Positions 1 through 64,000 of a DNA stretch of 64,000 bases are shown here, piece after piece. Numbering within the stretch: the stretch's first letter is position 1; every line of letters begins with the position of its first letter. The notes under the pieces are model-generated. The model searched no databases. It worked only from the letters and a program-made list of their open reading frames with translations, and was not told where the DNA came from. Location of the stretch: the NCBI GenBank assembly GCA_012512265.1, contig JAAZEM010000079.1, positions 1 to 64,000 of the forward strand, given 5' to 3'. Made by a program: the position numbers and the translations under genes. This DNA is from Armatimonadota bacterium. GTDB taxonomy: Bacteria > Armatimonadota > JAAZEB01.

Positions 1-73
1 CGGCGAGGATGGCTATGATGGCAATGACCACTAGTAGCTCAATCAACGTAAAGGCGCGCCTATTGTTCCGCAT
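1..73 (-). CDS. prepilin-type protein, DUF1559-like (5' end only)
   Basis: The gene starts with ATG at 73 and reads leftward off the window, so only 24 residues are visible. They run Met, a short basic stretch ending RRAF, then TLIELLVVIAIIAILA. This is the classic prepilin leader: basic n-region, cleavage before Phe, Glu at +5 of the mature chain and a hydrophobic helix. A strong ribosome binding site (AAGGAGGGAG on the minus strand, about 82-91) precedes the ATG. In Planctomycetes, Verrucomicrobia and Armatimonadetes this signature usually belongs to the DUF1559 family of pseudopilin-like proteins, but the C-terminal part needed to confirm that lies outside. A consensus promoter sits about 110 bp upstream. 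Confidence 0.85.
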   Translation of the reverse strand, partial: MRNNRRAFTLIELLVVIAIIAILA

Positions 74-182
74 AGCAATCTCTCTCCCTCCTTGGAGCTG
101 CCGTCATGGACAGCGCCATCGGCTCCATAGAGCGAGGGCATCGAGCGGGAACAGACTGCCCGGGCCCTCAAGTGCCGCGCCC

Positions 183-211
183 ATTATACCCGTGTATCCA
201 CGTGGCGTCAA
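183..211 (-). promoter_or_regulatory. sigma-70-type promoter of the prepilin gene
   Basis: On the minus strand TTGACG (206-211) and TATAAT (183-188) are separated by 17 bp. Transcription should start near 176, giving a leader of about 100 nt before the prepilin ATG at 73. The promoter lies between the end of tyrS and the prepilin gene, which argues that the latter is transcribed on its own. Confidence 0.8.
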
Positions 212-273
212 CATCTTTGCCACAGGGGCGTTGAGCAGGGGCCGGACAGAGAGGCCGCCCGGCCCCAAATGGC

Positions 274-1521
274 TCACGAGAGCAAGATCTTGAGCACTTT
301 GCCCTTGCCGGCGCGCAGGATGATGGCACGCACGCCCTCCACCTCGCGGAAATCCTCGGGGGTAAAGATGCGATCCACATCGGTGAGGCGCTCATCCCAG
401 AGGCGTATGCCGCCCTGCTGAAGGAGGCGCCGGGCTTCGCCGCGCGACTTCACCAGACCGCTATCGGCCAGGGCGTTGGTCACTTTCACGCCCTCGGCAA
501 GCTCGGCCTCGGTGAGAGTGAGCGTTGGCACATCCGCTGGAAGCGCCCCTTGTGCGGCAAAGGCAGATTTCGAGTCGCTCTGGGCCTGGCGTGCCGCTTC
601 CTCGCCATGCGCGATCTTCGTGGCTTCATAGGCCAGGCGATGCTGGGCGTCGCGCGGATGCCCCGAGAGAATGCTGGCGATCTCATCGAGCGGCAGGAAG
701 GTGAAGAGCTTCAGGTTGCGCTCCAGGTCCTGGTCGGGCGTGTTGACCCAATACTGGTAGTATTCGAAGGGCGAGGTGCGCTCTGGATCCAGCCACACCC
801 GCATGCCGGTCGAAGTCTTCCCCATCTTCTGGCCGCTGGGATCGAGGAGCAGCGGGAAGGTCATCGCATAGGCCTGCTCACCGAGGACGTACTGGATCAG
901 TTCGACGCCATCGAGGATGTTGCGCCACTGGTCATTTCCACCGATTTGAAGCCGGCACCCCTCATTCTTGTAAAGATAGAGGTAGTCATAGCCCTGCAAG
1001 GTGGAGTAGAGGAACTCCATCAGCGAGAGGTGCTCTTGCCTCTTCAGGCGCTCCTGATAGGTCTCGTGAGTGATCAGCCGGTTGATGCTGAAGTAGCGGG
1101 CGGCGTTCAGCATGTAATCGGAAAGCCGCATGTCGAGCCAGTCGTAGTTGTTGCGCACCACGGCGGGGTTGTCGCCGCTCTCAAAATCGAGCAGCCCGAG
1201 GCGCTGGACCTGCCGGCGCATCGCCTCGCCGTTGGCAGCCACCTGCTCCGGCGTGATGAACTGGCGCGTTTCCGATTTCCCGGTGGGGTCTCCCACGATC
1301 GCCGTGAACCCGCCCAGCAAGAAGATGATCCGATGCCCCGCCTGCTGCAGGTGATGCATCGCCATCAAAGAGAGGAGATGCCCGATATGCAGGGACGAGC
1401 CGGTAGGGTCAAAGCCCTCATAGAGGGTGGTCCGCCCTGAAAGAAGCTCTTCAACCGCCTTGTCATCGGATGTTTGGGCAATGTAGCCTCGCTCACGCAA
1501 TTTCTGAAAGACGTTGCTCAC
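274..1521 (-). CDS. tyrS: tyrosyl-tRNA synthetase
   Basis: Class I aminoacyl-tRNA synthetase that charges tRNA-Tyr in the cytoplasm. The 415-residue product has the HIGH signature at residues 45-48, the GNDQW substrate-pocket motif and a KMSKS-type loop written KMGKT near residue 230. A C-terminal S4-like RNA-binding domain follows (about 350-415, SRGEARRLLQQGGIRL). The frame stays open further upstream, but the GTG at 1521 gives the usual N-terminus (SNVFQKLRERGYI) and the family's usual length. The 5' leader of about 135 nt shows no recognisable T-box sequence. The next gene leftward is the prepilin, which has its own promoter. Confidence 0.95.
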   Translation of the reverse strand: MSNVFQKLRERGYIAQTSDDKAVEELLSGRTTLYEGFDPTGSSLHIGHLLSLMAMHHLQQAGHRIIFLLGGFTAIVGDPTGKSETRQFITPEQVAANGEAMRRQVQRLGLLDFESGDNPAVVRNNYDWLDMRLSDYMLNAARYFSINRLITHETYQERLKRQEHLSLMEFLYSTLQGYDYLYLYKNEGCRLQIGGNDQWRNILDGVELIQYVLGEQAYAMTFPLLLDPSGQKMGKTSTGMRVWLDPERTSPFEYYQYWVNTPDQDLERNLKLFTFLPLDEIASILSGHPRDAQHRLAYEATKIAHGEEAARQAQSDSKSAFAAQGALPADVPTLTLTEAELAEGVKVTNALADSGLVKSRGEARRLLQQGGIRLWDERLTDVDRIFTPEDFREVEGVRAIILRAGKGKVLKILLS

Positions 1522-1663
1522 AATACGCTCTCCAACCAACGGGAAGCAGTTTCCCGCATCGAAGGGACCGATGCTCGCGGGGCCGCGATCGAGGAAAACA
1601 GTTGTTGCGCAGTCGAGAGGCTCCGGTAGCTCCCGTGGCCTCGCTCCGCGAGCCAGCAGCCAC

Positions 1664-1693
1664 ATTGTAGCATGGGCGGGATGCAATGGTCAA
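1664..1693 (-). promoter_or_regulatory. promoter of tyrS
   Basis: Minus strand: TTGACC at 1688-1693, 18-bp spacer, TACAAT at 1664-1669. The predicted start near 1657 leaves a leader of about 135 nt before the GTG at 1521. The -35 box is only 13 bp from the end of the inverted-repeat element at 1707-1944, so the element forms the DNA immediately upstream of this promoter. Confidence 0.75.
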
Positions 1694-1706
1694 CGCGCAT
1701 GGCGCG

Positions 1707-1944
1707 CTGGGATTCTGACGTAAGGAATCCGAAGCCACGGAGGCAGCGCGCAACCCAGCGCGCGGCGATAAACCACCGCGCTGCTTGCGAGCGAAGCCCT
1801 GCCGGGCTGGGCCGGGGATACTCCCAGATATCTCAAAACGGCGATGGCTGGGAGGGGGAGCTCCGCAGGGGCTTTGCCGGAAAGTAGCGCGGAGCTTCGA
1901 GCTCCGCGCGTGTGGGCGGCCTTCTCCTCATGTCGGAATCCCAG
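1707..1944 (+). mobile_element. MITE-like 238-bp inverted-repeat element, copy A
   Basis: The element runs from CTGGG to CCCAG. Its first and last 20 bp form an imperfect terminal inverted repeat (17 of 20 match). It aligns over its whole length, without indels, with the reverse complement of 34663-34900; hand alignment gives about 30 mismatches (roughly 87% identity). Inside lies a perfect 10-bp hairpin at 1887-1909 with a TCG loop. Only a 5-bp direct repeat (GCGCG, 1702-1706 and 1945-1949) flanks it, so this looks like an older insertion than copy B. It encodes no convincing protein and no transposase. Together with the tyrS promoter it fills most of the gap before the heparinase-like gene. 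Confidence 0.8.
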
Positions 1945-2128
1945 GCGCGGGTCTCGCAGGGGCCATGCCCCGATCCCGGAAGGATCGTGCGGCCCGACAG
2001 GCTGCACCCGGACCATTTGGGGCCGTCCCCTTCATCATGGTATCGATGTCGGCAGGGAACGGGCCTCAAAGGGTTTTTGCCGGTCGCGGCGAATCTCGGG
2101 GGCAAGCACCGGAAAGGAGTGGGCTGTG
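1945..2128. other. gene-free leader of the heparinase-like gene
   Basis: Between element A and the heparinase-like ATG no gene is evident. A weak promoter-like pair (TTGGGG and TATCGA, 18 bp apart, around 2017-2047) is visible, but I do not consider it reliable. The segment ends with the GGAAAGGAG ribosome binding site at 2111-2119. Confidence 0.4.
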
Positions 2129-4730
2129 ATGCTGCGACGGATCCTCATCTCATTGGCGCTCTTCTTCTGTCCCCTGTTGTGGAGTGGTCTGGCGGCGGGG
2201 CAGGCTGTGCCGCCGCTCGTGCTCTCCTCGTGCGATGACCCGGCGGAGTGGAGCGGGGGAACCGCGGATACCGGGCACGTGAAACAGGGGAAGGCCTCAC
2301 TGCGTTGGGAGCATGCGAAGGCGGATGGCATCTCCCTCGCCAAGGTGCCTGCGGATTGGTCGGCCTACGACCGGCTCTCGTTCTGGGTCTACTCGGAGAA
2401 AGCGACCAATTCCAGCTTCATGCTCATCATCAGTTCCGAGAACCCCGAAACGGAGGGCCCCGATTACTACTCGCGAAGCATCCGCCTCAACTTCACTGGC
2501 TGGAAGCGCTTCCGCTGCTACCTGCAGCAGATGAGCGCGGCTCGCCAGCCGCTCGGGTGGAATCAGATCCACGGGTTGCGCTTCACCGCCTCTGGGTGGG
2601 GGAATGAGCCGCACCCCGAGGCCGTCGTCTGCATCGACGACGTTATCCTGACGCATGAGGGGAAGGAGGTAGGGCCCCGCATGACCGATGAACAGCTTTT
2701 CGAGGCCCTGAACCTGGAGTATCCGGGGTTGGGCGAGGTGAAAGCCGCGGTAGCGAAGGGCGACCTGGCAGCGGCGAAGCGCGCCCTGGCGCAGTATTAC
2801 CGCAACCGCCAGACGCCGAAGTGGTACTTCCCAGCCGGAGCGAAGGCCGACCCAAAGCCGGAGAATCCAGATACCGCCCGTGCCGACCGGGTGCTCCGCC
2901 ACGAGTTGGAGAGCATCGGCCTGCGCCACCAGTTCGGGCCGGAGATCGATTGGACGTTCGACCTGACCACAGCGCCCGGATCGAAGTACGCCCCGAACAA
3001 CGAGTGGACCTGGCAGCTCAACCGCCACGCCGATTGGTCTGCTCTGGCTCGGGCCTACCGTGATACGGGCGATGAGCGTTACGCGCGCGAGTTCACGGCG
3101 CAGATGATGCAGTGGGTGCGCACCTGCCCGGTGCCGGAGGACGCCGCCAACACCGCGCGCTCGACCTGGCGCACCATCGAGGCGGGTATCCGCGCTGCGC
3201 AAGTTTGGCCGGATCTCTTCTACCGCTTCCTCCTCTCGCCGGAGTTCACCGACGAGGCGCTGGTGACGATGGTCAAATCGTTCGCCGAGCACGCGATGTA
3301 TCTTCTTCCCCATCCCACCTCCGGCAACTGGCTGTGCATGGAGGGAAACGGCCTCTTTCACGTGGGAGTGCTCTTCCCAGAGTTCAAGGACGCGGCCAAG
3401 TGGCGCGACACGGCGGTGGAGTGGCTCTATGCCGAGATGGAGAACCAGGTGTACCCCGACGGGGTGCAGATCGAGCTCTCCAGCGGCTACCACCACGTCA
3501 GCCTGAGCAACTTCCTGGGCGTGTTCCGCCTTGCCCAACTCAACGACATCGCGCTGCCGGCGGATTACCTGAAGCGGATCGAGCGCATGTACGACTTCGA
3601 CGTCTATGCCGCGATGCCGGACCGCCGCCTCCCCGGCGTGCAGGATGGCGGCTATATGGATATCCGAAGGCCACTGGGTGAGGCCGCCCGACTCTTCCCC
3701 GAGCGCAAGGAGTTTCTCTGGTACGCCACCGATGGCAAGGAGGGAGAGCCGCCCGCGAAAACTTCCTATGCCTTCCCCTACGCCGGCTATTTCATCATGC
3801 GCTCCGGCTGGGAGCCGGATGCCTGCTGGATGCTCTTCGACGGCGGGCCCTTCGGCTATGGCCACCAGCACGAAGACAAGCTGAACGTGATCGTGCATGC
3901 CTACGGCAAGCTGCTCCTCGTGGATCCGGGCAACTACCAGTACGAGAGGTCCAAGTGGCGGCAATACTTCATCGACTCTGCCGCGCACAACGTCGTTCTG
4001 GTGGATGGTCAACCGCAACGCCGGCGCGGCCGCCCGAGATCGGAGTACGTCGTCAAGGAGCCGTTGCCCCATGTGTGGGCCACCGCGCCCGAGTATGATT
4101 ACGTGGAGGCCACCTTCGACGAGGGCTTCGGCGGCGAGGTGAAGCAGGGGGGTGGCGCACACCCGGCGCGTCCTCTTCGTGAAGCCGGATCTGTGGATCC
4201 TTTGCGACACCCTCTCCGCGAAAGACGGCAAGGAGCACTCCTATGAGGCGCTCTTCCACCTCGATGCCCCGGTGAAGGCGGATGCCGCCGGCCTTCGCCT
4301 CTTCACTGGCAACGAGGACGCGGCCAACCTCGCCATCGCCGCCCGGCCTGCCTCCGGGCTCTCATTGAAGATCGTGGAGGGACAGCAGGACCCGTTGCAG
4401 GGCTGGCTGCCCGACCGCGGGCTCAAGAGCGCGCACCCGGCTCCCGTGGCCGTCTTCACCGCGACAGGCGGGGGTGACACGCATCTCCTTTGGGTACTGG
4501 CCCCCGCGCGGCCCGGCGCGCCAGACCCGGTGGCCGCCATTGAACCCCTCGGAGACAACCGATTGTCGGCGCGCATTCGCCTGCGCGATGGGCGGGCGTA
4601 CGAGGTGGCTTTCTCTGGGGGGAGCCCGGCGGATCTGCGGGTCGGCGCAGCGAGAGGCCGTGGGCGCGCCCTCCTGGTCGAGACCCGGCCGGATGGCCAG
4701 CCCGGCCGGACGATCGTCGCAGCGCCCTGA
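2129..4730 (+). pseudogene. exported heparinase II/III-like polysaccharide lyase, frameshifted
   Basis: Predicted extracytoplasmic lyase or uronic-acid-polymer-degrading enzyme. The ATG at 2129 follows a GGAAAGGAG site and begins a signal peptide (to about residue 25). A CBM-like beta domain (about 30-170), an alpha-helical toroid (about 190-540) and the heparinase II/III beta-sheet domain follow. The GYGHQHEDKLN segment near residue 578 carries the family's conserved His. At the G6 run 4147-4152 the frame shifts: the first frame dies at 4246, while the conserved C-terminal part continues in another frame to 4730. Removing one G restores a natural joint (EVKQ-GVAHTRRVLFVKPD) and a product of about 866 residues. 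It is either a real pseudogene or phase variant, or a homopolymer sequencing error. The substrate cannot be told from the sequence. Confidence 0.8.
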
Positions 4731-4822
4731 TCCCGGTGCCAACCCTGGCTTGGGGGCACTGGCGTGAGGCTTGTGCCAGGGGCTCTCCAAGCCTGCCGTG
4801 CCAGGATCACCAGGGGATGGGG

Positions 4823-4847
4823 GCCGGCCCTCGCGCCCCGGGCCGGC
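4823..4847 (+). terminator. strong GC hairpin after the heparinase-like gene
   Basis: GCCGGCCC (4823-4830) pairs perfectly with GGGCCGGC (4840-4847) around a 9-nt loop. There is no T-run, so it could act as a Rho-dependent pause site or mRNA-stability hairpin rather than an intrinsic terminator. It lies between the lyase gene and the next promoter. Confidence 0.4.
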
Positions 4848-4878
4848 GCCGATGCCGCGGATGAAGGGGATGCGGGGC

Positions 4879-4907
4879 TTGCAGTTGCTCCGGGCTTGTG
4901 GTAAAAT
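4879..4907 (+). promoter_or_regulatory. promoter of the plsY fusion gene, apparently leaderless
   Basis: TTGCAG (4879-4884), 17-bp spacer, TAAAAT (4902-4907). The ATG of the following gene is at 4914, only 6 bp after the -10 box, so transcription should begin at or beside the start codon. No Shine-Dalgarno sequence fits between them. Confidence 0.7.
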
Positions 4908-4913
4908 CGTGCC

Positions 4914-6608
4914 ATGCAAGCGCTGTCCATCGCAGCGGCGGCCCTCCTTGGCTACCTGGCGGGGTCTATCCCATTCGGCTACCTTCTGGTCAAAGCCCTT
5001 CGGGGCATCGATATCCGTGACTACGGCAGCCACAACATCGGGGTTTCGAACGTCGCGCGGGTTGCCGGGAAGGGCACGGCCGTACTCTGTCTGGTGCTCG
5101 ATGCCGGGAAGGGCCTGATCCCCGTTCTGCTTGCCCAGCGCATGGGAGCAGGACCGTGGGGATTGGTGCTCGCGGGCACGGGTGCGTGTGTGGGGCATGC
5201 CTACTCGCTCGTTTTCCTCCTGAAGGAGGGCCGCTTCTCTCGCGGGAAGGCCGTCGCCTCCGGCCTGGGCGCGGTGATCGGCTTCAGCCTCCTTGGGGCG
5301 ATCCCGGCGGGTGTTCTCGGCGCTGTCCTCCTAGTTTGGGCAACATGCCTCGGCCTGTTCCGCTTCATGTCGCTGGCATCGATGGCCGGCGCGGCCGCGT
5401 TCGCCGTCGCTGTGTGGGTCACCCCGGTCGACCTGGCGTATCGCGTGTTTGGCACTGTCATCTTCCTCTTCATCGTCTGGAAGCATAAGGAGAACCTCGG
5501 GCGGTTGATCGACGGCACGGAGGTCCGCGGGGGCGAGAAGGTACCCCTAGCGAACATCGATGGCGATGAGGTGGCGTGTGCCTTCGTGATTCACCCCTTT
5601 GAGATGGCGGATTGCTTTAAGTCGCGCCGATTCCGGCTGCTCGCCGGATGGCTGCCGACCGGGATAACGCGCCGCCTCCTGCGCTACGTGCGCCCGATGA
5701 AGAACGATGTGATCACCGGGATCACCACTCGCGATGGCCGGCGCGCGCGCGTCTATCTCATTGGCGTCCCGCTTCTTGCCGAGCAGATCAAGAAGGATGA
5801 GGCGCTCGCGGTGAAGCGGGCGATCCAGGCCGCCGAGTTGGCGCATCACCTGGGAGCATCGGTGATCGGCCTGGGTGCGTTCATGTCTGTTGTGGGCGAG
5901 AAGGGCGCGGCGGTCCAGCGGCATTCACCGATCCCGGTGACCAATGGAGGCTCGCTCACCGCGGGGAGCGTGCGCCTGGGCCTCCAGGCTCTCACCGAGC
6001 GCCTCTCAGATCAACTGGGGACGTCCACGGTCGCGGTCGTCGGTGCCAATGGCGTGGTGGGCTTCAAGATCTGCCGGGATCTGGCGCCCGCGATGCGCCG
6101 GCTGATTCTTGTGGGCACCAATCTGGAGCGCCTGGAGAGCGGGGCGAAACTCCTTCGGAAGGTGAACCCGCTCCTGGAGATCACCACCTCGGTGAGCTGC
6201 GACGCGCTCGTGGATGCGGACCTCATCTTCTCGGCGACCTCTGACCCGAACGCCGTGATCTTCTCGCGCCACCTCAAGGAGGGCGCGCTCGTCTTTGACC
6301 TGGGCCGGCCGGCCGACGTCGACCCGGCGGTCCTCCGCGAGCGCCCCGATGTCAAGGTGATCCCTGGCGGCACGATCCGCATGCCAGGCGAGCACGTGAA
6401 GTACCACATCGACCTCGGGTTCGGACCGGGCAACATCCCGGCGTGTCTGGCGGAGACGATTATCATCGCCCTGGAACGGGCCTATGACCGGGTGACCCTG
6501 GGGGATGGCACGAGCGCGGAGAACGTGGAGTACTTCGTTCGCAAGGCCGAAGAGCTCGGGTTCGATGTGGTTGCGGAGCCCTATTCCAGGGAGGTGGCCA
6601 CGGCTTGA
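4914..6608 (+). CDS. plsY: PlsY acyltransferase fused to an acyl-ACP-reductase-like domain
   Basis: Residues 1-200 are a membrane acyl-phosphate:glycerol-3-phosphate acyltransferase, first acylation step of phospholipid synthesis. The loops GSIPFGYL (17-24), GSHNIGVSNV (38-47) and GHAYSLVFL (94-102) are present between hydrophobic helices. Residues about 220-564 resemble the cyanobacterial aldehyde-forming acyl-ACP reductase (AAR): LGAFMSVV at 320-327, VTNGGSLTAG at 342-351 and a Rossmann motif VVGANGVVG at 375-383. The usual PlsY is only about 200 residues. At the region matching the AAR catalytic Cys (recalled as Cys294 of the Synechococcus enzyme) I see VKYHIDLGF with no Cys; the nearest is Cys511. 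The second domain may therefore be a dehydrogenase of altered chemistry. The start is fixed by the PlsY N-terminus, and the mRNA appears leaderless. Confidence 0.85.
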   Translation: MQALSIAAAALLGYLAGSIPFGYLLVKALRGIDIRDYGSHNIGVSNVARVAGKGTAVLCLVLDAGKGLIPVLLAQRMGAGPWGLVLAGTGACVGHAYSLVFLLKEGRFSRGKAVASGLGAVIGFSLLGAIPAGVLGAVLLVWATCLGLFRFMSLASMAGAAAFAVAVWVTPVDLAYRVFGTVIFLFIVWKHKENLGRLIDGTEVRGGEKVPLANIDGDEVACAFVIHPFEMADCFKSRRFRLLAGWLPTGITRRLLRYVRPMKNDVITGITTRDGRRARVYLIGVPLLAEQIKKDEALAVKRAIQAAELAHHLGASVIGLGAFMSVVGEKGAAVQRHSPIPVTNGGSLTAGSVRLGLQALTERLSDQLGTSTVAVVGANGVVGFKICRDLAPAMRRLILVGTNLERLESGAKLLRKVNPLLEITTSVSCDALVDADLIFSATSDPNAVIFSRHLKEGALVFDLGRPADVDPAVLRERPDVKVIPGGTIRMPGEHVKYHIDLGFGPGNIPACLAETIIIALERAYDRVTLGDGTSAENVEYFVRKAEELGFDVVAEPYSREVATA

Positions 6609-6672
6609 GGGGCCTCGCCGCGCGCCTGGGGTGCTCGCGCCAGTTGGCCCACGCGGCGGTGTGCTCTCCGTC

Positions 6673-6701
6673 TTGACACCGAGGATCGGCTTTGCTATAA
6701 T
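6673..6701 (+). promoter_or_regulatory. perfect-consensus promoter of the tRNA pair
   Basis: TTGACA (6673-6678), exactly 17 bp, TATAAT (6696-6701). Transcription should begin near 6708, about 17 nt before mature tRNA-Leu. A full-consensus promoter fits a stable-RNA operon. Confidence 0.9.
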
Positions 6702-6724
6702 GACAGCGTCGATAATCTCGGTGA

Positions 6725-6810
6725 GGGCGAGTGTCGGAACTGGTAGACGGGCATGACTTAGGATCATGTGGACTTTGTCCGTGAGAGTTCGAGTCTCTCC
6801 TCGCCCACCA
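6725..6810 (+). tRNA. tRNA-Leu, anticodon UAG
   Basis: The 86-nt gene folds as a class II tRNA. The acceptor strand GGGCGAG (6725-6731) pairs with CTCGCCC, followed by discriminator A and an encoded CCA. The anticodon stem is CATGA/TCATG around loop CTTAGGA, with anticodon TAG at 6759-6761. A long variable arm (GGAC-TTT-GTCC) and T arm GAGAG-TTCGAGT-CTCTC complete it. It reads CUN leucine codons, chiefly CUA. It is transcribed with tRNA-Gly 24 bp downstream. Confidence 0.97.
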
Positions 6811-6834
6811 GCTGGCGGCGGTGCCATCATCGGT

Positions 6835-6909
6835 GCGGGAGTAGTACAGTGGTAGTACGTCTCCTTGCCAAGGAGAAGGTCGCGGGTTCGAGTCCCGTCT
6901 CCCGCTCCA
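6835..6909 (+). tRNA. tRNA-Gly, anticodon GCC
   Basis: The 75-nt gene has acceptor GCGGGAG (6835-6841) paired with CTCCCGC, then T and an encoded CCA. The anticodon stem CTCCT/AGGAG encloses TGCCA, anticodon GCC at 6867-6869. The T arm is CGGGTTCGAGTCCCG-like. It shares the promoter at 6673-6701 with tRNA-Leu. Confidence 0.97.
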
Positions 6910-6941
6910 AGGGGAACCGCGTTTACGGCGGGAACCCAGCA

Positions 6942-7206
6942 GGCGCGAAGTGCCGGCTTCCGGCAACCGCGCCTCTATCCACCCCGGAAGAGGCCGGATA
7001 GAAGTGTGGGAGTGCCACCGCCCTGTGTCTCGGGCGGGCACTCCCTTCAGGTGGATACTCATGTTGTCGTGGCAGTCCTGCCGGGTTGGCGCAGGACAGT
7101 GTGGGACTGAAGGAATCCGCTGACTGGTAGCCTGCCGGGGCGGTCCATCTCCTGTGGGCCGCGCGGTGCGGGCGTTTGCCGAGCCAGATTCCCTCAGTTC
7201 TTTTTG
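6942..7206 (+). other. stacked-hairpin region between tRNA-Gly and tig (possible ncRNA or leader)
   Basis: This gene-free stretch contains successive stable hairpins. GGCGCG/CGCGCC plus TGCCGG/CCGGCA lie at 6942-6973. TCTATCC/GGATAGA lie at 6974-7002. GGGAGTGCC/GGCACTCCC with inner CCGCCC/GGGCGG lie at 7008-7045. GTCCTGC/GCAGGAC lie at 7075-7097. Finally ACTGAAGGAATC (7106-7117) pairs over 69 nt with GATTCCCTCAGT (7187-7198), directly followed by TCTTTTTG, like the closing stem of an RNA that ends at an intrinsic terminator. I do not recognise RNase P, SRP, 6S or tmRNA signatures. It could be processed from the tRNA transcript or be a structured tig leader. Confidence 0.5.
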
Positions 7207-7291
7207 TTAGTGGGGGAGAACGCGGCCGAAAGCCGGCCAGGGTGGTTTGCTGCTCCGGTCGGGGAAACGAGCGCTCTTGCCAGGTGAGGTG

Positions 7292-8587
7292 ATGCAGGTA
7301 ACTCTTGAGCAGGTAGAACCGTGCATAGTCGCAGTCACTGTTGAGGTGGATGCGGAAGCTGTACAGCAGACCATCGACCGCGTGTTCAAGGAAGTCGCGG
7401 GCAAAGTCGCCGTCCCGGGCTTCCGGAAGGGGAAGGCACCGCGAAGCATCCTCGAGCGCTTTGTGGATCAGGAGGCAGTCCGCGAGCGCGCCATCAGCCA
7501 GCTCGTGCCCGAGCATTTCGCCCAGGCGCTGAGGGAGAAGGGCGTCGAGCCTTTCGCGCCGCCTGAGGTGAGCATCGAGTCCTTTGAGGTAGGCCAGCCC
7601 CTCCGCTTCACCGCGACGGTTCCCACGCGTCCAGAGGTACGCCTCTGCGACTACCGTGACCTGCCGGTGCGGCGCCGGCGCGTCGAGATTAGCGACGCCG
7701 ACGTGGATCTCGAGTTGGACCTGCTGCGGCGCCGCCATACGGAGCTGGTGGATGCCGATGCGGAAGTGGCAGGGTCCGGGCTCGTTGCTATCGTGGACCT
7801 GGATCTCTACCGGGGCGAGCGCCACCTGAAGAAGCGGTCGCAAACCGATGTCGCTCTCGATATGGACCAGACCGATATGGTTCCGGCCTTCAATGTGGCT
7901 ATCGAGGGCGCCCGGATTGGCGAGACGCGCGAGATGCCGGTTCATTTCCCCGATGACTTCCAGGATCCCGTCCTGGCCGGCAAGGACGTCACCTTTAAGA
8001 TCACCGTCAAGGCACTCAAGACGAAGCAGGTGCCCGAGCTGAACGACGAGTTCGCGCAGAAGGTCTCCGATGTCGCAGATCTCGCCGCGCTGCGCGACCA
8101 GATTCGCCAGCAGCTTGAGGAGTCTGCCCGGGAGGTAGCCGAGCGCGAGGTGCGCGACCAGTTGGTGGAGCAGGTGGTGTCGCGCTCCGAGGTCCACTTC
8201 CCCGAGGTGCTTGTCCAGGAGCAGACCGCCGAGATGCTGCGCAGGCAGGCGAGCGAGCTGGAGCGCCAGAACCTGACGATCGATGATTTTCTGCGCAGCC
8301 GCGAGATCGATTTTCCGACCTACGAGCGTGAGCTGCGCGAGGATGCGCGCCGTCGCATCCGCACCCAGTTGGTCCTCGAGCAGATTGCAGAGCAGGAGAA
8401 GATCGAGGTGACCGACGAGGAGATCGACCAGGAGATCGAGCGCATGGCCAGCAGCGCGGGCGTCTCGTCCTCGGCGATCCGGGCTGCCTTCGAGAAGCAG
8501 AATAGCCTTGCGGGCCTGCGCACGTCGATCTTCTTCCGCAAGGTGGTCGATCTGCTCGTGCAGTCGGCGCGTATCGTCGAGGAGTGA
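7292..8587 (+). CDS. tig: trigger factor, ribosome-associated chaperone
   Basis: Cytoplasmic chaperone that binds the ribosome exit tunnel and shields nascent chains. The 431-residue protein has the N-terminal ribosome-binding domain (1-115) with the signature PGFRKGKAPRSIL, a PPIase/FKBP-like middle domain (about 150-235) and the helical substrate-binding domain. The ATG at 7292 is preceded by AGGTGAGGTG and gives the expected N-terminus MQVTLEQVEP. It opens the tig-clpP-clpX-lon cluster, a common bacterial order that couples folding of new proteins to proteolysis. Confidence 0.95.
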   Translation: MQVTLEQVEPCIVAVTVEVDAEAVQQTIDRVFKEVAGKVAVPGFRKGKAPRSILERFVDQEAVRERAISQLVPEHFAQALREKGVEPFAPPEVSIESFEVGQPLRFTATVPTRPEVRLCDYRDLPVRRRRVEISDADVDLELDLLRRRHTELVDADAEVAGSGLVAIVDLDLYRGERHLKKRSQTDVALDMDQTDMVPAFNVAIEGARIGETREMPVHFPDDFQDPVLAGKDVTFKITVKALKTKQVPELNDEFAQKVSDVADLAALRDQIRQQLEESAREVAEREVRDQLVEQVVSRSEVHFPEVLVQEQTAEMLRRQASELERQNLTIDDFLRSREIDFPTYERELREDARRRIRTQLVLEQIAEQEKIEVTDEEIDQEIERMASSAGVSSSAIRAAFEKQNSLAGLRTSIFFRKVVDLLVQSARIVEE

Positions 8588-8812
8588 GGATCGCTCCCTG
8601 AGCAGGCCCCCGCTTCGGCTCAGGGAGCTGGCGTGCCGATTGCAGGGGGCGCTGACGAGGGTCTACGGCGTGTCGTACGACCGAAGGCATCCTGGTGCCG
8701 CCGTTGGCCCCGCTCTGTCGCGAGCGGAGAAGCGTGGCGCACGCTCGGGGTGCTTGCGACGCCGTCACCAGCGCTGATCCTGTTGGAGCGTGTGTCGGGA
8801 GGGAGAACGCAG

Positions 8813-9409
8813 ATGGCCCTGGTGCCAATGGTGGTCGAGCAGACCGCGCGGGGCGAGCGTGCGTACGATATCTTCTCACGCTTGCTAAAGGACCGTATCG
8901 TCTTCGTCTACGGCCCGATTGGCGATGAGATCGCCAACCTGGTCGTCGCGCAGTTGTTGTTCCTGGAGAAGGAAGATCCGGACCGCGACATTGACCTCTA
9001 CATCAACAGCCCGGGCGGTTCCGTGACGGCGGGCATGGCCATTCTGGACACAATGCGCCATATCCAGCCCGATGTCGCGACGATCTGCGTCGGCCTGGCG
9101 GCGAGCATGGCCGCGGTTCTTCTCGCCTGTGGGGCAAAGGGCAAGCGTGCCGCGCTGCCGCATGCCAAGATCATGCTCCACCAGCCCAGCGGCGGGTTTG
9201 AGGGCACTGCCGCCGATATCGAGATTACCGCGGACCAGATCCGGAAGACGCGCCAGGAGCTGGAAACGATCATGTCCGAGGTCACCGGCCAGGATGTGGA
9301 GAAGGTGCGCCGCGATACCGACCGCGACTTCTGGATGGATGCCCAGGCCGCGCTCGAGTATGGGATCATCGATGACATTCTTCGCCCCAATCTGAAGACG
9401 CAGTCGTGA
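8813..9409 (+). CDS. clpP: ATP-dependent Clp protease proteolytic subunit
   Basis: Serine protease that forms the tetradecameric chamber served by ClpX. The 198-residue product carries the full catalytic triad at canonical positions: Ser98 in GLAASMAAV, His123 in MLHQPSGG and Asp172 in DTDRDF. The frame is open further upstream, but the ATG at 8813 has a GGGAGGGAG ribosome binding site and the normal start. The 225-bp gap after tig contains no other gene that I can support. clpX follows 206 bp later. Confidence 0.96.
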
Positions 9410-9615
9410 GATTGGGCGCGTGATGCATCGGGCAGGAGTGCGCGTGTTGCCCCCGGGATGATGCCTGGCGGGCGCGCCGCTGTACGGCGTCCTCTTTGGA
9501 GACGTGTGCCATCGCATCCTCCAGGTATGCGGGCGAGGGGTTGATGTGAGAGCTGGCAGAGGAGCTCGCTGCCGAAAGAGCGTGCTCTTGCGCCAGGAGT
9601 TTCGGGGAGCGGGAG

Positions 9616-10863
9616 ATGTTCAACAGGCCGGGCGATGACCGGGACGAGCCACGGTGTTCCTTTTGCGGCAAGGGCCGTGACGAGATACGGCATATGGTGA
9701 CGGGCCGCGACGTTCGCATCTGCGCGGAGTGCGTCGCGGAGTGCAACCGGCTTCTCCGGCGCGGACAGCAAGAGGAGACTGCGGAGTACGTCGGGCGCAT
9801 CCCCAAGCCAAAGGAGATCTACCGCATCCTCAGCCAGTACGTGGTTGGGCAGGACCATGCCAAGCGTGTCCTCTCCGTCGCTGTCTATAACCACTTCAAG
9901 CGGATCAATGTCAACCTCCTGGATGTAGAGCTCCAGAAGAGCAACATCCTGCTGATCGGGCCCACCGGCACCGGCAAGACGCTGCTTGCCCAGACCCTGG
10001 CGCGCATCCTGAACGTGCCCTTTACCATCGCCGACGCCACCACCTTGACCGAGGCGGGCTATGTCGGCGAGGACGTGGAGAATATCCTCCTGCGGCTGAT
10101 CCAGGCTGCCGGCGGAGATACCCGCCAGGCGCAGACCGGCATCGTCTATATCGATGAGATCGATAAGATCGCGCGCAAGAGTGAAAACCCCTCCATCACC
10201 CGTGATGTCTCCGGCGAAGGCGTGCAGCAGGCCCTCCTGAAGATCTTGGAGGGTACCGTCGCCAGCGTGCCACCGCAAGGCGGGCGCAAGCACCCACAGC
10301 AGGAGTACATGCAGATCGACACCACCAACGTCCTCTTCATCTGCGGGGGGGCGTTCGATGGGTTGGAGCAGATCATCGACCGCCGCATCAGCAACCAGTC
10401 GCTCGGGTTCCGGGCGAAGGTGCAAAGCCGGCGTGAACGGCGCGTGGGCGATCTCCTCGCGCAAGTCATGCCCGAGGACCTCCTCAAGTACGGGCTCATT
10501 CCCGAGTTTATCGGCCGCGTGCCGGTCGTGGCCACCCTTCACGAATTGGACGAGGAAGCCCTCATCCGCATCCTCGTCGAGCCGCGCAACGCCCTGGTGA
10601 AGCAGTTCCAGAAGTTCTTCGCGCTCGATGGCGTGGACCTGGAGTTTACTCCGGACAGCCTGCGGGCGATTGCCGAGGAGGCGATCTCCCGAAACACCGG
10701 CGCGCGCGCCCTGCGCACCATCATCGAGGAGTTGATGGTCAACATCATGTACGAGATCCCCTCGCGCAAGGATGTGAGGAAGGTGATCGTCACCGCCGAG
10801 ACTGTCCGTTCCCATCAGGAGCCAGAGCTCATCCTCTTCGATCAAGAGCGCCGCGCCTCCTAA
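9616..10863 (+). CDS. clpX: ATP-dependent Clp protease ATP-binding subunit
   Basis: AAA+ unfoldase that delivers substrates to ClpP. The 415-residue protein opens with the four-Cys zinc finger (CSFCGKG near residues 15-21 and CAECVAEC near 38-45). Walker A is GPTGTGKT (about 116-123), and Walker B with the sensor regions and the [10 protein letters not shown] segment follow. Length and motif order match the family. The ATG at 9616 has a GGGAG site close upstream. It lies between clpP and lon. Confidence 0.96.
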
Positions 10864-11184
10864 GCTGCCATGCTCCAGGGGGCTTCGCGAGTGTCTCTGG
10901 GAGACCACCGTCTGCTGTCGCCAGCGACCAGTGGCGCCACCCGCGACAGGTCGTTTTGGGGACACTCTGACCCTCCCCGGCAGGGCCGGGAGCTCCTTCG
11001 CACGATCGGGCGCGGCTCCTGCGCCCCTACCAGCCATGCCTGCCGCGCGGTGCGCGGCAACTCGTCTTGAGATCGCAGTCCAGCGAACCGGCTACCGGAG
11101 CGCCCCTTCCGAGGGGGCAGGAAATGCTGGCTCCTGTAGCCAACTCTCAATCGTCGGATAGCCATAAGGAGAACTCGTGCGTTC
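10864..11184. other. gene-free clpX-lon intergenic region with a perfect hairpin
   Basis: No gene is visible in these 321 bp. TGCCGCGC (11041-11048) and GCGCGGCA (11052-11059) form a perfect 8-bp hairpin with a 3-nt loop. A second hairpin (CCCCTT/AGGGG, about 11102-11117) follows. There is no T-run. No CIRCE element or clear promoter was recognised, so regulation of lon cannot be read here. Confidence 0.45.
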
Positions 11185-13566
<2,382 letters not shown>

Positions 13567-13574
13567 GAAGAGCC

Positions 13575-15602
13575 GTGACCCGAGAGCAGAAACCAGAGAC
13601 CACGCAACGACATGATACCGGAACCGCCGGGCAGCCGCGCGGACCCCGCGTGCTTTGGCGTTCCGGTGCGATGATCCTTGCCGTGCTGGCGGCGCTGGTG
13701 CTCGTCTTCTCAAGCACCGGGTGTCGGAAGGAACCCGCCGATCAGGAGCTGCCGCAGGCGAAACTCGTTTCGGAGGACCCCTGGCTGCTCGCCATCAAGG
13801 AGTTTGGAGAGGCGCGCGCCTATCTGGGGAATGGCTACCTGGGGGTGAACGCCTCGCAGGAGGGCCTGGGCTTCGACCGCGAGGAGCAGCTCCCGACGTT
13901 CATCTCCGGGCATTATGTGAATGAGAGCTTTGCTCCCGGTCCGGCCTGGGCGGCGCCGAATCTGAGCATCGACGGCCAGCGCGTCACCGCCGCCGAAGCG
14001 CGTTCCTACGAGCAGACGTTCGACCTGCGCCGGGGTGTCCTGGTGACGCGCTATGTCTGGCGCGGCAAGCCGCGGACCGAGGTGGAGATCACCCTCTTCC
14101 CGGCGCGGCATGATCCTCATCTGGGCGTGATTCAGGTGGCGCTGACGCCTGCCCGGCAGGCCCGCGTCTCTCTGGATGCGGTGGCCCCTACCGAAGGCTG
14201 CGCGGTTGCCCTGGTGGATCGTCAGGCCGATGGCACCCCGGCCTCTTTTCCGGGCGAAATCGAGCTTGCAGCCCGGCAGCGCTGGGTGCTGACGCGGTAT
14301 GTGGGGATCTGCGCGGTGCGCGACTCGGCCGATCCGCAGGCGACAGCGCGCCAGAGCGCCGAAGCGGCCGCCAGCGCGGGCTTCGACGCCGTCCTCCGCC
14401 AGCACACCGAGGCGTGGGAGCGGCTGTGGGCGCGCGACATCGTCATCGAGGGTGACCCTGCCGCGCAGCAGGTGGTGAACGCCCTTCGCTACTACCTCCT
14501 GGCGAGCGTGCGCGAGGGGCGCGCCGACAGCGTGCCGCCGATGGGGCTCTCCAGCAGCATCTATCAGGGGCATATCTTCTGGGACGCCGATGTGTGGGTT
14601 TTCCCCGCCCTGGTGGCCCAGTATCCGGAACTGGCCCGCTCGGTCGTCGAATACCGCTATCGCACGCTTCCCGCCGCGATGGAGAACGCGCGCAAGCAAG
14701 GGTTTCGCGGCGCGGACTACGCCTGGGAGTCGGCGGAGAGTGGCAAGGAGACCGTCTCCGGCGAGTTCTCGAGGGGCCGGCACGTCAACGCCGGCGTCGC
14801 CCTGGCGCAATGGCAGTACTACCTCTGGACGGGCGACCGTGACTGGTTGCGCACGCGCGGGCTGCCGGTGCTTCGCGCCACCGCGGACTACTGGGTGAGC
14901 CGCGTCTGGTATAACCAGCCGGCGGATCGCTACGAGATTCTGGACGTGATGGGGCCCGACGAGGTCCGCGGCCCCGTGGACAACAACGCCTGGACCAACT
15001 CGATGGCCCAGCTCAACCTGGATGCGGCGGCACGAGCGGCCGAGATTGTCGGGGGCCCAGGCGATCCGCGCTGGCGCGCCGTGGCGAAGAAGCTGTGGAT
15101 CCCGTTCGATGCCACCGAGGGGCGCTACGTCCAGTGCGGGGCGCCGGACCAACGGGGCCACAAGCAGGCGGATTGCGAGCTGCTCCTCTACCCGCGCCGG
15201 CTGAGGATGGCCGAGGAAGTGGCCGCGCGCACGTTTGATCACTACAAGGCGAGCGTGAGCCAGTATGGCCCGGCGATGACCACCTCGATCTACGCGACCA
15301 TCGCGGCGCAGCTCGGGCGCGCGGAGGAGGCGGGGAAGCACTTCAAGGAGTCGTACGAGCCGTTCCTCCTGCCGCCCTACTACCTCTACAGCGAGAAGCG
15401 CACCTCGCCGCGCCCGTGCTTTGTCACCGGCGTGGCCGGCACCCTCCAGGCGATTCTCTACGGCTTCGCGGGCATGGAGCCGACTGAGGATGGCCTGCGC
15501 ACGAAGTTCCTTCTCCCCCCCGGCTGGGAACGCCTCAAGATCACGGGGATCCAGTGGCGTGGAGAGACGCGTGACCTCGACAGCTACCGGCGCGGGCCGT
15601 GA
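13575..15602 (+). CDS. GH65-family lipoprotein glycosidase
   Basis: Family GH65 comprises disaccharide phosphorylases and hydrolases with an (alpha/alpha)6 barrel. The 675-residue product shows an N-terminal beta-sandwich, GHIFWDADVWVFPALV near residues 334-349 and GPDEVRGPVDNNAWTN near 459-474; the Glu of GPDE is the family's general acid. A hydrophobic stretch ending in FSSTGC, a lipobox, predicts export and lipid anchoring, unusual for phosphorylases. A hydrolase similar to the acid trehalase/PGGHG branch is therefore more likely. The GTG at 13575 gives a long basic n-region. The ATG at 13671, right before the hydrophobic core, is an alternative. It follows lon by 8 bp but is functionally unrelated. 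Confidence 0.85.
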   Translation: MTREQKPETTQRHDTGTAGQPRGPRVLWRSGAMILAVLAALVLVFSSTGCRKEPADQELPQAKLVSEDPWLLAIKEFGEARAYLGNGYLGVNASQEGLGFDREEQLPTFISGHYVNESFAPGPAWAAPNLSIDGQRVTAAEARSYEQTFDLRRGVLVTRYVWRGKPRTEVEITLFPARHDPHLGVIQVALTPARQARVSLDAVAPTEGCAVALVDRQADGTPASFPGEIELAARQRWVLTRYVGICAVRDSADPQATARQSAEAAASAGFDAVLRQHTEAWERLWARDIVIEGDPAAQQVVNALRYYLLASVREGRADSVPPMGLSSSIYQGHIFWDADVWVFPALVAQYPELARSVVEYRYRTLPAAMENARKQGFRGADYAWESAESGKETVSGEFSRGRHVNAGVALAQWQYYLWTGDRDWLRTRGLPVLRATADYWVSRVWYNQPADRYEILDVMGPDEVRGPVDNNAWTNSMAQLNLDAAARAAEIVGGPGDPRWRAVAKKLWIPFDATEGRYVQCGAPDQRGHKQADCELLLYPRRLRMAEEVAARTFDHYKASVSQYGPAMTTSIYATIAAQLGRAEEAGKHFKESYEPFLLPPYYLYSEKRTSPRPCFVTGVAGTLQAILYGFAGMEPTEDGLRTKFLLPPGWERLKITGIQWRGETRDLDSYRRGP

Positions 15603-15644
15603 TCACGCCTCGGCAGGGCGAGAGGGAACGCTTCGCGCTGGCGG

Positions 15645-16655
15645 CTATGATCGCGCGGCGGTGGCGAAGGCGCGCACGTTGGCGGCCGGGGTTGCCGGGG
15701 GAATGTCGCATCCGGTGGAGAGAATCCATTGCGTGCCGGTGACGCTGGCACGCAGCGCCGCCGTGACCGTCTCAATCGCCTCCGGGGTGCCAAAGCGCAG
15801 GAGCGACGCCGGATCGAGGTTGCCGCGCAGGGCGATGCGCCCGCAGGCGCGCGCCAGCGCCGCTTCGGGGGTGACCTGGTAATCCACATCCATGAAATCG
15901 GCTCCCGTGGAGATGATATCCTCGATGATGGGCGTGATGTCGCCACAGATGTGGATGCCTACGGCCTGCCACCCGGCGTCCTTCAGCCGCCCGATGAGCG
16001 CGCGGTGTCGGGGCAACACGAGCCGGCGGTAAAGCGCGGGCGAGATGAAGTTGGGCGAGCAGGTTGCCTCTCCGAGGATCAGGCCGTGGGCGCCGGTGGC
16101 CAAGAGCTGCTTCCCGAGGTGCAGCGCCGTCTCCGCGGTGAAATCGAGGATCGCCTCTACTTCCCTGGGATGGTCTATCGTGTCCAATAGAATCTGCTCG
16201 ACGCCGCGGAGCTGCGCTGCCGCGAGGAGCGGTCCGCGGAGAGTGGCCAGGACGAATCCCTCGTCGCCCAGGGAGGACACGACGCGCGCCACCGCCTCGA
16301 AGAAGAGCGGCATGCGGCCTCCTTGAGAGGGATCGATGGCGCGCAGGGCATCCAGTCGGCGCAGGTCGGCGAGGAGATACTCGCGCAGGATCGGCGGCCC
16401 ATCGGCGGGCTGCTCCACGCGCGCGCCGAACGCCTCCGCCTCGGCGGTCACGCCGGAGGAGAGCTGCACCCCATCGAATCCGAACTCCCGACAACCCTCG
16501 ACCATCACCCGGGCCATCGTCTCGGCGGAGCTGAAGAAGTCGCCGAGGGGCACGCCAAGTATCGTGGCAAACCCCGTGTGCAGGATGGGGAGCACCGGGA
16601 GCCGGTCGATGCTCTCGCCCGCGAGGGTGCAGGCCACGCGCTCTCTGCCTGTCAT
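15645..16655 (-). CDS. uroporphyrinogen decarboxylase-family protein, MtaA-like
   Basis: The 336-residue protein has the URO-D TIM-barrel fold. It keeps the zinc triad of cobamide-dependent methyltransferases such as MtaA: His235 and Cys237 in IHICGD, and Cys316 in STGCDIPP. It is thus probably a methyl-transfer enzyme rather than heme-pathway HemE; the methyl donor is unknown. It lies in a leftward group with an exported glycosidase-like protein, a DinB protein and a second URO-D-family protein. In related bacteria URO-D relatives often sit in sugar-catabolic clusters, but their role is not established. Confidence 0.8.
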   Translation of the reverse strand: MTGRERVACTLAGESIDRLPVLPILHTGFATILGVPLGDFFSSAETMARVMVEGCREFGFDGVQLSSGVTAEAEAFGARVEQPADGPPILREYLLADLRRLDALRAIDPSQGGRMPLFFEAVARVVSSLGDEGFVLATLRGPLLAAAQLRGVEQILLDTIDHPREVEAILDFTAETALHLGKQLLATGAHGLILGEATCSPNFISPALYRRLVLPRHRALIGRLKDAGWQAVGIHICGDITPIIEDIISTGADFMDVDYQVTPEAALARACGRIALRGNLDPASLLRFGTPEAIETVTAALRASVTGTQWILSTGCDIPPATPAANVRAFATAARS

Positions 16656-16746
16656 GGGTTCTTCTTTCTCGGGTCGTGTGAAGAGCGCCCGCCGGCATTT
16701 CTCTGGCGGGCGCTCGTAACTCCAGCGAAGCGTGCCGGAGGATGGG

Positions 16747-19077
16747 TTATTTGCTGACCAGCTCCAGTACCTGCACCTCGAGCGGCGCCAGCTTCCCGGT
16801 GAGTTTCCCTGCTTGCAGGGTCAGGGTTGGCTCTTGGCCGGGCAGGAACGCCTTGATGGTCGTTCCTGCGCCTGTCGGCAGTTGGATGGCGACCTCACGC
16901 GGCTCCTTCTGTGAGGTGCTCACGACACAGAGGATGCGGCGCTCGCCGAGCTGCCAGATGCCGGCCACCATATCCGGCTGCGCCACTTCCAGCGTGCGCA
17001 ACGTGCCGTCTAGGAGGAACGGGCGCAGGCGCTCGATCTCCGGGGGCAGGGTTTTCATCTCTGCCCAGAGCTGCGGGTGTTTCGAGACATCGAAGCCCTG
17101 ATCGGCGTAAGTGTAGTAGATAATCCCCTTGACCCCGGCGAGGAGCGCCTGGTAGGTCATGTTGCGGCATTCCGCGAAGGTGGGCACGCGCCAGGGCCCC
17201 TTCTCGTAGCCGAAGCACTGCAGGACTCCCCAGATGGGCCGGCCGTGCTTCGCGGCCTCCTGCCGCGCGGAGGTGAGGCTCTGGGTTACCAGAGAGATGG
17301 GCGATTTCGGAATAGGATACGGATCCGGCGCGATGATCTCCGCGCACCCCGCATAGCGCTCGTACGTCGAAGGCACGCACAGCACCATGTAAGTCGGGTG
17401 GTCGGGATCCGCACGCTTGAACCGGTCGTACCGGGCGAGCATCTCCGCGGGCGAGACACCGCTCCCGTCCGGCTCGTCGCCCGGGTTCCAGGCCAGCACC
17501 GCCGGGTGGTCGCGGTAGCGCATGATCACCTGGATCGGATCCACCCCAAACTCGGTGATGACGCGCACGCCGAGCTTCTCCGCTTCGCTGAGAAACGGCT
17601 CCCACTCGTCCAGCTGCTTGATTCCCGCATGGACCGTGTTGAATCCGCCCGCGGCGATATCGCGCAGGAAGGCGAGGCGCTGCTCCGCCGTGAACGGCCA
17701 CGAGACGTGGTACCACCCGAAGGGGAAGAACGGCTTCTCATCGACCAGCAGCGTGCCATCCTCGCGCGAGCGCACCTTTGCCGGCCGGTGGCGGTAGAAC
17801 ACCTCCTCCGTGGTGCCCAAGACCGTGTTGCCGCGCACCAGGCGCAGCGTGGCTTTGTGCTCTCCGAGCGGAAGCGCGGAGACATCGACGATGTAGCTGC
17901 CGGCTGCCTCGGCCGGTTCCCACCGCCGGGCCACCTGACCATCCAGGAGCAGCTCTGCGGCGCACTTGGCGAGGTCAACGCCCGCGTCCGGTACGATAGT
18001 GGCGGAGAAGGGGAGCGTGGTGGCCGGCGGATAGAGGTGCCGGTCCGGGATCGTCATCGCGAGCATCGGGGGCACCGCAGCCGTGCGCTGCATGGTGAGC
18101 AGCGTCTTCTCGCCACTCATGATGTCGATGGCGAGGCGCTGGCTTCCGCGGCGGGTGACCGTGTAGGGGAGCGAGAAGCGGGCGGAGGCACCAGGAGCGG
18201 CCGTCGCAGTCAGTTGCGCCACCTGGTCGGGCGCCTCCTTGTCGTAGCCGATGCGGAGCACGGCGCGGTACGTCGCCGCCTCTTTGCCCGTGTTGCGCAG
18301 TTCCAGGGTGGCCTGTCGGGGACCGGGCAGCGCGGCGCCCGCGTTGAAGGCGGTCACCGCGACTCCGGCACGCAATCCGAGGACGCGCGTCCAGAGGTTC
18401 TCCAGCAGGCCCTTGGCGAGCGCCTGGTTGGCATCACCGCGGAGCGCGAAGTAGCTGGTGACGGCGACGCACCCCTTGCCCACATCGCGTGTGGCGAAGA
18501 GGCTCTTCTTATCCGCGCAGGTGACCAGGGAACGCCAGCCATCGCCCCAGGCATCGATGTGCGCCCAAATACTTCGGGTCTTGAAGAGTGGCGGGAGCTC
18601 GTGCGGCACGTGGAGCAGGGGATCGGTCGGATCGCACTCGATGGCGCGCGAGCCGCCGTGCTTCTTTGTATAGGGCGCGCAGCCCGCGGTGCGCAGCATG
18701 AAGTCGGGCCCTAGGCGGCTCATCCAGAGGTCGAGCACGGAGTCGTAGCTGGCATCAACGATCAGGATCCCGCCGCCGCGCTCCAGGAAGCGCAGCCACG
18801 CCTCCTTATACGGCGCCATATCCTGCGGCTGCTCGTAGTTGGCCACGCTCGTGGCCACGATCAGGTCAAACTCGTCGAGGCGACCGATCCACTGGGCCAC
18901 CTCCCGGTTGTGCAGCTTCTCGGAGGGCCACCCCAGCGTCTTGAGATGCTGGTCAAACTCATTCTTGAACGAGGCGTTGCTCCAGGAGCTGTAGAGAACG
19001 CCGACTTTCGGCGCTGCCTCGACAGGCGAAACGGCGCACAGCGCGCAGAGGACGGCAGCCAGATAGCAGAGTCTCAT
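16747..19077 (-). CDS. exported glycoside hydrolase-like protein with N-terminal GATase/ThuA-like domain
   Basis: The 776-residue product begins with a signal peptide (to about residue 21). Residues about 22-230 resemble the class I amidotransferase/ThuA-like fold (FLERGGGILIVDAS). An Ig-like middle region (about 235-430) follows, then a TIM-barrel of GH2/GH5 type (about 430-690): PFFPFGWYHVSW, then AWNPGDEPDGSG with a candidate acid Glu, as in the NDE-type motif. A small beta-domain closes it. I cannot assign a substrate. Its stop lies 91 bp before the MtaA-like gene on the same strand. The ATG at 19077 is preceded by AGAGGGAGG on the minus strand. Confidence 0.7.
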   Translation of the reverse strand: MRLCYLAAVLCALCAVSPVEAAPKVGVLYSSWSNASFKNEFDQHLKTLGWPSEKLHNREVAQWIGRLDEFDLIVATSVANYEQPQDMAPYKEAWLRFLERGGGILIVDASYDSVLDLWMSRLGPDFMLRTAGCAPYTKKHGGSRAIECDPTDPLLHVPHELPPLFKTRSIWAHIDAWGDGWRSLVTCADKKSLFATRDVGKGCVAVTSYFALRGDANQALAKGLLENLWTRVLGLRAGVAVTAFNAGAALPGPRQATLELRNTGKEAATYRAVLRIGYDKEAPDQVAQLTATAAPGASARFSLPYTVTRRGSQRLAIDIMSGEKTLLTMQRTAAVPPMLAMTIPDRHLYPPATTLPFSATIVPDAGVDLAKCAAELLLDGQVARRWEPAEAAGSYIVDVSALPLGEHKATLRLVRGNTVLGTTEEVFYRHRPAKVRSREDGTLLVDEKPFFPFGWYHVSWPFTAEQRLAFLRDIAAGGFNTVHAGIKQLDEWEPFLSEAEKLGVRVITEFGVDPIQVIMRYRDHPAVLAWNPGDEPDGSGVSPAEMLARYDRFKRADPDHPTYMVLCVPSTYERYAGCAEIIAPDPYPIPKSPISLVTQSLTSARQEAAKHGRPIWGVLQCFGYEKGPWRVPTFAECRNMTYQALLAGVKGIIYYTYADQGFDVSKHPQLWAEMKTLPPEIERLRPFLLDGTLRTLEVAQPDMVAGIWQLGERRILCVVSTSQKEPREVAIQLPTGAGTTIKAFLPGQEPTLTLQAGKLTGKLAPLEVQVLELVSK

Positions 19078-19090
19078 GGGTTACCTCCCT

Positions 19091-19567
19091 CTAGAAGTGG
19101 AGCTCGTGGTCTCCCCAGATCGTCTGCAGGTAATCAATCTGCGCGGCGTGCTGGCCCATGTGCGAGCCGAACAGCGTCAGGAAAAAGCTCATCGGCGCCT
19201 TGAGGAAAGGCGTCTCCACCATCTTGTCGATCTGATCCGGCTTCACCTGATCGAGCGCAGCGAGGACAGTCTCGGTGCTCTCTTCGATGAGTTGGATAGC
19301 TGCCTCGCGGGTGGTGATCGCCTTCTCGGCGGCTTCCCCCATCGCCAGGAGCTCGGCGGGGTCGTTGGTGGGCAGGGCCTCTCCCGCGATCGCCCCGGCG
19401 AGCGTCTGGTTGGTGACGCCTACGTGCGCCGCGATGCGCAGTGCGCTAAGGGCTGTCGGCGAGGGCGTCCACGTCAGCTTGTCATCCGGCACAAAAGCGA
19501 AGGTGTTCAGGAAGCGGCTCTTTCCTTCACGGGTCCACTGCTTTGCTTGCTCGATTGGGTCGATCAT
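19091..19567 (-). CDS. DinB-like four-helix protein
   Basis: The 158-residue protein starts at 19567 after AAGGAGAG. It shows the DinB/YfiT-type helical bundle pattern with spaced His residues that could bind metal: AAHVG near residue 48 and GSHMGQHAAQIDYLQ near 135-149. Family members include thiol-dependent transferases and damage-inducible proteins; the substrate is unknown. It sits between an exported glycosidase-like gene (13 bp) and a URO-D-family gene (11 bp), so all three are probably co-transcribed. Confidence 0.75.
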   Translation of the reverse strand: MIDPIEQAKQWTREGKSRFLNTFAFVPDDKLTWTPSPTALSALRIAAHVGVTNQTLAGAIAGEALPTNDPAELLAMGEAAEKAITTREAAIQLIEESTETVLAALDQVKPDQIDKMVETPFLKAPMSFFLTLFGSHMGQHAAQIDYLQTIWGDHELHF

Positions 19568-19578
19568 TGTTCTCTCCT

Positions 19579-20625
19579 TTAGCGGTACCAGTTGGCTGTG
19601 AGATACTCGATGTAGCGGTCCATCATCGCCTTCGGAATGTTGGGCGGGAGGTGGTTGCCGACGGCAAAGATCACGCCCTTGCATTTGCGGGCCACCTCGA
19701 AGGTACGGTCCATCGACGCGCGCACCTGATCCCATGTGCCGAAGGCCATATCGCGGCAATCGGTGAAACTCCCGACCAGGCAGTGCGAGCTGCCAAAGCG
19801 CTCTGCCGCCCAGCCGAAATCGACGAACGGCTCGAAGATGAGGCCGTCGGCGCCGGCCTCGACGATCTCCTCCGCGAACTCGGTGTAGTCGCCATCCGAG
19901 CAGAAGAGGACCTTCTTGCCGGCGGCGCGCAGCGGTTTCCAGAGCTCCGCGTAGCGCGGGATGATCACCTTGCGGTAGATATCCGGGTGCATGAAGGCGC
20001 CTTCCGCCCAGACGAAATCGTCGTGCTGGATCACCACCTCGACGCTTGTCTTGGCCCAGGCCTCCATGTGGTGGCGCGTGTAGCGATAGAAGCTGTCGAA
20101 AACGGGCTCCATCCTGGACACGTTGGCCGCACCGAGCAGCAGCATCTCCCAGCCGAAGGTAGCGATGGCGCCCGAGACGATCGTCCTGTAGTAGCCGCCC
20201 GCGGTGAGTTGGTCCGGCCACGCCCGCCGGGCGTTCTGGACGAGCTGCTCGTAAGCCTGCACCTGGGCATCGAAATCCGGCAGCCCGTACTCGGCGACGG
20301 CATCAAAGGCCCACACCTCATCCACCGTCTCGAAGGGACAGCGCGCTGGCGCGCGCCGGTCGCTCCCATCGGAGGCGTACACCGCATGCCCCATGTCTGT
20401 CACGCGACCACGCGCCCCCCAGTTCACGTGAAGGCCATCGTTCGTGCCCCATAGGAAGTCCATTCCCCAGAAGTCATAGAAGCGCCGGTGCGCCTCCTGC
20501 GACGCGGGATCCAGGCCCGTTTTCTCACGAATGTACTCTGTGTGGTAGCTCAGGCTGTAGTCGGTGTGGGCGAGGCGTGATGTCGGCCTGAGATAGATGG
20601 TATCGAGCGCCAACTCTCTGCTCAC
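19579..20625 (-). CDS. URO-D-family protein lacking the zinc triad
   Basis: The 348-residue URO-D-fold protein is related to the one at 15645-16655. Unlike that one, the metal motif reads VLFCSDGD, with no His two residues before the Cys, and the C-terminal Cys is replaced in AVGNHLPPNIP. Catalysis by zinc-thiolate methyl transfer is therefore doubtful. I chose the GTG at 20625 because GGAGGT lies 4 bp upstream. The ATG at 20646 has no ribosome binding site. The ATG at 20775 overlaps the archease stop but would add a stretch of non-protein-like sequence. Confidence 0.7.
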   Translation of the reverse strand: MSRELALDTIYLRPTSRLAHTDYSLSYHTEYIREKTGLDPASQEAHRRFYDFWGMDFLWGTNDGLHVNWGARGRVTDMGHAVYASDGSDRRAPARCPFETVDEVWAFDAVAEYGLPDFDAQVQAYEQLVQNARRAWPDQLTAGGYYRTIVSGAIATFGWEMLLLGAANVSRMEPVFDSFYRYTRHHMEAWAKTSVEVVIQHDDFVWAEGAFMHPDIYRKVIIPRYAELWKPLRAAGKKVLFCSDGDYTEFAEEIVEAGADGLIFEPFVDFGWAAERFGSSHCLVGSFTDCRDMAFGTWDQVRASMDRTFEVARKCKGVIFAVGNHLPPNIPKAMMDRYIEYLTANWYR

Positions 20626-20771
20626 GAGCACCTCCGGCCGAAGCATGTTCGGACACCGTTGCGTGGGCGGGCCCGCCGCCAGCACTCTGGCATAGTGGTT
20701 CGGCCCGTCATGTGACGATTCCCCCCGGCGATGACATGCCGGCCCCGCTCTCGAGGCACGCGCGGGTATGG

Positions 20772-21197
20772 TCATACGTCGAAAACGACGGTGGCGGTCA
20801 GATCCTCGCCATCGCGCTCGATTTTCAGGTCATAGTAGGTCGCGGCCTTCACCGAGTGGATCGCGGAGAGGTCCGGGTCGGGATAGGCGAGGGCCTCCAC
20901 GCCGGCGTCGCAGGAGTGGCTGAGGATCTCAACGTCAGTGTACACCTCGGCGTGGGTCTCTGCCAGGTAGATGAGCTCATTGAGGAAGGTGACCAACAGC
21001 CCCTCCTCATCGGGAGCGCCCTCGGAAACGACACGGCGTGGGGAGATGCCGGGAACACGGTGCGGCTCCAGGCTCTCGCGGCCAAGAGAAGCGGCGGTGA
21101 CACCGAGAGCGGCCGCCCGGAGGAGGGCGGGCAGGTCGCGGCCGCGCGCGCGAATCGCAATATCGGCTGTGTGCGGAACGAATACGAAATTGGCCAT
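20772..21197 (-). CDS. archease
   Basis: The 141-residue protein matches archease: HTADIAIRARG at the N-terminus, FLNELIYLAET in the middle and the C-terminal VKAATYYDLKIERDG. In characterised systems archease activates the RNA ligase RtcB by promoting its guanylylation. No rtcB is present in this window. The ATG at 21197 follows AAAGGGG at a long spacing. Its own promoter lies at 21236-21265, with a leader of about 32 nt. Confidence 0.9.
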   Translation of the reverse strand: MANFVFVPHTADIAIRARGRDLPALLRAAALGVTAASLGRESLEPHRVPGISPRRVVSEGAPDEEGLLVTFLNELIYLAETHAEVYTDVEILSHSCDAGVEALAYPDPDLSAIHSVKAATYYDLKIERDGEDLTATVVFDV

Positions 21198-21235
21198 CAC
21201 TCAGGTGCCCCTTTCGCCTGCTTCTGCTGGAACCC

Positions 21236-21265
21236 ATTATACCCGGCGTGGGGCGGGCTCGGCAA
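21236..21265 (-). promoter_or_regulatory. promoter of archease
   Basis: Minus strand: TTGCCG (21260-21265), 18-bp spacer, TATAAT (21236-21241). It is divergent from the promoter at 21415-21443, with about 150 bp between them. The local string GGGTATAATGGG is identical to that at the prepilin promoter. Confidence 0.75.
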
Positions 21266-21414
21266 GCCCTGTTCCATCGCGCAAACGCCCATACTGCAGG
21301 CGTGCGCGGGCACAGACATCCGCACTGCACGGGTCGCGCGGGCGTCAGTACCCGCGCTGCTTGTGTCTCCAGGCTCGTGCCTGTTGGCCTGGGAGAACGC
21401 CGCTTGCCTGCCAG

Positions 21415-21443
21415 TTGACACCAAAGAATCGGCGTGGTAAGAT
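21415..21443 (+). promoter_or_regulatory. strong promoter of a 41-codon ORF
   Basis: TTGACA (21415-21420), 17 bp, TAAGAT (21438-21443). Transcription from about 21450 gives a 73-nt leader that ends with GAGGAGGATC just before the ATG at 21523. Confidence 0.8.
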
Positions 21444-21522
21444 GAGATTGGTCGGGTGAGTGGTCGGAAGCGATTGCTGGCCTGGCTCTTTTGCTTGCGC
21501 CCATTGTCTTGAGGAGGATCGC

Positions 21523-21648
21523 ATGGGAGTATTTCTTCTGTCGATGGTAGCATCAAGCCTGCTGATCACGGTCATGACGCTGCGCCCCCGCATGGCCCCT
21601 GTGCGCGTTCGCGCTGGTCGCCCGGCGCGCCTTTCCCGCACCCGCTGA
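21523..21648 (+). CDS. 41-residue membrane peptide with Arg-rich tail
   Basis: The ATG at 21523 is preceded by GAGGAGGATC at good spacing and by a near-consensus promoter, so this short ORF is probably expressed. The peptide has a single hydrophobic segment (VFLLSMVASSLLITVMTL, residues 3-20) followed by a strongly basic Arg/Pro tail. It has no cleavage site, Cys or prepilin motif. It could be a single-pass small protein, a leader peptide or a toxin-like peptide; nothing identifies its role. A weak hairpin (AAGCGG/CCGCTT, about 21669-21690) follows it. Confidence 0.55.
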   Translation: MGVFLLSMVASSLLITVMTLRPRMAPVRVRAGRPARLSRTR

Positions 21649-21904
21649 TTCCCAGGTTTCCCTTCCTAAAGCGGCGCTGTCGCACCGCTTCTCCTCCCGC
21701 CCCGGGAGAAGGGCAGGCGGTGGCCGTCCGCGTTGCTTCGTTTGCTTTTCGTCATGGGCGGCTCGGGCCGTTGTCTCCTCCTGAGGCCTGAGCTGACGCC
21801 GATAACCGATCCCGCGCTCACATCTCCCCTCGCACGAGCGCCCACTCCTGCGGCTGCCTCTCGTGGTTGCCGCACGTCTGGTCGTGGATCACCCCCTCCT
21901 GCGG

Positions 21905-21933
21905 TTGTTCAACCTGCCAGGCTACCCTATAGA
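21905..21933 (+). promoter_or_regulatory. promoter of the HTH-receiver regulator
   Basis: TTGTTC (21905-21910), 17 bp, TATAGA (21928-21933). Transcription would begin near 21940 and read through the 10-bp direct repeats at 21973-21992. Confidence 0.6.
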
Positions 21934-21972
21934 TCCGTTAGGCATCCGCCATAATCGAAAATAGAGACGCAG

Positions 21973-21996
21973 TAACCACCAATAACCATCAATACC
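21973..21996 (+). repeat. 10-bp-period direct repeats upstream of the HTH-receiver gene
   Basis: TAACCACCAA (21973-21982) is followed immediately by TAACCATCAA (21983-21992) and a partial third unit TACC. One mismatch separates the two full units. One helical turn per repeat suits a protein that binds direct repeats cooperatively on one DNA face. AT-rich sequence here contrasts with its GC-rich surroundings. Confidence 0.6.
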
Positions 21997-22009
21997 ACGG
22001 GTGGGCCAG

Positions 22010-22561
22010 ATGACGGATGTGATGACGATCAAGCAGCTCGCGGAGTACCTGCAGCTCCCGGTGACATCGCTCTACCAGATGGCGCAGAGCGGGAGGCTGC
22101 CAGCCGCGAAGGTGGGAAAGCATTGGCGATTCCAGCGGCAGATGATCGATGAGTGGCTGCGCCATCAGAGCGCTTGGGGAAGCCGCCGGGTGTTGGTGGT
22201 GGATGATGACGACCTGGTCCGACAAACTTTCAGAGACAGCCTGGAGGTGATTGGGTGCCAGGTGTGTCTGGCGGCCGATGGCGATGAGTGCCTGGCGCTC
22301 GCCGAGCGCGAAACGTTCGATCTCATCTTCCTCGATCTGGTGATGCCGGGCAAAGATGGTGTGGATGTGCTCAGCGCCCTCCGCGGGCGGGGGTGCAAGA
22401 CGCACGTGGTGCTGATCACTGCGTATCCAGAGAGCGACCTCTTGAACGAGGCGCTCAAGCACGGACCGATCACGCTGATTCGCAAGCCGGTCGGCATTGC
22501 CGCGGTGCAATCGACCGCGGAGATGCTGCTCGATCTGCGCCGGCCAGCGATGCACTCTTAG
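22010..22561 (+). CDS. excisionase-type HTH fused to a response-regulator receiver domain
   Basis: The 183-residue protein begins with a MerR/excisionase-family helix-turn-helix (residues about 4-50; MTIKQLAEYL, then AAKVGKHWRFQ), the fold found in BldC and phage excisionases. A CheY-like receiver follows (about 62-178). Acidic residues VVDDDD, the phospho-acceptor Asp in DLIFLDLVMPGKDG, the Thr of VLITAYPE and the Lys of LIRKPVG are all present, so phosphorylation is plausible. No partner kinase is adjacent. It lies upstream of the Tad locus and probably regulates it. A GTG at 22001 is an alternative start. Confidence 0.8.
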   Translation: MTDVMTIKQLAEYLQLPVTSLYQMAQSGRLPAAKVGKHWRFQRQMIDEWLRHQSAWGSRRVLVVDDDDLVRQTFRDSLEVIGCQVCLAADGDECLALAERETFDLIFLDLVMPGKDGVDVLSALRGRGCKTHVVLITAYPESDLLNEALKHGPITLIRKPVGIAAVQSTAEMLLDLRRPAMHS

Positions 22562-22567
22562 AGGAAT

Positions 22568-22697
22568 GCCCCCGGGAGGTACGCCGGGGGCCAGAGTTTC
22601 CCTCAAGACGCCCTGCCGGGGGCGGGCCAGAATCCGGCGCAGTGGAAGGCCCGTAGGGTCCTTCTCGCATCGTGGGGTGAGGGCTCGGCAAGCCGAG
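22568..22697. other. two hairpins before the Tad operon
   Basis: CCCCCGG/CCGGGGG (about 22569-22590) follows the regulator stop codon, and CTCGGC/GCCGAG with an AA loop lies at 22684-22697. The first could attenuate readthrough from the regulator; neither has a T-run. No promoter was recognised in the 162-bp gap, so the Tad genes may depend on the regulator promoter. Confidence 0.4.
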
Positions 22698-22723
22698 TCC
22701 GTGGGGATAGGAAGTGTGGTTCG

Positions 22724-23605
22724 ATGACGAAAAGGCAGGGCCTGCTGCTGGCGCTGGCGCTGGCGTGCGGCTCAACTCTCCTCACCTACCTGTGGTATCA
22801 GGGCAAGGCGCCCGCCGCCGAAGCGGCCCGGCCAGGGGCGGAGGCGCGCAAAGAGACTTCCTCGGCGGTTGCGATCCAGCCGGCCTCAGAGCGTACCACC
22901 GCCGGGGGTTTCGCCGTGCCGCGCCATCAGCGCGCGGTCGTGATTACCGTCGATGCGACCCAAGGCGCCGGGGCGCTGGCTCAGCCGTCAGACCACGTTG
23001 ATATCCTCTTGGCGGCCAAGGACCTCCAGTCGCACTATCTAGCCGAGACGATTCTCCAGGACGTGCCCGTTCTCGGGCCGACCGGTACCGAGACGAACGC
23101 TACCGCTGCCCCAGCCACGCGCGACGGCAAGCGGCAGATCGTCGTCGCTGTGAGTCCGCACGATGCCCAGCGGCTCATGGCCGCGCAGCTGCGGGGTGAC
23201 CTCGTCATCACGCTCCGCAATCCCGGAGACCGCGAGTACGCGTACGTGCGCCCGGTGGTCAACCCGGCAGCGCCCAAGCCGGCGCCTGTGCCCGCGCCCG
23301 CGGCAGCAGCCCCCGCGAAACCGGCTACGCCGCCGGCCGCAAACCCGGCGCCTGCGCGGCGCACGGCACCGCGTCCGGCACGTCCGGCGCCTCGCCGCCC
23401 CTCGATGGCGGTGGCTGGCATCCCTCCCGAGCCGGTCCAGGTGCTTCCTCCGCCCACGCGCCCGGTAGCGCCGCTGGCTCCTGTCTCGCGGCCGGCGCCG
23501 GCAGCGCCTAGCGCCTCGGACTCGCGCTCCGCGGATTCCCCCGCGCCGAAAGCGATTGAGGTGGTCAAGGGCACCTCGGTACAGACGGTTCTGGTGAAGG
23601 AGTAG
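22724..23605 (+). CDS. cpaB: CpaB/RcpC-like Tad pilus assembly protein, shortened N-terminus
   Basis: The 293-residue protein has an N-terminal membrane anchor (about 5-22). It then has the RcpC/CpaB periplasmic region (RAVVITVDATQGAGALAQP, then DHVDILLAAKD and ETILQDVPVLG, about 65-130). The SAF-type beta-clip domain that normally lies between anchor and this region is not evident. After about residue 175 comes a Pro/Ala-rich tail of about 85 residues, probably a periplasmic spacer. It is the first gene of the Tad group. Family members help assemble or stabilise the outer-membrane secretin of Tad systems. Confidence 0.75.
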   Translation: MTKRQGLLLALALACGSTLLTYLWYQGKAPAAEAARPGAEARKETSSAVAIQPASERTTAGGFAVPRHQRAVVITVDATQGAGALAQPSDHVDILLAAKDLQSHYLAETILQDVPVLGPTGTETNATAAPATRDGKRQIVVAVSPHDAQRLMAAQLRGDLVITLRNPGDREYAYVRPVVNPAAPKPAPVPAPAAAAPAKPATPPAANPAPARRTAPRPARPAPRRPSMAVAGIPPEPVQVLPPPTRPVAPLAPVSRPAPAAPSASDSRSADSPAPKAIEVVKGTSVQTVLVKE

Positions 23606-23609
23606 GGCC

Positions 23610-24818
23610 GTGGGAGACAAAGGCCAGATCACCCTACTCATCGCCTGCCGGGAGCGCCCTGACCTGATCGGGCTGGACCACGTGCATACCGCCCAGGGAG
23701 TCATTCGGGTGGTGGGCCAGGTGCACGACTCCCTGGAGGTTCTCCAGGGAGTCGTGGGGATGCGCCCCGATGTGCTCCTGATCGACGGGCAGGCGCCCGA
23801 GTTCGACGCTCTCAACACCACGCTCGAGGTGAGCGCGTCCACGCGGAGCACCGGCGTCATTGTGCTAGGCGGGGAGGACTCTGCTGACTACCTGCGCCGG
23901 GCAATGCGCGCCGGCGCGAAGGAATGCCTCACTGCGTCGGTGGATCTCGACACCCTCGCCGATGCGATTGCCGAGGTGGCGTCCATTCAGAGGCAGCTCT
24001 TCCCGGTGGATGGGCCGGCTGCCAGCGGCGATGGCAGCCACCTCTCCCGCGTGATCACCGTCTGTGGGGGCAAGGAAGGGGTGGGCAAGACCACCATCGC
24101 CGTCAACCTGGCCGTGGCGTTGGCGCGCGTCTCCGGAGACCGCGTCGCGCTTCTCGACCTGGCCTTTGGCGACGCCGCGGTGATGCTTAACCTGACCACG
24201 CACCACGGCTTCGCGGAGCTGCAGGCGCAGGAAGGCCGGGTGGATCCCACCAGCCTGCGCGAGCTGATGCGGCAGCATGAGGCGGGAGTCAGCGTGCTCC
24301 CGCGCGTGGCGCGGCTGCGCTATCTCGAGCAGGATCCGGTGGATGCTTACGTCGTTCAGGACGTGGTTGGTTACCTGCGCGAGCAGTTCCGCTACATCGT
24401 CGTCGATAACCCGCCGATGCATCTGGAGAGCGAGCTCCAGAGCCTATCGCTGGCAGATGAGGTGCTGTGCGTCACCACACCGTGGGATATCCTGACCCTT
24501 CGCAACACCCGCGCGTTTCTGGATGCGGCGGTGGGCACCTTTTGCCCGTCGGATCGCGTGCGCCTGGTGTTGAACCGCAGTGACGACCACGCCATGGTGA
24601 GCCGGGCGGATGTAGAGAAGGCGCTGCAACGCACGGTCTCCATTTACATTCCCAATGATGCGCGCCTGGTCGCCTCCTCGATCAATGTGGGCGTGCCGTT
24701 CGTCATCAGCAAGCCGGAGAGCCCCGTTTCGCGCGCCATCAAGCAGTTTGCTGCCAGCATCGCCGGCGTGGAGAAAACGTCGGGCTCGGTCCGACGGGCA
24801 TTCGCGCTCTTTCGCTGA
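23610..24818 (+). CDS. tadZ: TadZ/CpaE-like pilus-localising ATPase
   Basis: The 402-residue protein has an atypical receiver-like domain (residues about 8-125), then a ParA/MinD-type ATPase domain. Its deviant Walker A is GGKEGVGKTTIAVNLA (about 152-167), with both Lys residues kept, so ATP binding is likely. In Tad systems this protein places the machinery at its cell site. GTG at 23610 follows AAGGAG at 23597-23602, within the end of cpaB. The gap to cpaB is 4 bp, indicating co-translation. Confidence 0.85.
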   Translation: MGDKGQITLLIACRERPDLIGLDHVHTAQGVIRVVGQVHDSLEVLQGVVGMRPDVLLIDGQAPEFDALNTTLEVSASTRSTGVIVLGGEDSADYLRRAMRAGAKECLTASVDLDTLADAIAEVASIQRQLFPVDGPAASGDGSHLSRVITVCGGKEGVGKTTIAVNLAVALARVSGDRVALLDLAFGDAAVMLNLTTHHGFAELQAQEGRVDPTSLRELMRQHEAGVSVLPRVARLRYLEQDPVDAYVVQDVVGYLREQFRYIVVDNPPMHLESELQSLSLADEVLCVTTPWDILTLRNTRAFLDAAVGTFCPSDRVRLVLNRSDDHAMVSRADVEKALQRTVSIYIPNDARLVASSINVGVPFVISKPESPVSRAIKQFAASIAGVEKTSGSVRRAFALFR

Positions 24819-24836
24819 TCGGGGAGGAGGTAGAGG

Positions 24837-26225
24837 GTGGTAGATTCCCTGCGCCTGCATGACCTGCGCCCCGGACTGCTGGACGGTCGAATCCAAGGGG
24901 GGGCTGTGGCGCGGAAGGACAAGGTCACCTTCGGGGATCGGCCTGCGCTACCAGAGCATATGCTCTCGTTGCGGGCCAAGATACACCAGCGCGTGCTTCA
25001 GGAGATGGATGCAGAGACGCTCCGCTCGGCCACGCGATCCGGGTCGGACCGCGACGAGGTGCAGCGGCGGGCCCAGCAGGCGATGTTGGCGACGCTGACT
25101 GAGGATGGCATCCAGGTCGTGCCTAGCTTGCGAAACATCCTCCTGGCAGAGGTGATGGACGAGCTCCTCGGGTATGGGCCAATCCAGCCGTTGCTGGATG
25201 ATCCGGCGATTACCGAGGTGGTGGTCAACGCGCCCCGCGAGGTCTTCGCCGAGAAGGCGGGTCGGCTGCGGCGCACCGACCGCATGTTCAACGACAATGC
25301 GCACGTGCTGCGGATCATCAACAAGATCGTGGCCCCTCTGGGCCGGCGCGTTGATGAGAGCTCGCCGATGGTGGATGCCCGTCTGCCGGATGGCTCTCGC
25401 GTCAACATCGTCGTGCCCCCGGTCGCTCTCAGGGGTCCGGCGATCACGATCCGCAAGTTCTCGCGCATTCCGTTCACGGTGCATGACCTGATCCAGAAGG
25501 GGACGCTCACCGAGCCGATGGCTACCTTCCTGCGCGCTTGCGTAGAGGCCCGGCTCAATATGCTCATCTCTGGAGGCACGGGAAGCGGCAAGACGACGAC
25601 GCTCAACGTTCTCTCCTCCTTCATCCCGGACCACGAGCGTGTCGTCACTATCGAGGATGCTGCGGAGTTGCAGCTTCACCAGGAGGATCTGGTGGCGCTG
25701 GAGGCGCGCCCGGGCACCGTGGAGGGGAAGTGCGCGGTCACGATTCGCGACCTAGTGCGGAACTCGCTGCGCATGCGCCCGGATCGGATTGTCGTCGGCG
25801 AGGTTCGCGGCGGCGAATCGCTCGACATGCTTCAGGCGATGAACACGGGCCATGATGGCTCGTTGAGCACCATCCACGCCAACTCGCCGCGCGACGCCCT
25901 GGCCCGGTTGGAGACGCTGACGCTCATGTCGGGCGTCGACCTGCCGATGCGCGCGATCACCAAGCAGATCGCCAGCGCCATCCAGGTGATTGTGCAGCAA
26001 GGCCGTCTCCAGGATGGCACGCGCAAGGTGACGCACATCACGGAGGTGCATGGGATGGAGGGCGACACGGTCCTCCTGCAGGATATCTTCGTCTTCGAGC
26101 AGACGGGAGTGAGCCCGGATGGTCGGGTGATTGGCGAGCACCGGCCGACGGGTCTCCGCCCGCGGGCACTCGCGCGCCTGGAAGCGGCGGGAATCCGCCT
26201 GCCGCCCTCGCTCTTCTTGCGCTAG
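24837..26225 (+). CDS. tadA: TadA/CpaF-type secretion ATPase
   Basis: Hexameric cytoplasmic motor ATPase of Tad/type IVc pilus or type II-like secretion. The 462-residue protein has the N-terminal all-beta domain with [19 protein letters not shown] (about 115-133), Walker [11 protein letters not shown] near residue 247, the Asp box [11 protein letters not shown] near 270-280, and the His box with [12 protein letters not shown] near 340. GTG at 24837 has a GGGAGGAGG site. Lengths and motif order are normal. Confidence 0.93.
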
Positions 26226-26227
26226 GA

Positions 26228-27196
26228 ATGAGAGCCGGAGAGATGCCTCCACTCCTCTTAATGGCAACGGTCTTCCTCGGAACGCTGGGGGGCGTGCTCG
26301 TGGCCCAGTATTACGCCACGCGTGCCCAGCGGACCGTAGGGCAGCGCATGCGCACCGTCATCGAGGGCCTTCCCGACCAGGCGAGCGTCCCAGGCGCGCA
26401 CGGGGTGGGTGATTACTTTCCCAATGTGACCGCGCGGTTGCAGGAGACCTCCTACTTCCATCGGGTGGAAAGGCGGCTGGTGGCGGCGGGAGTGCCTCTG
26501 AGGGCGGCGGAGTTTATCACGATCTGTATTCTGGTGGGGGCTGCCGGGTTTCTGACCGCGGCTGTGTGGAGCCACCAGCCGGTGCGCGCGCTGATCTGGG
26601 GCGCGGTCGGGTTTGCCTCGCCGCACTTGGTGCTGAATGCCTTGGCCGAGCGCCGCCGCCAAGTCCTGGAAGCCCAGCTTGCCGACACCCTCGTGATGAT
26701 CTCCTCCGCGTTGCAGGCAGGGTTCAGCTTCTTGCAGGGTGTTCAGATGGCCGCGGATCAGATGCCCCAACCGATTGGCGGCGAGCTGCAGCGCATGGTG
26801 CGCCTGGTGCAACTTGGCATGCCCGTGGAAGAGGCGCTGAATCAACTGGGCGACCGCGTTCAAAGCTGTGACTACGATCTCATGATCGCGGCGACGACGC
26901 TCCAACTGGCGACCGGCGGCAACCTGATCCGTCTCTTCAAGACGATCACGGAGACGATTCAGGAGCGCCTGCGCATTCGCGGCGAGATCCAGGCAACGAC
27001 CGCTGAGGGACGGTTGAGCGCCATGGTCCTCGTCGCCCTCCCGGTGATCATGCTGGTGGTCCTGATGGTGATCAAGCCGGACTATGCCCACTCGATGCTC
27101 TTCCACCCGACGGGCGTTGCCATGCTCAAGGGTGCGGGGCTCCTCCAGATCGTCGGCATTCTGGCCATTCGGCGGATATTGAGCCTGGACCTGTAG
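26228..27196 (+). CDS. tadB: Tad inner-membrane platform protein TadB
   Basis: The 322-residue protein has an N-terminal membrane segment, paired membrane helices near 100-145, the cytoplasmic GspF/T2SSF-like helical domain (about 155-285; SSALQAGFSFLQGVQMAA), and C-terminal membrane helices. TadB and TadC form the membrane platform on which TadA acts. It starts 2 bp after tadA, so translational coupling is likely. An in-frame ATG at 26243 is an alternative. Confidence 0.88.
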   Translation: MRAGEMPPLLLMATVFLGTLGGVLVAQYYATRAQRTVGQRMRTVIEGLPDQASVPGAHGVGDYFPNVTARLQETSYFHRVERRLVAAGVPLRAAEFITICILVGAAGFLTAAVWSHQPVRALIWGAVGFASPHLVLNALAERRRQVLEAQLADTLVMISSALQAGFSFLQGVQMAADQMPQPIGGELQRMVRLVQLGMPVEEALNQLGDRVQSCDYDLMIAATTLQLATGGNLIRLFKTITETIQERLRIRGEIQATTAEGRLSAMVLVALPVIMLVVLMVIKPDYAHSMLFHPTGVAMLKGAGLLQIVGILAIRRILSLDL

Positions 27197-27310
27197 CCCG
27201 GCAACACGCCGTGGGTAGCGGCAAGCCGGGGAGCGTGAAGCAAAGGACGGGGCCGCGCGTTGGGGGCGGCCAGGTTTCTTCGTCACCAACTTGGGCTGGG
27301 GAGATAGACA

Positions 27311-28237
27311 ATGTGGATCGCGGTACTCATCGCCTGGACAGTGACGCTCGCCGTGGGCCTCTTCTTCCTCGTGACGCGCACCGATCGCGACATCGCCCTG
27401 GGCCGGCTGGAGGAAGTGACCGAAGGCGAGATTGCTCGCATCGCGCGGGAAGAGCGCGCGCGCGATCTGAGTGGCTCTCCCGCGCGCCGGCTGATGGAGA
27501 CGCTTTTCGCGCCCATCGGCGAGTTTGTCAAGCGCATCTCCAGCATCGGCGGTGATGTGGAGGGACGCCTCATCGGCGCTGGGCTCACCGGATCGCTCAC
27601 CGTCGGCGAGTTCGTGGGGATCAAGGTGGTGGCGCTTCTGGTGCTGGGCGCCACGGCGCTGATTGCCTTGCCGTACGTGCGCGCGATGGGCGAGCAGTCG
27701 CTTCTCCTCGCGCTGTTCGCGCTCCCGCTGGCCGGCTTCGTGGGGCCAGACCTGGTGCTCAACTACCTGGTGCGCGCGCGCAAGCGCATGATCCGGAAGC
27801 GATTGGTGGATGCACTCGACCTGATCGTGCTGAGCATGGAGGCGGGTGTGGGCTTCGAGGGCGCGCTGGCGCGCACGGCGGAGAAGATCCGCGGGCCGAT
27901 CTCCGAGGAGCTCAGCCAGATGCTGGGAGAGATCAACCATGGGAAGGCGCGTGCCGATGCCTTCAGCGATATGGCGGCCCGGGTTCAACTCGCGGAACTC
28001 TCTCTCCTCGTTGCCGCCATCAACCAGGCGGACCGGCTTGGCACGGGGATCGCCGATTCGCTGAGGGGCCTGGCCAGCAACCTGCGCGAGCGCAACATCC
28101 AGATCGCTCGCGAGGCGGCGGCCAAACTCTCGGTGAAGATGGTGTTTCCGCTGGTGCTCTTCATCTTCCCGGCGCTCTTTATCGTCATCCTGGGCCCCGC
28201 CATCATCTCCGTGATAGAGTCCGGGGGGCTGTTCTGA
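27311..28237 (+). CDS. tadC: Tad inner-membrane platform protein TadC
   Basis: The 308-residue GspF-like membrane protein is paralogous to TadB. It has an N-terminal membrane segment (2-20), two central helices around 110-145, a cytoplasmic helical domain (DALDLIVLSMEAGVGFEGAL, about 160-179) and a C-terminal hydrophobic helix (KMVFPLVLFIFPALFIVILG). GGGGAG precedes the ATG at 27311. The 114-bp gap after tadB contains no ORF worth calling. Confidence 0.88.
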   Translation: MWIAVLIAWTVTLAVGLFFLVTRTDRDIALGRLEEVTEGEIARIAREERARDLSGSPARRLMETLFAPIGEFVKRISSIGGDVEGRLIGAGLTGSLTVGEFVGIKVVALLVLGATALIALPYVRAMGEQSLLLALFALPLAGFVGPDLVLNYLVRARKRMIRKRLVDALDLIVLSMEAGVGFEGALARTAEKIRGPISEELSQMLGEINHGKARADAFSDMAARVQLAELSLLVAAINQADRLGTGIADSLRGLASNLRERNIQIAREAAAKLSVKMVFPLVLFIFPALFIVILGPAIISVIESGGLF

Positions 28238-28300
28238 GAGTCTGGGCAGCGTGCTCGCCGTCGCCGGCCACGGCGAGCATTGGTGACACATGAGGGAGCG

Positions 28301-28798
28301 ATGATGCTGCACGTACTCTGCGCTTTTGCACCCGCATGGAAATGCGCGCCGCGCGGCGCAATCCGCTGCCGCCAGGGAGATGAGCGGGGCGGAAGCCTGG
28401 TCGAGCTCGCCATCGTGTTGAGTGTGCTCTTGCTGTTGCTCCTCGGATGCGGCGAGTTGAGCGGTATCTACAAGGATTCCCTGGTGCTCTGTCAGGCGGC
28501 GCGCGAGGGCGCGCGCATCGCCGCCGTCGGCGCGACAGACAGTGCGATTGCAGCTCGGGTGCGCTCGGCGGCGCCCACCCTGGACCCGGGTCGGATTACC
28601 GTCGAGACGCGTTTTAGTGCCGATGACGGCGCGACCTTCCACGGAGTGCCGGGGGTGTCGGATGGGCGCAACGATATTCCCGCCGGCGCACTCATCCGGG
28701 TGCGTGCCACCTACCCACGGCGGCTCGCCACCCGGGTAGTGCTCCCGGGGTGGACGGAGGTAACGCTGCGATGCAACATGATCATCCAGCGGCAGTAG
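28301..28798 (+). CDS. TadE-like pseudopilin (first copy)
   Basis: The 165-residue protein has a 30-residue basic N-terminal part, then GGSLVELAIVLSVLLLLLLG. This is the TadE/TadF signature: small residues before a Glu at +5 of the mature helix. The C-terminal part is a small periplasmic domain. TadE-like proteins are minor pseudopilins needed for pilus assembly. The ATG at 28301 and the adjacent ATG at 28304 are both possible, with GAGGGAG just upstream. It overlaps the next tadE-like gene by 28 bp. Confidence 0.82.
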   Translation: MMLHVLCAFAPAWKCAPRGAIRCRQGDERGGSLVELAIVLSVLLLLLLGCGELSGIYKDSLVLCQAAREGARIAAVGATDSAIAARVRSAAPTLDPGRITVETRFSADDGATFHGVPGVSDGRNDIPAGALIRVRATYPRRLATRVVLPGWTEVTLRCNMIIQRQ

Positions 28799-29235
28799 GA
28801 CGGCGACGGCGCGAACGTGGCGCCGCGCTGGTAGAGTGCGCTTTGGTGGTGCCTTTTCTCGCGCTTCTCGTCCTGGGAACGGTTGAGATCGGGCGGCTCA
28901 CGCGGAGCCAGCTGGCCCTGGCGCAGGCCGCTCGGGAAGGCGCCCAGTCGGCCGCGCGGGGATATTCCATCGAGCGGTGCGCGGCCCGCGTGCTGAATAC
29001 GGCGGAGCACAGTGGGTTGATCCGCGCCAATGTGCACACGATTACTTTAGAGTGGAGCACCGATGGTGGTACCTGGGAGACGCTCGCGAATAGCCCGAGC
29101 GGCACGGAGAACGCTTCTCGCCGGGGCCACCTGGTGCGTGTCCGCGTGCGCTACCGGCACCCGCTCATCAGCCGGCTGGTCTTCCCCGGAAGCCAGCGCG
29201 AGATGAGCCAGGTGATGGTGGCCCGAAGGCAGTAG
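28771..29235 (+). CDS. TadE-like pseudopilin (second copy)
   Basis: The 154-residue paralogue of the preceding gene carries RGAALVECALVVPFLALLVLG, the same pseudopilin helix with Glu at +5. The ATG at 28771 lies inside the end of the previous gene and is preceded by GGAGGT, so the two are coupled by overlap. The visible locus ends here without Flp major pilin, CpaC secretin or prepilin peptidase. Confidence 0.82.
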   Translation: MQHDHPAAVGRRRRERGAALVECALVVPFLALLVLGTVEIGRLTRSQLALAQAAREGAQSAARGYSIERCAARVLNTAEHSGLIRANVHTITLEWSTDGGTWETLANSPSGTENASRRGHLVRVRVRYRHPLISRLVFPGSQREMSQVMVARRQ

Positions 29236-29290
29236 CCACAAAGGCGGGGGCGGCGCGGTCTGCCGTGCCCTGGCGGCACCGCGAACCGCG

Positions 29291-29354
29291 GGAGGCACGT
29301 GCCTCCGAGACGAACGGCACTAGAAGACGAGGGCTCGAACCAGCCGTTCGTCTC
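29291..29354. repeat. perfect palindrome and long inverted repeat after the Tad locus
   Basis: GGAGGCACGTGCCTCC (29291-29306) is a perfect 16-bp palindrome. Directly after it GAGACGAACGGC (29307-29318) has its exact reverse complement at 29343-29354, with a 24-nt spacer. The 12-bp stem could end the Tad transcript. There is no T-run. Confidence 0.6.
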
Positions 29355-29478
29355 CCGCCCCTGATGCAGGGGGGGACGGGTGACATCCGCCCCTAATCGC
29401 GTAGGACGGCCGCCTTTTCAGAGAGGAGCGGCCCATTTCCGGGGCTGAATGCCAGAAGAGAGTGGGAGGGAGACGAGG

Positions 29479-29961
29479 ATGGTTATTCTGGCTATCATGC
29501 CGTTGGTTCTACTGACGATTGCCATTCTGGGGCTCACCGGGATCATCCAGGTGGAGTTCATGCGGGACTGGTCGCGCGATATGAGGCGTGCTCTTCTGGC
29601 GGGGACGATTGCTGTGGGGTCAGTACTCTACCTGTACCATGGCTCCTACTGTGAGGTCGTCTCCCCGGATGGTCATTATCGCGCCAGCATTCGGTATAAC
29701 GGCTTGCTCCTGCGCGCCGGCATGGAGGATCCCGAGGTGGCGATCGAGGGCGCCGGCCGTGATGGCCTCTACGTGGTGGCTCGCCAGAAGCTGGATGCAA
29801 CAAACGGTTGGCCGCAGCGCCTGGTGTGGCATCCGGATGGCCGGCGCGTCGCGTGCGTGCAGCAGCAGCAGGGAATGCCTCCCTATTGCCGCGTCGTCCG
29901 CATCTCTCCGCACGTCGCTGTCTCGTGGTACCAGCGCGTGGAGAGCCTGGAGAGACCATAG
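29479..29961 (+). CDS. uncharacterised membrane protein
   Basis: I do not recognise this 160-residue protein. Two hydrophobic segments (residues 2-24 and about 41-56) are followed by an extracytoplasmic or cytoplasmic part with SPDGHYRASIRYNG and WHPDGRRVACVQQQQ, reminiscent of single beta-propeller blades. The ATG at 29479 is preceded by GGAGGGAGACGAGG. It stands alone between the Tad locus and the convergent proA-like gene. Confidence 0.6.
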   Translation: MVILAIMPLVLLTIAILGLTGIIQVEFMRDWSRDMRRALLAGTIAVGSVLYLYHGSYCEVVSPDGHYRASIRYNGLLLRAGMEDPEVAIEGAGRDGLYVVARQKLDATNGWPQRLVWHPDGRRVACVQQQQGMPPYCRVVRISPHVAVSWYQRVESLERP

Positions 29962-30017
29962 CCGCAGGCGGGGGCGGGCATTGGCGCGCCGATGCCTGCC
30001 CCTGCCCGCAGTTCCTG

Positions 30018-31520
30018 TTAGCGATGCACGTTGGGATCGGTCTGCGTCACGCGCAGGCGGATAGTGTAGACGCCATCCCCGGTCAGAATGCCCCCGCGCC
30101 CGAAAAGCCGTCCGAACTGCCAGTTGGAGAGGCCCAGCTCCGGGCGGCGCAGCGCGTACTGCCCGTCCACCCAGCGGGTGAACCCGTTGCCCACGAAGGG
30201 GGCGTTCACGATTCGGAAGAAGCGCGCATACGCCTCCTCGCTCTTCGTGATCAGCGAGGCGACGAACTGCGGGCTCTGTGCGTTGAAGTGGGCGACCGCT
30301 TCATCGACGTCGCGCACGACCCGTAGCGTGACCTCCGGAGTCTGCTCCCACTCCCACTCATGGCCCATGCGGTCGGAAGCGATCTTCTCCGCGACGAGCT
30401 CCTCGACCTCGCCGCCAGCGCGCAGCATCTTCGCCTTCGTCTGGAACAGCTCTGCCGGAACGAACTCCTCGGATCCCTCTACGACGTGCAGCTTGTAGCC
30501 ATGCCCCAGTTTCTCACCGCGCTCGCGCAGGGCTGCCAGGAGTGCCGGCACCAGATCGCCCGCTCGTGCCTGTGGAATGCACACCGTGTTCACGGTGTTG
30601 CACACCTTGCGGTCAAGAGAATGGAAGAGTGCCAGGCGAAACTCCTCGGCATCGGCGGTCTCGTCCGCGATGATCCAGGCGCCGCCGGTGCCGTGGAGGC
30701 TGACGGGCACGCCGGCCTGGCGCGCGATGCTCCCCAGTTGGTCGACGGCGCGCCCGGATCCGCGCGCGACCGCGAGGCCCAGCTTGGGATGCGAGAAGAG
30801 CGCCCACCCGGCGGAGTGCTCCGGGCTCTCGATGAGGACCACGCACCCCTCGGGAAGGCCAGCCGCCGCGAGGGCGGGTTCCAGCGCGTGCGCCATGATC
30901 GCCTTGGCGGTGCCCAGGGCGTCGCTTCCAATGCGCATCACCGTGGTGTTGCCACTGCGGAGCACGCCGGTTGCGTCGGCAAAGACGTTGGGCCGGCCTT
31001 CAAAGACGAAGCCCACCACGCCCAGGCCGCTGAGGACCTGTTCCACCTTCCACCCGGGGTGGGTGATGGTATCGATCACGCGGTCGCGCAGCGAGGGCGT
31101 ATTCCGCCAATCCTTGAGGCCCTGGATCATGTCCTGACGCATCTTATCGCTGGCGACCAGGCGGGTGGTGGAACGTCCGCGCGCTCGGGCGCGTTCCACA
31201 TCGGCGGCGTTTGCCTCGGCGATCCGGCTCCAGATCTGGTCGTCGGTCAGACGGGCTGCCAGTTCATCATAGAAGCGGTCAATGGCTGCATCCGGCACAT
31301 CGCCGAGCGCCTGGAAGGCGGCATACGCCCGGGTCACCGCGGCATCGACCAGGTCGTGCTGCTCGCGTGGGATCCGGAGGACTTCCCCCGTCCCCTGCAG
31401 AACGACCAACTGATCGCCGGGTTGGTACTGCTTCACAATCTCATCTGGCACCGTCGTGATCCCGCCGCTATACAACACCTGCATTCCCTGAGTCAGCTTC
31501 ATCGGAGCGTCCACTGGCAT
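30018..31520 (-). CDS. proA: glutamate-5-semialdehyde dehydrogenase-like protein
   Basis: NADPH-dependent reduction of glutamyl-5-phosphate in proline synthesis is the family role. The 500-residue protein has an extra N-terminal stretch of about 70 residues and then the aldehyde-dehydrogenase fold. FEGRPNVFADATGVLRSGN corresponds to the cofactor region, and DRKVCNTVNTVCIP near 293-306 carries the catalytic Cys. It is divergent: the usual HGEGNCH reads HGTGGAWI. I call it ProA-like because of length and order. No proB is adjacent, but proC lies at 41957-42775. The ATG at 31520 has only a poor ribosome binding site. Confidence 0.7.
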   Translation of the reverse strand: MPVDAPMKLTQGMQVLYSGGITTVPDEIVKQYQPGDQLVVLQGTGEVLRIPREQHDLVDAAVTRAYAAFQALGDVPDAAIDRFYDELAARLTDDQIWSRIAEANAADVERARARGRSTTRLVASDKMRQDMIQGLKDWRNTPSLRDRVIDTITHPGWKVEQVLSGLGVVGFVFEGRPNVFADATGVLRSGNTTVMRIGSDALGTAKAIMAHALEPALAAAGLPEGCVVLIESPEHSAGWALFSHPKLGLAVARGSGRAVDQLGSIARQAGVPVSLHGTGGAWIIADETADAEEFRLALFHSLDRKVCNTVNTVCIPQARAGDLVPALLAALRERGEKLGHGYKLHVVEGSEEFVPAELFQTKAKMLRAGGEVEELVAEKIASDRMGHEWEWEQTPEVTLRVVRDVDEAVAHFNAQSPQFVASLITKSEEAYARFFRIVNAPFVGNGFTRWVDGQYALRRPELGLSNWQFGRLFGRGGILTGDGVYTIRLRVTQTDPNVHR

Positions 31521-31658
31521 CCCCCCAAGAGCAATCTCGCGCCGGGCGCATCCAATCTGCCCGGCCACTACTCTGTTGGCGGCGGGCGCCCGTTTTCCCT
31601 GCGTGCCAGCGCGCCGGAGGCCCTCGGGAACTTGCCCCGTGCGCCGGCCGGCCGCGAG

Positions 31659-31994
31659 CTATGGGCTGAGAAGGACCCAGATCACCGCTACGATGGAGAG
31701 GACGATAGGAATGAAGGCACATCCGTAGAGCCGTCGCGAAATGCGGAGACGTTGGGGCGCCACGCCTGCGTCCTCCTTCCGCTGGCCTTCTTCGAGCGCG
31801 AGGAGACACGCGGCGGCCAGCTGCGCCCGATGCTCGGGGTCATCTCCGATAGTCTTGAAGAGATCGATGAGGCCCAGGACCAGGTCGCGGGCATAGGGAT
31901 CGACGGTCATGACCATGAGGGTGCGCCGGGCTTCTTCGAGCTGATCACCCGACATCGTTGCTGTCGTCAACACCAGTTTGCGCATGGCTTCCAC
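31659..31994 (-). CDS. uncharacterised tail-anchored small protein
   Basis: I do not recognise this 111-residue protein. A soluble helical part (residues 10-80; QLEEARRTLMVMTVDPYARD) ends in a single hydrophobic segment at the C-terminus (CAFIPIVLSIVAVIWVLL), suggesting a tail-anchored or membrane-attached protein. GTG at 31994 is supported by AAGGAG 8 bp upstream. It is transcribed divergently from the SIS isomerase gene. Confidence 0.65.
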   Translation of the reverse strand: MEAMRKLVLTTATMSGDQLEEARRTLMVMTVDPYARDLVLGLIDLFKTIGDDPEHRAQLAAACLLALEEGQRKEDAGVAPQRLRISRRLYGCAFIPIVLSIVAVIWVLLSP

Positions 31995-32128
31995 GCTTGC
32001 GGCTCCTTACCGTCCGATAGGGCGGCTCCTTCGGGAACATACCACGCGGGGGGCGTTGGGAAACGCGCTTATCAGGCCCGGTTGCCGGATCCGGCTGGCC
32101 CTGTGAGGCCGATCAGTACCTCGCTTGG

Positions 32129-32157
32129 TTGACGGTCCTCAGGAATGCTGGTATGAT
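32129..32157 (+). promoter_or_regulatory. promoter of the SIS isomerase gene
   Basis: TTGACG (32129-32134), 17 bp, TATGAT (32152-32157). The start near 32164 gives a leader of about 52 nt with AGGGGAG before the ATG at 32216. Confidence 0.8.
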
Positions 32158-32215
32158 ACGAGCGTCAACCTGCAGATGCATCCGGTCGATAGACCCGGGT
32201 GAGGGGAGACGGCGA

Positions 32216-32800
32216 ATGCCTCTAACGGACAGAGACCTACTCGCGCAGTTGGCTGAGGTGGAGGCCGTGGCGCGACACCTGCGCGAGCGGCTGGGCGAGA
32301 TACGTACCCTCGCGGCGGTGATCCAGCGAGCGATCCGCGCCGGGCATAAGGTGCTGACCTGCGGGAACGGAGGCAGCGCGGCGGAGGCGGCGCATCTGGC
32401 GACGGAGCTGCTGGGCCGCTATAAAGGCGACCGGCCGGCACTACCCGCGGTGGCGCTTAACACGGACGGCGCCCTCCTCACCTGCATCGGCAACGATTTC
32501 GGCTACGACGCTCTCTTTACCCGGCAGGTCGCGGGTCTCGGCCAGGCGGGGGATGTTCTGGTGCTCTTCACCACGAGTGGCAACTCGCGCAACCTGGTAG
32601 ATGCGGCGCGCGTGGCGAAGGCGCAGGGCCTTTTCACCGCTGCGCTCCTGGGTAAGGATGGAGGCGCGCTGCGCGGCATCGCCGATTGGGAGCTCTTGCT
32701 CCCGTTCTCAGAGACGGCGCGCGTGCAGGAAGGCCATCTGATGGTCATCCATCTCCTCTCAGAGCTACTGGAGGAGTATCCATCCGGCGGCAGTGAATAG
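32216..32800 (+). CDS. gmhA: phosphoheptose isomerase, SIS domain
   Basis: The 194-residue SIS-domain protein resembles sedoheptulose-7-phosphate isomerase. GNGGSAAEAAHLATEL (near 48-63) is the GmhA signature, and TTSGNSRNL (near 117-125) is the SIS phosphate loop. GmhA makes D-glycero-D-manno-heptose 7-phosphate for lipopolysaccharide core or S-layer glycans. No other heptose gene is near, so a related SIS isomerase role cannot be excluded. Confidence 0.85.
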   Translation: MPLTDRDLLAQLAEVEAVARHLRERLGEIRTLAAVIQRAIRAGHKVLTCGNGGSAAEAAHLATELLGRYKGDRPALPAVALNTDGALLTCIGNDFGYDALFTRQVAGLGQAGDVLVLFTTSGNSRNLVDAARVAKAQGLFTAALLGKDGGALRGIADWELLLPFSETARVQEGHLMVIHLLSELLEEYPSGGSE

Positions 32801-32818
32801 GCTTGCGTCCCAAGCGTA

Positions 32819-34448
32819 TCAGCCCTTGAGAGCTGCCGGCGCCTCCAGCCACTCCGGTGTGCCCGGAGCCGGGACAAACACGGTGTGCCCCTCCAGCCGC
32901 GCGCGCTCCCTTCGGATCGCCATCAACACGATATCATCGCGCAGCCGGTTGTAGCTGTACGCGATCACTGAGTCGTAGAGGACGCTCAGGAGCACCTCCG
33001 GCGGGCGGTCCGCGTTCCGGGCCACAAGGTCGCTCACCCGCTCCAGTCCCAAGAGACCATCATCGCCACACGCATCCGGCAAGCCGTCCGTGTAGAGGAA
33101 GAGCAGGTCGCCCTCCTCAAGCCGCGTATCGATCCGGGAGTAGGTGCCGGCTGGAATGCCGAAAAATGCGGGCCCATCAAGGGGCAGGACCTCCATTCGC
33201 CTCTCGGCGGCATGCCACAAGAGCGGTTGCTCGTGGCCTGCACTTGCGCAGCGGAGCCGGCCGGTATCGCGTTCGAGAACGCCAAGGAAGACGGTGAGGA
33301 TCCGGTCGGGATCCAGAGCGGTGATTGGGCGGCGCGCCTCCGCGAGGACGCGCTCGGGGTGCTGCGGGTCCTGGAGAAGCAGTGCCATGAGCGTATGCTG
33401 CGCCTGGGCAGCCAGGACCGCCGCGTCCAGCCCCTTACCGCCCACGTCGCCCACCACCACGCCAACCCGGCGCGGATCGATCTCGATCAGGTTGTAGAAG
33501 TCACCGCCAACATCGGCCTCGACGAGCGCGGGACGATAGCTGTGCGCGATGGCATAGCCCGGCACCCGCTCTTCCTCGCGAGGGAGCAGCGTGCTTTGGA
33601 AACGCTGGGCGATCTGCTTCTCGCGGTGATACGCCTCTTCTGCTTGCCGCTGTGCCTGGCGGAGCGCCGCCTCGGCCTGCTTCCGCTCGGTAATGTCGCG
33701 AATCAGCCCCGTGAAATGGACGTGGTCCGCGAGGCGGACTTCGCTGACCGCCAGATCCATTGGGAAGAGGGTGCCATCCTTGCGCTGCCCGATGACCTCC
33801 CCGGCCGATGCCGATGATGTGTGCCTGGCCCGTGGCAAGGTAGCGCCGGATGAAGTCGGTATGCTGGCTGCGGTACGGTTCCGGCATCAGGATGGAGACG
33901 TTTTGCCCAATCGCCTCCTCTGGCGCGTAACCGAAGATGCGCGCCGCCGCCGGGTTGAACGACTCGATGATCCCCTCTTCATCGATGGTGATGATCCCCT
34001 CGACGGCGGTCTCGATGGCGGCGCGTGCCTTCATCTCGCTCTCAATGAGCTCCTCATCGGCATGTTTATGCGCGGTGATATCGGCGACCAGGAGGGCAAC
34101 GGCATGCACCACGCCATCGCGGTGCAGGGGGCCCAGGCGGATCTCCACCCAGCGGTTCCCGGCTTCCGGCACCCGGATCTCTTCGCGAAGGGTCGCGCCG
34201 GCGGCTGCCCGATCCAGGAGGGGGAGCAGGGATGCGGTCATGCTGTCGCTGAGGCACGCGGGCAGCGGGGCGTTCAGGGGGCCGTCTATCCCCAGGAGCT
34301 GCCCGAACAGGCTGTTGGCTGCTGTGACATGGAACGAGGGGACACTGACGATACCGGCGCCCACCGGCGCTTGCGTCAGGAACTCCTCTGCCGCTTCTGG
34401 CGGAAAAGAGAGCTGCTTCCTTCTGTCGTCCTCGCTCCGATCTCCCAT
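32819..34448 (-). pseudogene. PAS-PAS-SpoIIE-type phosphatase, frameshifted
   Basis: Sensor phosphatase that would act on an anti-sigma-antagonist pathway. The reading starts at 34448 (GAGGG upstream) and holds a first PAS region (about 20-130) and a second PAS domain (about 145-260; SFNPAAARIFGYAPEEAIG). At the C4 run 33799-33802 the frame breaks inside the second PAS, in the natural sequence IIGIGR-EVIGQRKDG. Deleting one base joins it to the second half: the rest of PAS (PMDLAVSEV), a coiled coil and the SpoIIE/PP2C domain (EADVGGDFYNL, GDVGGKGLDAA, GDLLFLYTDGLPDA). The intact protein would be 542 residues. It is either a genuine pseudogene or a sequencing error. Confidence 0.8.
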
Positions 34449-34501
34449 ATTCCCTCGCGGTATACGCTCTGCGTTCCAGAGAAGCCGCGCCATCGTAAAC
34501 G

Positions 34502-34530
34502 ATTATACCCGACGGCGTGCTGTGCGTCAA
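34502..34530 (-). promoter_or_regulatory. promoter of the PAS/SpoIIE gene
   Basis: Minus strand TTGACG (34525-34530), 17 bp, TATAAT (34502-34507). The start near 34495 gives a leader of about 47 nt to the ATG at 34448. An in-frame ATG at 34493 would be nearly leaderless and lacks a ribosome binding site. Confidence 0.8.
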
Positions 34531-34653
34531 AACCGAGGGCAGGGAGGGCAAGCGCGGGTGGGGACCAAATCTGAAGGCGCGCCTCGTGAAGGTGGAAAAA
34601 GCGCACCGCGGCCGGCTCGAAAGGGCAAGCCGACCGCGGCGTCAAGTGGTTTC

Positions 34654-34662
34654 CAGGGTCCG
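34654..34662 (+). repeat. 9-bp target-site duplication, left copy
   Basis: CAGGGTCCG directly abuts the left end of element B. The same 9 bp lie directly after its right end at 34901-34909. Confidence 0.75.
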
Positions 34663-34900
34663 CTGGGATTCCGAGATAAGGAGCAGGCTGCCCGCACGCG
34701 CGGAGCTCGAAGCTCCGTGCTGCTTTCCGGCAAAGCCCTTTCAGGGCTTCCCCTCCCAGCCACCGCCGTTTTGCAACGTCTGGGAGTATCCCCAACCCAG
34801 CCCGGCAGGGCCTCGCTCACAAGCAGCGCGGTGACTTATCGCCGCGCGCCGGGTTGCTCAATGCCTCCGTGGCTTCGGATTCCTTATCTCGGAATCCCAG
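34663..34900 (-). mobile_element. MITE-like 238-bp inverted-repeat element, copy B
   Basis: The terminal 20 bp (34663-34682 and 34881-34900, CTGGGATTCCGAGATAAGGA) are perfect inverted repeats. Exactly 9 bp (CAGGGTCCG) are duplicated on both sides, the mark of a transposition event. Length (238 bp) equals copy A at 1707-1944, in opposite orientation, with about 87% identity and no indels. The inner hairpin of copy A is kept with one mismatch. The right end is 14 bp from the hisG stop codon, so the element could act as the hisG terminator. No transposase is encoded; mobilisation in trans is inferred. Confidence 0.88.
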
Positions 34901-34909
34901 CAGGGTCCG
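34901..34909 (+). repeat. 9-bp target-site duplication, right copy
   Basis: CAGGGTCCG directly follows element B and matches 34654-34662 exactly. It lies between the element and the hisG stop codon. Confidence 0.75.
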
Positions 34910-34914
34910 CGAGA

Positions 34915-35793
34915 TCAGTAGACGACCATGGTGAGGGGATAAGCAGCAATTCCCTCTGCGCCCGCGCGCTTCAGCTCGGGCACCAGATCCCGAACTTTCC
35001 GCGGGTCGAGGATCGTCTCCATGGCGACCCACTCGGGGTCGGAAAGCGTCGAGATCGTCGGCTTCCGCAAGGCAGGCAGAACGTTGATCACCGCATCCAG
35101 GTCGCGCCGGCGAACATTCATCTTCAATCCGACGAGATCCTGGGCATTGATGGCGCCCTGCAGCAGCATCGCCAGGTTTTCTGCCTTCTTCCGCTTCCAG
35201 GGATCCTCCCAGGAGCGGTGGTTGGCAACAAAGCGCGTCGTGCTCTTCATCAATTCGAAGGCGATGCGAAGGCCGTTGGCCCGGAGCGAGTTCCCCGTCT
35301 CGGTGTTGGCGACGATGGCATCGGCGAGATCGGGCACCTTCATCTCGCAGGCGCCCCACGAGAACTCCACCTGAGCGTCCACCTCATGAGTGGCCAGCCA
35401 CATCTTCGTGAGCTCGACGTACTCCGTGGCGATGCGCTTGCCCTGAAGCTCGCGCACATCCTGGATCGGATCATCCTTGTGCACGGCGCAGACAATGCGC
35501 ACAGGGCCGAAGCCCACTTTGGCGTAGACCAACTCCCCAACCTGCACCAGATCGGCGCCAGAAGAGAGGATCCAGTCGTATCCGGTAAGGCCGCAGTCAA
35601 TGATGCCATCCTCAATGTAGCGCGGAATCTCCTGCGGGCGGATGAGAAGACCGGACAGCTCAGGGTCGTCCATGTCGACATGGTAGGAGCGACCGTTCAC
35701 TGACAGGTTGTATCCGGCTTTACGGAAAAGGCCAAAAGTCGATTCCTGCAGGCTCCCTTTTGGAAGCCCAATCTTGAGCACGCGTTTGTCCAC
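34915..35793 (-). CDS. hisG: ATP phosphoribosyltransferase, long form
   Basis: First enzyme of histidine synthesis, joining ATP and PRPP. The 292-residue product starts KIGLPKGSLQESTFGLFRKAG, has the PRPP-binding region (about 150-180) and the extra C-terminal ACT-like regulatory domain (about 215-290) of the long, self-regulated form that works without HisZ. GTG at 35793 has GAGGA 8-9 bp upstream. No other his gene is adjacent. Element B is inserted directly downstream. Confidence 0.94.
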   Translation of the reverse strand: MDKRVLKIGLPKGSLQESTFGLFRKAGYNLSVNGRSYHVDMDDPELSGLLIRPQEIPRYIEDGIIDCGLTGYDWILSSGADLVQVGELVYAKVGFGPVRIVCAVHKDDPIQDVRELQGKRIATEYVELTKMWLATHEVDAQVEFSWGACEMKVPDLADAIVANTETGNSLRANGLRIAFELMKSTTRFVANHRSWEDPWKRKKAENLAMLLQGAINAQDLVGLKMNVRRRDLDAVINVLPALRKPTISTLSDPEWVAMETILDPRKVRDLVPELKRAGAEGIAAYPLTMVVY

Positions 35794-35909
35794 AGCAGTT
35801 AGTCCTCGTTCACAAAAGTAAGGGCAGAACCACCCAACACCCTCTGCTTTCGCGGTGCAATGGCACGTCTCCTCCCTGATACAGGAACAAAGGGGGCTTC
35901 CACTGGGGG

Positions 35910-35938
35910 TTTTCAGCCGCGTGCAGTCGTGGTATACT
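35910..35938 (+). promoter_or_regulatory. promoter of the HtrA-like protease gene
   Basis: TTTTCA (35910-35915), 17 bp, TATACT (35933-35938). Transcription should start near 35945, about 39 nt before the ATG at 35984. The -35 box is weak, so activation or another sigma factor is possible. Confidence 0.55.
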
Positions 35939-35983
35939 GCAGAAGGCGCCTGCCTGCCAGGCGTGTTAGGGAGTGAGGCTTAG

Positions 35984-37060
35984 ATGCAGCACAGGAGCCT
36001 AGTCGCATTGTTCTTGGCCGCGCTGCTGGGTGCAGCCGTGGGAACTGGAGTGACGCTTAGGCTGACTCGAACGGCTACACCGGTTCAGACGCCGGCGCCG
36101 CCAGTGCAGCCGCCTCTGCAGCCCACGGGCACGGTCGATCCGGTGGTGAGCATCGTCAAGCGGATTGCGCCGGCGGTCGTCTCGATCCAAACGCTCACCC
36201 CCGGGGAGCAGACCTTCTTCGGAGTGACGCCACCGCGGGAAGGGCAGGGATCAGGAGTGATTGTCACCCCCGATGGCCGAATTCTGACGAATAGCCACGT
36301 GGTGGCCGGCTCGGCCGAGATTCGCGTGCGCCTCTCCAATGGAGAGACGCTGCCTGGCAGGCTTATCGGCCAGGATCGGCGCAGCGACATCGCAGTAGTG
36401 CAGGTGCAGGGTCGCAACTTGCCGACTGCGCCCCTGGGCGACTCATCCGCGCTCCAGGTTGGCGAGGCGGTGGTGGCGATTGGCAACCCGATGGGCTTCC
36501 AGAGCACGGTGACCACGGGCGTGGTGAGCGCGTTGAACCGGACGCTGGAGCCCCAGCCGGGGACCGTGCTGGAGGATATGATCCAGACGGATGCGGCGAT
36601 CAACCCGGGCAACTCTGGGGGGCCGCTGGTGAACTCCCGTGGCGAGGTGGTCGGGATCAACACGCTGATCATCTCCACGGCGCAGGGGCTTGGCTTCGCC
36701 ATTCCGATCAACGGCGCGCAGCGCGTGGCCGAGCAGCTTGTCGAGCGCGGGCGTGTCGTCCGGCCGTGGCTTGGAGTGGCCACGGTTCCCCTCCCGGAGG
36801 AGATGGCGGCCGCGGTGGGCCTGCCTGTTGGCACGGGGGCCTATGTGGCGGAGGTTTTCCCCGGCAGCCCGGCGGCTCGGGCGGGAATTGAGCGTGGCGA
36901 TATCCTGGTGCGCGCGGGCGGTCAACTGCTTCGCGGTACCGATGCACTGCGAGAAGTGATCCAGAGCCGGCAGGTGGGGGCCCAAATCACCGTGGAACTC
37001 CTACGCGACGGCGAGAGGATCGAAATACCGGTCCGCCTGGGAGAAGCACCAGTACCCTGA
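35984..37060 (+). CDS. HtrA/DegP-family serine protease
   Basis: Envelope quality-control protease. The 358-residue protein has an N-terminal membrane anchor or signal (residues 5-26), a Pro-rich linker, the trypsin-like domain with triad His105 (TNSHVVAG), Asp135 (RRSDIAVV) and Ser211 (NPGNSGGPL), and a single C-terminal PDZ domain (about 260-350; PGSPAARAGIERGDILVRAGG). One PDZ matches DegS/HtrA rather than two-PDZ DegP. Confidence 0.93.
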   Translation: MQHRSLVALFLAALLGAAVGTGVTLRLTRTATPVQTPAPPVQPPLQPTGTVDPVVSIVKRIAPAVVSIQTLTPGEQTFFGVTPPREGQGSGVIVTPDGRILTNSHVVAGSAEIRVRLSNGETLPGRLIGQDRRSDIAVVQVQGRNLPTAPLGDSSALQVGEAVVAIGNPMGFQSTVTTGVVSALNRTLEPQPGTVLEDMIQTDAAINPGNSGGPLVNSRGEVVGINTLIISTAQGLGFAIPINGAQRVAEQLVERGRVVRPWLGVATVPLPEEMAAAVGLPVGTGAYVAEVFPGSPAARAGIERGDILVRAGGQLLRGTDALREVIQSRQVGAQITVELLRDGERIEIPVRLGEAPVP

Positions 37061-37150
37061 TTTAGTAAGCGAAATGATGGCACCGATGGGGAAGAACGGA
37101 ATCGGAGCCCGATGGTCCCCTCAGCGGGGCGTGCGCAAGGAGAGAGATAG

Positions 37151-37501
37151 ATGGCGGATGTGAGTGGAGTTGAGGAGCAGGTTGAGGAGACGGCGCAGGC
37201 ACAGCCGGCGGCCGAGGGGCAGGGAGAGGCCAAGCCGCATCCAGGCGCGTTGCGAGAAGCCGAAGTCGTTGCGGAGATGGAGATCGGGCGAACGAGCAAG
37301 CTCGTTTTCCAGGTAGGCAAGCGACGCACGGGCGACATGGCGTTTGATATTCGGGAGTATGTGGACCGCCCGGCGCGCGGCAACAGCCCGGGCTACACGG
37401 GCCCCACGCGCAGTGGCTTCCGACTGCACGAGGAGAACTACGAGGAGTTCCTGGAAGCGGTGAAATCTATCGGGCGCGCGCTGGGCTATCACGTGGATTG
37501 A
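37151..37501 (+). CDS. PUR-alpha/PC4-like small nucleic-acid-binding protein
   Basis: The 116-residue protein has an acidic, Gln/Ala-rich N-terminal third, then a beta-rich domain (about 40-116; RTSKLVFQVGKRR, MAFDIREYV, RSGFRLHEENYEEFLEAVK). The pattern of four strands followed by a helix resembles bacterial DUF3276/PUR-alpha and PC4-type single-strand binders. The assignment rests on fold pattern only. An AAGGAGAG site precedes the ATG. It lies 90 bp after htrA and may be co-transcribed. Confidence 0.55.
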   Translation: MADVSGVEEQVEETAQAQPAAEGQGEAKPHPGALREAEVVAEMEIGRTSKLVFQVGKRRTGDMAFDIREYVDRPARGNSPGYTGPTRSGFRLHEENYEEFLEAVKSIGRALGYHVD

Positions 37502-37690
37502 GCCCGGAGGGTCCTCCGGAGGATGCCCGGGGGGCCAGGGATGCGAGTGAGGCCGGCCCGGAGCTCGCCATCGCGCCGGCGAGAGCGCGTCTCAGGCAGG
37601 GAGCCCACCGCGGCGCGTTGAATAGATCCCTCGTGGGTACATGCGCGGCTTGCCCAAAGCTGCCAGGCAAGCGGTATGGGAGGGAGAGCG

Positions 37691-38812
37691 GTGGAGCAGT
37701 ACCGGAGACAATGCATCGGCATCCTCACCTCTGGCGGCGACTGCCCGGCGCTGAACGCGGCCATTCGTGGCATCGGCAAGGCGGCGCTCGGGCATTACGG
37801 CATGGAGGTGATCGGCATCCTCGATGGCTTCCGTGGCCTGGTGGAAAACCGGGCGCGCCCCCTCGCCGCGAGCGACCTCTCTGGCATCTTGACCAAGGGG
37901 GGCACCTTTCTGGGCACCAGCCGCGACAAGCCGCACCGCATCCCCGTCGCCGATGGCACCGAGGTGGACCTCTCCGCTGTGGCGATTGCCAACTACCGCC
38001 GGCTTCACCTCGATTGCCTCGTCTGCCTGGGCGGGGGCGGGACCCTGAAGAACGCCCACCGCCTGATGAAGCAGGGCGGGATCAACGTCGTCCACCTGCC
38101 AAAGACGATCGACAACGATGTCTGGGGCACCGATGCCTGCTTCGGTTACGATACGGCCCTCCAGATCGTGTCGGAGGCGATTGACCGGCTGCACTCCACG
38201 GCGGATAGCCACCACCGGATCATGGTGATCGAGACGATGGGGCATAACGCGGGGTGGCTCGCGCTCGGTGCGGGCGTGGCCGGCGGCGCGGACGTCATCC
38301 TCATCCCGGAGATCCCCTATAACCTGGATTACGTCGCCGAAAGCCTGGTGGCGCGTTTGCGGAAGGGCCGACGCTTCAGCATCGTGGTGGTGGCGGAAGG
38401 CGCCGCGCCGATATCGCCGGACGCGGAATCCGGTAACGGCGGAAAGAAACGCAAGAAACGCAACTCAGGAGAGCTATCCGTTGCAGGCGCCGGGTTCACC
38501 GGGATTGGGGCCGAGCTGGCCGCGGAGCTTCAGGCCCGCACCCATCTGGAGGCGCGCGTCACCGTCCTTGGCCACTTGCAGCGCGGCGGAACGCCCAGCC
38601 CAGCCGACCGCATCCTGGCCACCCGCCTGGGGACGGCCGCCGCGGATCTGATCGCCCGGGGGCAATATGGGGTGATGGTCGCCGTGCGCGGCGGCGAGTG
38701 CGTTCCCGTACCCATCGAGGAGGTCGCCGGCAAACTGCGAACGGTGCCCCTCGACCATCCCCTGATCGACACGGCGCGCAAGGTGGGCACCTGCCTGGGC
38801 GACCAGCTCTAG
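37691..38812 (+). CDS. pfkA: 6-phosphofructokinase with altered Mg-ATP loop
   Basis: Glycolytic kinase of the PfkA family, 373 residues. [16 protein letters not shown] at the N-terminus and PKTIDND (137-143, with the catalytic Asp141) are standard. The nucleotide loop, normally GGDGS or GGDDT, reads GGGGT at 114-118: the Asp matching E. coli Asp103 is Gly116. Gly117 and Lys138 at the two specificity positions match ATP-using group III enzymes rather than PPi enzymes. A basic insert (KKRKKR, about 257-262) is also unusual. GTG at 37691 is preferred because GGGAGGGAG lies upstream. It ends overlapping the convergent ATPase gene by 4 bp. Confidence 0.87.
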
Positions 38813-39354
38813 CCAGCGGCGCGATGCGCGCAGGAGCGAGCCTCGCGTGGCCGCGAGCGCGCGATTCGGAGCACCTCTTCCACCACCTGACCCAGGGGGA
38901 GTTGGGTGTTGATCTCGTGCCCGGCTCTCCTTCGGAGAAGCGGCTCCACGCTCTCCAAATGGCCCAGCACGCGCGCCCGCTCTTCCGGATCCTTGCCGTA
39001 CGGGTTGTTGGTTCGGGTGATCAACCGCTCCACGATGAGATCGGCGGGCGCGCTCAACAGGATGATGTGGTCGAACTGATCGAGGAACTGGCGCATGTTG
39101 CTCGCGCACCCGCTCACGAACAGCATCTCGGCGTCCTCCGTGGAGAGAAGCGCCTGAATCCGATCCTCCCGCCACACCCATTCCTGTTCCGGATCGCCAG
39201 GGACCTCCTTCACGCCGGGAAACGGAACGAACGGAACCCACTTGGACCACTCGTCGCTATCCAGATCCACGGCCTTATGGCCGCGTGCCGCCAGCTCGCG
39301 GATGACGGTTGACTTCCCGGTTCCAGAGATGCCCGTCAGAAGCGTGCGAATCAT
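38809..39354 (-). CDS. P-loop ATPase/kinase-like protein
   Basis: The 181-residue protein resembles small nucleotide or shikimate-kinase-type ATPases (AAA_33-like): Walker A is GISGTGKST at residues 8-16, DLDSDEW follows as in substrate-binding DxD regions, and a LID-like region carries [16 protein letters not shown]. Substrate is unknown. It is the last gene of the leftward yggS-sepF operon, 27 bp after the DUF167 gene, and overlaps pfkA at its 3' end. Confidence 0.75.
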
Positions 39355-39381
39355 GGGATCCTCTCGTCAGAGTGGGCGCGT

Positions 39382-39684
39382 CTACGGCGCGGGCAGCAGC
39401 CGCCTCGCCTCCTCGTCACTCAGCCCGACAATGCGAAAGAGCTTCTCGCGGGCGTGGGCCCCGGAAGCAAGGGAAATAGCAGATTTGGGAACACCCAGCG
39501 TGTCGGCCAGGAGCTCGATGCACGCGGCGTTGGCGGCGCCTTCGACCGGTGGGGCCGTGAGGCGCACCTGGAGCACGCCGTCGCGCCAGCCGACAATCTC
39601 CGAGCGCGATGCGCGTGGCTGCACGCGCACCCGAAGTGTCGTGGCCGGCAGCGCCGAGGGCGCTTTGGATGGTTGTCTCTTCAT
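39382..39684 (-). CDS. DUF167/YggU-family protein
   Basis: The 100-residue protein shows the DUF167 pattern: LRVRVQPRASRSEIVGW, LQVRLTAPPVEGAANAACIELLA and a C-terminal helical part. Its function is unknown, although YggU genes often sit beside yggS, yggT and proC as here. ATG overlaps the stop codon of the preceding protease gene (ATGA), and AAGGAC lies upstream. Confidence 0.88.
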   Translation of the reverse strand: MKRQPSKAPSALPATTLRVRVQPRASRSEIVGWRDGVLQVRLTAPPVEGAANAACIELLADTLGVPKSAISLASGAHAREKLFRIVGLSDEEARRLLPAP

Positions 39685-41099
39685 GGTGTCCTTACCACCG
39701 CCAGGAGCAACAGAGCCACGCCGTTGTTCAGCATGTGCGCCACGATGCTCGGGATGAGCGAACGGCGCAGCTCGACGGCGATCGCGAAAACGATCCCCAG
39801 GACCAGGATTGGGAGAAACCCGAGCGGGAGTTGCGGGTGGACGAGGGCGAAGAAGAGGCTCGTGACGGCGATGGCAGCGCCCGCCCCGGCGTGCCTGCGG
39901 ATCGCCCCATAAAGTGCCCCGCGGAAGAAGATCTCCTCGAAGATGGGTGCCATCACAACGACCACCAGAATGAGGAACGCCCAATCCCAGAAGCTTTGTG
40001 CCCTCAGAGCGAGCGCGATTCCCGGGTTCGGCGGCGTGGGGACGTTTGGCAGGAGCCGGCCCAGGACCCCCGCGGTCAGGAGAAGCAGCGGGAGAGCCGC
40101 CAGGTAGGTGACCACGCCGTAGGCAATCTCGCGCGTCGCGATTGGAGACGATGGCGTGGCGGAATCGGATTCGGCAGATCCGCTCTCGGGGGCATCGCCG
40201 GAGCCCTGGCGGCGCGCGCCCGCGAGGAGGAGGGCACCGCCCGCGGCCGCCGCGACGATCTGGGTGAGTAGAAGGAGGCCGATGGGCGCCGCCAGCGGCC
40301 ACTCGCGCGGCAGATCCAGAGCCGCCAGCAGCTGCCGGAGGCCCCAGCCGCCCGCGATAATCGCGAAAAACCACGCGACAAAGGCTTCGATGAGAGCGCG
40401 CGGCCTCACCGCCGTGAAGGGCTGCGGCCTATCCGCGGGGCGGAGGAGCCCCTGCTGGCGGAGGAGCAGCGCCGCTACCCACACTCCGGCGCCAAACGGT
40501 ACCGCGATGAGCGCCAGGGAAGAGAAGAGGATAGCACCCATCACCCCAGGGCGCAGGCGCCGCTGCAGGCGCGCCAGCGTCTCCTGGGCTTGCGACGCGG
40601 CCCCTGCCTTCGCGTAGATCCGCGCGCGCACCAACTCGCCATACCAGGCCAGATTCAGGGCTTCAAGGCGCGAGAGTGCCGCGTCGCGCGCCGCCGGTGA
40701 GAGCGCGCCGGGAGCATACGCGGCTTGCCATAGCATGAGGTCTGGCCCCGACGAGCGCGCCCGAAGCCATTCCCAGGCGGCTTCCGGACCCTCGTTCACG
40801 CCCAGGAGAATGCCGATGCGCTGCTGGAGAACCGGGGAGCGCGGATGGGCCCGGAGGAGCACGCGATAGCGTTGGATCGCGGTGCGCAGCGCGCGGCGGG
40901 CCAGAGGATCGCTGGTGGGGAGCGCGGGATCGCGCAGGTGGACGATGGCGATGCGCGCGACAAGGTCAGCGTTGATTGCTTCGAGGGGGGCGCCGGCCAC
41001 CGCGGCCTGACGGTGCTGCTCGCGCGCGTTCACGGCGAGGAGGAAAAGCGACGCCACGAACAGGAGCCCGAAGAGAGCAGTCCTAAGGGGATTCACCAT
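39681..41099 (-). CDS. CPBP-family membrane protease with N-terminal helical repeat region
   Basis: The 472-residue protein has one N-terminal membrane segment and a TPR-like helical region (about 40-190). Multiple membrane helices follow, with the CPBP/Abi motifs at the C-terminus: EEIFFRGALYGAIRR (catalytic Glu pair), FALVHPQ (His) and VAHMLNN (second His). Family members are prenyl-protein peptidase relatives with roles in peptide maturation or stress. ATG at 41099 overlaps divIVA by 17 bp. Confidence 0.85.
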   Translation of the reverse strand: MVNPLRTALFGLLFVASLFLLAVNAREQHRQAAVAGAPLEAINADLVARIAIVHLRDPALPTSDPLARRALRTAIQRYRVLLRAHPRSPVLQQRIGILLGVNEGPEAAWEWLRARSSGPDLMLWQAAYAPGALSPAARDAALSRLEALNLAWYGELVRARIYAKAGAASQAQETLARLQRRLRPGVMGAILFSSLALIAVPFGAGVWVAALLLRQQGLLRPADRPQPFTAVRPRALIEAFVAWFFAIIAGGWGLRQLLAALDLPREWPLAAPIGLLLLTQIVAAAAGGALLLAGARRQGSGDAPESGSAESDSATPSSPIATREIAYGVVTYLAALPLLLLTAGVLGRLLPNVPTPPNPGIALALRAQSFWDWAFLILVVVVMAPIFEEIFFRGALYGAIRRHAGAGAAIAVTSLFFALVHPQLPLGFLPILVLGIVFAIAVELRRSLIPSIVAHMLNNGVALLLLAVVRTP

Positions 41100-41547
41100 C
41101 TTCCCGCGTGCCGTTCTCCAACGCGGCGAGGTGAGACCGGAGGAGCGCGGTGAACTCGAGGACGAAGCGCTCACGCTGCTCGCGTAGTTTCGCGCCCCGC
41201 TCCTCTTCCTGGCGAACGAGCGCGTGCGCCTGCTCCTGAATCCGCGCCGCTTCCTGGCGCGCTTCCTGGATGATCAACTCACTTTCGCGGCGCGCGTTGG
41301 CCCGGGCTTCGTCTGCACTGCTTTGGGCGAGGACCATCGCCTTGCGGATGCTCTCCTCCAGGCGGGCATAGTCTGCCAGGCGCTTGCCCATCTCCTCGAC
41401 TTGCTGGCGCAGCTCCACATTCTCGCGAGTGAGGGCTTCGTAGTCGCGGGCCACTTCCTCCAGGAACGAATCAACCTCGCCCCGATGGTAGCCACTGAAA
41501 GCGCGGGAAAACTCTTTGTTGTAGATATCTAGCGGGGCAAGGCGCAT
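41083..41547 (-). CDS. divIVA: DivIVA-domain cell-division/polarity protein
   Basis: The 154-residue coiled-coil protein has the N-terminal membrane-binding motif (MRLAPLDIYNKEFSRAF, then GYHRGEVDSFLEEVARDYE) and a long coiled coil (about 30-145). DivIVA recognises curved membrane at poles and septa. Its location beside sepF, yggT and yggS matches the division cluster of Firmicutes, Cyanobacteria and related phyla. GAAGGGAAC precedes the ATG. Confidence 0.92.
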   Translation of the reverse strand: MRLAPLDIYNKEFSRAFSGYHRGEVDSFLEEVARDYEALTRENVELRQQVEEMGKRLADYARLEESIRKAMVLAQSSADEARANARRESELIIQEARQEAARIQEQAHALVRQEEERGAKLREQRERFVLEFTALLRSHLAALENGTREDGESP

Positions 41548-41641
41548 CTAGTTCCCTTCAGGTTGATCCTTTCCACCGCGGCTGGATACGACCGGCCGCA
41601 TCCTGGTAGTGCCGGTGCTTCTCCCGCGCGATGCCTGAACA

Positions 41642-41902
41642 TCAGCCGATCAGCGCGCGCAGCAGCAGCTGCTGCACGAGGCTGAGCGCGAGCATCAGGA
41701 AAACCGGGGACAGGTCGAGCCCGCCCAGGTTCTCCGGCGGGATGATCCGGCGGAACGGCACGAGCATTGGCTCCACGACCCCCCGGAGGGTGCGGAACCA
41801 CGATTGACGCTGCAGGCTAGGAACCCACGATCCCAGCACATAGATGATGATGAGCAGCCACAGCGCGTCGAAAAAGAGCTTCACCATCTGGGCTAAAGCC
41901 AT
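41642..41902 (-). CDS. yggT: YggT-family membrane protein
   Basis: The 86-residue protein has two hydrophobic helices (about 5-25 and 62-83) separated by the conserved YggT loop PMLVPFRRIIPPENLGGLD. YggT proteins are linked to osmotic tolerance and division-site function. ATG at 41902 is chosen; GGAGGAGGT lies 10 bp upstream. Confidence 0.9.
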   Translation of the reverse strand: MALAQMVKLFFDALWLLIIIYVLGSWVPSLQRQSWFRTLRGVVEPMLVPFRRIIPPENLGGLDLSPVFLMLALSLVQQLLLRALIG

Positions 41903-41956
41903 ATCGCGCTTGACCTCCTCCAATTCGCAGGCAACAACTGCATGAGATGGAGGACG

Positions 41957-42775
41957 CTATTTCGCCGCAGCACGTTCCAACTCGGCGGCTCGCGTGACCG
42001 CGGCATCCACCGCGTCCATCAGCGCGGCACGCAGCCCAGCGCGCTCCAGCGCCCGAATCCCGGCGATGGTGGTGCCACCCGGGGACGAGACCCGGTCCTT
42101 CACCTCGGCGGGGTGCTGCCCTGATTCGAGAATCAGCTTTCCCGTGCCCATCACGGTCTGGGCGGCCAGCTGTTGTGCGACCTCTCGCGTCAGCCCGGCC
42201 TGAACGCCCGCATCGGCAAGCGCCTCGATCACCAGGCAGAGATAGGCCGGGCCGCTCCCGCTGACCCCGGTGACCGCGTTGAGCAGTCTCTCCTCGACGC
42301 GCACGGCGGTGCCAACGGCACCGAAAATCCTCTCGGCGCGCTCCAGATGTTCCGCGCCAGCGGCCGAACCGGGAGCGAGCGCCGTTGCCGCCGCGCGGAC
42401 GGTTGCCAGCAAATTGGGCATCGCGCGCACCACGGGGGTGCCTGGGGCTAACTTACCCTCCAGAGTGGCGAGCGAAACGCCGGCGGCGATAGAGAGGACC
42501 AGCGTATCGGAAGAAAGATGAGGGCGCAGCCCCTCGAGCACCTGACCGATCACCTGGGGCTTGACAGCCAGGAGAACGGTCTCCGCGCCCGCCACCGCCT
42601 CGGCATTCTCCTGAGTGGTGCGCACTCCCAGAGTGGCGAGGACGGCCAGGCGCGCGGTGCTGATGTCGCTGACGCAGACCTCGTCAGGGGCGTAGATACC
42701 CGCGGCCAGGATGCCGCGGATGAGCGCCTCGCCCATAAACCCGGAGCCGATGCAGGCCAGCCGTGTGTTGCTCAT
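41957..42775 (-). CDS. proC: pyrroline-5-carboxylate reductase
   Basis: Last step of proline synthesis, NADPH-dependent. The 272-residue protein has the Rossmann motif IGSGFMGEALIRGI at the N-terminus, VLLAVKPQ in the middle and the signature GVSGSGPAYLCLVIEALADAG. ATG at 42775 begins 1 nt after the sepF stop codon, so translation is coupled. An in-frame ATG at 42787 is possible. Confidence 0.94.
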   Translation of the reverse strand: MSNTRLACIGSGFMGEALIRGILAAGIYAPDEVCVSDISTARLAVLATLGVRTTQENAEAVAGAETVLLAVKPQVIGQVLEGLRPHLSSDTLVLSIAAGVSLATLEGKLAPGTPVVRAMPNLLATVRAAATALAPGSAAGAEHLERAERIFGAVGTAVRVEERLLNAVTGVSGSGPAYLCLVIEALADAGVQAGLTREVAQQLAAQTVMGTGKLILESGQHPAEVKDRVSSPGGTTIAGIRALERAGLRAALMDAVDAAVTRAAELERAAAK

Positions 42776-42776
42776 C

Positions 42777-43235
42777 TCATTGCGCATTCATGTAGAGGCC
42801 CTGCGAGGAGCTGAACTCCGAGTTCTCATCGGTGGCGATGAGAACGTTGCTGGGCGTGAAGAGGAAAACCCGCTCGCCGACGCGCTCGAAGTATCCATCG
42901 AGGGCATAGGTGGCGCCGCTGACGAAGTCGATGGCACGCCGCGCCATCTCCTCATCCGACTGCTCCAGGTTGAGGATCACGGGCCGGCGTTCCTTAAGCA
43001 TGTCGGCGGCATAGCGCGCATCCTCGAGCGACCGGATGCAAATCTTGTGAATCTGGTGCGTTCGCCCAGACTGGAGACGGAGGATTTGCCCCTTTCGCCT
43101 GGAGGGGGTAGGCTCTGGCTCTTCCTCTTCCTCGTCCTCATAGGTGCCCAGTCCGATGAACTCCTTGAACCGAGTCCAACGCCCCGGCTGGGTCTCCTCA
43201 ATCTCCTCGTCCTCGAGCGTAAAGCGTTTGGTCAT
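42777..43235 (-). CDS. sepF: cell-division protein SepF
   Basis: The 152-residue protein has an acidic linker (EDEEEEEPEPTP) and the conserved C-terminal SepF domain (about 55-140; ICIRSLEDARYAADMLKERRPVILNLE, here split over the motif, and FVSGATYALDG). SepF bundles FtsZ filaments and tethers them to the membrane. GGAGGGAG precedes the ATG. It lies 30 bp after yggS. Confidence 0.93.
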   Translation of the reverse strand: MTKRFTLEDEEIEETQPGRWTRFKEFIGLGTYEDEEEEEPEPTPSRRKGQILRLQSGRTHQIHKICIRSLEDARYAADMLKERRPVILNLEQSDEEMARRAIDFVSGATYALDGYFERVGERVFLFTPSNVLIATDENSEFSSSQGLYMNAQ

Positions 43236-43265
43236 CGTGGGCTACTCCCTCCGTGTGGGAACAGG

Positions 43266-43976
43266 TTATGGCTGGCGGTCGTGCGTGCCCGTGGCTCGCG
43301 CCCGCCGTGGTCCAAAAATCGCACTGCCCACCCGGACCAGGGTGGCTCCCTCTTCCACCGCCACTTCAAAGTCACCGCTCATGCCCATCGACAGATGGCG
43401 GCGATACGCGGGGGGCAGCGCCTCCCACAGCGCCCGGAGACGACGGAAGTAGGGTCGGGCTTCTTCGGGGTCCGCGGAGAAAGGCGGCATGCCCATCAAC
43501 CCGGATGGGCGGATGCCTGGCAGGGCACCCAGGGCATCCATAAGCGCACCTGCTTCTTCCGGCGCGACACCAAATTTGCTCGCTTCGCCGGAGATGTTGA
43601 CCTCCACGAGCACTTCTAAATTGCGCCCCGCTGCCACTGCATGGCGCGAGAGACGCTCGGCGAGATGCAGGCTGTCTACGGTGTGAATGATGTCGAAGAG
43701 AGCAGCGGCCTGGCCTGCCTTGTTGGACTGGAGGTGTCCGATCAGGTGCCAGGTCACTGGGTCGGGAATCTGAGCGCGCTTCTCCCGGGCCTCTTGCACG
43801 TAGTTCTCGCCGATGTGTTCCGCGCCAGCGGCGATCGCCTCTCGGACGACCTCTGTCGGCCACGTCTTGGTCACCACCACGAGGGTTACCTCGTCAGGCG
43901 ACCGGCCCACCCGGCTCGCAGCCCGGGCGATGCGTTCTCGCACCCCCTGAAGATTTCGCGCTACCTCCCCTGGCAC
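43266..43976 (-). CDS. yggS: PLP-homeostasis protein, YggS family
   Basis: The 236-residue TIM-barrel protein binds pyridoxal phosphate and buffers its level. VVTKTWP carries the PLP-binding Lys; HIGENYVQEA, WHLIGHLQSNK and LSMGMSGDFEVAVEEG are family signatures. The frame is open upstream through the -10 promoter box, so the start must lie downstream. GTG at 43976, with AAGGGGG before it, fits best. It is the first gene of an eight-gene leftward operon ending at 38809. Confidence 0.92.
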   Translation of the reverse strand: MPGEVARNLQGVRERIARAASRVGRSPDEVTLVVVTKTWPTEVVREAIAAGAEHIGENYVQEAREKRAQIPDPVTWHLIGHLQSNKAGQAAALFDIIHTVDSLHLAERLSRHAVAAGRNLEVLVEVNISGEASKFGVAPEEAGALMDALGALPGIRPSGLMGMPPFSADPEEARPYFRRLRALWEALPPAYRRHLSMGMSGDFEVAVEEGATLVRVGSAIFGPRRARATGTHDRQP

Positions 43977-44009
43977 CCCATAACCCCCTTGTTGGTCGCG
44001 CGCTTGAGT

Positions 44010-44038
44010 ATTATAGCACATAGGTCCTCTGCCTGCAA
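44010..44038 (-). promoter_or_regulatory. promoter of the yggS-sepF-proC operon
   Basis: Minus strand TTGCAG (44033-44038), 17 bp, TATAAT (44010-44015). Predicted start near 44003, giving a 27-nt leader to the GTG at 43976. Gaps down to 38809 are short or overlapping, so one transcript probably covers eight genes. Confidence 0.8.
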
Positions 44039-44282
44039 GCCCGTCCGTGCCACCTTTTGCCACAGATTTCCACCGGACGTGGCCTCACCAGAGTGGTTCG
44101 CTGGACGGCTGGCGCTTCCTCCCCACGCGAGTCACAGCCAGGCGCCGGCCCAGGTCCCTGTGCGTGCCCTATTCCAAAGGTGATTCCCAGATGCGGGAGA
44201 TGCTCGCGTGATACCATCCTGCCGTCCGGTTTCACTTGCGCAACAGCGTTCCTCGGAGGGGCCAGGAACCGGCGCGCGAAGC

Positions 44283-44312
44283 ACGAACCAGATTGCACCG
44301 AGACTGGTTCGT
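44283..44312. promoter_or_regulatory. 9-bp inverted repeat before the GH2 gene (operator or hairpin)
   Basis: ACGAACCAG (44283-44291) and CTGGTTCGT (44304-44312) are perfect inverted repeats with a 12-bp spacer, ending 16 bp before the GH2 ATG. The half-site centres are 21 bp apart, two helical turns, as for a dimeric regulator. As RNA it would form a hairpin close to the ribosome binding site. Confidence 0.55.
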
Positions 44313-44328
44313 CGGAAAGGCCAGATGG

Positions 44329-46641
44329 ATGAGACAGATCTCGCTCGATGGCGATTGGGAGTTGACGCACTTCGTTGAGGGGAGCACTTCGGTCCGGCAC
44401 CCGGATGATCTGGCGCGCGCCGGCGGAGAGACACTTCCCGCGCGCGTGCCGGGCAACGTGGAGCTGGATCTCCAGCGCGCTGGCCGGCTGCCCGACCCCT
44501 TCTATGGCGATAACGTGCACCTGCTGCGCCCGCTTGAGTTCCACGAGTGGTGGTACCGGCGGCGTTTCGCGGCGCCAGAGCTTGCTCCGGGGCAGCGCGC
44601 CGTGCTCTGCTTTGGTGGCCTCGATTGCATCGCGACCATCTGGGTGAACGGCCAGGAAGTGGGCTGGGCGGAGAATATGCTGATCGAGCACCGCTTCGAT
44701 GTGACCGGCATCCTGCGCCCGGGGGAGGAGAATGAAGTCGTGGTCCGCCTCGGCTCGGCGGTGAACGCCGCGCGCCACCACGAGCCGGATCCCTGCGAGG
44801 CCCACCTCCCGACCAACTGGGAGCTGCTCGCGGCGCGCAAAGCCGCGCACTCGGGTGGTTGGGATATTGCGCCGCGGATACTCTCGGCGGGCATCTGGCG
44901 TTCGGTCACGCTGGAGCTCCATGAGCCAACCGAGATCGTCAGCCTCTACTATGCCACCCGGCGTGTCTCGGAGTCCTCGGCGTCGATCAGTGTGCACTAC
45001 CATTTCCGGACGGATCGCCTGGATCTGGACGGCTTCTCGTTGCGCTTCTCGGGGGTGTGCGGTGAGAGCCGCTTCGCGACTGAAGTGCCTGCGCGCTTCG
45101 TCTCCGGACAGTGTCACATCGAGGTGCTCCATCCCCGTCTCTGGTGGCCGAAAGGCTATGGCGAGCCGAATCTCTACACGGTAACCTGCGAGTTGCTCCA
45201 TCGGGGCGAGCCGGTCGACCAGCGCACCGACCGAATCGGCCTGCGCACGGTGCGCCTCCAGCGCACGGAGGTCACGGGCGAGGCCGAGGGCGAGTTTCGG
45301 TTCGAGATCAACGGCACGCCGATTCTGGTGAAGGGCGCCAACTGGGTGCCGGCCGATGCCTTTCACTCGCGCGATGCCGAACGCTACGAGGCGTGCCTGT
45401 CGCTCTTCGATGACCTCGGGTGCAACATGGTGCGTTGCTGGGGCGGGGGCGTCTACGAGGACCACGCCTTTTTCGATTTCTGCGACGCGCACGGCATGAT
45501 GGTATGGCAGGATTTCGCTTTCGCCTGCGCGCGCTATCCGCAGAACCCGGAGTTCCTGGAGAAGGTCCGTCGCGAGGCGGAGGCGGTGGTGCGCAAGCTG
45601 CGGAATCACCCGTCGCTTGTCGTGTGGTGTGGCGATAACGAGTGCGACGACGCCTGGCTGTGGGGTGGAGACGACCCGGGCCGCAACCTGATCACGCGCG
45701 AGGTGCTGCCGCGGGTTGTTCACCGGTGTGATCCCGGACGGCCTTTTGTGCCAAGCTCGCCCTACCACGCCCCGGAGCAGGTGCGCCGTGGCGAATCGCG
45801 CCTGCTTCCCGAGCAGCACCTCTGGGGCCCGCGCGACTACTTCAAGAGCCGGTTCTACACGGAGACCACGGCGCACTTCATCAGCGAGATCGGCTACCAC
45901 GGCTGCCCCAACGTCTCCTCGATGCGCCGCTTCCTGGATGAAGAGCACCTCTGGCCGTGGCAGGAGAACTCCCAGTGGATCACCCACTGCACCGACTCCA
46001 CGCCAGGCGGCGGGCCCTACAAGTACCGCGTGCGCCTCATGGCAGACCAGATTCGCGAGCTGTTCGGGTTCGAGCCGGAGACGCTGGAGGAGTTCGCACT
46101 CGCGTCTCAGATCTCCCAGGCGGAGGCGAAGAAGTTCTTCGTGGAGATGGTCCGCCTGCGCAAGTGGCGGCGCACAGGGGTCCTCTGGTGGAACGTCATC
46201 GACTGCTGGCCGCAGTTTTCTGACGCCGTCGTGGACTACTACTTCGGGAAGAAGCTGGCCTACTACTACCTCCGCCGGGTGCAGGAACCGGTGTGCCTCA
46301 TGATCGATGAGCCGGAGAACTGGCACGTGCGCGTGGTGGCGGGAAACGACTCGCGCTCGCCAGCCGAGGGGCCGTTCCGCGTCTGGGATGCCGATACGGG
46401 CGAGACGCTGCTGGAAGGCGAGTTTCACACCCAGGCAAATGCCAATCAAGAGATCGGGCGGATCCGGGTTTCCCACGGCGAGCACCGGCTTTTCCTGATC
46501 GAGTGGAGCGTGGACGGGCGCAAGCGGGGGAACCACTATCTGCTGGGCAAGCCGCCCATCCCCTTCGAGCGTTACCGCGAATGGTTGCGGGCGATTGCCG
46601 CCCTCCCGGCTGGCTTCAACCCGGACGAGATCGCGCGCTAG
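44329..46641 (+). CDS. glycoside hydrolase family 2, beta-mannosidase-like
   Basis: The 770-residue protein has no signal peptide, so it is probably cytoplasmic. Domain order is N-terminal sugar-binding (1-170; VPGNVELDLQRAG), Ig-like (about 190-300), TIM-barrel (about 300-600) and C-terminal beta domain. The acid/base Glu is in WCGDNECDD (near residue 440) and the nucleophile Glu in SEIGYHGCPN (near 521), as in beta-mannosidases. LVKGANWVPADAF is also typical. GGAAAGG lies before the ATG at 44329; an operator-like dyad lies just upstream. Confidence 0.88.
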   Translation: MRQISLDGDWELTHFVEGSTSVRHPDDLARAGGETLPARVPGNVELDLQRAGRLPDPFYGDNVHLLRPLEFHEWWYRRRFAAPELAPGQRAVLCFGGLDCIATIWVNGQEVGWAENMLIEHRFDVTGILRPGEENEVVVRLGSAVNAARHHEPDPCEAHLPTNWELLAARKAAHSGGWDIAPRILSAGIWRSVTLELHEPTEIVSLYYATRRVSESSASISVHYHFRTDRLDLDGFSLRFSGVCGESRFATEVPARFVSGQCHIEVLHPRLWWPKGYGEPNLYTVTCELLHRGEPVDQRTDRIGLRTVRLQRTEVTGEAEGEFRFEINGTPILVKGANWVPADAFHSRDAERYEACLSLFDDLGCNMVRCWGGGVYEDHAFFDFCDAHGMMVWQDFAFACARYPQNPEFLEKVRREAEAVVRKLRNHPSLVVWCGDNECDDAWLWGGDDPGRNLITREVLPRVVHRCDPGRPFVPSSPYHAPEQVRRGESRLLPEQHLWGPRDYFKSRFYTETTAHFISEIGYHGCPNVSSMRRFLDEEHLWPWQENSQWITHCTDSTPGGGPYKYRVRLMADQIRELFGFEPETLEEFALASQISQAEAKKFFVEMVRLRKWRRTGVLWWNVIDCWPQFSDAVVDYYFGKKLAYYYLRRVQEPVCLMIDEPENWHVRVVAGNDSRSPAEGPFRVWDADTGETLLEGEFHTQANANQEIGRIRVSHGEHRLFLIEWSVDGRKRGNHYLLGKPPIPFERYREWLRAIAALPAGFNPDEIAR

Positions 46642-46704
46642 GCGAAGGCGGCCGGGTATTCCTCCTGAGGGCGGGCGGCTGTGGATGAGCACGGGAGGTG
46701 GCCG

Positions 46705-47172
46705 ATGTACGAGCGTATCCTGGTGCCGCTGGATGGTTCGGACGTCGCAGAGGAGGCGCTGGTGCACGCGCGCGAGATTGCGCGCTACTTTGGCTCGCGC
46801 CTCTACCTGCTGCATGTGGTAGAGCCGCTCCTGGTTCCGTCGCTGCCCTCCTTCGCGGGACCGGAGCTGAGCGCGCGGGAACACCCGGGAGATGCGGAGG
46901 CCGCGAGCAACTACCTTCAGGGGTGGGTGCACGCCCTCAGCGGCGAGGGCCTGGCTGCCGAAGGGCTGCTACGGCATGGCTCCCCGGCGGATGAGATCCT
47001 GGACTGCCAGGAGGGGCTTGGTATCAGCCTCATCGTCATCGCCACGGAGGACCGTCTCGGTTTGGGGATCTTCGCGGGTGAGCGCACATCGGATGCCGTC
47101 CTGGCGCGATCCGAAGTGCCGGTCCTGGTGGTACCGGTCGGGTGGAAGCCCGATGAGGGGGCGCGCGCCTGA
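46705..47172 (+). CDS. universal stress protein, UspA family
   Basis: The 155-residue protein starts YERILVPLDGSDVAEEAL, the UspA N-terminus, and has the ATP-binding-type region near the end (FAGERTSDAVLARSEVPVLVVP). The usual G-2x-G-9x-G(S/T) loop is degenerate (GLGIFAGERTSDAVL), so ATP binding is uncertain. GGGAGGTG precedes the ATG. It follows the GH2 gene by 63 bp. Confidence 0.85.
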   Translation: MYERILVPLDGSDVAEEALVHAREIARYFGSRLYLLHVVEPLLVPSLPSFAGPELSAREHPGDAEAASNYLQGWVHALSGEGLAAEGLLRHGSPADEILDCQEGLGISLIVIATEDRLGLGIFAGERTSDAVLARSEVPVLVVPVGWKPDEGARA

Positions 47173-47198
47173 AGCCTTATCGGTCGGAAGTGTGGGGT

Positions 47199-48407
47199 AT
47201 GAGGAAACGGTGGTTTGAGAGAGGGGTGGGCATCAGCCTGGCGCTGTTGTGGATCGCCTGGGGAGCCGGGGCGGAGTCGGATGCGGCATCGTTCCCCGCT
47301 TATTCCATCCGGCGGGTGGTTTCACAGCGTCCGGCGATGGAGGGCGCGTTCAGCCCCGATGGGAGCCGGTTCGTCTTTGTTCACCGGGATCGCCTCTGGC
47401 TCTGCGAGGGCGGGCGAAGCCGGAGGGTCGGCGCGCCGGCCGTGGACCGCGTCTATCGCGCGCGGTGGGCCGCGGATCACCTTCTGGTTGTGAACCACGT
47501 CATCCCCGGGGAAGGCGATGCCCTGGGCGTGCTGGACCTGCGCGCCGGGCGCTACCGGCGGCTCGCGGTCCGGGTCCAAGAGGGCGATTTCGCGACGTCG
47601 CGCACCGGCGGCGTCGTGGTCTGGTGGCGACAGCCGCGTCCGCTTCCCGTTGCCCAGGCCCTGCGGGATGCGAGCCCGGCGGCCGGCGCCTGGATGGCGG
47701 TCTTGGGTGAGGGTGTTCCCTCTCCCGTGAGGCTGGCCTCGGGCGCGTACGCCAGGCTGGCGGTGCCGTCGCCTGACGGCCGGAGCATCCTCGGCCTGGC
47801 GTATGGAGAGAAGCTGTGTCTCCACCGGGTGCCCGCGGGGGGCGCGCGGATTCTGACCGGCGACACGGAGGGCACGCCAGTCGCGGCGGCGTGGTCTCCC
47901 GACGGGAGTGGTGTCGCCTGCCTCTTTGCCTCGGGCGATGGGGGAGAGGAGCGGCGGAGCTTGCGGGTGTACCGGGTGGGAGAGGATGAGCCCGCAACGC
48001 GCCCCGAGATTCCCCCGGGGTGCGTGGAGATCGCCTGGGATGCCGCCGGCGAGGGCCTCTTCTGCCGTGTCGCGGGGGAGGATCCTGGACTGTGGTACGT
48101 GGCCGCAACCGAGGGGAGCCAGCCGCGCCGCGTCTATGCGGGCCGGGTGCTCCAGTTCGCGTCACTTGCCGGCGGTCACGCGCTCCTCGTCGTTCCCGCC
48201 AGGGAGAAGCCGTGGCTCCACCAGCTCTATCTCGCGGGCATCGCCGGGGAGGAGGCACGACGCGTCACCAACACTCCCAGCTTTGACCACCTCGATTCCG
48301 TGTCGCCCGACTACCGAAGCGTGCTCATCACGCGCCGGCCGCGCGACGACCGGCAGTCGCTCTTCCCCGAGGCAACTCTTTGGCGGTTCGATCTGCGGGA
48401 GGAGTGA
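47199..48407 (+). CDS. exported beta-propeller (PD40/TolB-like) protein
   Basis: The 402-residue protein has a signal peptide (to about residue 26). Repeats with the PD40 blade signature follow: FSPDGSRFVFVHRDRLWL (about 50-67), PSPDGRSILGLAYGEKLCL (about 193-211), AWSPDGSGVACLFA and VSPDYRSVLITRRP. It is probably a six- or seven-bladed propeller in the periplasm or outside. Such proteins bind partners or ligands; no catalytic residue is evident. It ends convergently with ribF. Confidence 0.75.
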   Translation: MRKRWFERGVGISLALLWIAWGAGAESDAASFPAYSIRRVVSQRPAMEGAFSPDGSRFVFVHRDRLWLCEGGRSRRVGAPAVDRVYRARWAADHLLVVNHVIPGEGDALGVLDLRAGRYRRLAVRVQEGDFATSRTGGVVVWWRQPRPLPVAQALRDASPAAGAWMAVLGEGVPSPVRLASGAYARLAVPSPDGRSILGLAYGEKLCLHRVPAGGARILTGDTEGTPVAAAWSPDGSGVACLFASGDGGEERRSLRVYRVGEDEPATRPEIPPGCVEIAWDAAGEGLFCRVAGEDPGLWYVAATEGSQPRRVYAGRVLQFASLAGGHALLVVPAREKPWLHQLYLAGIAGEEARRVTNTPSFDHLDSVSPDYRSVLITRRPRDDRQSLFPEATLWRFDLREE

Positions 48408-48485
48408 TGCGGCCGGGCGCGCCGGGCAGGCGGGACGCTGCCAGGAAGGACGCGCCCTTGCGAGGCTCCACTGGAGGCGTTCCCT

Positions 48486-49451
48486 CTACGTCTGGGACTG
48501 CGCGCATGTCTCGAGGGATGCCGCGAGCGACGCGTAGAGTTCGTGCGCTTGCGCGACATCAGCGGCGATCTGCGCGCGCAACGCCTCGGGGGTGGGGAAC
48601 TGCTCCTCGGTGCGAAGCCGGTCGAGGAAGCGCAGGTTCAGCTGCTTGCCGTAGAGGTCGCCCTCGAACCCCAGGAGGTGCGCCTCCACGGTGATCCGCG
48701 TGCCATCGAAGGTGGGGCGCCGGCCGACATTCACGGCGGCGCCGTAGCAGGCGCCTTCCACACAGGCCTGACACACATACACCCCGAGCGCGGGCAGGAC
48801 CTTTTGAGGCGGATAGGCGATGTTGGCCGTGGGGAAGCCCAGGCTGCGTCCGATCTTTTCGCCGGAGACCACCTCGCCCGCCATCTGGTAGGGGCGCCCC
48901 AGCAGGCGGCGAGCATGTGCCACCTCGCCCGCTGCAAGGACGCGCCGGATTAGCGTGCTACTGATCGGCTCGCCATCGGCAGTGATCGGATCGACCGCCT
49001 CCAGCGTGAAGCCGCACTCCTTCTGCATCGCGGTCAGGAGAGCGATATCGCCCTGGCGCCCTTGCCCGAACCGGAAGTTGCGGCCCACGATAACCGCACG
49101 CGCGTCCAACTCACCGCGAAGCGAGCGCATCACAAAGTCGCGCGCCTGAATCGAGAGGAAAGCGGGCGTGACGCGCGCGACCACCACGAGCGAGATCCCC
49201 AGCGCGCGGATCAGGGCGAGCTTCTCCGGGAGCGTGGTCAGGTAGGGCCTTGCCCGGTCGGGCCGCAGGACCTCATCCGGGTGCCGGTCGAGTGTGAGTA
49301 CGAGAGGTACCAAACCCCGATCGCTGGCAATGGCCATCGCCCGGCGGATCAGCGCCTGGTGACCACAATGAACGCCATCAAACATTCCTATCGCGACCGC
49401 CGTGGGAGAAGGGATTCCCTCTGCCAGGCGTCCACCTTGCAGTAAGTGCAT
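48486..49451 (-). CDS. ribF: bifunctional riboflavin kinase/FAD synthetase
   Basis: Makes FMN and FAD from riboflavin. The 321-residue protein has the FAD-synthetase nucleotidyltransferase domain (about 1-170; AIGMFDGVHCGHQALI with the HxGH motif; SSTLIRRVLAAGE) and the riboflavin kinase domain (about 185-310; GRSLGFPTANIAYP; NVGRRPTF; VEAHLLGFEGDLYG). ATG at 49451 gives a normal length. No FMN riboswitch is recognisable upstream. It is divergent from the methyltransferase-kinase gene. Confidence 0.94.
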   Translation of the reverse strand: MHLLQGGRLAEGIPSPTAVAIGMFDGVHCGHQALIRRAMAIASDRGLVPLVLTLDRHPDEVLRPDRARPYLTTLPEKLALIRALGISLVVVARVTPAFLSIQARDFVMRSLRGELDARAVIVGRNFRFGQGRQGDIALLTAMQKECGFTLEAVDPITADGEPISSTLIRRVLAAGEVAHARRLLGRPYQMAGEVVSGEKIGRSLGFPTANIAYPPQKVLPALGVYVCQACVEGACYGAAVNVGRRPTFDGTRITVEAHLLGFEGDLYGKQLNLRFLDRLRTEEQFPTPEALRAQIAADVAQAHELYASLAASLETCAQSQT

Positions 49452-49607
49452 CGGTTTGATTGCTCCATCCGCACTCCAGTTTCGCCGCGCTCTGTTCCAA
49501 TGCCTGCCCCTGAAGCGCCTCGATCCTCTCTGGCATCGCTTGTGCAAACCCGGCCAAAATACCAGGAGGCTGGACGAGCAGGGGGGCGGTCAAGGGATGG
49601 TGACACC

Positions 49608-51677
49608 ATGAGCCAAGCGCGACCATCAGACGTCGCTGAACGCATGCCGCAGAACACCATTCTGGCGGCAATCGCTGCGGGCCATCGCCTCTCGCTCCTG
49701 AGCGACCTGGTGTGTCCGGCATGCGGGCGCGAGATGCTGACGGAGGTTGCCTCCCAAGGGGCGAGCCCCACGAGCCTGGCGTGCAACCACTGCGGCCGGA
49801 GATGGCCGGTCCGCCAGCGGACGCCCGCGTTCCTGCCGCCCGTGGAGACGGCGATCCCTTCGGGTGCCGAGGCGCTCCTCCACGCGCCGGATGTGGAGCG
49901 TTGGGATGCCTTCTGCCACGCCGTTCGAGACGCGGACGCGGCGTTGGGCGCCGAGGTGTTCGATTTCAGCCGAGACGATTGGCGCTTCCTGCTGCCTCTC
50001 CCGCCCGATGCGCAGGTGCTTCTTCTGGGGTGCGGATGGGGGCGCCTGGCATCCTCGCTGGCCGATATCGCCGGGCGTGTCTATGCTGTGGACCAAGACG
50101 AGGCCAAGACACGCTTTGTCAATGCCCGCGCCTTTGCGGAGGGCCGGTCAAACCTTCTGGGAATCACCGCCGGGATCCACGCGCTTCCTTTCCGCCGCGC
50201 CAGCTTCCACCTGGTCGTTGTTGCCGACCCAACGGTCATCGAGCAGAAAGTGACCGGCCGGAGCGCAGTAACCAACCTGGTATGTCTGCGCGCCTTTCTG
50301 GCCCAAAACGGCGTGTTGTTGTTGCGGGCCAGCAGAGGGGTGCCGGCGGGCATGTTAGCGGTAGATGCCTGGCGGTGGGAACGCCGCTTGCGGCACGCGG
50401 GCTTCAAGCGGATCGAGGATCTCCTGGCGCTTCCCGATGCCGATACGTGCTCCTACATCGTGCGCACGTGCTCGGAAGTGCCACCGGGCACGGCCGTGCG
50501 GGCGTTCGCGGGCCACTGCCTGGAGCCAAAGACTGCCTCCCGCAGGGCCATGCGCCGGCTCGCGAGCGTGCTGCCTGTCCCGAACGCGGTGCGCCTGGCC
50601 GTACCGGGCCATTGGCGTCTCGCCACGGGCGATAGCTCCTGCTGCCCCGCCGTCCTCGCCGATCCCGGGCTTCCGAGGGGCGAGTGGGGGATCGTGGCGG
50701 CACGCAGCCGGCCCTACCAGGGAGCGCGTGCCCACTTCGTCGCCATCGATCCCGGCACGGCACGCCCCCGGTTCCTCGTCAAGGTGGCGCGCGATGCCGC
50801 CGAGTCGGCGGTGATCGACCGAGAGTATCGGATGCTGGGGGCGTTGCGCGAAGCCCTCACCCCGGAGATACGCGCCACCATCCCGGAAGCACTGGCGCGC
50901 TTCACCGTGCATGGGCATCCGGCAGCCGCGCAATCCTACCTGGAGGGGCGCCACCTGGCGGCGCTTCTGGCGGAGACGCCTCGCCGGCATCGACCGGAAG
51001 CTGCGGTGGACCTCTTGGGCCACGCGGCCATCTGGTTGAGCCGTTTCCACCGCGAGACGGCGCGCGAAGTGATCCTGACTCGCGACCTCCTCGACGAGTT
51101 GCTGCTATCGGATCTGGCGCGCGCGCTCGAGACCTGCGCTTTCACCGATCAGGCGCGCTCCTTGCTGGCGTCGCTCAAGGAGGATGCGCTGCGATTGGTC
51201 GGCCAGCGGGTGCCGCTCGTGTGCGAGCATCGCGATTTCTGGGCAAAGAACATCCTCATGGATGGCACCACAATCCGCGTGGTGGACTGGGATCTGGCGG
51301 CGCCGGATCGCCTGCCCTTGGGGGACCTGTTCGATCTGATTCATTCACTGGCGTTCATCCTCACCGGAGACCAGGAGAAGCTGGAACGGCCGGGAGAGAT
51401 GCTGACGACGGCCTATGGAGGGCACGGCACCTTCTCGCGCGCTGTGAGGCTGTCGCTGGATGCCTACTGCGCGCGCCTGCGCATTCCCAGAGAGTGGGGG
51501 CGGGTTCTGCTGCCGCTGCTGATGGTGCGCAAGGCGGTGCTGCATGTGGACCACTTCCGCTCGGGAATGGCGCCACGGTGGCTGACGATCGGGGTTCGTT
51601 TCCTGGAGGCGCCGACACGTTTCCCGGTGGTCCTCGGACTGGCTGGCTCCAGGATCGCGGAAGGAGGGAGTCGATGA
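49608..51677 (+). CDS. zinc-ribbon methyltransferase fused to an APH-type kinase
   Basis: The 689-residue protein joins two enzymes. Residues 36-62 form a zinc ribbon (CPAC at 36-39, CNHC at 59-62). About 115-290 is a SAM-dependent methyltransferase (LLLGCGWGRLASS at 138-150, then VYAVDQDEAKTR). About 385-640 is an aminoglycoside-phosphotransferase/choline-kinase-type domain: Lys392, catalytic HRDFWAKNIL (541-550, Asp543, Asn548) and metal-binding Asp560 in VVDWDLA. Key residues look intact in both halves. Substrates are unknown; a sugar, lipid head group or small secondary metabolite is likely. ATG at 49608 has AAGGGATGG upstream. It overlaps the next gene by ATGA. Confidence 0.82.
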   Translation: MSQARPSDVAERMPQNTILAAIAAGHRLSLLSDLVCPACGREMLTEVASQGASPTSLACNHCGRRWPVRQRTPAFLPPVETAIPSGAEALLHAPDVERWDAFCHAVRDADAALGAEVFDFSRDDWRFLLPLPPDAQVLLLGCGWGRLASSLADIAGRVYAVDQDEAKTRFVNARAFAEGRSNLLGITAGIHALPFRRASFHLVVVADPTVIEQKVTGRSAVTNLVCLRAFLAQNGVLLLRASRGVPAGMLAVDAWRWERRLRHAGFKRIEDLLALPDADTCSYIVRTCSEVPPGTAVRAFAGHCLEPKTASRRAMRRLASVLPVPNAVRLAVPGHWRLATGDSSCCPAVLADPGLPRGEWGIVAARSRPYQGARAHFVAIDPGTARPRFLVKVARDAAESAVIDREYRMLGALREALTPEIRATIPEALARFTVHGHPAAAQSYLEGRHLAALLAETPRRHRPEAAVDLLGHAAIWLSRFHRETAREVILTRDLLDELLLSDLARALETCAFTDQARSLLASLKEDALRLVGQRVPLVCEHRDFWAKNILMDGTTIRVVDWDLAAPDRLPLGDLFDLIHSLAFILTGDQEKLERPGEMLTTAYGGHGTFSRAVRLSLDAYCARLRIPREWGRVLLPLLMVRKAVLHVDHFRSGMAPRWLTIGVRFLEAPTRFPVVLGLAGSRIAEGGSR

Positions 51678-52624
51678 AGGTATCCGTGGTCACCTGCACT
51701 CGCAATCGGCCGAACCTGGTGGATCGGGTGGTCCGCAGCGTGCTCGCCAACACCTATCCGCAGTTCGAGTACCTGATCGTCGATCAGAGCGACAGCGGCC
51801 TGACCGCGCGCGCCGTTCGGGGGGCGGCCGGGGGTGACTCACGGATCCGTTACTTCCGGCATTCGGGCCGGGGCAAGTCCAGAGCGCTCAACTTCGCCGC
51901 CCACGAGGCGGGAGGCGACGTCGTGGCGGTGATTGATGACGACTGCGAGGCCCGGCCGGATTGGATTGCGGCGCTGGTGGCCGAGCTGGAGAACGGCGGC
52001 GCGGATATTGTCTGCGGCCAGGTCGAGCCGGGGCCCCACAATCCAGCCGAGGGGTATGTGGTTAGCTTCCAGCCGAGGCAGCCTGCGCTGCTCAAGTCGC
52101 ACTGGTGCAGCGTTCACCACCTGGGCCGGGGCAACAACATGGCGTTCCTGCGCAGTGTTCTCCGGCGAGTGGGGCCGTTCGACGAGCTACTTGGTCCTGG
52201 TGCTCCTATCCCGACTGGCGAAGACCGCGACTTCCTCTATCGGGCTTTGCGCAAGCGGTGTTTGGTGAAGCTATCGCCTGCTCCGGTGGTGGTACATCAC
52301 GACTTCCGGCCGTGGGACCAGTCTGATGGCCCCAACGGAATGACCGCTTCATACGCGGCCGCATCCGCGTACTGGAAGCATATCCGCGGCGGCGATCTGG
52401 TGGCGTTACTCTGGTATCTGATCGATGTTGCCGACGACACGCGGTATGCCGCCGGGCGCGTGCTGCGCGGGCAACGCCCGCTGGGGTTGAATCGATTGCG
52501 GCATTTGCTCGCGGGCGCGGCACACAGCATGCGTCACCCCGTTAACCGGCAGATGGGCGTCTATCGCCAGGGCCCCGAGCGTGGAGAGGGAGGCCAGAGG
52601 AGGCAAGAGGCAGGAAGACCATGA
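51674..52624 (+). CDS. family 2 glycosyltransferase (first of a tandem pair)
   Basis: The 316-residue GT-A enzyme begins KVSVVTCTRNRPNLVDRVV, then AVIDDDCEARPDW with the metal-binding DDD (about residues 89-91) and GEDRDFLYRAL with the acceptor-site ED motif. No membrane segment is evident, so it acts at the cytoplasmic face. Its ATG overlaps the previous stop codon, with AAGGAGGGAG just before it. It is clearly related to the next gene and probably arose by tandem duplication. Confidence 0.88.
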   Translation: MKVSVVTCTRNRPNLVDRVVRSVLANTYPQFEYLIVDQSDSGLTARAVRGAAGGDSRIRYFRHSGRGKSRALNFAAHEAGGDVVAVIDDDCEARPDWIAALVAELENGGADIVCGQVEPGPHNPAEGYVVSFQPRQPALLKSHWCSVHHLGRGNNMAFLRSVLRRVGPFDELLGPGAPIPTGEDRDFLYRALRKRCLVKLSPAPVVVHHDFRPWDQSDGPNGMTASYAAASAYWKHIRGGDLVALLWYLIDVADDTRYAAGRVLRGQRPLGLNRLRHLLAGAAHSMRHPVNRQMGVYRQGPERGEGGQRRQEAGRP

Positions 52625-53523
52625 AGGTATCGGTCATCACGTGCGCGCGCTACCGTCATGAGGGGATCGGCAGGCTGGTGCGGAGCATCCGCGAGAGCAC
52701 CCATCCCGATTTTGAGCTCCTGATCGTGGATCAGAGCGGCGGCGAGATAGAGACCGAGGTGTTGGCCGCCGCCGAGGGCGACCGCCGGGTTCGCTTCCTT
52801 CGCCTGAATGAGCCGGTGAGGAGCAAGGCGATGAACCACGGCGTGCGCCAGAGCACCGGCGCGGTCCTGGCCTTCACGAATGATCTGTGCGAGCCACGGC
52901 CGGATTGGCTGGAGGTCCTCGCGCGTCTCTTTTGCCAGACGACCGCTGACATTATCTGTGGCAAAGTGAGTGCTCCCCCTTATGACGTATCCACGGGCTA
53001 CATCTGCGAGTTCGATCCGGGCCGCCCCTACCTGGTGACGAACCAGTGGTGCAGCCTGCGTCAGTTGGGAGTTGGCGCCAACATGGCGATGCGCCGGAGT
53101 GTTTTCGCGCGTGTCGGCTACTTCGATGAGTGCATTGGGCCCGGCGGAATCATCCCGTCTGGGGATGACCGTGACTTCCTCTACCGGGCGGTCCGGGTCG
53201 GCTGTCGGGTGCTGGTGACGCCGGATCCGGAGGTGATCCACCATGATTACCGCTCGTGGGAAGAGGACGGGCGGGATGCCGGGCGATCCCACAGCATCGG
53301 GCTGGCGGTTCCCTATGCGAAGTTCATGCGCCGCCGCGATCCCGCCGCCTTCTACCATTACCTGAGTGACTTTCTGGGCGATGCGCGCCATGCCGCCAGC
53401 CGGGTCGCGCGCATGCGCCGCCCGCTAGGGATCAACCGCCTCCGCTACTACCTGGAGGGTGCCGCGCAGGGCTTCAAGCCCCCGCTCGATCCGGGCACGA
53501 TGGTCTTCCGCAAGCACTCGTAA
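52621..53523 (+). CDS. family 2 glycosyltransferase (second of a tandem pair)
   Basis: The 300-residue paralogue of the preceding gene starts KVSVITCARYRHEGIGRLV and shares LLIVDQSGGE, the GDDRDFLYRAV acceptor motif and a HHDYRSW segment. At the position of the DDD metal motif it reads AFTNDLCEPRPDW: only one Asp remains, so metal or donor use may differ. ATG overlaps the preceding stop codon by 4 bp. The two enzymes probably add successive sugars. Confidence 0.86.
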   Translation: MKVSVITCARYRHEGIGRLVRSIRESTHPDFELLIVDQSGGEIETEVLAAAEGDRRVRFLRLNEPVRSKAMNHGVRQSTGAVLAFTNDLCEPRPDWLEVLARLFCQTTADIICGKVSAPPYDVSTGYICEFDPGRPYLVTNQWCSLRQLGVGANMAMRRSVFARVGYFDECIGPGGIIPSGDDRDFLYRAVRVGCRVLVTPDPEVIHHDYRSWEEDGRDAGRSHSIGLAVPYAKFMRRRDPAAFYHYLSDFLGDARHAASRVARMRRPLGINRLRYYLEGAAQGFKPPLDPGTMVFRKHS

Positions 53524-53545
53524 GGGGCGCACGAGACTACCCGCG

Positions 53546-54622
53546 ATGTACGTGCCCAGAAACCCGGGATTGCCGCCACGCGCGCTCTTCACGCCTCCGG
53601 GTGGGATGAGCGGCGCGCTCGATTGCGCCGGACTGCTCCTCTTTTCAAAGGCGCGCATGGGTATCCGGTATGCCCTATCTGCCCTTGGGATCGGGCTGGG
53701 GGAGACGGTTCTGGCGCCGGCCTACCTCACCGGGAGCGCTCTCGCGCCGTTCGATTGGGCGGGCGTGGCGTGCGCGCTGTATGACGTGGACCGGACCACC
53801 CTGGCGCCCGACTGGGGAAGCGTGGCCGGGGTGCAGACGCGCGTCAAGGCGCGCGCGCTCCTGCTCGTCCACTACTTCGGACTTCCGTGTGATGGTGGGA
53901 TAGCTCGCGCCTTCTGCAGGGAGCATGGCCTGGCGCTCATCGAGGACTGCGCGCACGCGCTGCCCCCTGCGCCAGGGGAAGTGGGACCCGGCGCTCTGGG
54001 CGACGCCGCGATCTTCTCCCTGAGAAAGCTGCTCCCTCTCCCGGATGGCGGCGCCCTCCGCCTGGGTTCGGGCAGGAGGGCGCCCGCGTGCCTGCCTCCG
54101 CGCAGCGATTCTCCGGTGGCGCTCGCTCCGCTTCTCGCCCGATACGTGGCACAGCGTCTGGGCATGCACCGGCCCTCGCGCGCCGCCCGGCCACCGCTCC
54201 CCGTTCCCGATACGCGCCCAGAGGAGCCGGCGGTGGGGATCAGCCGCTGGTCGCGCTGGCTGCTTTCCTGCCTGGACGCGAAGGCTGCCCGGCGCACCCG
54301 CCGCGAGAACTATCGGCTCCTGATGCAAAGGGTGGCTGGGATCCCGGGCCTCCTCCCGCTCTTTCCGGCGCTGCCCGATGGCGCGTGCCCTCAGGTGCTT
54401 CCCGTGCTGGTACCCGCGGCAGAGCAGGTCGCGGACTCGTTGGCGGCGATGGGAGTGGGCGCCTACCGCTGGCCGACGCTCCCGCCGCGATGCGCGCGCG
54501 CGTCTGAGACCGCGCGCTGGCTGGCCGGGCGGCTTCTCGCGCTCCCGGTGCACCAGGGCCTAGACCCCGTTCACCTGGAGTACACAGCCGATTGCCTGGA
54601 GCGCGTCCTCCACGCTCGGTGA
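53546..54622 (+). CDS. DegT/DnrJ/EryC1-type PLP aminotransferase-like protein
   Basis: The 358-residue protein follows the sugar-aminotransferase fold: ALSALGIGLGETVLAPAYLT, then LIEDCAHALPP (Glu133, Asp134) and FSLRKLLPLPDGG with the putative PLP Lys161. It would make an amino sugar for the adjacent glycosyltransferases. The C-terminal part is divergent. ATG at 53546 lies 22 bp after the second glycosyltransferase with a weak ribosome binding site. The gene ends convergently with the creatininase-family gene, 4 bp away. Confidence 0.75.
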   Translation: MYVPRNPGLPPRALFTPPGGMSGALDCAGLLLFSKARMGIRYALSALGIGLGETVLAPAYLTGSALAPFDWAGVACALYDVDRTTLAPDWGSVAGVQTRVKARALLLVHYFGLPCDGGIARAFCREHGLALIEDCAHALPPAPGEVGPGALGDAAIFSLRKLLPLPDGGALRLGSGRRAPACLPPRSDSPVALAPLLARYVAQRLGMHRPSRAARPPLPVPDTRPEEPAVGISRWSRWLLSCLDAKAARRTRRENYRLLMQRVAGIPGLLPLFPALPDGACPQVLPVLVPAAEQVADSLAAMGVGAYRWPTLPPRCARASETARWLAGRLLALPVHQGLDPVHLEYTADCLERVLHAR

Positions 54623-54626
54623 CCGC

Positions 54627-55406
54627 CTACCGGGCCGACCAATACTCCTTCAGGAAGCGTGCGCCGTTGGCGACTGCCGCTTCCAGGATCCGCCGGCCTG
54701 TCTCCGCCGTGGCTACCGTGGGGTCGCCGTAGGTGCCGGTCTCGCTCGGTTGCAGGTACCAGGTCGACCATGTCACGCGCTGCCGACCCAGGAAGTTGTC
54801 TCCTGCGATGAACTCGGAGTGGTAGCGCATCGTGTCCACGTTGGTGGCGCGCGAGAGATCGACCACTTCAGGGGCGAGGTGCAGGATCAGCGACGTCTCC
54901 CATTCTCCGGCGTGGATCGCTCCCCCTTGCGGAGAGCGCCGGATGGCGTTGAACTCGTCGCGCGAGAGGGTAGCCGGGCTCAGGATGGCGATCGCCTTGT
55001 CGCACGCGTCGCACAGCTCGCGCGAGACGGCGTTGAGCAGGCCGCTGTGATGCCCGTGGCAATCGAGGATCGCGAGCTTCGAGAAGCCCATATCGAGCAC
55101 CGACCGGCAGATGTCGAACACCATGTCCATGAAAACGCGCGTGCGCACGACGATGGTGCCCGGCCACTTTTTCATGATCTTCATCGAGTAGCCGTAGCGG
55201 ATCGTGTCCATCAGGAGGACTGGCAGCTCGGGCTCTAGCGCCTCGGCCAGGCCCAGGCCGTATGCTTCGGCGATCCGCGCGTCGGTATCGACCGGGAGAT
55301 GAGGGCCGTGCTCCTCAGTGGTGCCCACCGGCAGGATCAGGAGCGACTGCTTCTCCAGGTGCTCTTGAAGTTGAACCCAGGACTGATCGCGAAAGAGGAA
55401 GGACAT
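54627..55406 (-). CDS. creatininase-family amidohydrolase
   Basis: The 259-residue protein has the family metal motif: LPVGTTEEHGPHLPVDTD (Glu, His and Asp ligands, about 24-42), DCHGHHSG and HAGEWETS with the last Glu. Members hydrolyse creatinine or cyclic amides, including formamides in cofactor or nucleotide pathways. Here it lies 9 bp after an oxidoreductase and near a sugar kinase, so a role in a sugar-derivative pathway is plausible. ATG at 55406 has TAGGAG upstream. Confidence 0.87.
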   Translation of the reverse strand: MSFLFRDQSWVQLQEHLEKQSLLILPVGTTEEHGPHLPVDTDARIAEAYGLGLAEALEPELPVLLMDTIRYGYSMKIMKKWPGTIVVRTRVFMDMVFDICRSVLDMGFSKLAILDCHGHHSGLLNAVSRELCDACDKAIAILSPATLSRDEFNAIRRSPQGGAIHAGEWETSLILHLAPEVVDLSRATNVDTMRYHSEFIAGDNFLGRQRVTWSTWYLQPSETGTYGDPTVATAETGRRILEAAVANGARFLKEYWSAR

Positions 55407-55415
55407 CACCGGCTC

Positions 55416-56549
55416 CTAACGAGGCAGCTCTTGCCAGGTGCGAGTGGCGGCCGAGTGCGCCGCGGCGGCCAGCATCCGCTGGATCTGGATGCCGCGCTGC
55501 AGAGAGGGCTCTGCGGGCTCGCCAGTGGCGATGGCGCGCAAGAAGCTGTACAGGCAGTGCATATGCCCGCGGACCCACCCAATCCCCGATTTGGAGGAGG
55601 GGAAGAAGCCGGACGGCTTCTCGTAGCGCTGCACGGTGGCCAGTTTGCGCCAGCCGCGGTGCCCGCCCATCGGAGAATCGGGCTCACGCAGGTCATACGC
55701 CTCCAGGTAGTTCAGGTCCATCAGGTTGAAGCGGAGCGCCCCCCGGTCGCCGTGGATTTCGAAGCGGAGTTCATCCTCGGTGCCCGTAGCGATCTTCGTC
55801 GCTTCAATCGTTCCCGTGGCGCCATTGGCCAGCCGGGCGAGCATCACCACGTGGTCGTCAGCTTCCACGGGGACGAACTCGCCGCTCGGCAAGGGCCGCT
55901 CCGGATAGAGGATTCGCATGTCGCACATCACGCTGGTCACCGGTCCGATCAGGTGATCCATGAGGTCGAGCACGTGCGAGCCCAGGTCTTGCAGAACGCC
56001 GCCGCCCTCGGACTTGAGCTGCTTCCATCCCATCGGCCTGCTCGGGTCCACGCTTCCCGAATGGAGATAGGACGCCCGGAAGCAGATCACGTTGCCGACG
56101 AAGCCCTCATCGATGAGCTGCTTGGCGCGCAGGGTTGGGGGATAGAAGCGGTACTGGAGCGTGACCTGCCCGGTGCCCCGGTACTCGCGGAGCGCCGCCT
56201 CAACCTGCCGGGCCTCTTCCGCGGTGACGACCAGCGGCTTATCGCAGTAGATGTGCTTGCCAGCCGCTATGGCGGCAAGGAGCTGCTCCGCGTGCTGGCT
56301 GTTGGGCGAGCAGATGTTGATGATCTGAATATCATCGCGCGCGATCAACTCACGCCAATCGGTGGTCGCGAACTCGAAGCCGCCTTGCTCCTTCGCCTTG
56401 CGCGCTGTCTCCTCGCGCGAAGTGGCTACGCCCACCAGGCGCGTGCGCACGGGAACCGGGTCGTAATAGAGCGGCATATTTAGGTAGCCGTAGGTGTGCG
56501 CCTTCCCGATGAAGCCGAAACCGATGATCCCAACACCCAGTGTCTCCAT
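55416..56549 (-). CDS. Gfo/Idh/MocA-family oxidoreductase
   Basis: NAD(P)-dependent sugar or inositol dehydrogenase, 377 residues. Rossmann motif GIIGFGFIGKAHTYGY at the N-terminus, ICSPNSQHAE, and CDKPL (about residue 98), a variant of the catalytic EKP motif that keeps the Lys. The C-terminal beta-sheet domain is complete. GGGGGAT precedes the ATG at 56549. It lies between the FGGY kinase and the creatininase-family gene, all leftward. Confidence 0.9.
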   Translation of the reverse strand: METLGVGIIGFGFIGKAHTYGYLNMPLYYDPVPVRTRLVGVATSREETARKAKEQGGFEFATTDWRELIARDDIQIINICSPNSQHAEQLLAAIAAGKHIYCDKPLVVTAEEARQVEAALREYRGTGQVTLQYRFYPPTLRAKQLIDEGFVGNVICFRASYLHSGSVDPSRPMGWKQLKSEGGGVLQDLGSHVLDLMDHLIGPVTSVMCDMRILYPERPLPSGEFVPVEADDHVVMLARLANGATGTIEATKIATGTEDELRFEIHGDRGALRFNLMDLNYLEAYDLREPDSPMGGHRGWRKLATVQRYEKPSGFFPSSKSGIGWVRGHMHCLYSFLRAIATGEPAEPSLQRGIQIQRMLAAAAHSAATRTWQELPR

Positions 56550-56667
56550 GAGTATCCCCCTATATCATGCGGGAGAGCAAAGGGCGGCGAGGCGTGTCTC
56601 TCTGCCGTGCCATGTTCCCGAGCCCGGTGCCTGGGCCTTCCCGTGGGGCAACTCCCGCAATCAGTTC

Positions 56668-58134
56668 TCATCCGTACAGCTGTTGATAGAGCGCGGTATA
56701 CCGTTGGTAGACCTCCTGATACGCCGCGTGCCTGGACGCGTCTGGCTCGAAGGTGATCGCCGTCCGATACCACGCCTCGGCGGCCTCGCGGATGCTGCGG
56801 AAGGCGCCTGTTCCGGTGGCAGCGAGAATCGCCGCTCCGAGCGAGGCCGCGTCCGAGCACACCGGGCGCTCGACCGGGATTCCGAGGAGGTCTGCCTTGA
56901 TCTGTAGCCACAGGTCGCTGCGCGCCGCGCCCCCAAGCGAGCGCACCCGAGTAATCGCCGTCCCCTGGTTCTCCACCTCGGCGATGCATTCCTGGAGGAT
57001 GCAGGCGCACGCCTCCAGAATGGCCCTCGCCAGGTGGGCCCGGGTATGCGCCAGCGTGAGCCCCGAGATGGCGCCGCGCGCATCCGGGTTGAACGAGGGC
57101 GTCGCCGTGCCCGCGAAATGGGGTAGCAGCGTGAGGCCGTCGCATCCTGGCGGCACGGCGGCTGCCCCGGCCAGGAACGCCTCGTAGCTTTCGCCCGGCG
57201 CGGCCAGGTCGCGCAGCCACTTCAGAACGATACCGGAGGTGTTGGCGAACGCCATCGCGAAGGAGAGCCCGGGAACGGCATGGTGGCCGACGCAGAGACC
57301 ACGCCCCTCTCGCAGTGTTTCCGTGGTGGCGACGAGCGCCAGTGCAGTGCCAGTCGTCTCGCTGGCGATTCCTGGGCGCACGTTCCCCGCGCCGACGGCC
57401 CCGACGATCTGGTCGTTGGCCCCGACGCAGACCGGCACTCCCGGTGGCACCCCGAGCTCCGCGGCCGGCCCGGGCAACAGCGCGCCGGCCACGCTGCCCG
57501 GCTCCTGGATGTGGGGGAGCTGCTCCTCCGTGATCCCCGCGGCAGCGAGAAGCCGTGGCTCCCAACGCCTCGTGCCAAGATCGAACAGGCCGCTGAACTG
57601 GGCGATGATGCGGTCTGTGGCAGTCTCCCCCGTGAGCCGGTAGATCAGGTAGTCCGGCAGGCAGAGGAACTTCCAGGCGAGGTGCGCATCGGGGGCATGG
57701 CGGGCGAGCCACGCCACCTTGAAGAGCGTCAGGCTGGCCGGGACCCAGGGATAGCCGCTGATCCGGCGGTACTCCTCGCGCGAGAGCCAGGTGGCCTGCC
57801 ACTCGTCGGCGACCGCCTGGGCACGGTTATCCACCCAGACGATGGCGTCGTGCAGCGGGCGGCCGGCACGGTCAATTGGGATGAAGCTCTGCCCTTGCGA
57901 GCTGAAGCCGATGGCCGCGAGCGCGCGCGGGTCCGCGCCAGACGTGGCATAGACGGCGCGCGCCCCCTCGGCAGCCGCGCGCCAGTAGGTCTCCGGGCTC
58001 ATCTCCGCCCGGTCTGGAGCAGGGGCACGGAGGGTGTATTCGCTCGTGTGGAGGGCCAGCACGCGCCCCTCGGAGGAGATGAGCGCGCTCTTCAGCGCCG
58101 TTGTCCCGATATCGAAGGTGAGGTAATGAGACAT
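56668..58134 (-). CDS. FGGY-family carbohydrate kinase, xylulokinase-like
   Basis: The 488-residue protein has the FGGY fold: LTFDIGTTALKSALI (ATP phosphate 1 motif, about 5-19), GFSSQGQSFIPID, DAIVWVDNRAQ (about 85-95; W and D as in xylulokinase) and the C-terminal LGGAARSDLWLQIKADLLG. It would phosphorylate a pentulose or related sugar. ATG at 58134 is preferred over 58158 because it gives the usual N-terminus. It is the first gene of the kinase-oxidoreductase-creatininase group. Confidence 0.9.
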   Translation of the reverse strand: MSHYLTFDIGTTALKSALISSEGRVLALHTSEYTLRAPAPDRAEMSPETYWRAAAEGARAVYATSGADPRALAAIGFSSQGQSFIPIDRAGRPLHDAIVWVDNRAQAVADEWQATWLSREEYRRISGYPWVPASLTLFKVAWLARHAPDAHLAWKFLCLPDYLIYRLTGETATDRIIAQFSGLFDLGTRRWEPRLLAAAGITEEQLPHIQEPGSVAGALLPGPAAELGVPPGVPVCVGANDQIVGAVGAGNVRPGIASETTGTALALVATTETLREGRGLCVGHHAVPGLSFAMAFANTSGIVLKWLRDLAAPGESYEAFLAGAAAVPPGCDGLTLLPHFAGTATPSFNPDARGAISGLTLAHTRAHLARAILEACACILQECIAEVENQGTAITRVRSLGGAARSDLWLQIKADLLGIPVERPVCSDAASLGAAILAATGTGAFRSIREAAEAWYRTAITFEPDASRHAAYQEVYQRYTALYQQLYG

Positions 58135-58306
58135 CGCCGGGTACCTGCGTGTGTTCACGCGCGTTGCGTTCGGGTATCGAGCGCGGGTGTTGCACGCGGA
58201 CCCACGAAGTCTGCGCTACTCCTGGGCGGAGGTTTTCCGTGCCAGTGCACCCGGCTGCGGGAACCACTCTGTGCTTCTATCGCTTCTCTCCTCGTCGTCC
58301 GCGCGA

Positions 58307-58573
58307 TCACCGCGTGTGCGAAGCAGCCACGGGAGGGGGCAGGGGGGTGGCCCCGGATGGTTTCTGCCCTCTTGCTGCGACCGCCCAAGCGAGGAGCAGC
58401 CACAGGAAGAGGAGCACGGCAATACCTATCGTGTCGCGCTGGCGACGCACGAGCCACCCCCGGCGTTTCGCGACGAGCACGACACCCACGAGTATCGCGA
58501 CCTGGATCGTGCGCAGGATGATAGACAGCAAGAGCACGCTCCCTTCCAGCCCGCGCTGGCAGCGATGCTCCAT
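58307..58573 (-). CDS. possible small membrane protein
   Basis: I do not recognise this 88-residue reading. It has two hydrophobic segments (residues about 11-35, VLLLSIILRTIQVAILVGVV in part, and 49-67) joined by a basic loop (KRRGWLVRRQRD), consistent with a two-helix inner-membrane protein under the positive-inside rule. No good ribosome binding site precedes the ATG at 58573, and the overlapping plus-strand frame is also open. It is supported only by its membrane-protein-like composition. Confidence 0.4.
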   Translation of the reverse strand: MEHRCQRGLEGSVLLLSIILRTIQVAILVGVVLVAKRRGWLVRRQRDTIGIAVLLFLWLLLAWAVAARGQKPSGATPLPPPVAASHTR

Positions 58574-58772
58574 GACCAGCGCGTGGGGTTTGCTCGAGCA
58601 GCCTCTGCTCACGATTCGGCCTGCACACGCGCGGTTCCTCCCAACCCAGCTGTTTCCGCATCGGTGCCGGGCCCGCCCTGGTTCCCCCGGCGCCAGCCGT
58701 GGGATCGAGCGGGGTTCACGCGTGCCCAGCGAAACCGTTGAAAAAACAGGGTCCTGCATGAGCGAAAATTCC
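58574..58772. other. gene-free stretch upstream of the efflux operon
   Basis: Apart from the hairpin GAGCAG-CCT-CTGCTC (58596-58610), I see nothing recognisable here. Sequence becomes AT-richer from 58739 toward the efflux promoter. Confidence 0.4.
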
Positions 58773-58801
58773 TTGACACTCGAAAAAGCTGTTGCTATCA
58801 T
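58773..58801 (+). promoter_or_regulatory. promoter of the HlyD/RND efflux operon
   Basis: TTGACA (58773-58778), 17 bp, TATCAT (58796-58801). Predicted start near 58808 gives a leader of about 220 nt before the HlyD ATG at 59030. An operator-like dyad covers the start site. Confidence 0.82.
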
Positions 58802-58803
58802 AT

Positions 58804-58821
58804 TGAGTGTGTGCTCACTCA
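58804..58821. promoter_or_regulatory. TGAGTG-N6-CACTCA dyad, candidate TetR-type operator
   Basis: TGAGTG (58804-58809) and CACTCA (58816-58821) are perfect inverted 6-mers with a 6-bp spacer. The dyad begins 3 bp after the -10 box and covers the transcription start, where a bound repressor would block RNA polymerase. TetR-family repressors of efflux operons commonly use short palindromes of this kind. No tetR gene lies in the window. Confidence 0.65.
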
Positions 58822-59029
58822 TTGAGCCGGCATGGGCATGGCGAGAACTCACAGCGAGCCCCGACACGGCATTCGAACTCTGCAGGCGTGTGCCGCTCGT
58901 CTGACCCCCATCCGTTGACTATCTCGCAGGGTGATGCCGTGCCTGGGGACTGCGGCGGGCAGTGAGCGAGCGCGTACTCATGAGGTGCGAGAGGGGCCTC
59001 TCGGGCCCTCTTGTGGAGCGGAGGGTCGC

Positions 59030-60721
59030 ATGTGGAAGCGGTATGTTCTGGTAGTCGCAGTGGTTGGAGTGGCCGGCGTGGGGCTCAGCCTGCGCCCAGG
59101 TGATAAGGTGCGCGCGCGGCCTCCCGCCGAATCGGCCGCAGGAGCGGCAGTTGAGAAGGACGCGGAGCGACGGCCGGCCGTTTCAACGATGGCGGTGCAG
59201 GCCAGCACGATAGTGCACCGGGTGAACGTCTCGGGAACGCTGCGCGCGGCGGACGAGGCGGTGGTCACCGCGCGGAGTGCAGGTCGGGTGGTCTGGGTGA
59301 TCGGAAAAGAAGGCACGCCAGTACGCCAGGGGCAGGTGGTGATTCGCCTCGATGATACCGACGCCCAGGCCCGGGTGCGCTCTGCGCGCGCGGCGCTCGA
59401 AGGCGCGAGGGCCCGCCTGAAGCAGGCGAAGGCATCGGCCACGCAGCAGACGACGGCTACGGATTCGGGCATCCGCAACGCCGAGGCGGCGGTGGCGGCG
59501 GCTGAAGCTGCCTTGAAGCAGGAGCGTACGAACGCTGAGGCCCAGGAGGCCGCGCTCAACGCCCAGGTGAAGGCGGCGGAAGCCGCGCTGGATGCCGCCC
59601 AGAGCCAGCTGGCGCTGAGGCGCAAGGGCGCCCGGGACCAGGAGCGCTCCATGGCCGAGCAGTCGGTGAGACTGGCCCAGGCTACGTACGACAACGCCAA
59701 GACCAACTATGACCGCGCCCTGAAGCTGTTCAAGACGGGCGCTATCGCGAAGGCAGAGCTGGATAGCGCGGAGACGCAGATGCGAGTCTCCAAAGCCCAG
59801 CTCGAGTCGGCGAAGGAGCAGCTCTCACTGGTAGAGACGGGCTCTCGCGAGGAAGAGATACAGGCCGCCGAGGCCGCGGTGCGCCAGGCGGAGCAGGGTC
59901 TGGCGGTGGCCCGCGCCAACCTGAAGCAACTTGATGTGGCCCGGGGCCGTGTGACGATTGCCGAGGCGAACCTGCGCCAGGCCAAGGCGGGGCTGGATGC
60001 GGCTCGCGCCAATCGGCAGGTGAATGTGGTGCGCGACCAGGAAGTGCTTGCCGCGGAGACGGCGGTGCGCCAGGCCCAGGAAGCGTTGACTCTCGCGCTT
60101 CAGGAACTGGATTACATGCAGATCAAGTCGCCGGTGGATGGCGTCGTCTCCAAGAAGCAGGTTGAGGTCGGCCAGAGTATCTCCCCCAACGTCACCCTAT
60201 TGCAGCTTGCTGCCACCGATGCGCTCTACTTCGAGGCGAGCGTTCCCGAGCTTCAGGCGACGTCTCTGCGCGCCGGGCAGAAGGTGGAACTGCGCGTCGA
60301 TGCCCTGGCGGGCGGGCAGGCGAGCCTCTACTCTGACTCCAAGACGCAGGCAATCGAGGGAAGCGTCGAGAAGGTGGTACCCGTCGTGGACCAGCAGACG
60401 CGCAGCTTCACGGTTCGGGTGACTGTGCCGCGGCATGCCTCGCTGATGCCGGGCATGTTTGCCCGCGGGAGCGTGATCGTCGCTCGCCACGAAAAGGCGA
60501 TCAGCGTGCCGCGCGATGTGCTCGTCGAGAAGGGCGATCGCCGGACCGTGTTCGTGGTGGAGGATGGCGTGGCGCGTGCGCGTTCGGTGACCACCGGAGT
60601 GGTGGATGGTAATTCGGTGCAGATCACCAAGGGTCTTGCCGTGGGCGACCAGGTGGTGATTATTGGACAGCAAACCCTCGCCGACGGCGACCAGGTTCGC
60701 GTTGTGACGCCGGGCAGATAG
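59030..60721 (+). CDS. HlyD-type periplasmic adaptor of an RND efflux system
   Basis: The 563-residue membrane-fusion protein has an N-terminal membrane anchor (about 3-22), a biotinyl-lipoyl-like part (VVTARSAGRVVWVIGKEGTPV), a very long Ala/Gln-rich alpha-helical hairpin (about 100-365) and then lipoyl (MQIKSPVDGVVSKKQVEVGQ), beta-barrel and membrane-proximal domains. The hairpin is longer than in typical AcrA-like adaptors (about 400 residues in all), suggesting a long periplasmic reach. GGAGGG lies just before the ATG at 59030. The RND gene begins 9 bp after it. Confidence 0.9.
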   Translation: MWKRYVLVVAVVGVAGVGLSLRPGDKVRARPPAESAAGAAVEKDAERRPAVSTMAVQASTIVHRVNVSGTLRAADEAVVTARSAGRVVWVIGKEGTPVRQGQVVIRLDDTDAQARVRSARAALEGARARLKQAKASATQQTTATDSGIRNAEAAVAAAEAALKQERTNAEAQEAALNAQVKAAEAALDAAQSQLALRRKGARDQERSMAEQSVRLAQATYDNAKTNYDRALKLFKTGAIAKAELDSAETQMRVSKAQLESAKEQLSLVETGSREEEIQAAEAAVRQAEQGLAVARANLKQLDVARGRVTIAEANLRQAKAGLDAARANRQVNVVRDQEVLAAETAVRQAQEALTLALQELDYMQIKSPVDGVVSKKQVEVGQSISPNVTLLQLAATDALYFEASVPELQATSLRAGQKVELRVDALAGGQASLYSDSKTQAIEGSVEKVVPVVDQQTRSFTVRVTVPRHASLMPGMFARGSVIVARHEKAISVPRDVLVEKGDRRTVFVVEDGVARARSVTTGVVDGNSVQITKGLAVGDQVVIIGQQTLADGDQVRVVTPGR

Positions 60722-60730
60722 GAAACTCAT

Positions 60731-63700
60731 ATGTGGCTCACTCGGCTTTCTATCACGCGTCCGATCACCATCCTGATGCTGGTGGGGGCGCTGCTTGTGA
60801 TCGGCCTGAAATCGCGCTCGCAATTGCCGGTCGACCTCTATCCCGATATTGAGTTCCCGGCGGTCGTCATCGTGACCACCTATCCGGGCACGGGACCGGA
60901 AGAGATAGAGACGCTCATCACCAAGCCAATCGAGGACTCGGTTAGCTCCGTCAACGGGATCGACAAGCTTTCCTCGACCTCCTCGGAGGGCCTCTCCATG
61001 GTCGTGATCCGGTTCGAGCTGGGTACCGATCTGGACACCGCTGTCTCCGACGTGCGCTCGAAGCTTGATGTGACCCGGGGCACCTTGCCAGACGATGCCG
61101 ACGACCCGATTGTCATCAAGGCGGACACGAGCGCGATGCCGGTCCTCGCGCTCAGCCTCTCCAGCAATATTCGCACGCCTCTGGAGCTGCGCGACCTGGC
61201 AGAGGATGTGATCAAGGACCGTCTCAGCCAGGTCCCCGGTGTGGCATCGGTCGCGGTCTCTGGTGGGGATGTGCGCGAGATCCGCGTCGAAGTAGATAGG
61301 GATCGCCTGGAAGCGCACCGGCTCAGCATCACGCAGGTGGTGGCTGCTCTCCAGGCCGAGAATCTGAATGTGCCCTCCGGTAGCGTCGACGAGGCGCGGC
61401 GCACGACCGCCGTGCGCGTTCTGGGCGAGTTCCAGGGTCCAGAGGAGATCCTGGATGTGCGCATTCCCACGGCCACCAATCCCGACCTGCGGATACGCGA
61501 TATCGCCGAGGTGCGCGATACCGTGGCCGAACAGACCGCCTACACGCGCGTGAATGGCGTCCCCAGTGTGGCCATCCGGGTGGTCAAGCAGTCCGATGGC
61601 AACACCGTGGAGGTGGTCGAGGGCGTCCGCAAGGAGCTGGACCGGCTGACTGGGGGCGCGCTCTCCGGGAAGCGCCAGGGAGGCACAAAGGCAGCGGGGC
61701 CGGGTGGCCAGCAGGGGCCCGGAGGTGCCTCGCTGATTCCCGACGACGTGCAGATCACCATCGCCTCGGATGAGTCGACCTTCATCAAAGACACCATTCG
61801 CGACGTGAACCGCTCGTTGCTGGAAGGGGCGTTCCTGGCGGTCGTCATCGTCTTCCTCTTCCTGCACATGCTGCGCGGAACGTTCATCGTCGCGCTGGCG
61901 ATTCCCACCTCGATCATCGCCACGTTCGGGGTGATGCACGCCCTCGGCTTCTCCATGAACATGGTGTCGATGATGGGCCTCGCCCTCTCCGTCGGCATCC
62001 TGGTGGACGACTCGATCGTGGTGTTGGAGAATATCCACCGCCACCTTAAGATGGGGGCCCCGCCAAAAGAGGCTGCCTACCGAGGGCGTTCGGAGATTGG
62101 CCTGGCGGCTATCACGATCACGATGGTGGACGTGGTGGTGTTCTTCCCGATCGCCTTTATGGGCGGCATGATCGGGCAGTTCTTCCGACAGTTCGGCGTA
62201 GTGGTGGCAACGGCCACCCTCTTCTCGCTCTTTATCTCCTTCACGCTCACCCCGATGCTCGCTTCACGCTGGCTGAGGCCGGTGAGCGAGGAGGAAACCG
62301 GCGGGCAGGGCCTCGGCGCGCGCCTTGCGGCGGCGTGGGACTCTGCCTATGGAAAGCTGGACCGGTTCTATCGTGGCCTGCTGGCCTGGTCTCTGGAGCA
62401 TGGGTCGGTTGCCATTGCCATCGGATTGATGACGATGGTGGGAAGTATCGCGACTGCCATGCCCAAGCCCGCCTGGCCGCGGTTGTTTGCGGGCCTGCCG
62501 GCCATGGCCGCTGGGGCCGTGGCGATGGCCCTCCTCTGGCTGGCGATTGCGCGCACTCGCGGTGGGCTCGGGTTCCTGGCCAAAGTGGCCGGACTGGTGC
62601 TCTCGGGAGTGCTGATCCGGTTCGTCACCAAAGTGGCGGATATGGGCACCCCGATGGCGGGCGCGCTCATGGTGATCCTCCTGTTGGTCATCATGCCTGG
62701 AACGGCCTGGATGCGGCGCAAGGATGGGCATCGGGCTATCCGCCCACTCCTGGTGTGGGCCGCGGTGATGGGCTTTGCCAGTCTCCTGGTGCCGGGTAAC
62801 TTCCGGTTTGAGTTCGCTCCCAGCGTGGACCGGCGCCAGTTCGAGGTGACTATCGACTATGAGGTGGGCACCTCCCTGGATGTGACGGATGCGACCGCGC
62901 GCCAAATTGAGGCCGCGCTGCTCGACCGCAACCTGTATCCAGAGGTGAAAAGCCTCTTTACGACCGCTGGCGCGTCGCGCACCGGTAGCGGCCTGGGCGC
63001 CTTTGGCAGCGATACCGATTACGCGACGATCAGCGGCGAGCTGGTCGACTACGTGCCTGGGAAGACGCGGCGCACCGACGAGATCGTTCGCGACATCAAC
63101 GCGCGCTTCGCGGATCTCCCGGGCGTGACGGTGAGGGCGAGCTCCTCCGGCGGTATCACGCACGGAAAGCCGGTGCAGATTGAGGTCACCGGCACCGACC
63201 AGGAGCAGATCGTGACGGCGGCGTACCAGGTGGCTCAGGTGCTGAAGGAGACGCCGGGCGCTTTCGCCGTCGAGCTCTCCTCGCGCGAGGGCCGGCCTGA
63301 GCTTCAGGCCCGGATCGATCGCGAGCGTGCCGCACAGTACGGCGTGAGCGTCGCACAGGTGGCTACCGCGTTGCGCGCCAGCCTCCAGGGCGACACCACC
63401 ACCAAGTATCGCGAGGAAGGCGACGAGTACGACATCCGGGTGACGCTGCCGGAAGCACAGCGCGACCGGACGGACCGCATCCCCAACCTGGTTGTGGCGA
63501 CCACGGCGACGGGCCGGCCGGTATACCTGTATGAGGTGGCCACGCTGGATACCGCCGGTGGCCCGACGAAGCTGGAGCGGAGCGAGCGCCAGCGCACTGT
63601 CACCGTCTCGTGCGACCTCGCGGAGGGCGTCGCCTTGGGGAACGCCCAGTTGGCGATCAACGAGCGGTTGGCCAAGCTTCAGACAAACGGCGTCTCCGTT

Positions 63701-64000
63701 CGCTGGGTCGGTCAGGCCGAGTTCATGGAGGAGTCGAACCGCAACATGATGAGCGCCCTGGGGCTCTCGGTGCTCCTGGTGTTCATGCTCATGGCCGCGC
63801 TGTTCGAATCGCTCCTGTCGCCGCTCATCATCATGCTCTCCGTGCCTCAGGCAATGGCGGGCGCCTTCTTCGCGCTCACGTTCACGGGGAAATCGCTGAG
63901 CATGCCCTCGATGATCGGTATGATCATGCTGGTCGGCCTTGTCACGAAGAACGCCATTCTGCTGGTCGACTACACCAACACCCTGCGTAACGAGCACGGG
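60731..64000 (+). CDS. RND efflux transporter with extra membrane segments (3' end missing)
   Basis: Inner-membrane proton-driven exporter of the HAE/AcrB type; 1090 codons are visible and the frame is open at the window end. N-terminus WLTRLSITRPITILMLVG, porter loops, and TM4 with the proton-relay GILVDDSIVVLEN (Asp426, Asp427) are normal, as is LVGLVTKNAILLVDYTNTLR near the end. Between the TM6/TM7 region and the second porter domain (about residues 554-690) lie five hydrophobic segments instead of one: about 558-576, 583-606, 612-631, 640-658 and 667-686. Four extra helices keep the topology. AGGAAA precedes the ATG. Confidence 0.92.
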   Translation, partial: MWLTRLSITRPITILMLVGALLVIGLKSRSQLPVDLYPDIEFPAVVIVTTYPGTGPEEIETLITKPIEDSVSSVNGIDKLSSTSSEGLSMVVIRFELGTDLDTAVSDVRSKLDVTRGTLPDDADDPIVIKADTSAMPVLALSLSSNIRTPLELRDLAEDVIKDRLSQVPGVASVAVSGGDVREIRVEVDRDRLEAHRLSITQVVAALQAENLNVPSGSVDEARRTTAVRVLGEFQGPEEILDVRIPTATNPDLRIRDIAEVRDTVAEQTAYTRVNGVPSVAIRVVKQSDGNTVEVVEGVRKELDRLTGGALSGKRQGGTKAAGPGGQQGPGGASLIPDDVQITIASDESTFIKDTIRDVNRSLLEGAFLAVVIVFLFLHMLRGTFIVALAIPTSIIATFGVMHALGFSMNMVSMMGLALSVGILVDDSIVVLENIHRHLKMGAPPKEAAYRGRSEIGLAAITITMVDVVVFFPIAFMGGMIGQFFRQFGVVVATATLFSLFISFTLTPMLASRWLRPVSEEETGGQGLGARLAAAWDSAYGKLDRFYRGLLAWSLEHGSVAIAIGLMTMVGSIATAMPKPAWPRLFAGLPAMAAGAVAMALLWLAIARTRGGLGFLAKVAGLVLSGVLIRFVTKVADMGTPMAGALMVILLLVIMPGTAWMRRKDGHRAIRPLLVWAAVMGFASLLVPGNFRFEFAPSVDRRQFEVTIDYEVGTSLDVTDATARQIEAALLDRNLYPEVKSLFTTAGASRTGSGLGAFGSDTDYATISGELVDYVPGKTRRTDEIVRDINARFADLPGVTVRASSSGGITHGKPVQIEVTGTDQEQIVTAAYQVAQVLKETPGAFAVELSSREGRPELQARIDRERAAQYGVSVAQVATALRASLQGDTTTKYREEGDEYDIRVTLPEAQRDRTDRIPNLVVATTATGRPVYLYEVATLDTAGGPTKLERSERQRTVTVSCDLAEGVALGNAQLAINERLAKLQTNGVSVRWVGQAEFMEESNRNMMSALGLSVLLVFMLMAALFESLLSPLIIMLSVPQAMAGAFFALTFTGKSLSMPSMIGMIMLVGLVTKNAILLVDYTNTLRNEHG

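Follow-up and report, generated by a model that had tools for sequence, protein, structure and literature searches.

A MITE family of an Armatimonadota genome that appears to insert at a fixed distance upstream of sigma70-type promoters

Bacterial insertion sequences are generally thought to target short motifs, replication features, palindromes or attachment sites. As described in two reviews, prokaryotic MITEs such as Correia/CREE, RUP and MITEAba12 share many traits with the family analysed here, being short, non-coding, intergenic and present in high copy, with terminal inverted repeats, target duplications and strong secondary structure, but they differ from it in supplying promoters or IHF sites from inside, or in preferring TA or palindromic targets, and no description was found there of one that inserts a set number of base pairs ahead of promoters already in place (PMC10969869, PMC2229807). 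IS5, which inserts ahead of operons of E. coli, fucAO among them, is similar in that insertion upstream of promoter regions can alter expression; in contrast to the present family, its placement is, so far as the titles and abstracts of two papers indicate, attributed to DNA structure and stress conditions, and no constant spacing from a -35 came to light there (PMC11894529, PMC5493358). The nearest functional parallel, offered by analogy only, is the integration of yeast Ty1 and Ty3 upstream of RNA polymerase III genes, which occurs at a fixed position relative to the transcription start and presumably under the guidance of the transcription machinery (PMC5911963), although these are eukaryotic retrotransposons with an integrase, whereas the case described here concerns a bacterial DNA element and sigma70-type promoters. 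A search of the open-access literature found no bacterial precedent for such targeting; subscription papers were outside its scope, and a precedent may exist. The element itself is a MITE by its tested features, and its targeting appears, within those bounds, to be undescribed for bacteria.

The window, that is, the whole stretch of 64,000 nucleotides that was analysed, belongs to a 5.03-Mb Armatimonadota draft genome of 219 contigs (G000) and contains two copies of the element, A and B (Table 1). An earlier note on this DNA had described them as two 238-bp elements of about 87% identity without indels, with CTGGG...CCCAG ends and terminal inverted repeats, and had placed copy A 13 bp from the tyrS -35 box, all of which holds on re-examination. 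The copies align without gaps at 208/238 identical positions (87.4%), and their likeness ends at the CTGGG/CCCAG termini. The terminal inverted repeat of copy B is perfect over 20 bp, the ends of copy A agree at 17 of the first 20 positions, and a consensus scan confirms the 13 bp between the end of copy A and the tyrS -35 (TTGACC-18-TACAAT). Copy A is flanked by tyrS on the minus strand and a heparinase II/III-like gene on the plus strand, copy B by two minus-strand genes, hisG and one with a PAS domain; the true start of tyrS probably lies further in than the TTG codon that opens its reading frame. The single-strand folds of both copies are far more stable than those of shuffled sequences (z -5.5 and -6.1).

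Table 1. Features of the two element copies and their surroundings in the window
Feature	Position	Strand	Remarks
tyrS, tyrosyl-tRNA synthetase	274..1686	-	Pfam tRNA-synt_1b 2.9e-69; ORF opens at TTG
tyrS promoter	1664..1693	-	-35 TTGACC 1693..1688, 18-bp spacer, -10 TACAAT 1669..1664; points away from copy A
Left duplicate remnant of copy A, GCGCG	1702..1706	+	GGTC apparently deleted; inferred from sequence
MITE copy A	1707..1944	+	full-length member; 208/238 vs copy B; at least 40 relatives in genome at 88-92%
9-bp target-site duplicate, right side of copy A, GCGCGGGTC	1945..1953	+	taken as intact; first 5 bases recur on left
TTGACG hexamer, exactly 17 bp outward of copy B end	34640..34645	-	-35-like match only; no good -10 after it
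9-bp duplicate CAGGGTCCG, left of copy B	34654..34662	+	identical to 34901-34909
MITE copy B	34663..34900	-	238 bp, perfect 20-bp terminal inverted repeats
9-bp duplicate CAGGGTCCG, right of copy B	34901..34909	+	identical to 34654-34662
Family end sequence CTGGGATTCCGACATAAGGA			would be expected to bound an autonomous element

Both copies are members of a large family. When copy A was used as a BLAST query against the genome, there were 214 candidates and at least 40 near-full-length copies, located at different sites and 88-92% identical to the query, and the E values of the 40 scored copies (each at or below 3e-82) exclude chance. The central 30-mer occurs 69 times in the 5.03 Mb, and the terminal repeat (CTGRGATTCCGASATAAGGA / CTGRGATTCCGACATAAGGA) is found at 170 sites when up to three mismatches are allowed, with no occurrence of the reversed-pattern control in either search. 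Complete elements that were read numbered 47, and for the 46 with both flanks available the 9-bp target duplication was perfect in 19, matched at 8/9 positions in nine and at 7/9 in four, so that 32/46 reach a match of at least 7/9, compared with 0.6% of mismatched flank pairs. Shorter derivatives of 84, 108, 110, 179 and 188 bp retain the ends and have the targets common to the family; one of them, the 84-bp form at contig C76, has a perfect target duplication, indicating that the element ends suffice for movement. The element passes four tests for a MITE, with its length of 238 bp that leaves no transposase ORF possible, its terminal inverted repeats, its target duplications and its dispersed copies, whereas for an autonomous partner with the same ends there are only the incomplete elements of G001 described below, and the classification of these repeats as a non-autonomous mobile family is thereby supported. 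Such a family, abundant in this genome, had been proposed in the earlier note, with many copies bearing short target duplications as the check and, as the refuting outcome, a lack of further copies together with sharing of both loci at orthologous sites; the counts of central segments, terminal repeats and 9-bp duplications bear the proposal out, and the refuting outcome was not seen, the tyrS promoter of a relative (G002) being without the element.

The position of these insertions was analysed by reading the flanks outward from the element ends, a promoter being defined as a sigma70-type -35/-10 consensus match and not as a mapped start. In a first set an outward promoter (at least 9/12 positions) lay within 120 bp in 34/92 flanks, against 0.85 in shuffles and three in the inward direction. 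The same definition applied to an enlarged set identified 55 promoter-bearing ends among 154 distinct ones, and their -35 offsets are sharply concentrated, with 30 at 17, nine at 16 and two at 18 bp (41 at 16-18). Strict -10 hexamers, scored independently of the -35, peak correspondingly at offsets 39-41 (37/55). When TTGAC alone is scored (at least 4/5), 42/147 ends have it at offset 17, as against about 1-3 at most other offsets, the 147 being those left after seven secondary terminal-repeat hits were dropped; of the 56 ends with a -35-like match at offset 16-18, 40 have a spacer of 17 or 18 bp. Among complete elements, 31/47 have a promoter on exactly one side with its -35 at 15-18 (modally 17), while control offsets give 0-4/47. 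The layout, read outward, is element, 9-bp duplicate, 8 bp, -35, 17-18 bp and -10, and by usual promoter numbering the junction falls at about -53, where the region contacted by RNA polymerase has its upstream limit. On sequence evidence, then, insertion occurs at a fixed distance from the -35 and -10 hexamers. The rule is not universal, since in about one third of complete copies no promoter can be recognised where one would be expected, and a few copies lie at offsets 9-14. Copy B belongs to the former, having the -35-like hexamer at exactly the expected distance without a good -10. An ORF of at least 70 aa begins within 260 bp of all 45 promoters considered in this respect (45/45), which is weak evidence in GC-rich DNA.

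Copy A is one instance of the rule, a point overlooked by the earlier note, since its 13 bp equal the 17 bp expected minus an apparent 4-bp deletion in the left target duplicate (GCGCG versus GCGCGGGTC). The same-family relative G002, whose TyrS is 86% identical, has a tyrS promoter that agrees in both hexamers and in its spacer but is not preceded by an element, from which it follows that the insertion in the window lineage left the tyrS promoter in place.

A mechanism in which the MITE was amplified in trans by a transposase that inserts about 17 bp upstream of the sigma70-type -35 is considered probable, and is held with good if incomplete confidence. A transposase acting in trans in this Armatimonadota lineage would cut a 9-bp staggered target, and one end of the element would land upstream of the -35 by about 17 bp, made up of the 9-bp duplication and a further 8 bp, and about 53 bp upstream of the transcription start, a position at which insertion would leave the core promoter whole. 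The transposase, or a complex of transposase and element ends, may recognise the promoter-bound RNA polymerase holoenzyme through either the alpha C-terminal domain or sigma region 4. It would then insert immediately beyond the footprint of the polymerase, at the site of least harm. That the promoter-bound sigma70 holoenzyme is the targeting factor, which would make it the bacterial counterpart of Ty targeting, is an inference in which recruitment has not been shown, and it is put forward with the arguments for accepting and for doubting it about evenly balanced.

The foremost alternative is a transposase that merely reads a TTGAC motif at a fixed distance, with promoters being hit by virtue of their TTGACA and of the purging of genic insertions. 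Promoters with 17- and 18-bp spacers both occur mainly at offset 17, so that the offset is anchored to the -35 and not to the -10; this fits motif reading, but anchoring to the -35 is equally allowed if the promoter complex is recognised. Some 10-15 ends with a -35-like hexamer at the right place and no -10 also speak for the motif. However, an exact -35 is followed by a -10 in 28/34 cases (82%) at targets and in only 7/61 (11%) of TTGAC sites in the window, and with a match of at least 4/5 the difference grows to 40/56 (71%) against 13/1308 (1%), whereas clearly fewer -10 hexamers would be expected of a motif reader even if only intergenic sites survived. This contrast speaks for the promoter being recognised as a whole, with the RNA polymerase holoenzyme as the simplest inferred means, and leaves motif reading a possible but rather unlikely account.

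Much less can be said for an ordinary MITE with weak target choice, whose position upstream of promoters would be a residue of selection. Copies diverge by a median of 4.4% from the consensus and 8.4% pairwise, and their private mutations are spread evenly along the element (variance/mean 1.13 over 14-bp bins), which marks the copies as neutrally decaying DNA and not as RNA genes under conservation. Such decay is compatible with an ordinary MITE, as is the intergenic location usual for MITEs according to one review (PMC10969869). The offset histogram nevertheless contradicts this explanation: a peak one to three bases wide, with 41/55 promoter-bearing ends at 16-18 bp, cannot be produced by selection, which is excluded as the main cause because an insertion further upstream would be equally harmless. 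It is accordingly regarded as very improbable. Fainter still is the case for conserved structured RNA genes or regulatory RNA leaders in place of mobile DNA, for despite the very stable predicted fold, and despite the fact that an Rfam search in which no family covers the element cannot by itself exclude an undescribed RNA, it is opposed by 9-bp duplications at unrelated sites, by internally deleted derivatives that still moved, by evenly spread private mutations that show no depletion in the predicted stems (72 over the 180 paired positions, 13 over the 58 unpaired ones), by outward promoters driving transcription away from the element and by its absence from the G002 tyrS site, the fold being explained by the inverted arms with nothing to indicate selection on an RNA.

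Returning to insertion guided by promoters, the family suggests a bacterial transposon that finds them with near base-pair precision. Landing at a fixed spot upstream of promoters would constitute a new targeting mode, and RNA-polymerase-guided transposition would become testable in bacteria. Insertion at the promoter edge would also explain how some 70-100 copies accumulated at little cost, each of them pointing to a promoter in a phylum of which little is known, and the transposase, once reconstituted, could be used for promoter mapping or promoter tagging.

The identity of that transposase is only partly indicated. The earlier note had predicted a transposase gene with matching terminal repeats, and support for this comes from G001 (JACQGM01), an Armatimonadetes groundwater MAG of a sister genus in the same family as the window genome, in which the identical 20-bp terminal repeat occurs on longer and otherwise different elements that have a coding tail (...ELSILPGMRLREVPPEVGTREQVFRRYGLDPPTW...) at one end; most of them are broken at contig ends, as is usual for multicopy insertion sequences, and no complete transposase was recovered from them, so the prediction stands for the repeats and a coding segment alone. 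Five of eight such ends in G001 lie 16-17 bp from a promoter, for example TTGACA-17-TATGAT, and since these ends obey the same offset, the rule is a property of the transposition system and not of this MITE only. The coding tail has a homologue in G032, where it forms the tail of a multicopy element (L114-L119) bounded by CTGGGATTGTATCATAAG. In these more distant elements the rule is not evident, one of seven ends fitting it (TTTACA-18-TATCAT, offset 16). An 836-bp copy in G032 (L119) looks like an internally deleted autonomous element. The coding tail matches no Pfam or NCBIfam model, and no relatives of it were found in plasmids, phages or viral contigs.

Among 291 Armatimonadota genomes, real sites of the terminal repeat occur only in the family of the window genome, scattered matches with 1-2 mismatches elsewhere being at control level, and no copy of the MITE was found in plasmids. 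Nine matches of the terminal repeat in viral contigs all fall in a single phage coding region, where no second end accompanies them, and were set aside as chance. Elements of the IS4 family (the IS10/IS50 kind) have ends beginning CTGA/CTGG and 9-bp target duplications, to which the CTGRG ends and 9-bp duplications of the present family are similar. This likeness suggests an IS4-like enzyme, as a lead only and without establishing the class. Unlike what an IS4-family element would bring, no match to DDE_Tnp_1 (PF01609) was found in the window genome; genes of this type are present in G001, G002 and G032, none of them bounded by matching element ends. Draft bins frequently lack insertion sequences that occur in many copies.

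Several further observations concern the structure and distribution of the copies. Promoters lie beside the right-hand (CCTTCTCCTTAT) end in 31 cases and beside the left-hand end in 14, a hint that the transposition complex meets the promoter in a preferred orientation. In one subfamily (L036, L038, L047, L048, L059) the central segment is flipped relative to both arms, apparently through exchange between inverted GCGCTGCTT repeats, and the existence of several such copies implies that the inverted form was also amplified. A left-arm hairpin, at about positions 60-70 of the element, varies between GATAAATC and GCTAAAAGC in a few copies (L054 and others), the paired change keeping the stem. At two loci, L053 (C60:30780) and L178 (C142:29848), elements are paired back to back and a second, truncated terminal repeat stands a few bases off, as if one element had inserted at the edge of the other. 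Many contigs of the window genome (C45, C75, C88, C89, C140, C191 and others) terminate within MITE copies; the repeat therefore fragments the assembly, and copy counts are lower bounds. A contig of a MAG labelled 'Pelotomaculum sp. DTU098' (LFSA01000122.1, positions 1-206, L095) likewise ends in a MITE copy, and its flank and 9-bp duplicate (ATCCAGCGA) are the same as those at C24:35701 (L019) of the window genome, so that it looks like a misbinned fragment of the same or a very close Armatimonadota.

Follow-up and report, generated by a model that had tools for sequence, protein, structure and literature searches.

The window, the 64,000-nucleotide stretch of an Armatimonadota contig (JAAZEM010000079.1) that was analysed, carries the plsY-aar fusion gene at 4914..6608 on the forward strand, the frame of which is open from the ATG for 564 codons (564 aa, P0001). 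Upstream of it, two forward-strand ORFs (1844-4246 and 4152-4730) overlap in different frames; judged by eye, the latter resembles the C-terminal part of the former, possibly reflecting a frameshift in a heparinase/lyase-like gene. Downstream, the fusion gene is followed by genes for tRNA-Leu (tag) and tRNA-Gly (gcc) (6725-6909, forward strand) and then by a run of trigger factor, clpP, clpX and lon genes, named by eye.

Domains and active sites of the fusion protein

The protein had been read in the initial annotation as PlsY followed, from about residue 220, by a domain resembling cyanobacterial acyl-ACP reductase (AAR), and both the order of the domains and the boundary were borne out by Pfam, NCBIfam, PDB and AlphaFold/Foldseek matches. 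PlsY catalyses the committed step of bacterial phospholipid synthesis. The PlsY membrane domain comprises residues 1-205 (4914..5528; this and all the following features of the gene are on the forward strand), of which residues 12-198 match Pfam G3P_acyltransf (PF02660, E = 4.7e-42); the score against the PlsY equivalog model TIGR00023, 132.7 bits, is slightly under the cut-off of 137.2. A short linker, residues 206-218 (5529..5567), follows, and DSSP of the predicted model assigns no regular structure to residues 201-218. The AAR / thioester reductase domain begins at about residue 219 and extends to residue 553 (5568..6572), within which residues 266-551 match the N-terminal part of NCBIfam PigE (E = 6.4e-34) and residues 298-531 match the long-chain acyl-ACP reductase model AcACP_reductase (TIGR04058, E = 1.6e-13). 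The latter score, 50.7 bits, is far under the equivalog cut-off of 449.7, which places the domain outside the cyanobacterial AARs as defined by that model. The best-matching PDB chains by sequence were those of PlsY (5xj5, 9.6e-24), PigE (4ppm, 8.2e-21) and AAR (6jzu, 4.5e-8), and the profile of 70 sequences matched PigE (2.4e-53), AAR (1.3e-47) and PlsY (6.9e-33).

An AlphaFold2 model of the whole protein, built on the same 70-row alignment, had a pLDDT of 93.0 and a pTM of 0.92, the latter of which suggests that the two predicted domains are packed in a defined way. In a Foldseek search of the model against the PDB, AAR (6jzu) ranked first (E = 1.9e-18, TM-score 0.80 of the target), and PlsY (5xj5) was found as a separate domain match (E = 1.5e-11, target TM-score 0.88); the only other fold ranked between them was an NAD-binding domain of the carmabin pathway. 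Shikimate dehydrogenase, raised earlier as a possible better identity for the C-terminal part, was rejected: Pfam Shikimate_DH covers the nucleotide-binding part alone (E = 5.1e-7), and no shikimate dehydrogenase was among the top 50 Foldseek matches.

For the PlsY domain, the alignment with aaPlsY locates the first part of the G3P phosphate clamp, Ser39 (Ser35 in aaPlsY) to Arg49 (Arg45), at 5028..5060, His95 (His92, acyl-phosphate binding) at 5196..5198, Lys112 (Lys104) at 5247..5249, Ser156 (Ser142, which contacts the G3P 2-OH) at 5379..5381, and His191 to Asn194 (His177 and Asn180) at 5484..5495; the roles of the acyl-phosphate-binding histidine and of the G3P-pocket residues (Ser35, Arg45, Lys104, Ser142, His177 and Asn180) have been described for aaPlsY (PMC5700162). 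All six pocket residues are kept in the window protein, and the pocket is also complete in five relatives of it, likewise fused Armatimonadota proteins. Whereas the whole domain is shared with 5xj5, canonical PlsY is a stand-alone protein of about 200 aa, and Gly102 and Gly105 are replaced by Arg and Ala, respectively, in the fused Armatimonadota copies. Judged by these residues, the PlsY domain in fused Armatimonadota (f1, f6 and f18) is apparently a working enzyme.

For the C-terminal domain, the sequence GANGVVG at residues 377-383 (6042..6062) conforms to the GxxGxxG pattern of a dinucleotide loop and aligns with 162-GATGDIG-168 of SeAAR. Cys511 (6444..6446), the predicted acyl-accepting nucleophile, aligns with the catalytic Cys294 of SeAAR (PMC7089970) and with Cys296 of PigE (PMC8341465), and both this cysteine and the cofactor-loop residues are invariant in the 70-sequence alignment. 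Since family, fold and residues match, the C-terminal domain is very likely to be a thioester reductase by chemistry.

The likeness to cyanobacterial AAR stands for the fold, the catalytic cysteine and the loop, but in biochemical terms the domain is closest to the thioester-reductase domains of PigE and TamH. The window protein and SeAAR are 22% identical in the structural alignment, and the cyanobacterial enzyme is a stand-alone protein paired with ADO, in contrast to the membrane-domain fusion described here. In PigE, which among solved chains gives the best sequence match to the reductase domain, as well as in TamH and KecF, the reductase serves a pathway from acyl thioester to amine; these domains are fused to a transaminase and lie in secondary-metabolite clusters, whereas that of the window protein is fused to PlsY. 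Formation of alkanes, one of the outcomes first proposed, would have the aldehyde deformylated as in cyanobacteria, where AAR is the first enzyme of the alkane pathway. This is extremely improbable here, as ADO (PF11266) was found in none of the 61 genomes searched, while the Synechococcus control was positive.

Distribution, phylogeny and the PlsY domain of Deinococcota

Among 291 genomes of Armatimonadota, the phylum of the window itself, the survey of the spread of the fusion found it in six, distributed over three families (G000-G002 in one, G007 and G034 in a second, G021 in a third); it is also present in a named Armatimonadota MAG (L045). In the fusion-bearing Armatimonadota genomes, the fused copy is the sole PlsY match and the sole AAR match, and most of the remaining genomes of the phylum have an AAR-like gene and a PlsY gene apart. 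A long-frame PlsY of G023 (L222, L242) was rejected as a further fusion, being a stand-alone PlsY in an overlong, GC-rich frame.

In Deinococcota, the phylum of Thermus composti, an AAR-bearing match was present in 107 of 111 genomes, and by a manual count from the table about 95 of the 111 align over both domains; several further matches are clipped at contig ends or start at residues 83-89 in long open frames. Named carriers of the fusion include Thermus, Meiothermus, Calidithermus and Trueperaceae, and a Deinobacterium chartae protein matches the AAR model. Six Deinococcota genomes (G292-G297) checked for PF02660 had 3-5 PlsY matches each; as read from these sequences, Deinococcota have separate canonical PlsYs besides the fused copy. 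Assembly error and chance were rejected as the source of the fusion, since the fusion is a single unbroken frame in six Armatimonadota genomes of three families and recurs, aligned over both domains, in about 95 of the 111 Deinococcota. The architecture, PlsY followed by AAR, is real. No description of it was found in the literature searched, and it is apparently undescribed within that scope, as had been supposed at the outset, but it is widespread and not a peculiarity of one genome.

Of the 144 AAR domains placed in a tree, the 37 fused ones all fell into a single clade (support 1.0) that held none of the 107 stand-alone AARs. The PlsY tree likewise grouped the fused copies (support 0.98), and one stand-alone PlsY was nested among them with low support. 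The stand-alone AAR-like proteins of Armatimonadota, Chloroflexota and Bacillota (about 360 aa) belong to the same family and are roughly 29-41% identical to the fused domain, but they are unfused, lie outside the fused clade and often adjoin a gene for a protein of about 300 aa. Those of Armatimonadota are mostly nearest to named Armatimonadetes, Fimbriimonadaceae and Chthonomonas loci.

For the Deinococcota fused copies (n = 30, aaPlsY numbering), the PlsY pocket differs from the canonical one. His177 is replaced by Tyr or Phe in 26 of the 30, Ser35 is gone from 28, and Ser142 is gone from most; conversely, the acyl-phosphate-binding His92 is kept in every copy, and Thr41 is replaced by Glu in every copy (e.g., L048:5386-7044). 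Because His92 and the new Glu are invariant, the pattern, as far as sequence can tell, is that of a conserved new pocket rather than of decay. With the acyl-phosphate site kept and the G3P site lost, the PlsY domain of Deinococcota has probably become an anchor for the reductase or an enzyme for a different acceptor. The PlsY domain of L045 is also degenerate, with Ser35, Ser142 and Asn180 changed, and no second PlsY was found in that MAG.

These observations bear on two further explanations of the fusion. One is that the AAR domain binds acyl-ACP and NAD(P)H and tunes PlsY without making a product, for which the choice of partner, the committed enzyme of phospholipid synthesis, would be fitting. 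It is very unlikely, given the invariance of the catalytic cysteine and the cofactor-loop residues, and in Deinococcota the G3P site of PlsY is degenerate while AAR is conserved, the opposite of what a regulatory domain would predict. The other is that the C-terminal domain reduces acyl-phosphate bound in the PlsY domain or passes acyl groups between ACP and phosphate, with the two active sites making up one channel. The defined packing implied by the pTM, together with the retention of His92, the loss of Ser35 and His177 and the invariant Glu in Deinococcota, is consistent with such channelling, but the relatives of AAR take thioesters, and 58 of 61 genomes, that of the window included, encode PlsX, the standard maker of acyl-phosphate. 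The presence of PlsX implies that acyl-phosphate is made separately from the fusion; AAR was accordingly rejected as a PlsX replacement. We regard channelling as unlikely.

Fate of the predicted aldehyde

The mechanism that we favour starts from the domains, the active-site residues, the distribution and the single clade of fused reductases, as read from sequence or model, and within it we infer what the domains catalyse, the substrate, the transaminase partner and the lipid product. The membrane-embedded N-terminal PlsY domain would acylate glycerol-3-phosphate using acyl-phosphate, and it seems to be the sole PlsY of the window organism. Acyl-ACP (or acyl-CoA) would donate a long acyl chain to Cys511, and a nicotinamide cofactor held at GANGVVG would reduce the bound acyl group to a fatty aldehyde. 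A PLP transaminase of class III would most likely aminate this aldehyde, and the resulting long-chain alkylamine would enter a polar lipid, such as the structurally known N-glyceroyl-alkylamine phosphoglycolipids of Deinococcus-Thermus. The fusion would place aldehyde formation at the membrane, next to the enzyme that commands acyl flow. The suggestion first made for this gene, that it could connect phospholipid synthesis with the making of a fatty aldehyde, is supported, and the whole explanation, with PlsY, reductase and alkylamine combined, seems to us about evenly balanced between right and wrong.

The proposed amine product rests on the relatives of the reductase and on the known lipids of Deinococcus-Thermus. 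For PigE, reduction of a thioester followed by transamination of the resulting aldehyde has been reported (PMC8341465), as it has for TamH; for KecF, it has been proposed. An AAR domain is also part of some proteobacterial plasmid genes annotated as class III aminotransferase, and a gene order of class III aminotransferase, SRPBCC lipid-transport-like protein and AAR was observed in Tumebacillus, Eremiobacterota and unclassified bacteria (L091, L095, L111, L118 and L122), an example being L118:4286-7077 of Tumebacillus avium.

Most of the AAR- or fusion-bearing genomes tested, including that of the window (G000:C76), encode an aminotransferase with 45-56% identity to that of Tumebacillus; the best homologue in G007 is 46% identical, and the best in two Trueperaceae genomes are just 41-42% identical. 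The homologue resembles putrescine aminotransferase and is unlinked to the fusion gene. Because it belongs to a common family, is unlinked and is distant in Trueperaceae, its co-occurrence is weak evidence. No gene neighbourhood conserved across phyla was found around either the fused genes or the close homologues of the aminotransferase.

As for the lipids, in the acidic glycolipid of Thermus thermophilus HB8 an amide bond joins an iso-heptadecyl alkylamine to glyceric acid (PMC3398001). Alkylamine phosphoglycolipids occur in Thermus and Meiothermus, with a related lipid in Deinococcus, and are described as chemical markers that unambiguously identify the Deinococcus-Thermus lineage (PMC3035268); in Oceanithermus, such a lipid was inferred from chromatography (PMC3111992). 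As both the relatives of the reductase and these lipids point to amines, the fusion is a candidate for the aldehyde-forming step in the synthesis of alkylamine phosphoglycolipids. No genes assigned to this biosynthesis were found in the literature, and no lipid data were found there for Armatimonadota, the window organism included. The alkylamine destination of the aldehyde is, in our estimate, roughly as probable as not in Deinococcota, and less probable in the window organism.

The commonest neighbour of stand-alone AAR is not an aminotransferase but the 300-aa gene mentioned above, which belongs to a family with no convincing Pfam or NCBIfam assignment. In about 30 of the 80 named loci it is the gene directly upstream of stand-alone AAR (e.g., L119:5021-5968, forward strand, alignment A3); it recurs in this position in Bacillota and Armatimonadota, and, by manual reading, adjoins stand-alone AAR in about 29 of 61 Armatimonadota genomes. 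The family is present in nearly all fusion-bearing genomes tested, unlinked to the fusion gene (in the window genome at G000:C134:6411-7226). Its AlphaFold model has a pLDDT of 93 and gave weak Rossmann-like or periplasmic-binding-like matches alone, and the protein is a candidate partner of AAR. The 300-aa family may correspond to one labelled quinate 5-dehydrogenase. A family so annotated is listed as conserved in Deinococci and as occurring in Thermus and other bacteria as well (PMC9425974).

Two further observations concern these genes. In 17 Chloroflexota loci (e.g., L087:352-1677), a left-handed beta-helix (hexapeptide) protein is encoded directly upstream of the AAR-like gene. In addition, one Armatimonadota genome (G011, 96% complete) contains the 300-aa family and has no PlsY, AAR or PlsX match, suggesting a different lipid pathway.

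Alternatively, reduction of the aldehyde might yield a fatty alcohol that is used in ether lipids or plasmalogens, with acyl chains shared out by PlsY and AAR between ester and ether lipids. A fatty aldehyde is the product of the AAR family, and a fusion to the enzyme that opens glycerolipid synthesis would fit a branch point at sn-1; however, the conserved neighbours of AAR genes examined included no recognisable ether-lipid enzyme, and we regard this route as unlikely.

Implications for membrane lipid synthesis

Extended to both phyla, the alkylamine proposal states that the fusion performs the first alkylamine step for the N-glyceroyl-alkylamine phosphoglycolipids of the Deinococcus-Thermus lineage, that a similar lipid is made in some Armatimonadota, and that the PlsY domain of Deinococcota has turned from a G3P acyltransferase into a module that binds acyl-phosphate and either uses a new acceptor or serves in channelling. 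In this combined form it is tentative and somewhat doubtful.

Where the sole PlsY match of a genome is fused to an acyl reductase, a branch point at the membrane is implied, from which acyl chains would pass either into glycerolipids or into a fatty-aldehyde product. In Deinococcota, where alkylamine phosphoglycolipids are chemical markers of the phylum, the fusion with its remodelled pocket is a single candidate for their biosynthesis that could be tested by knock-out.
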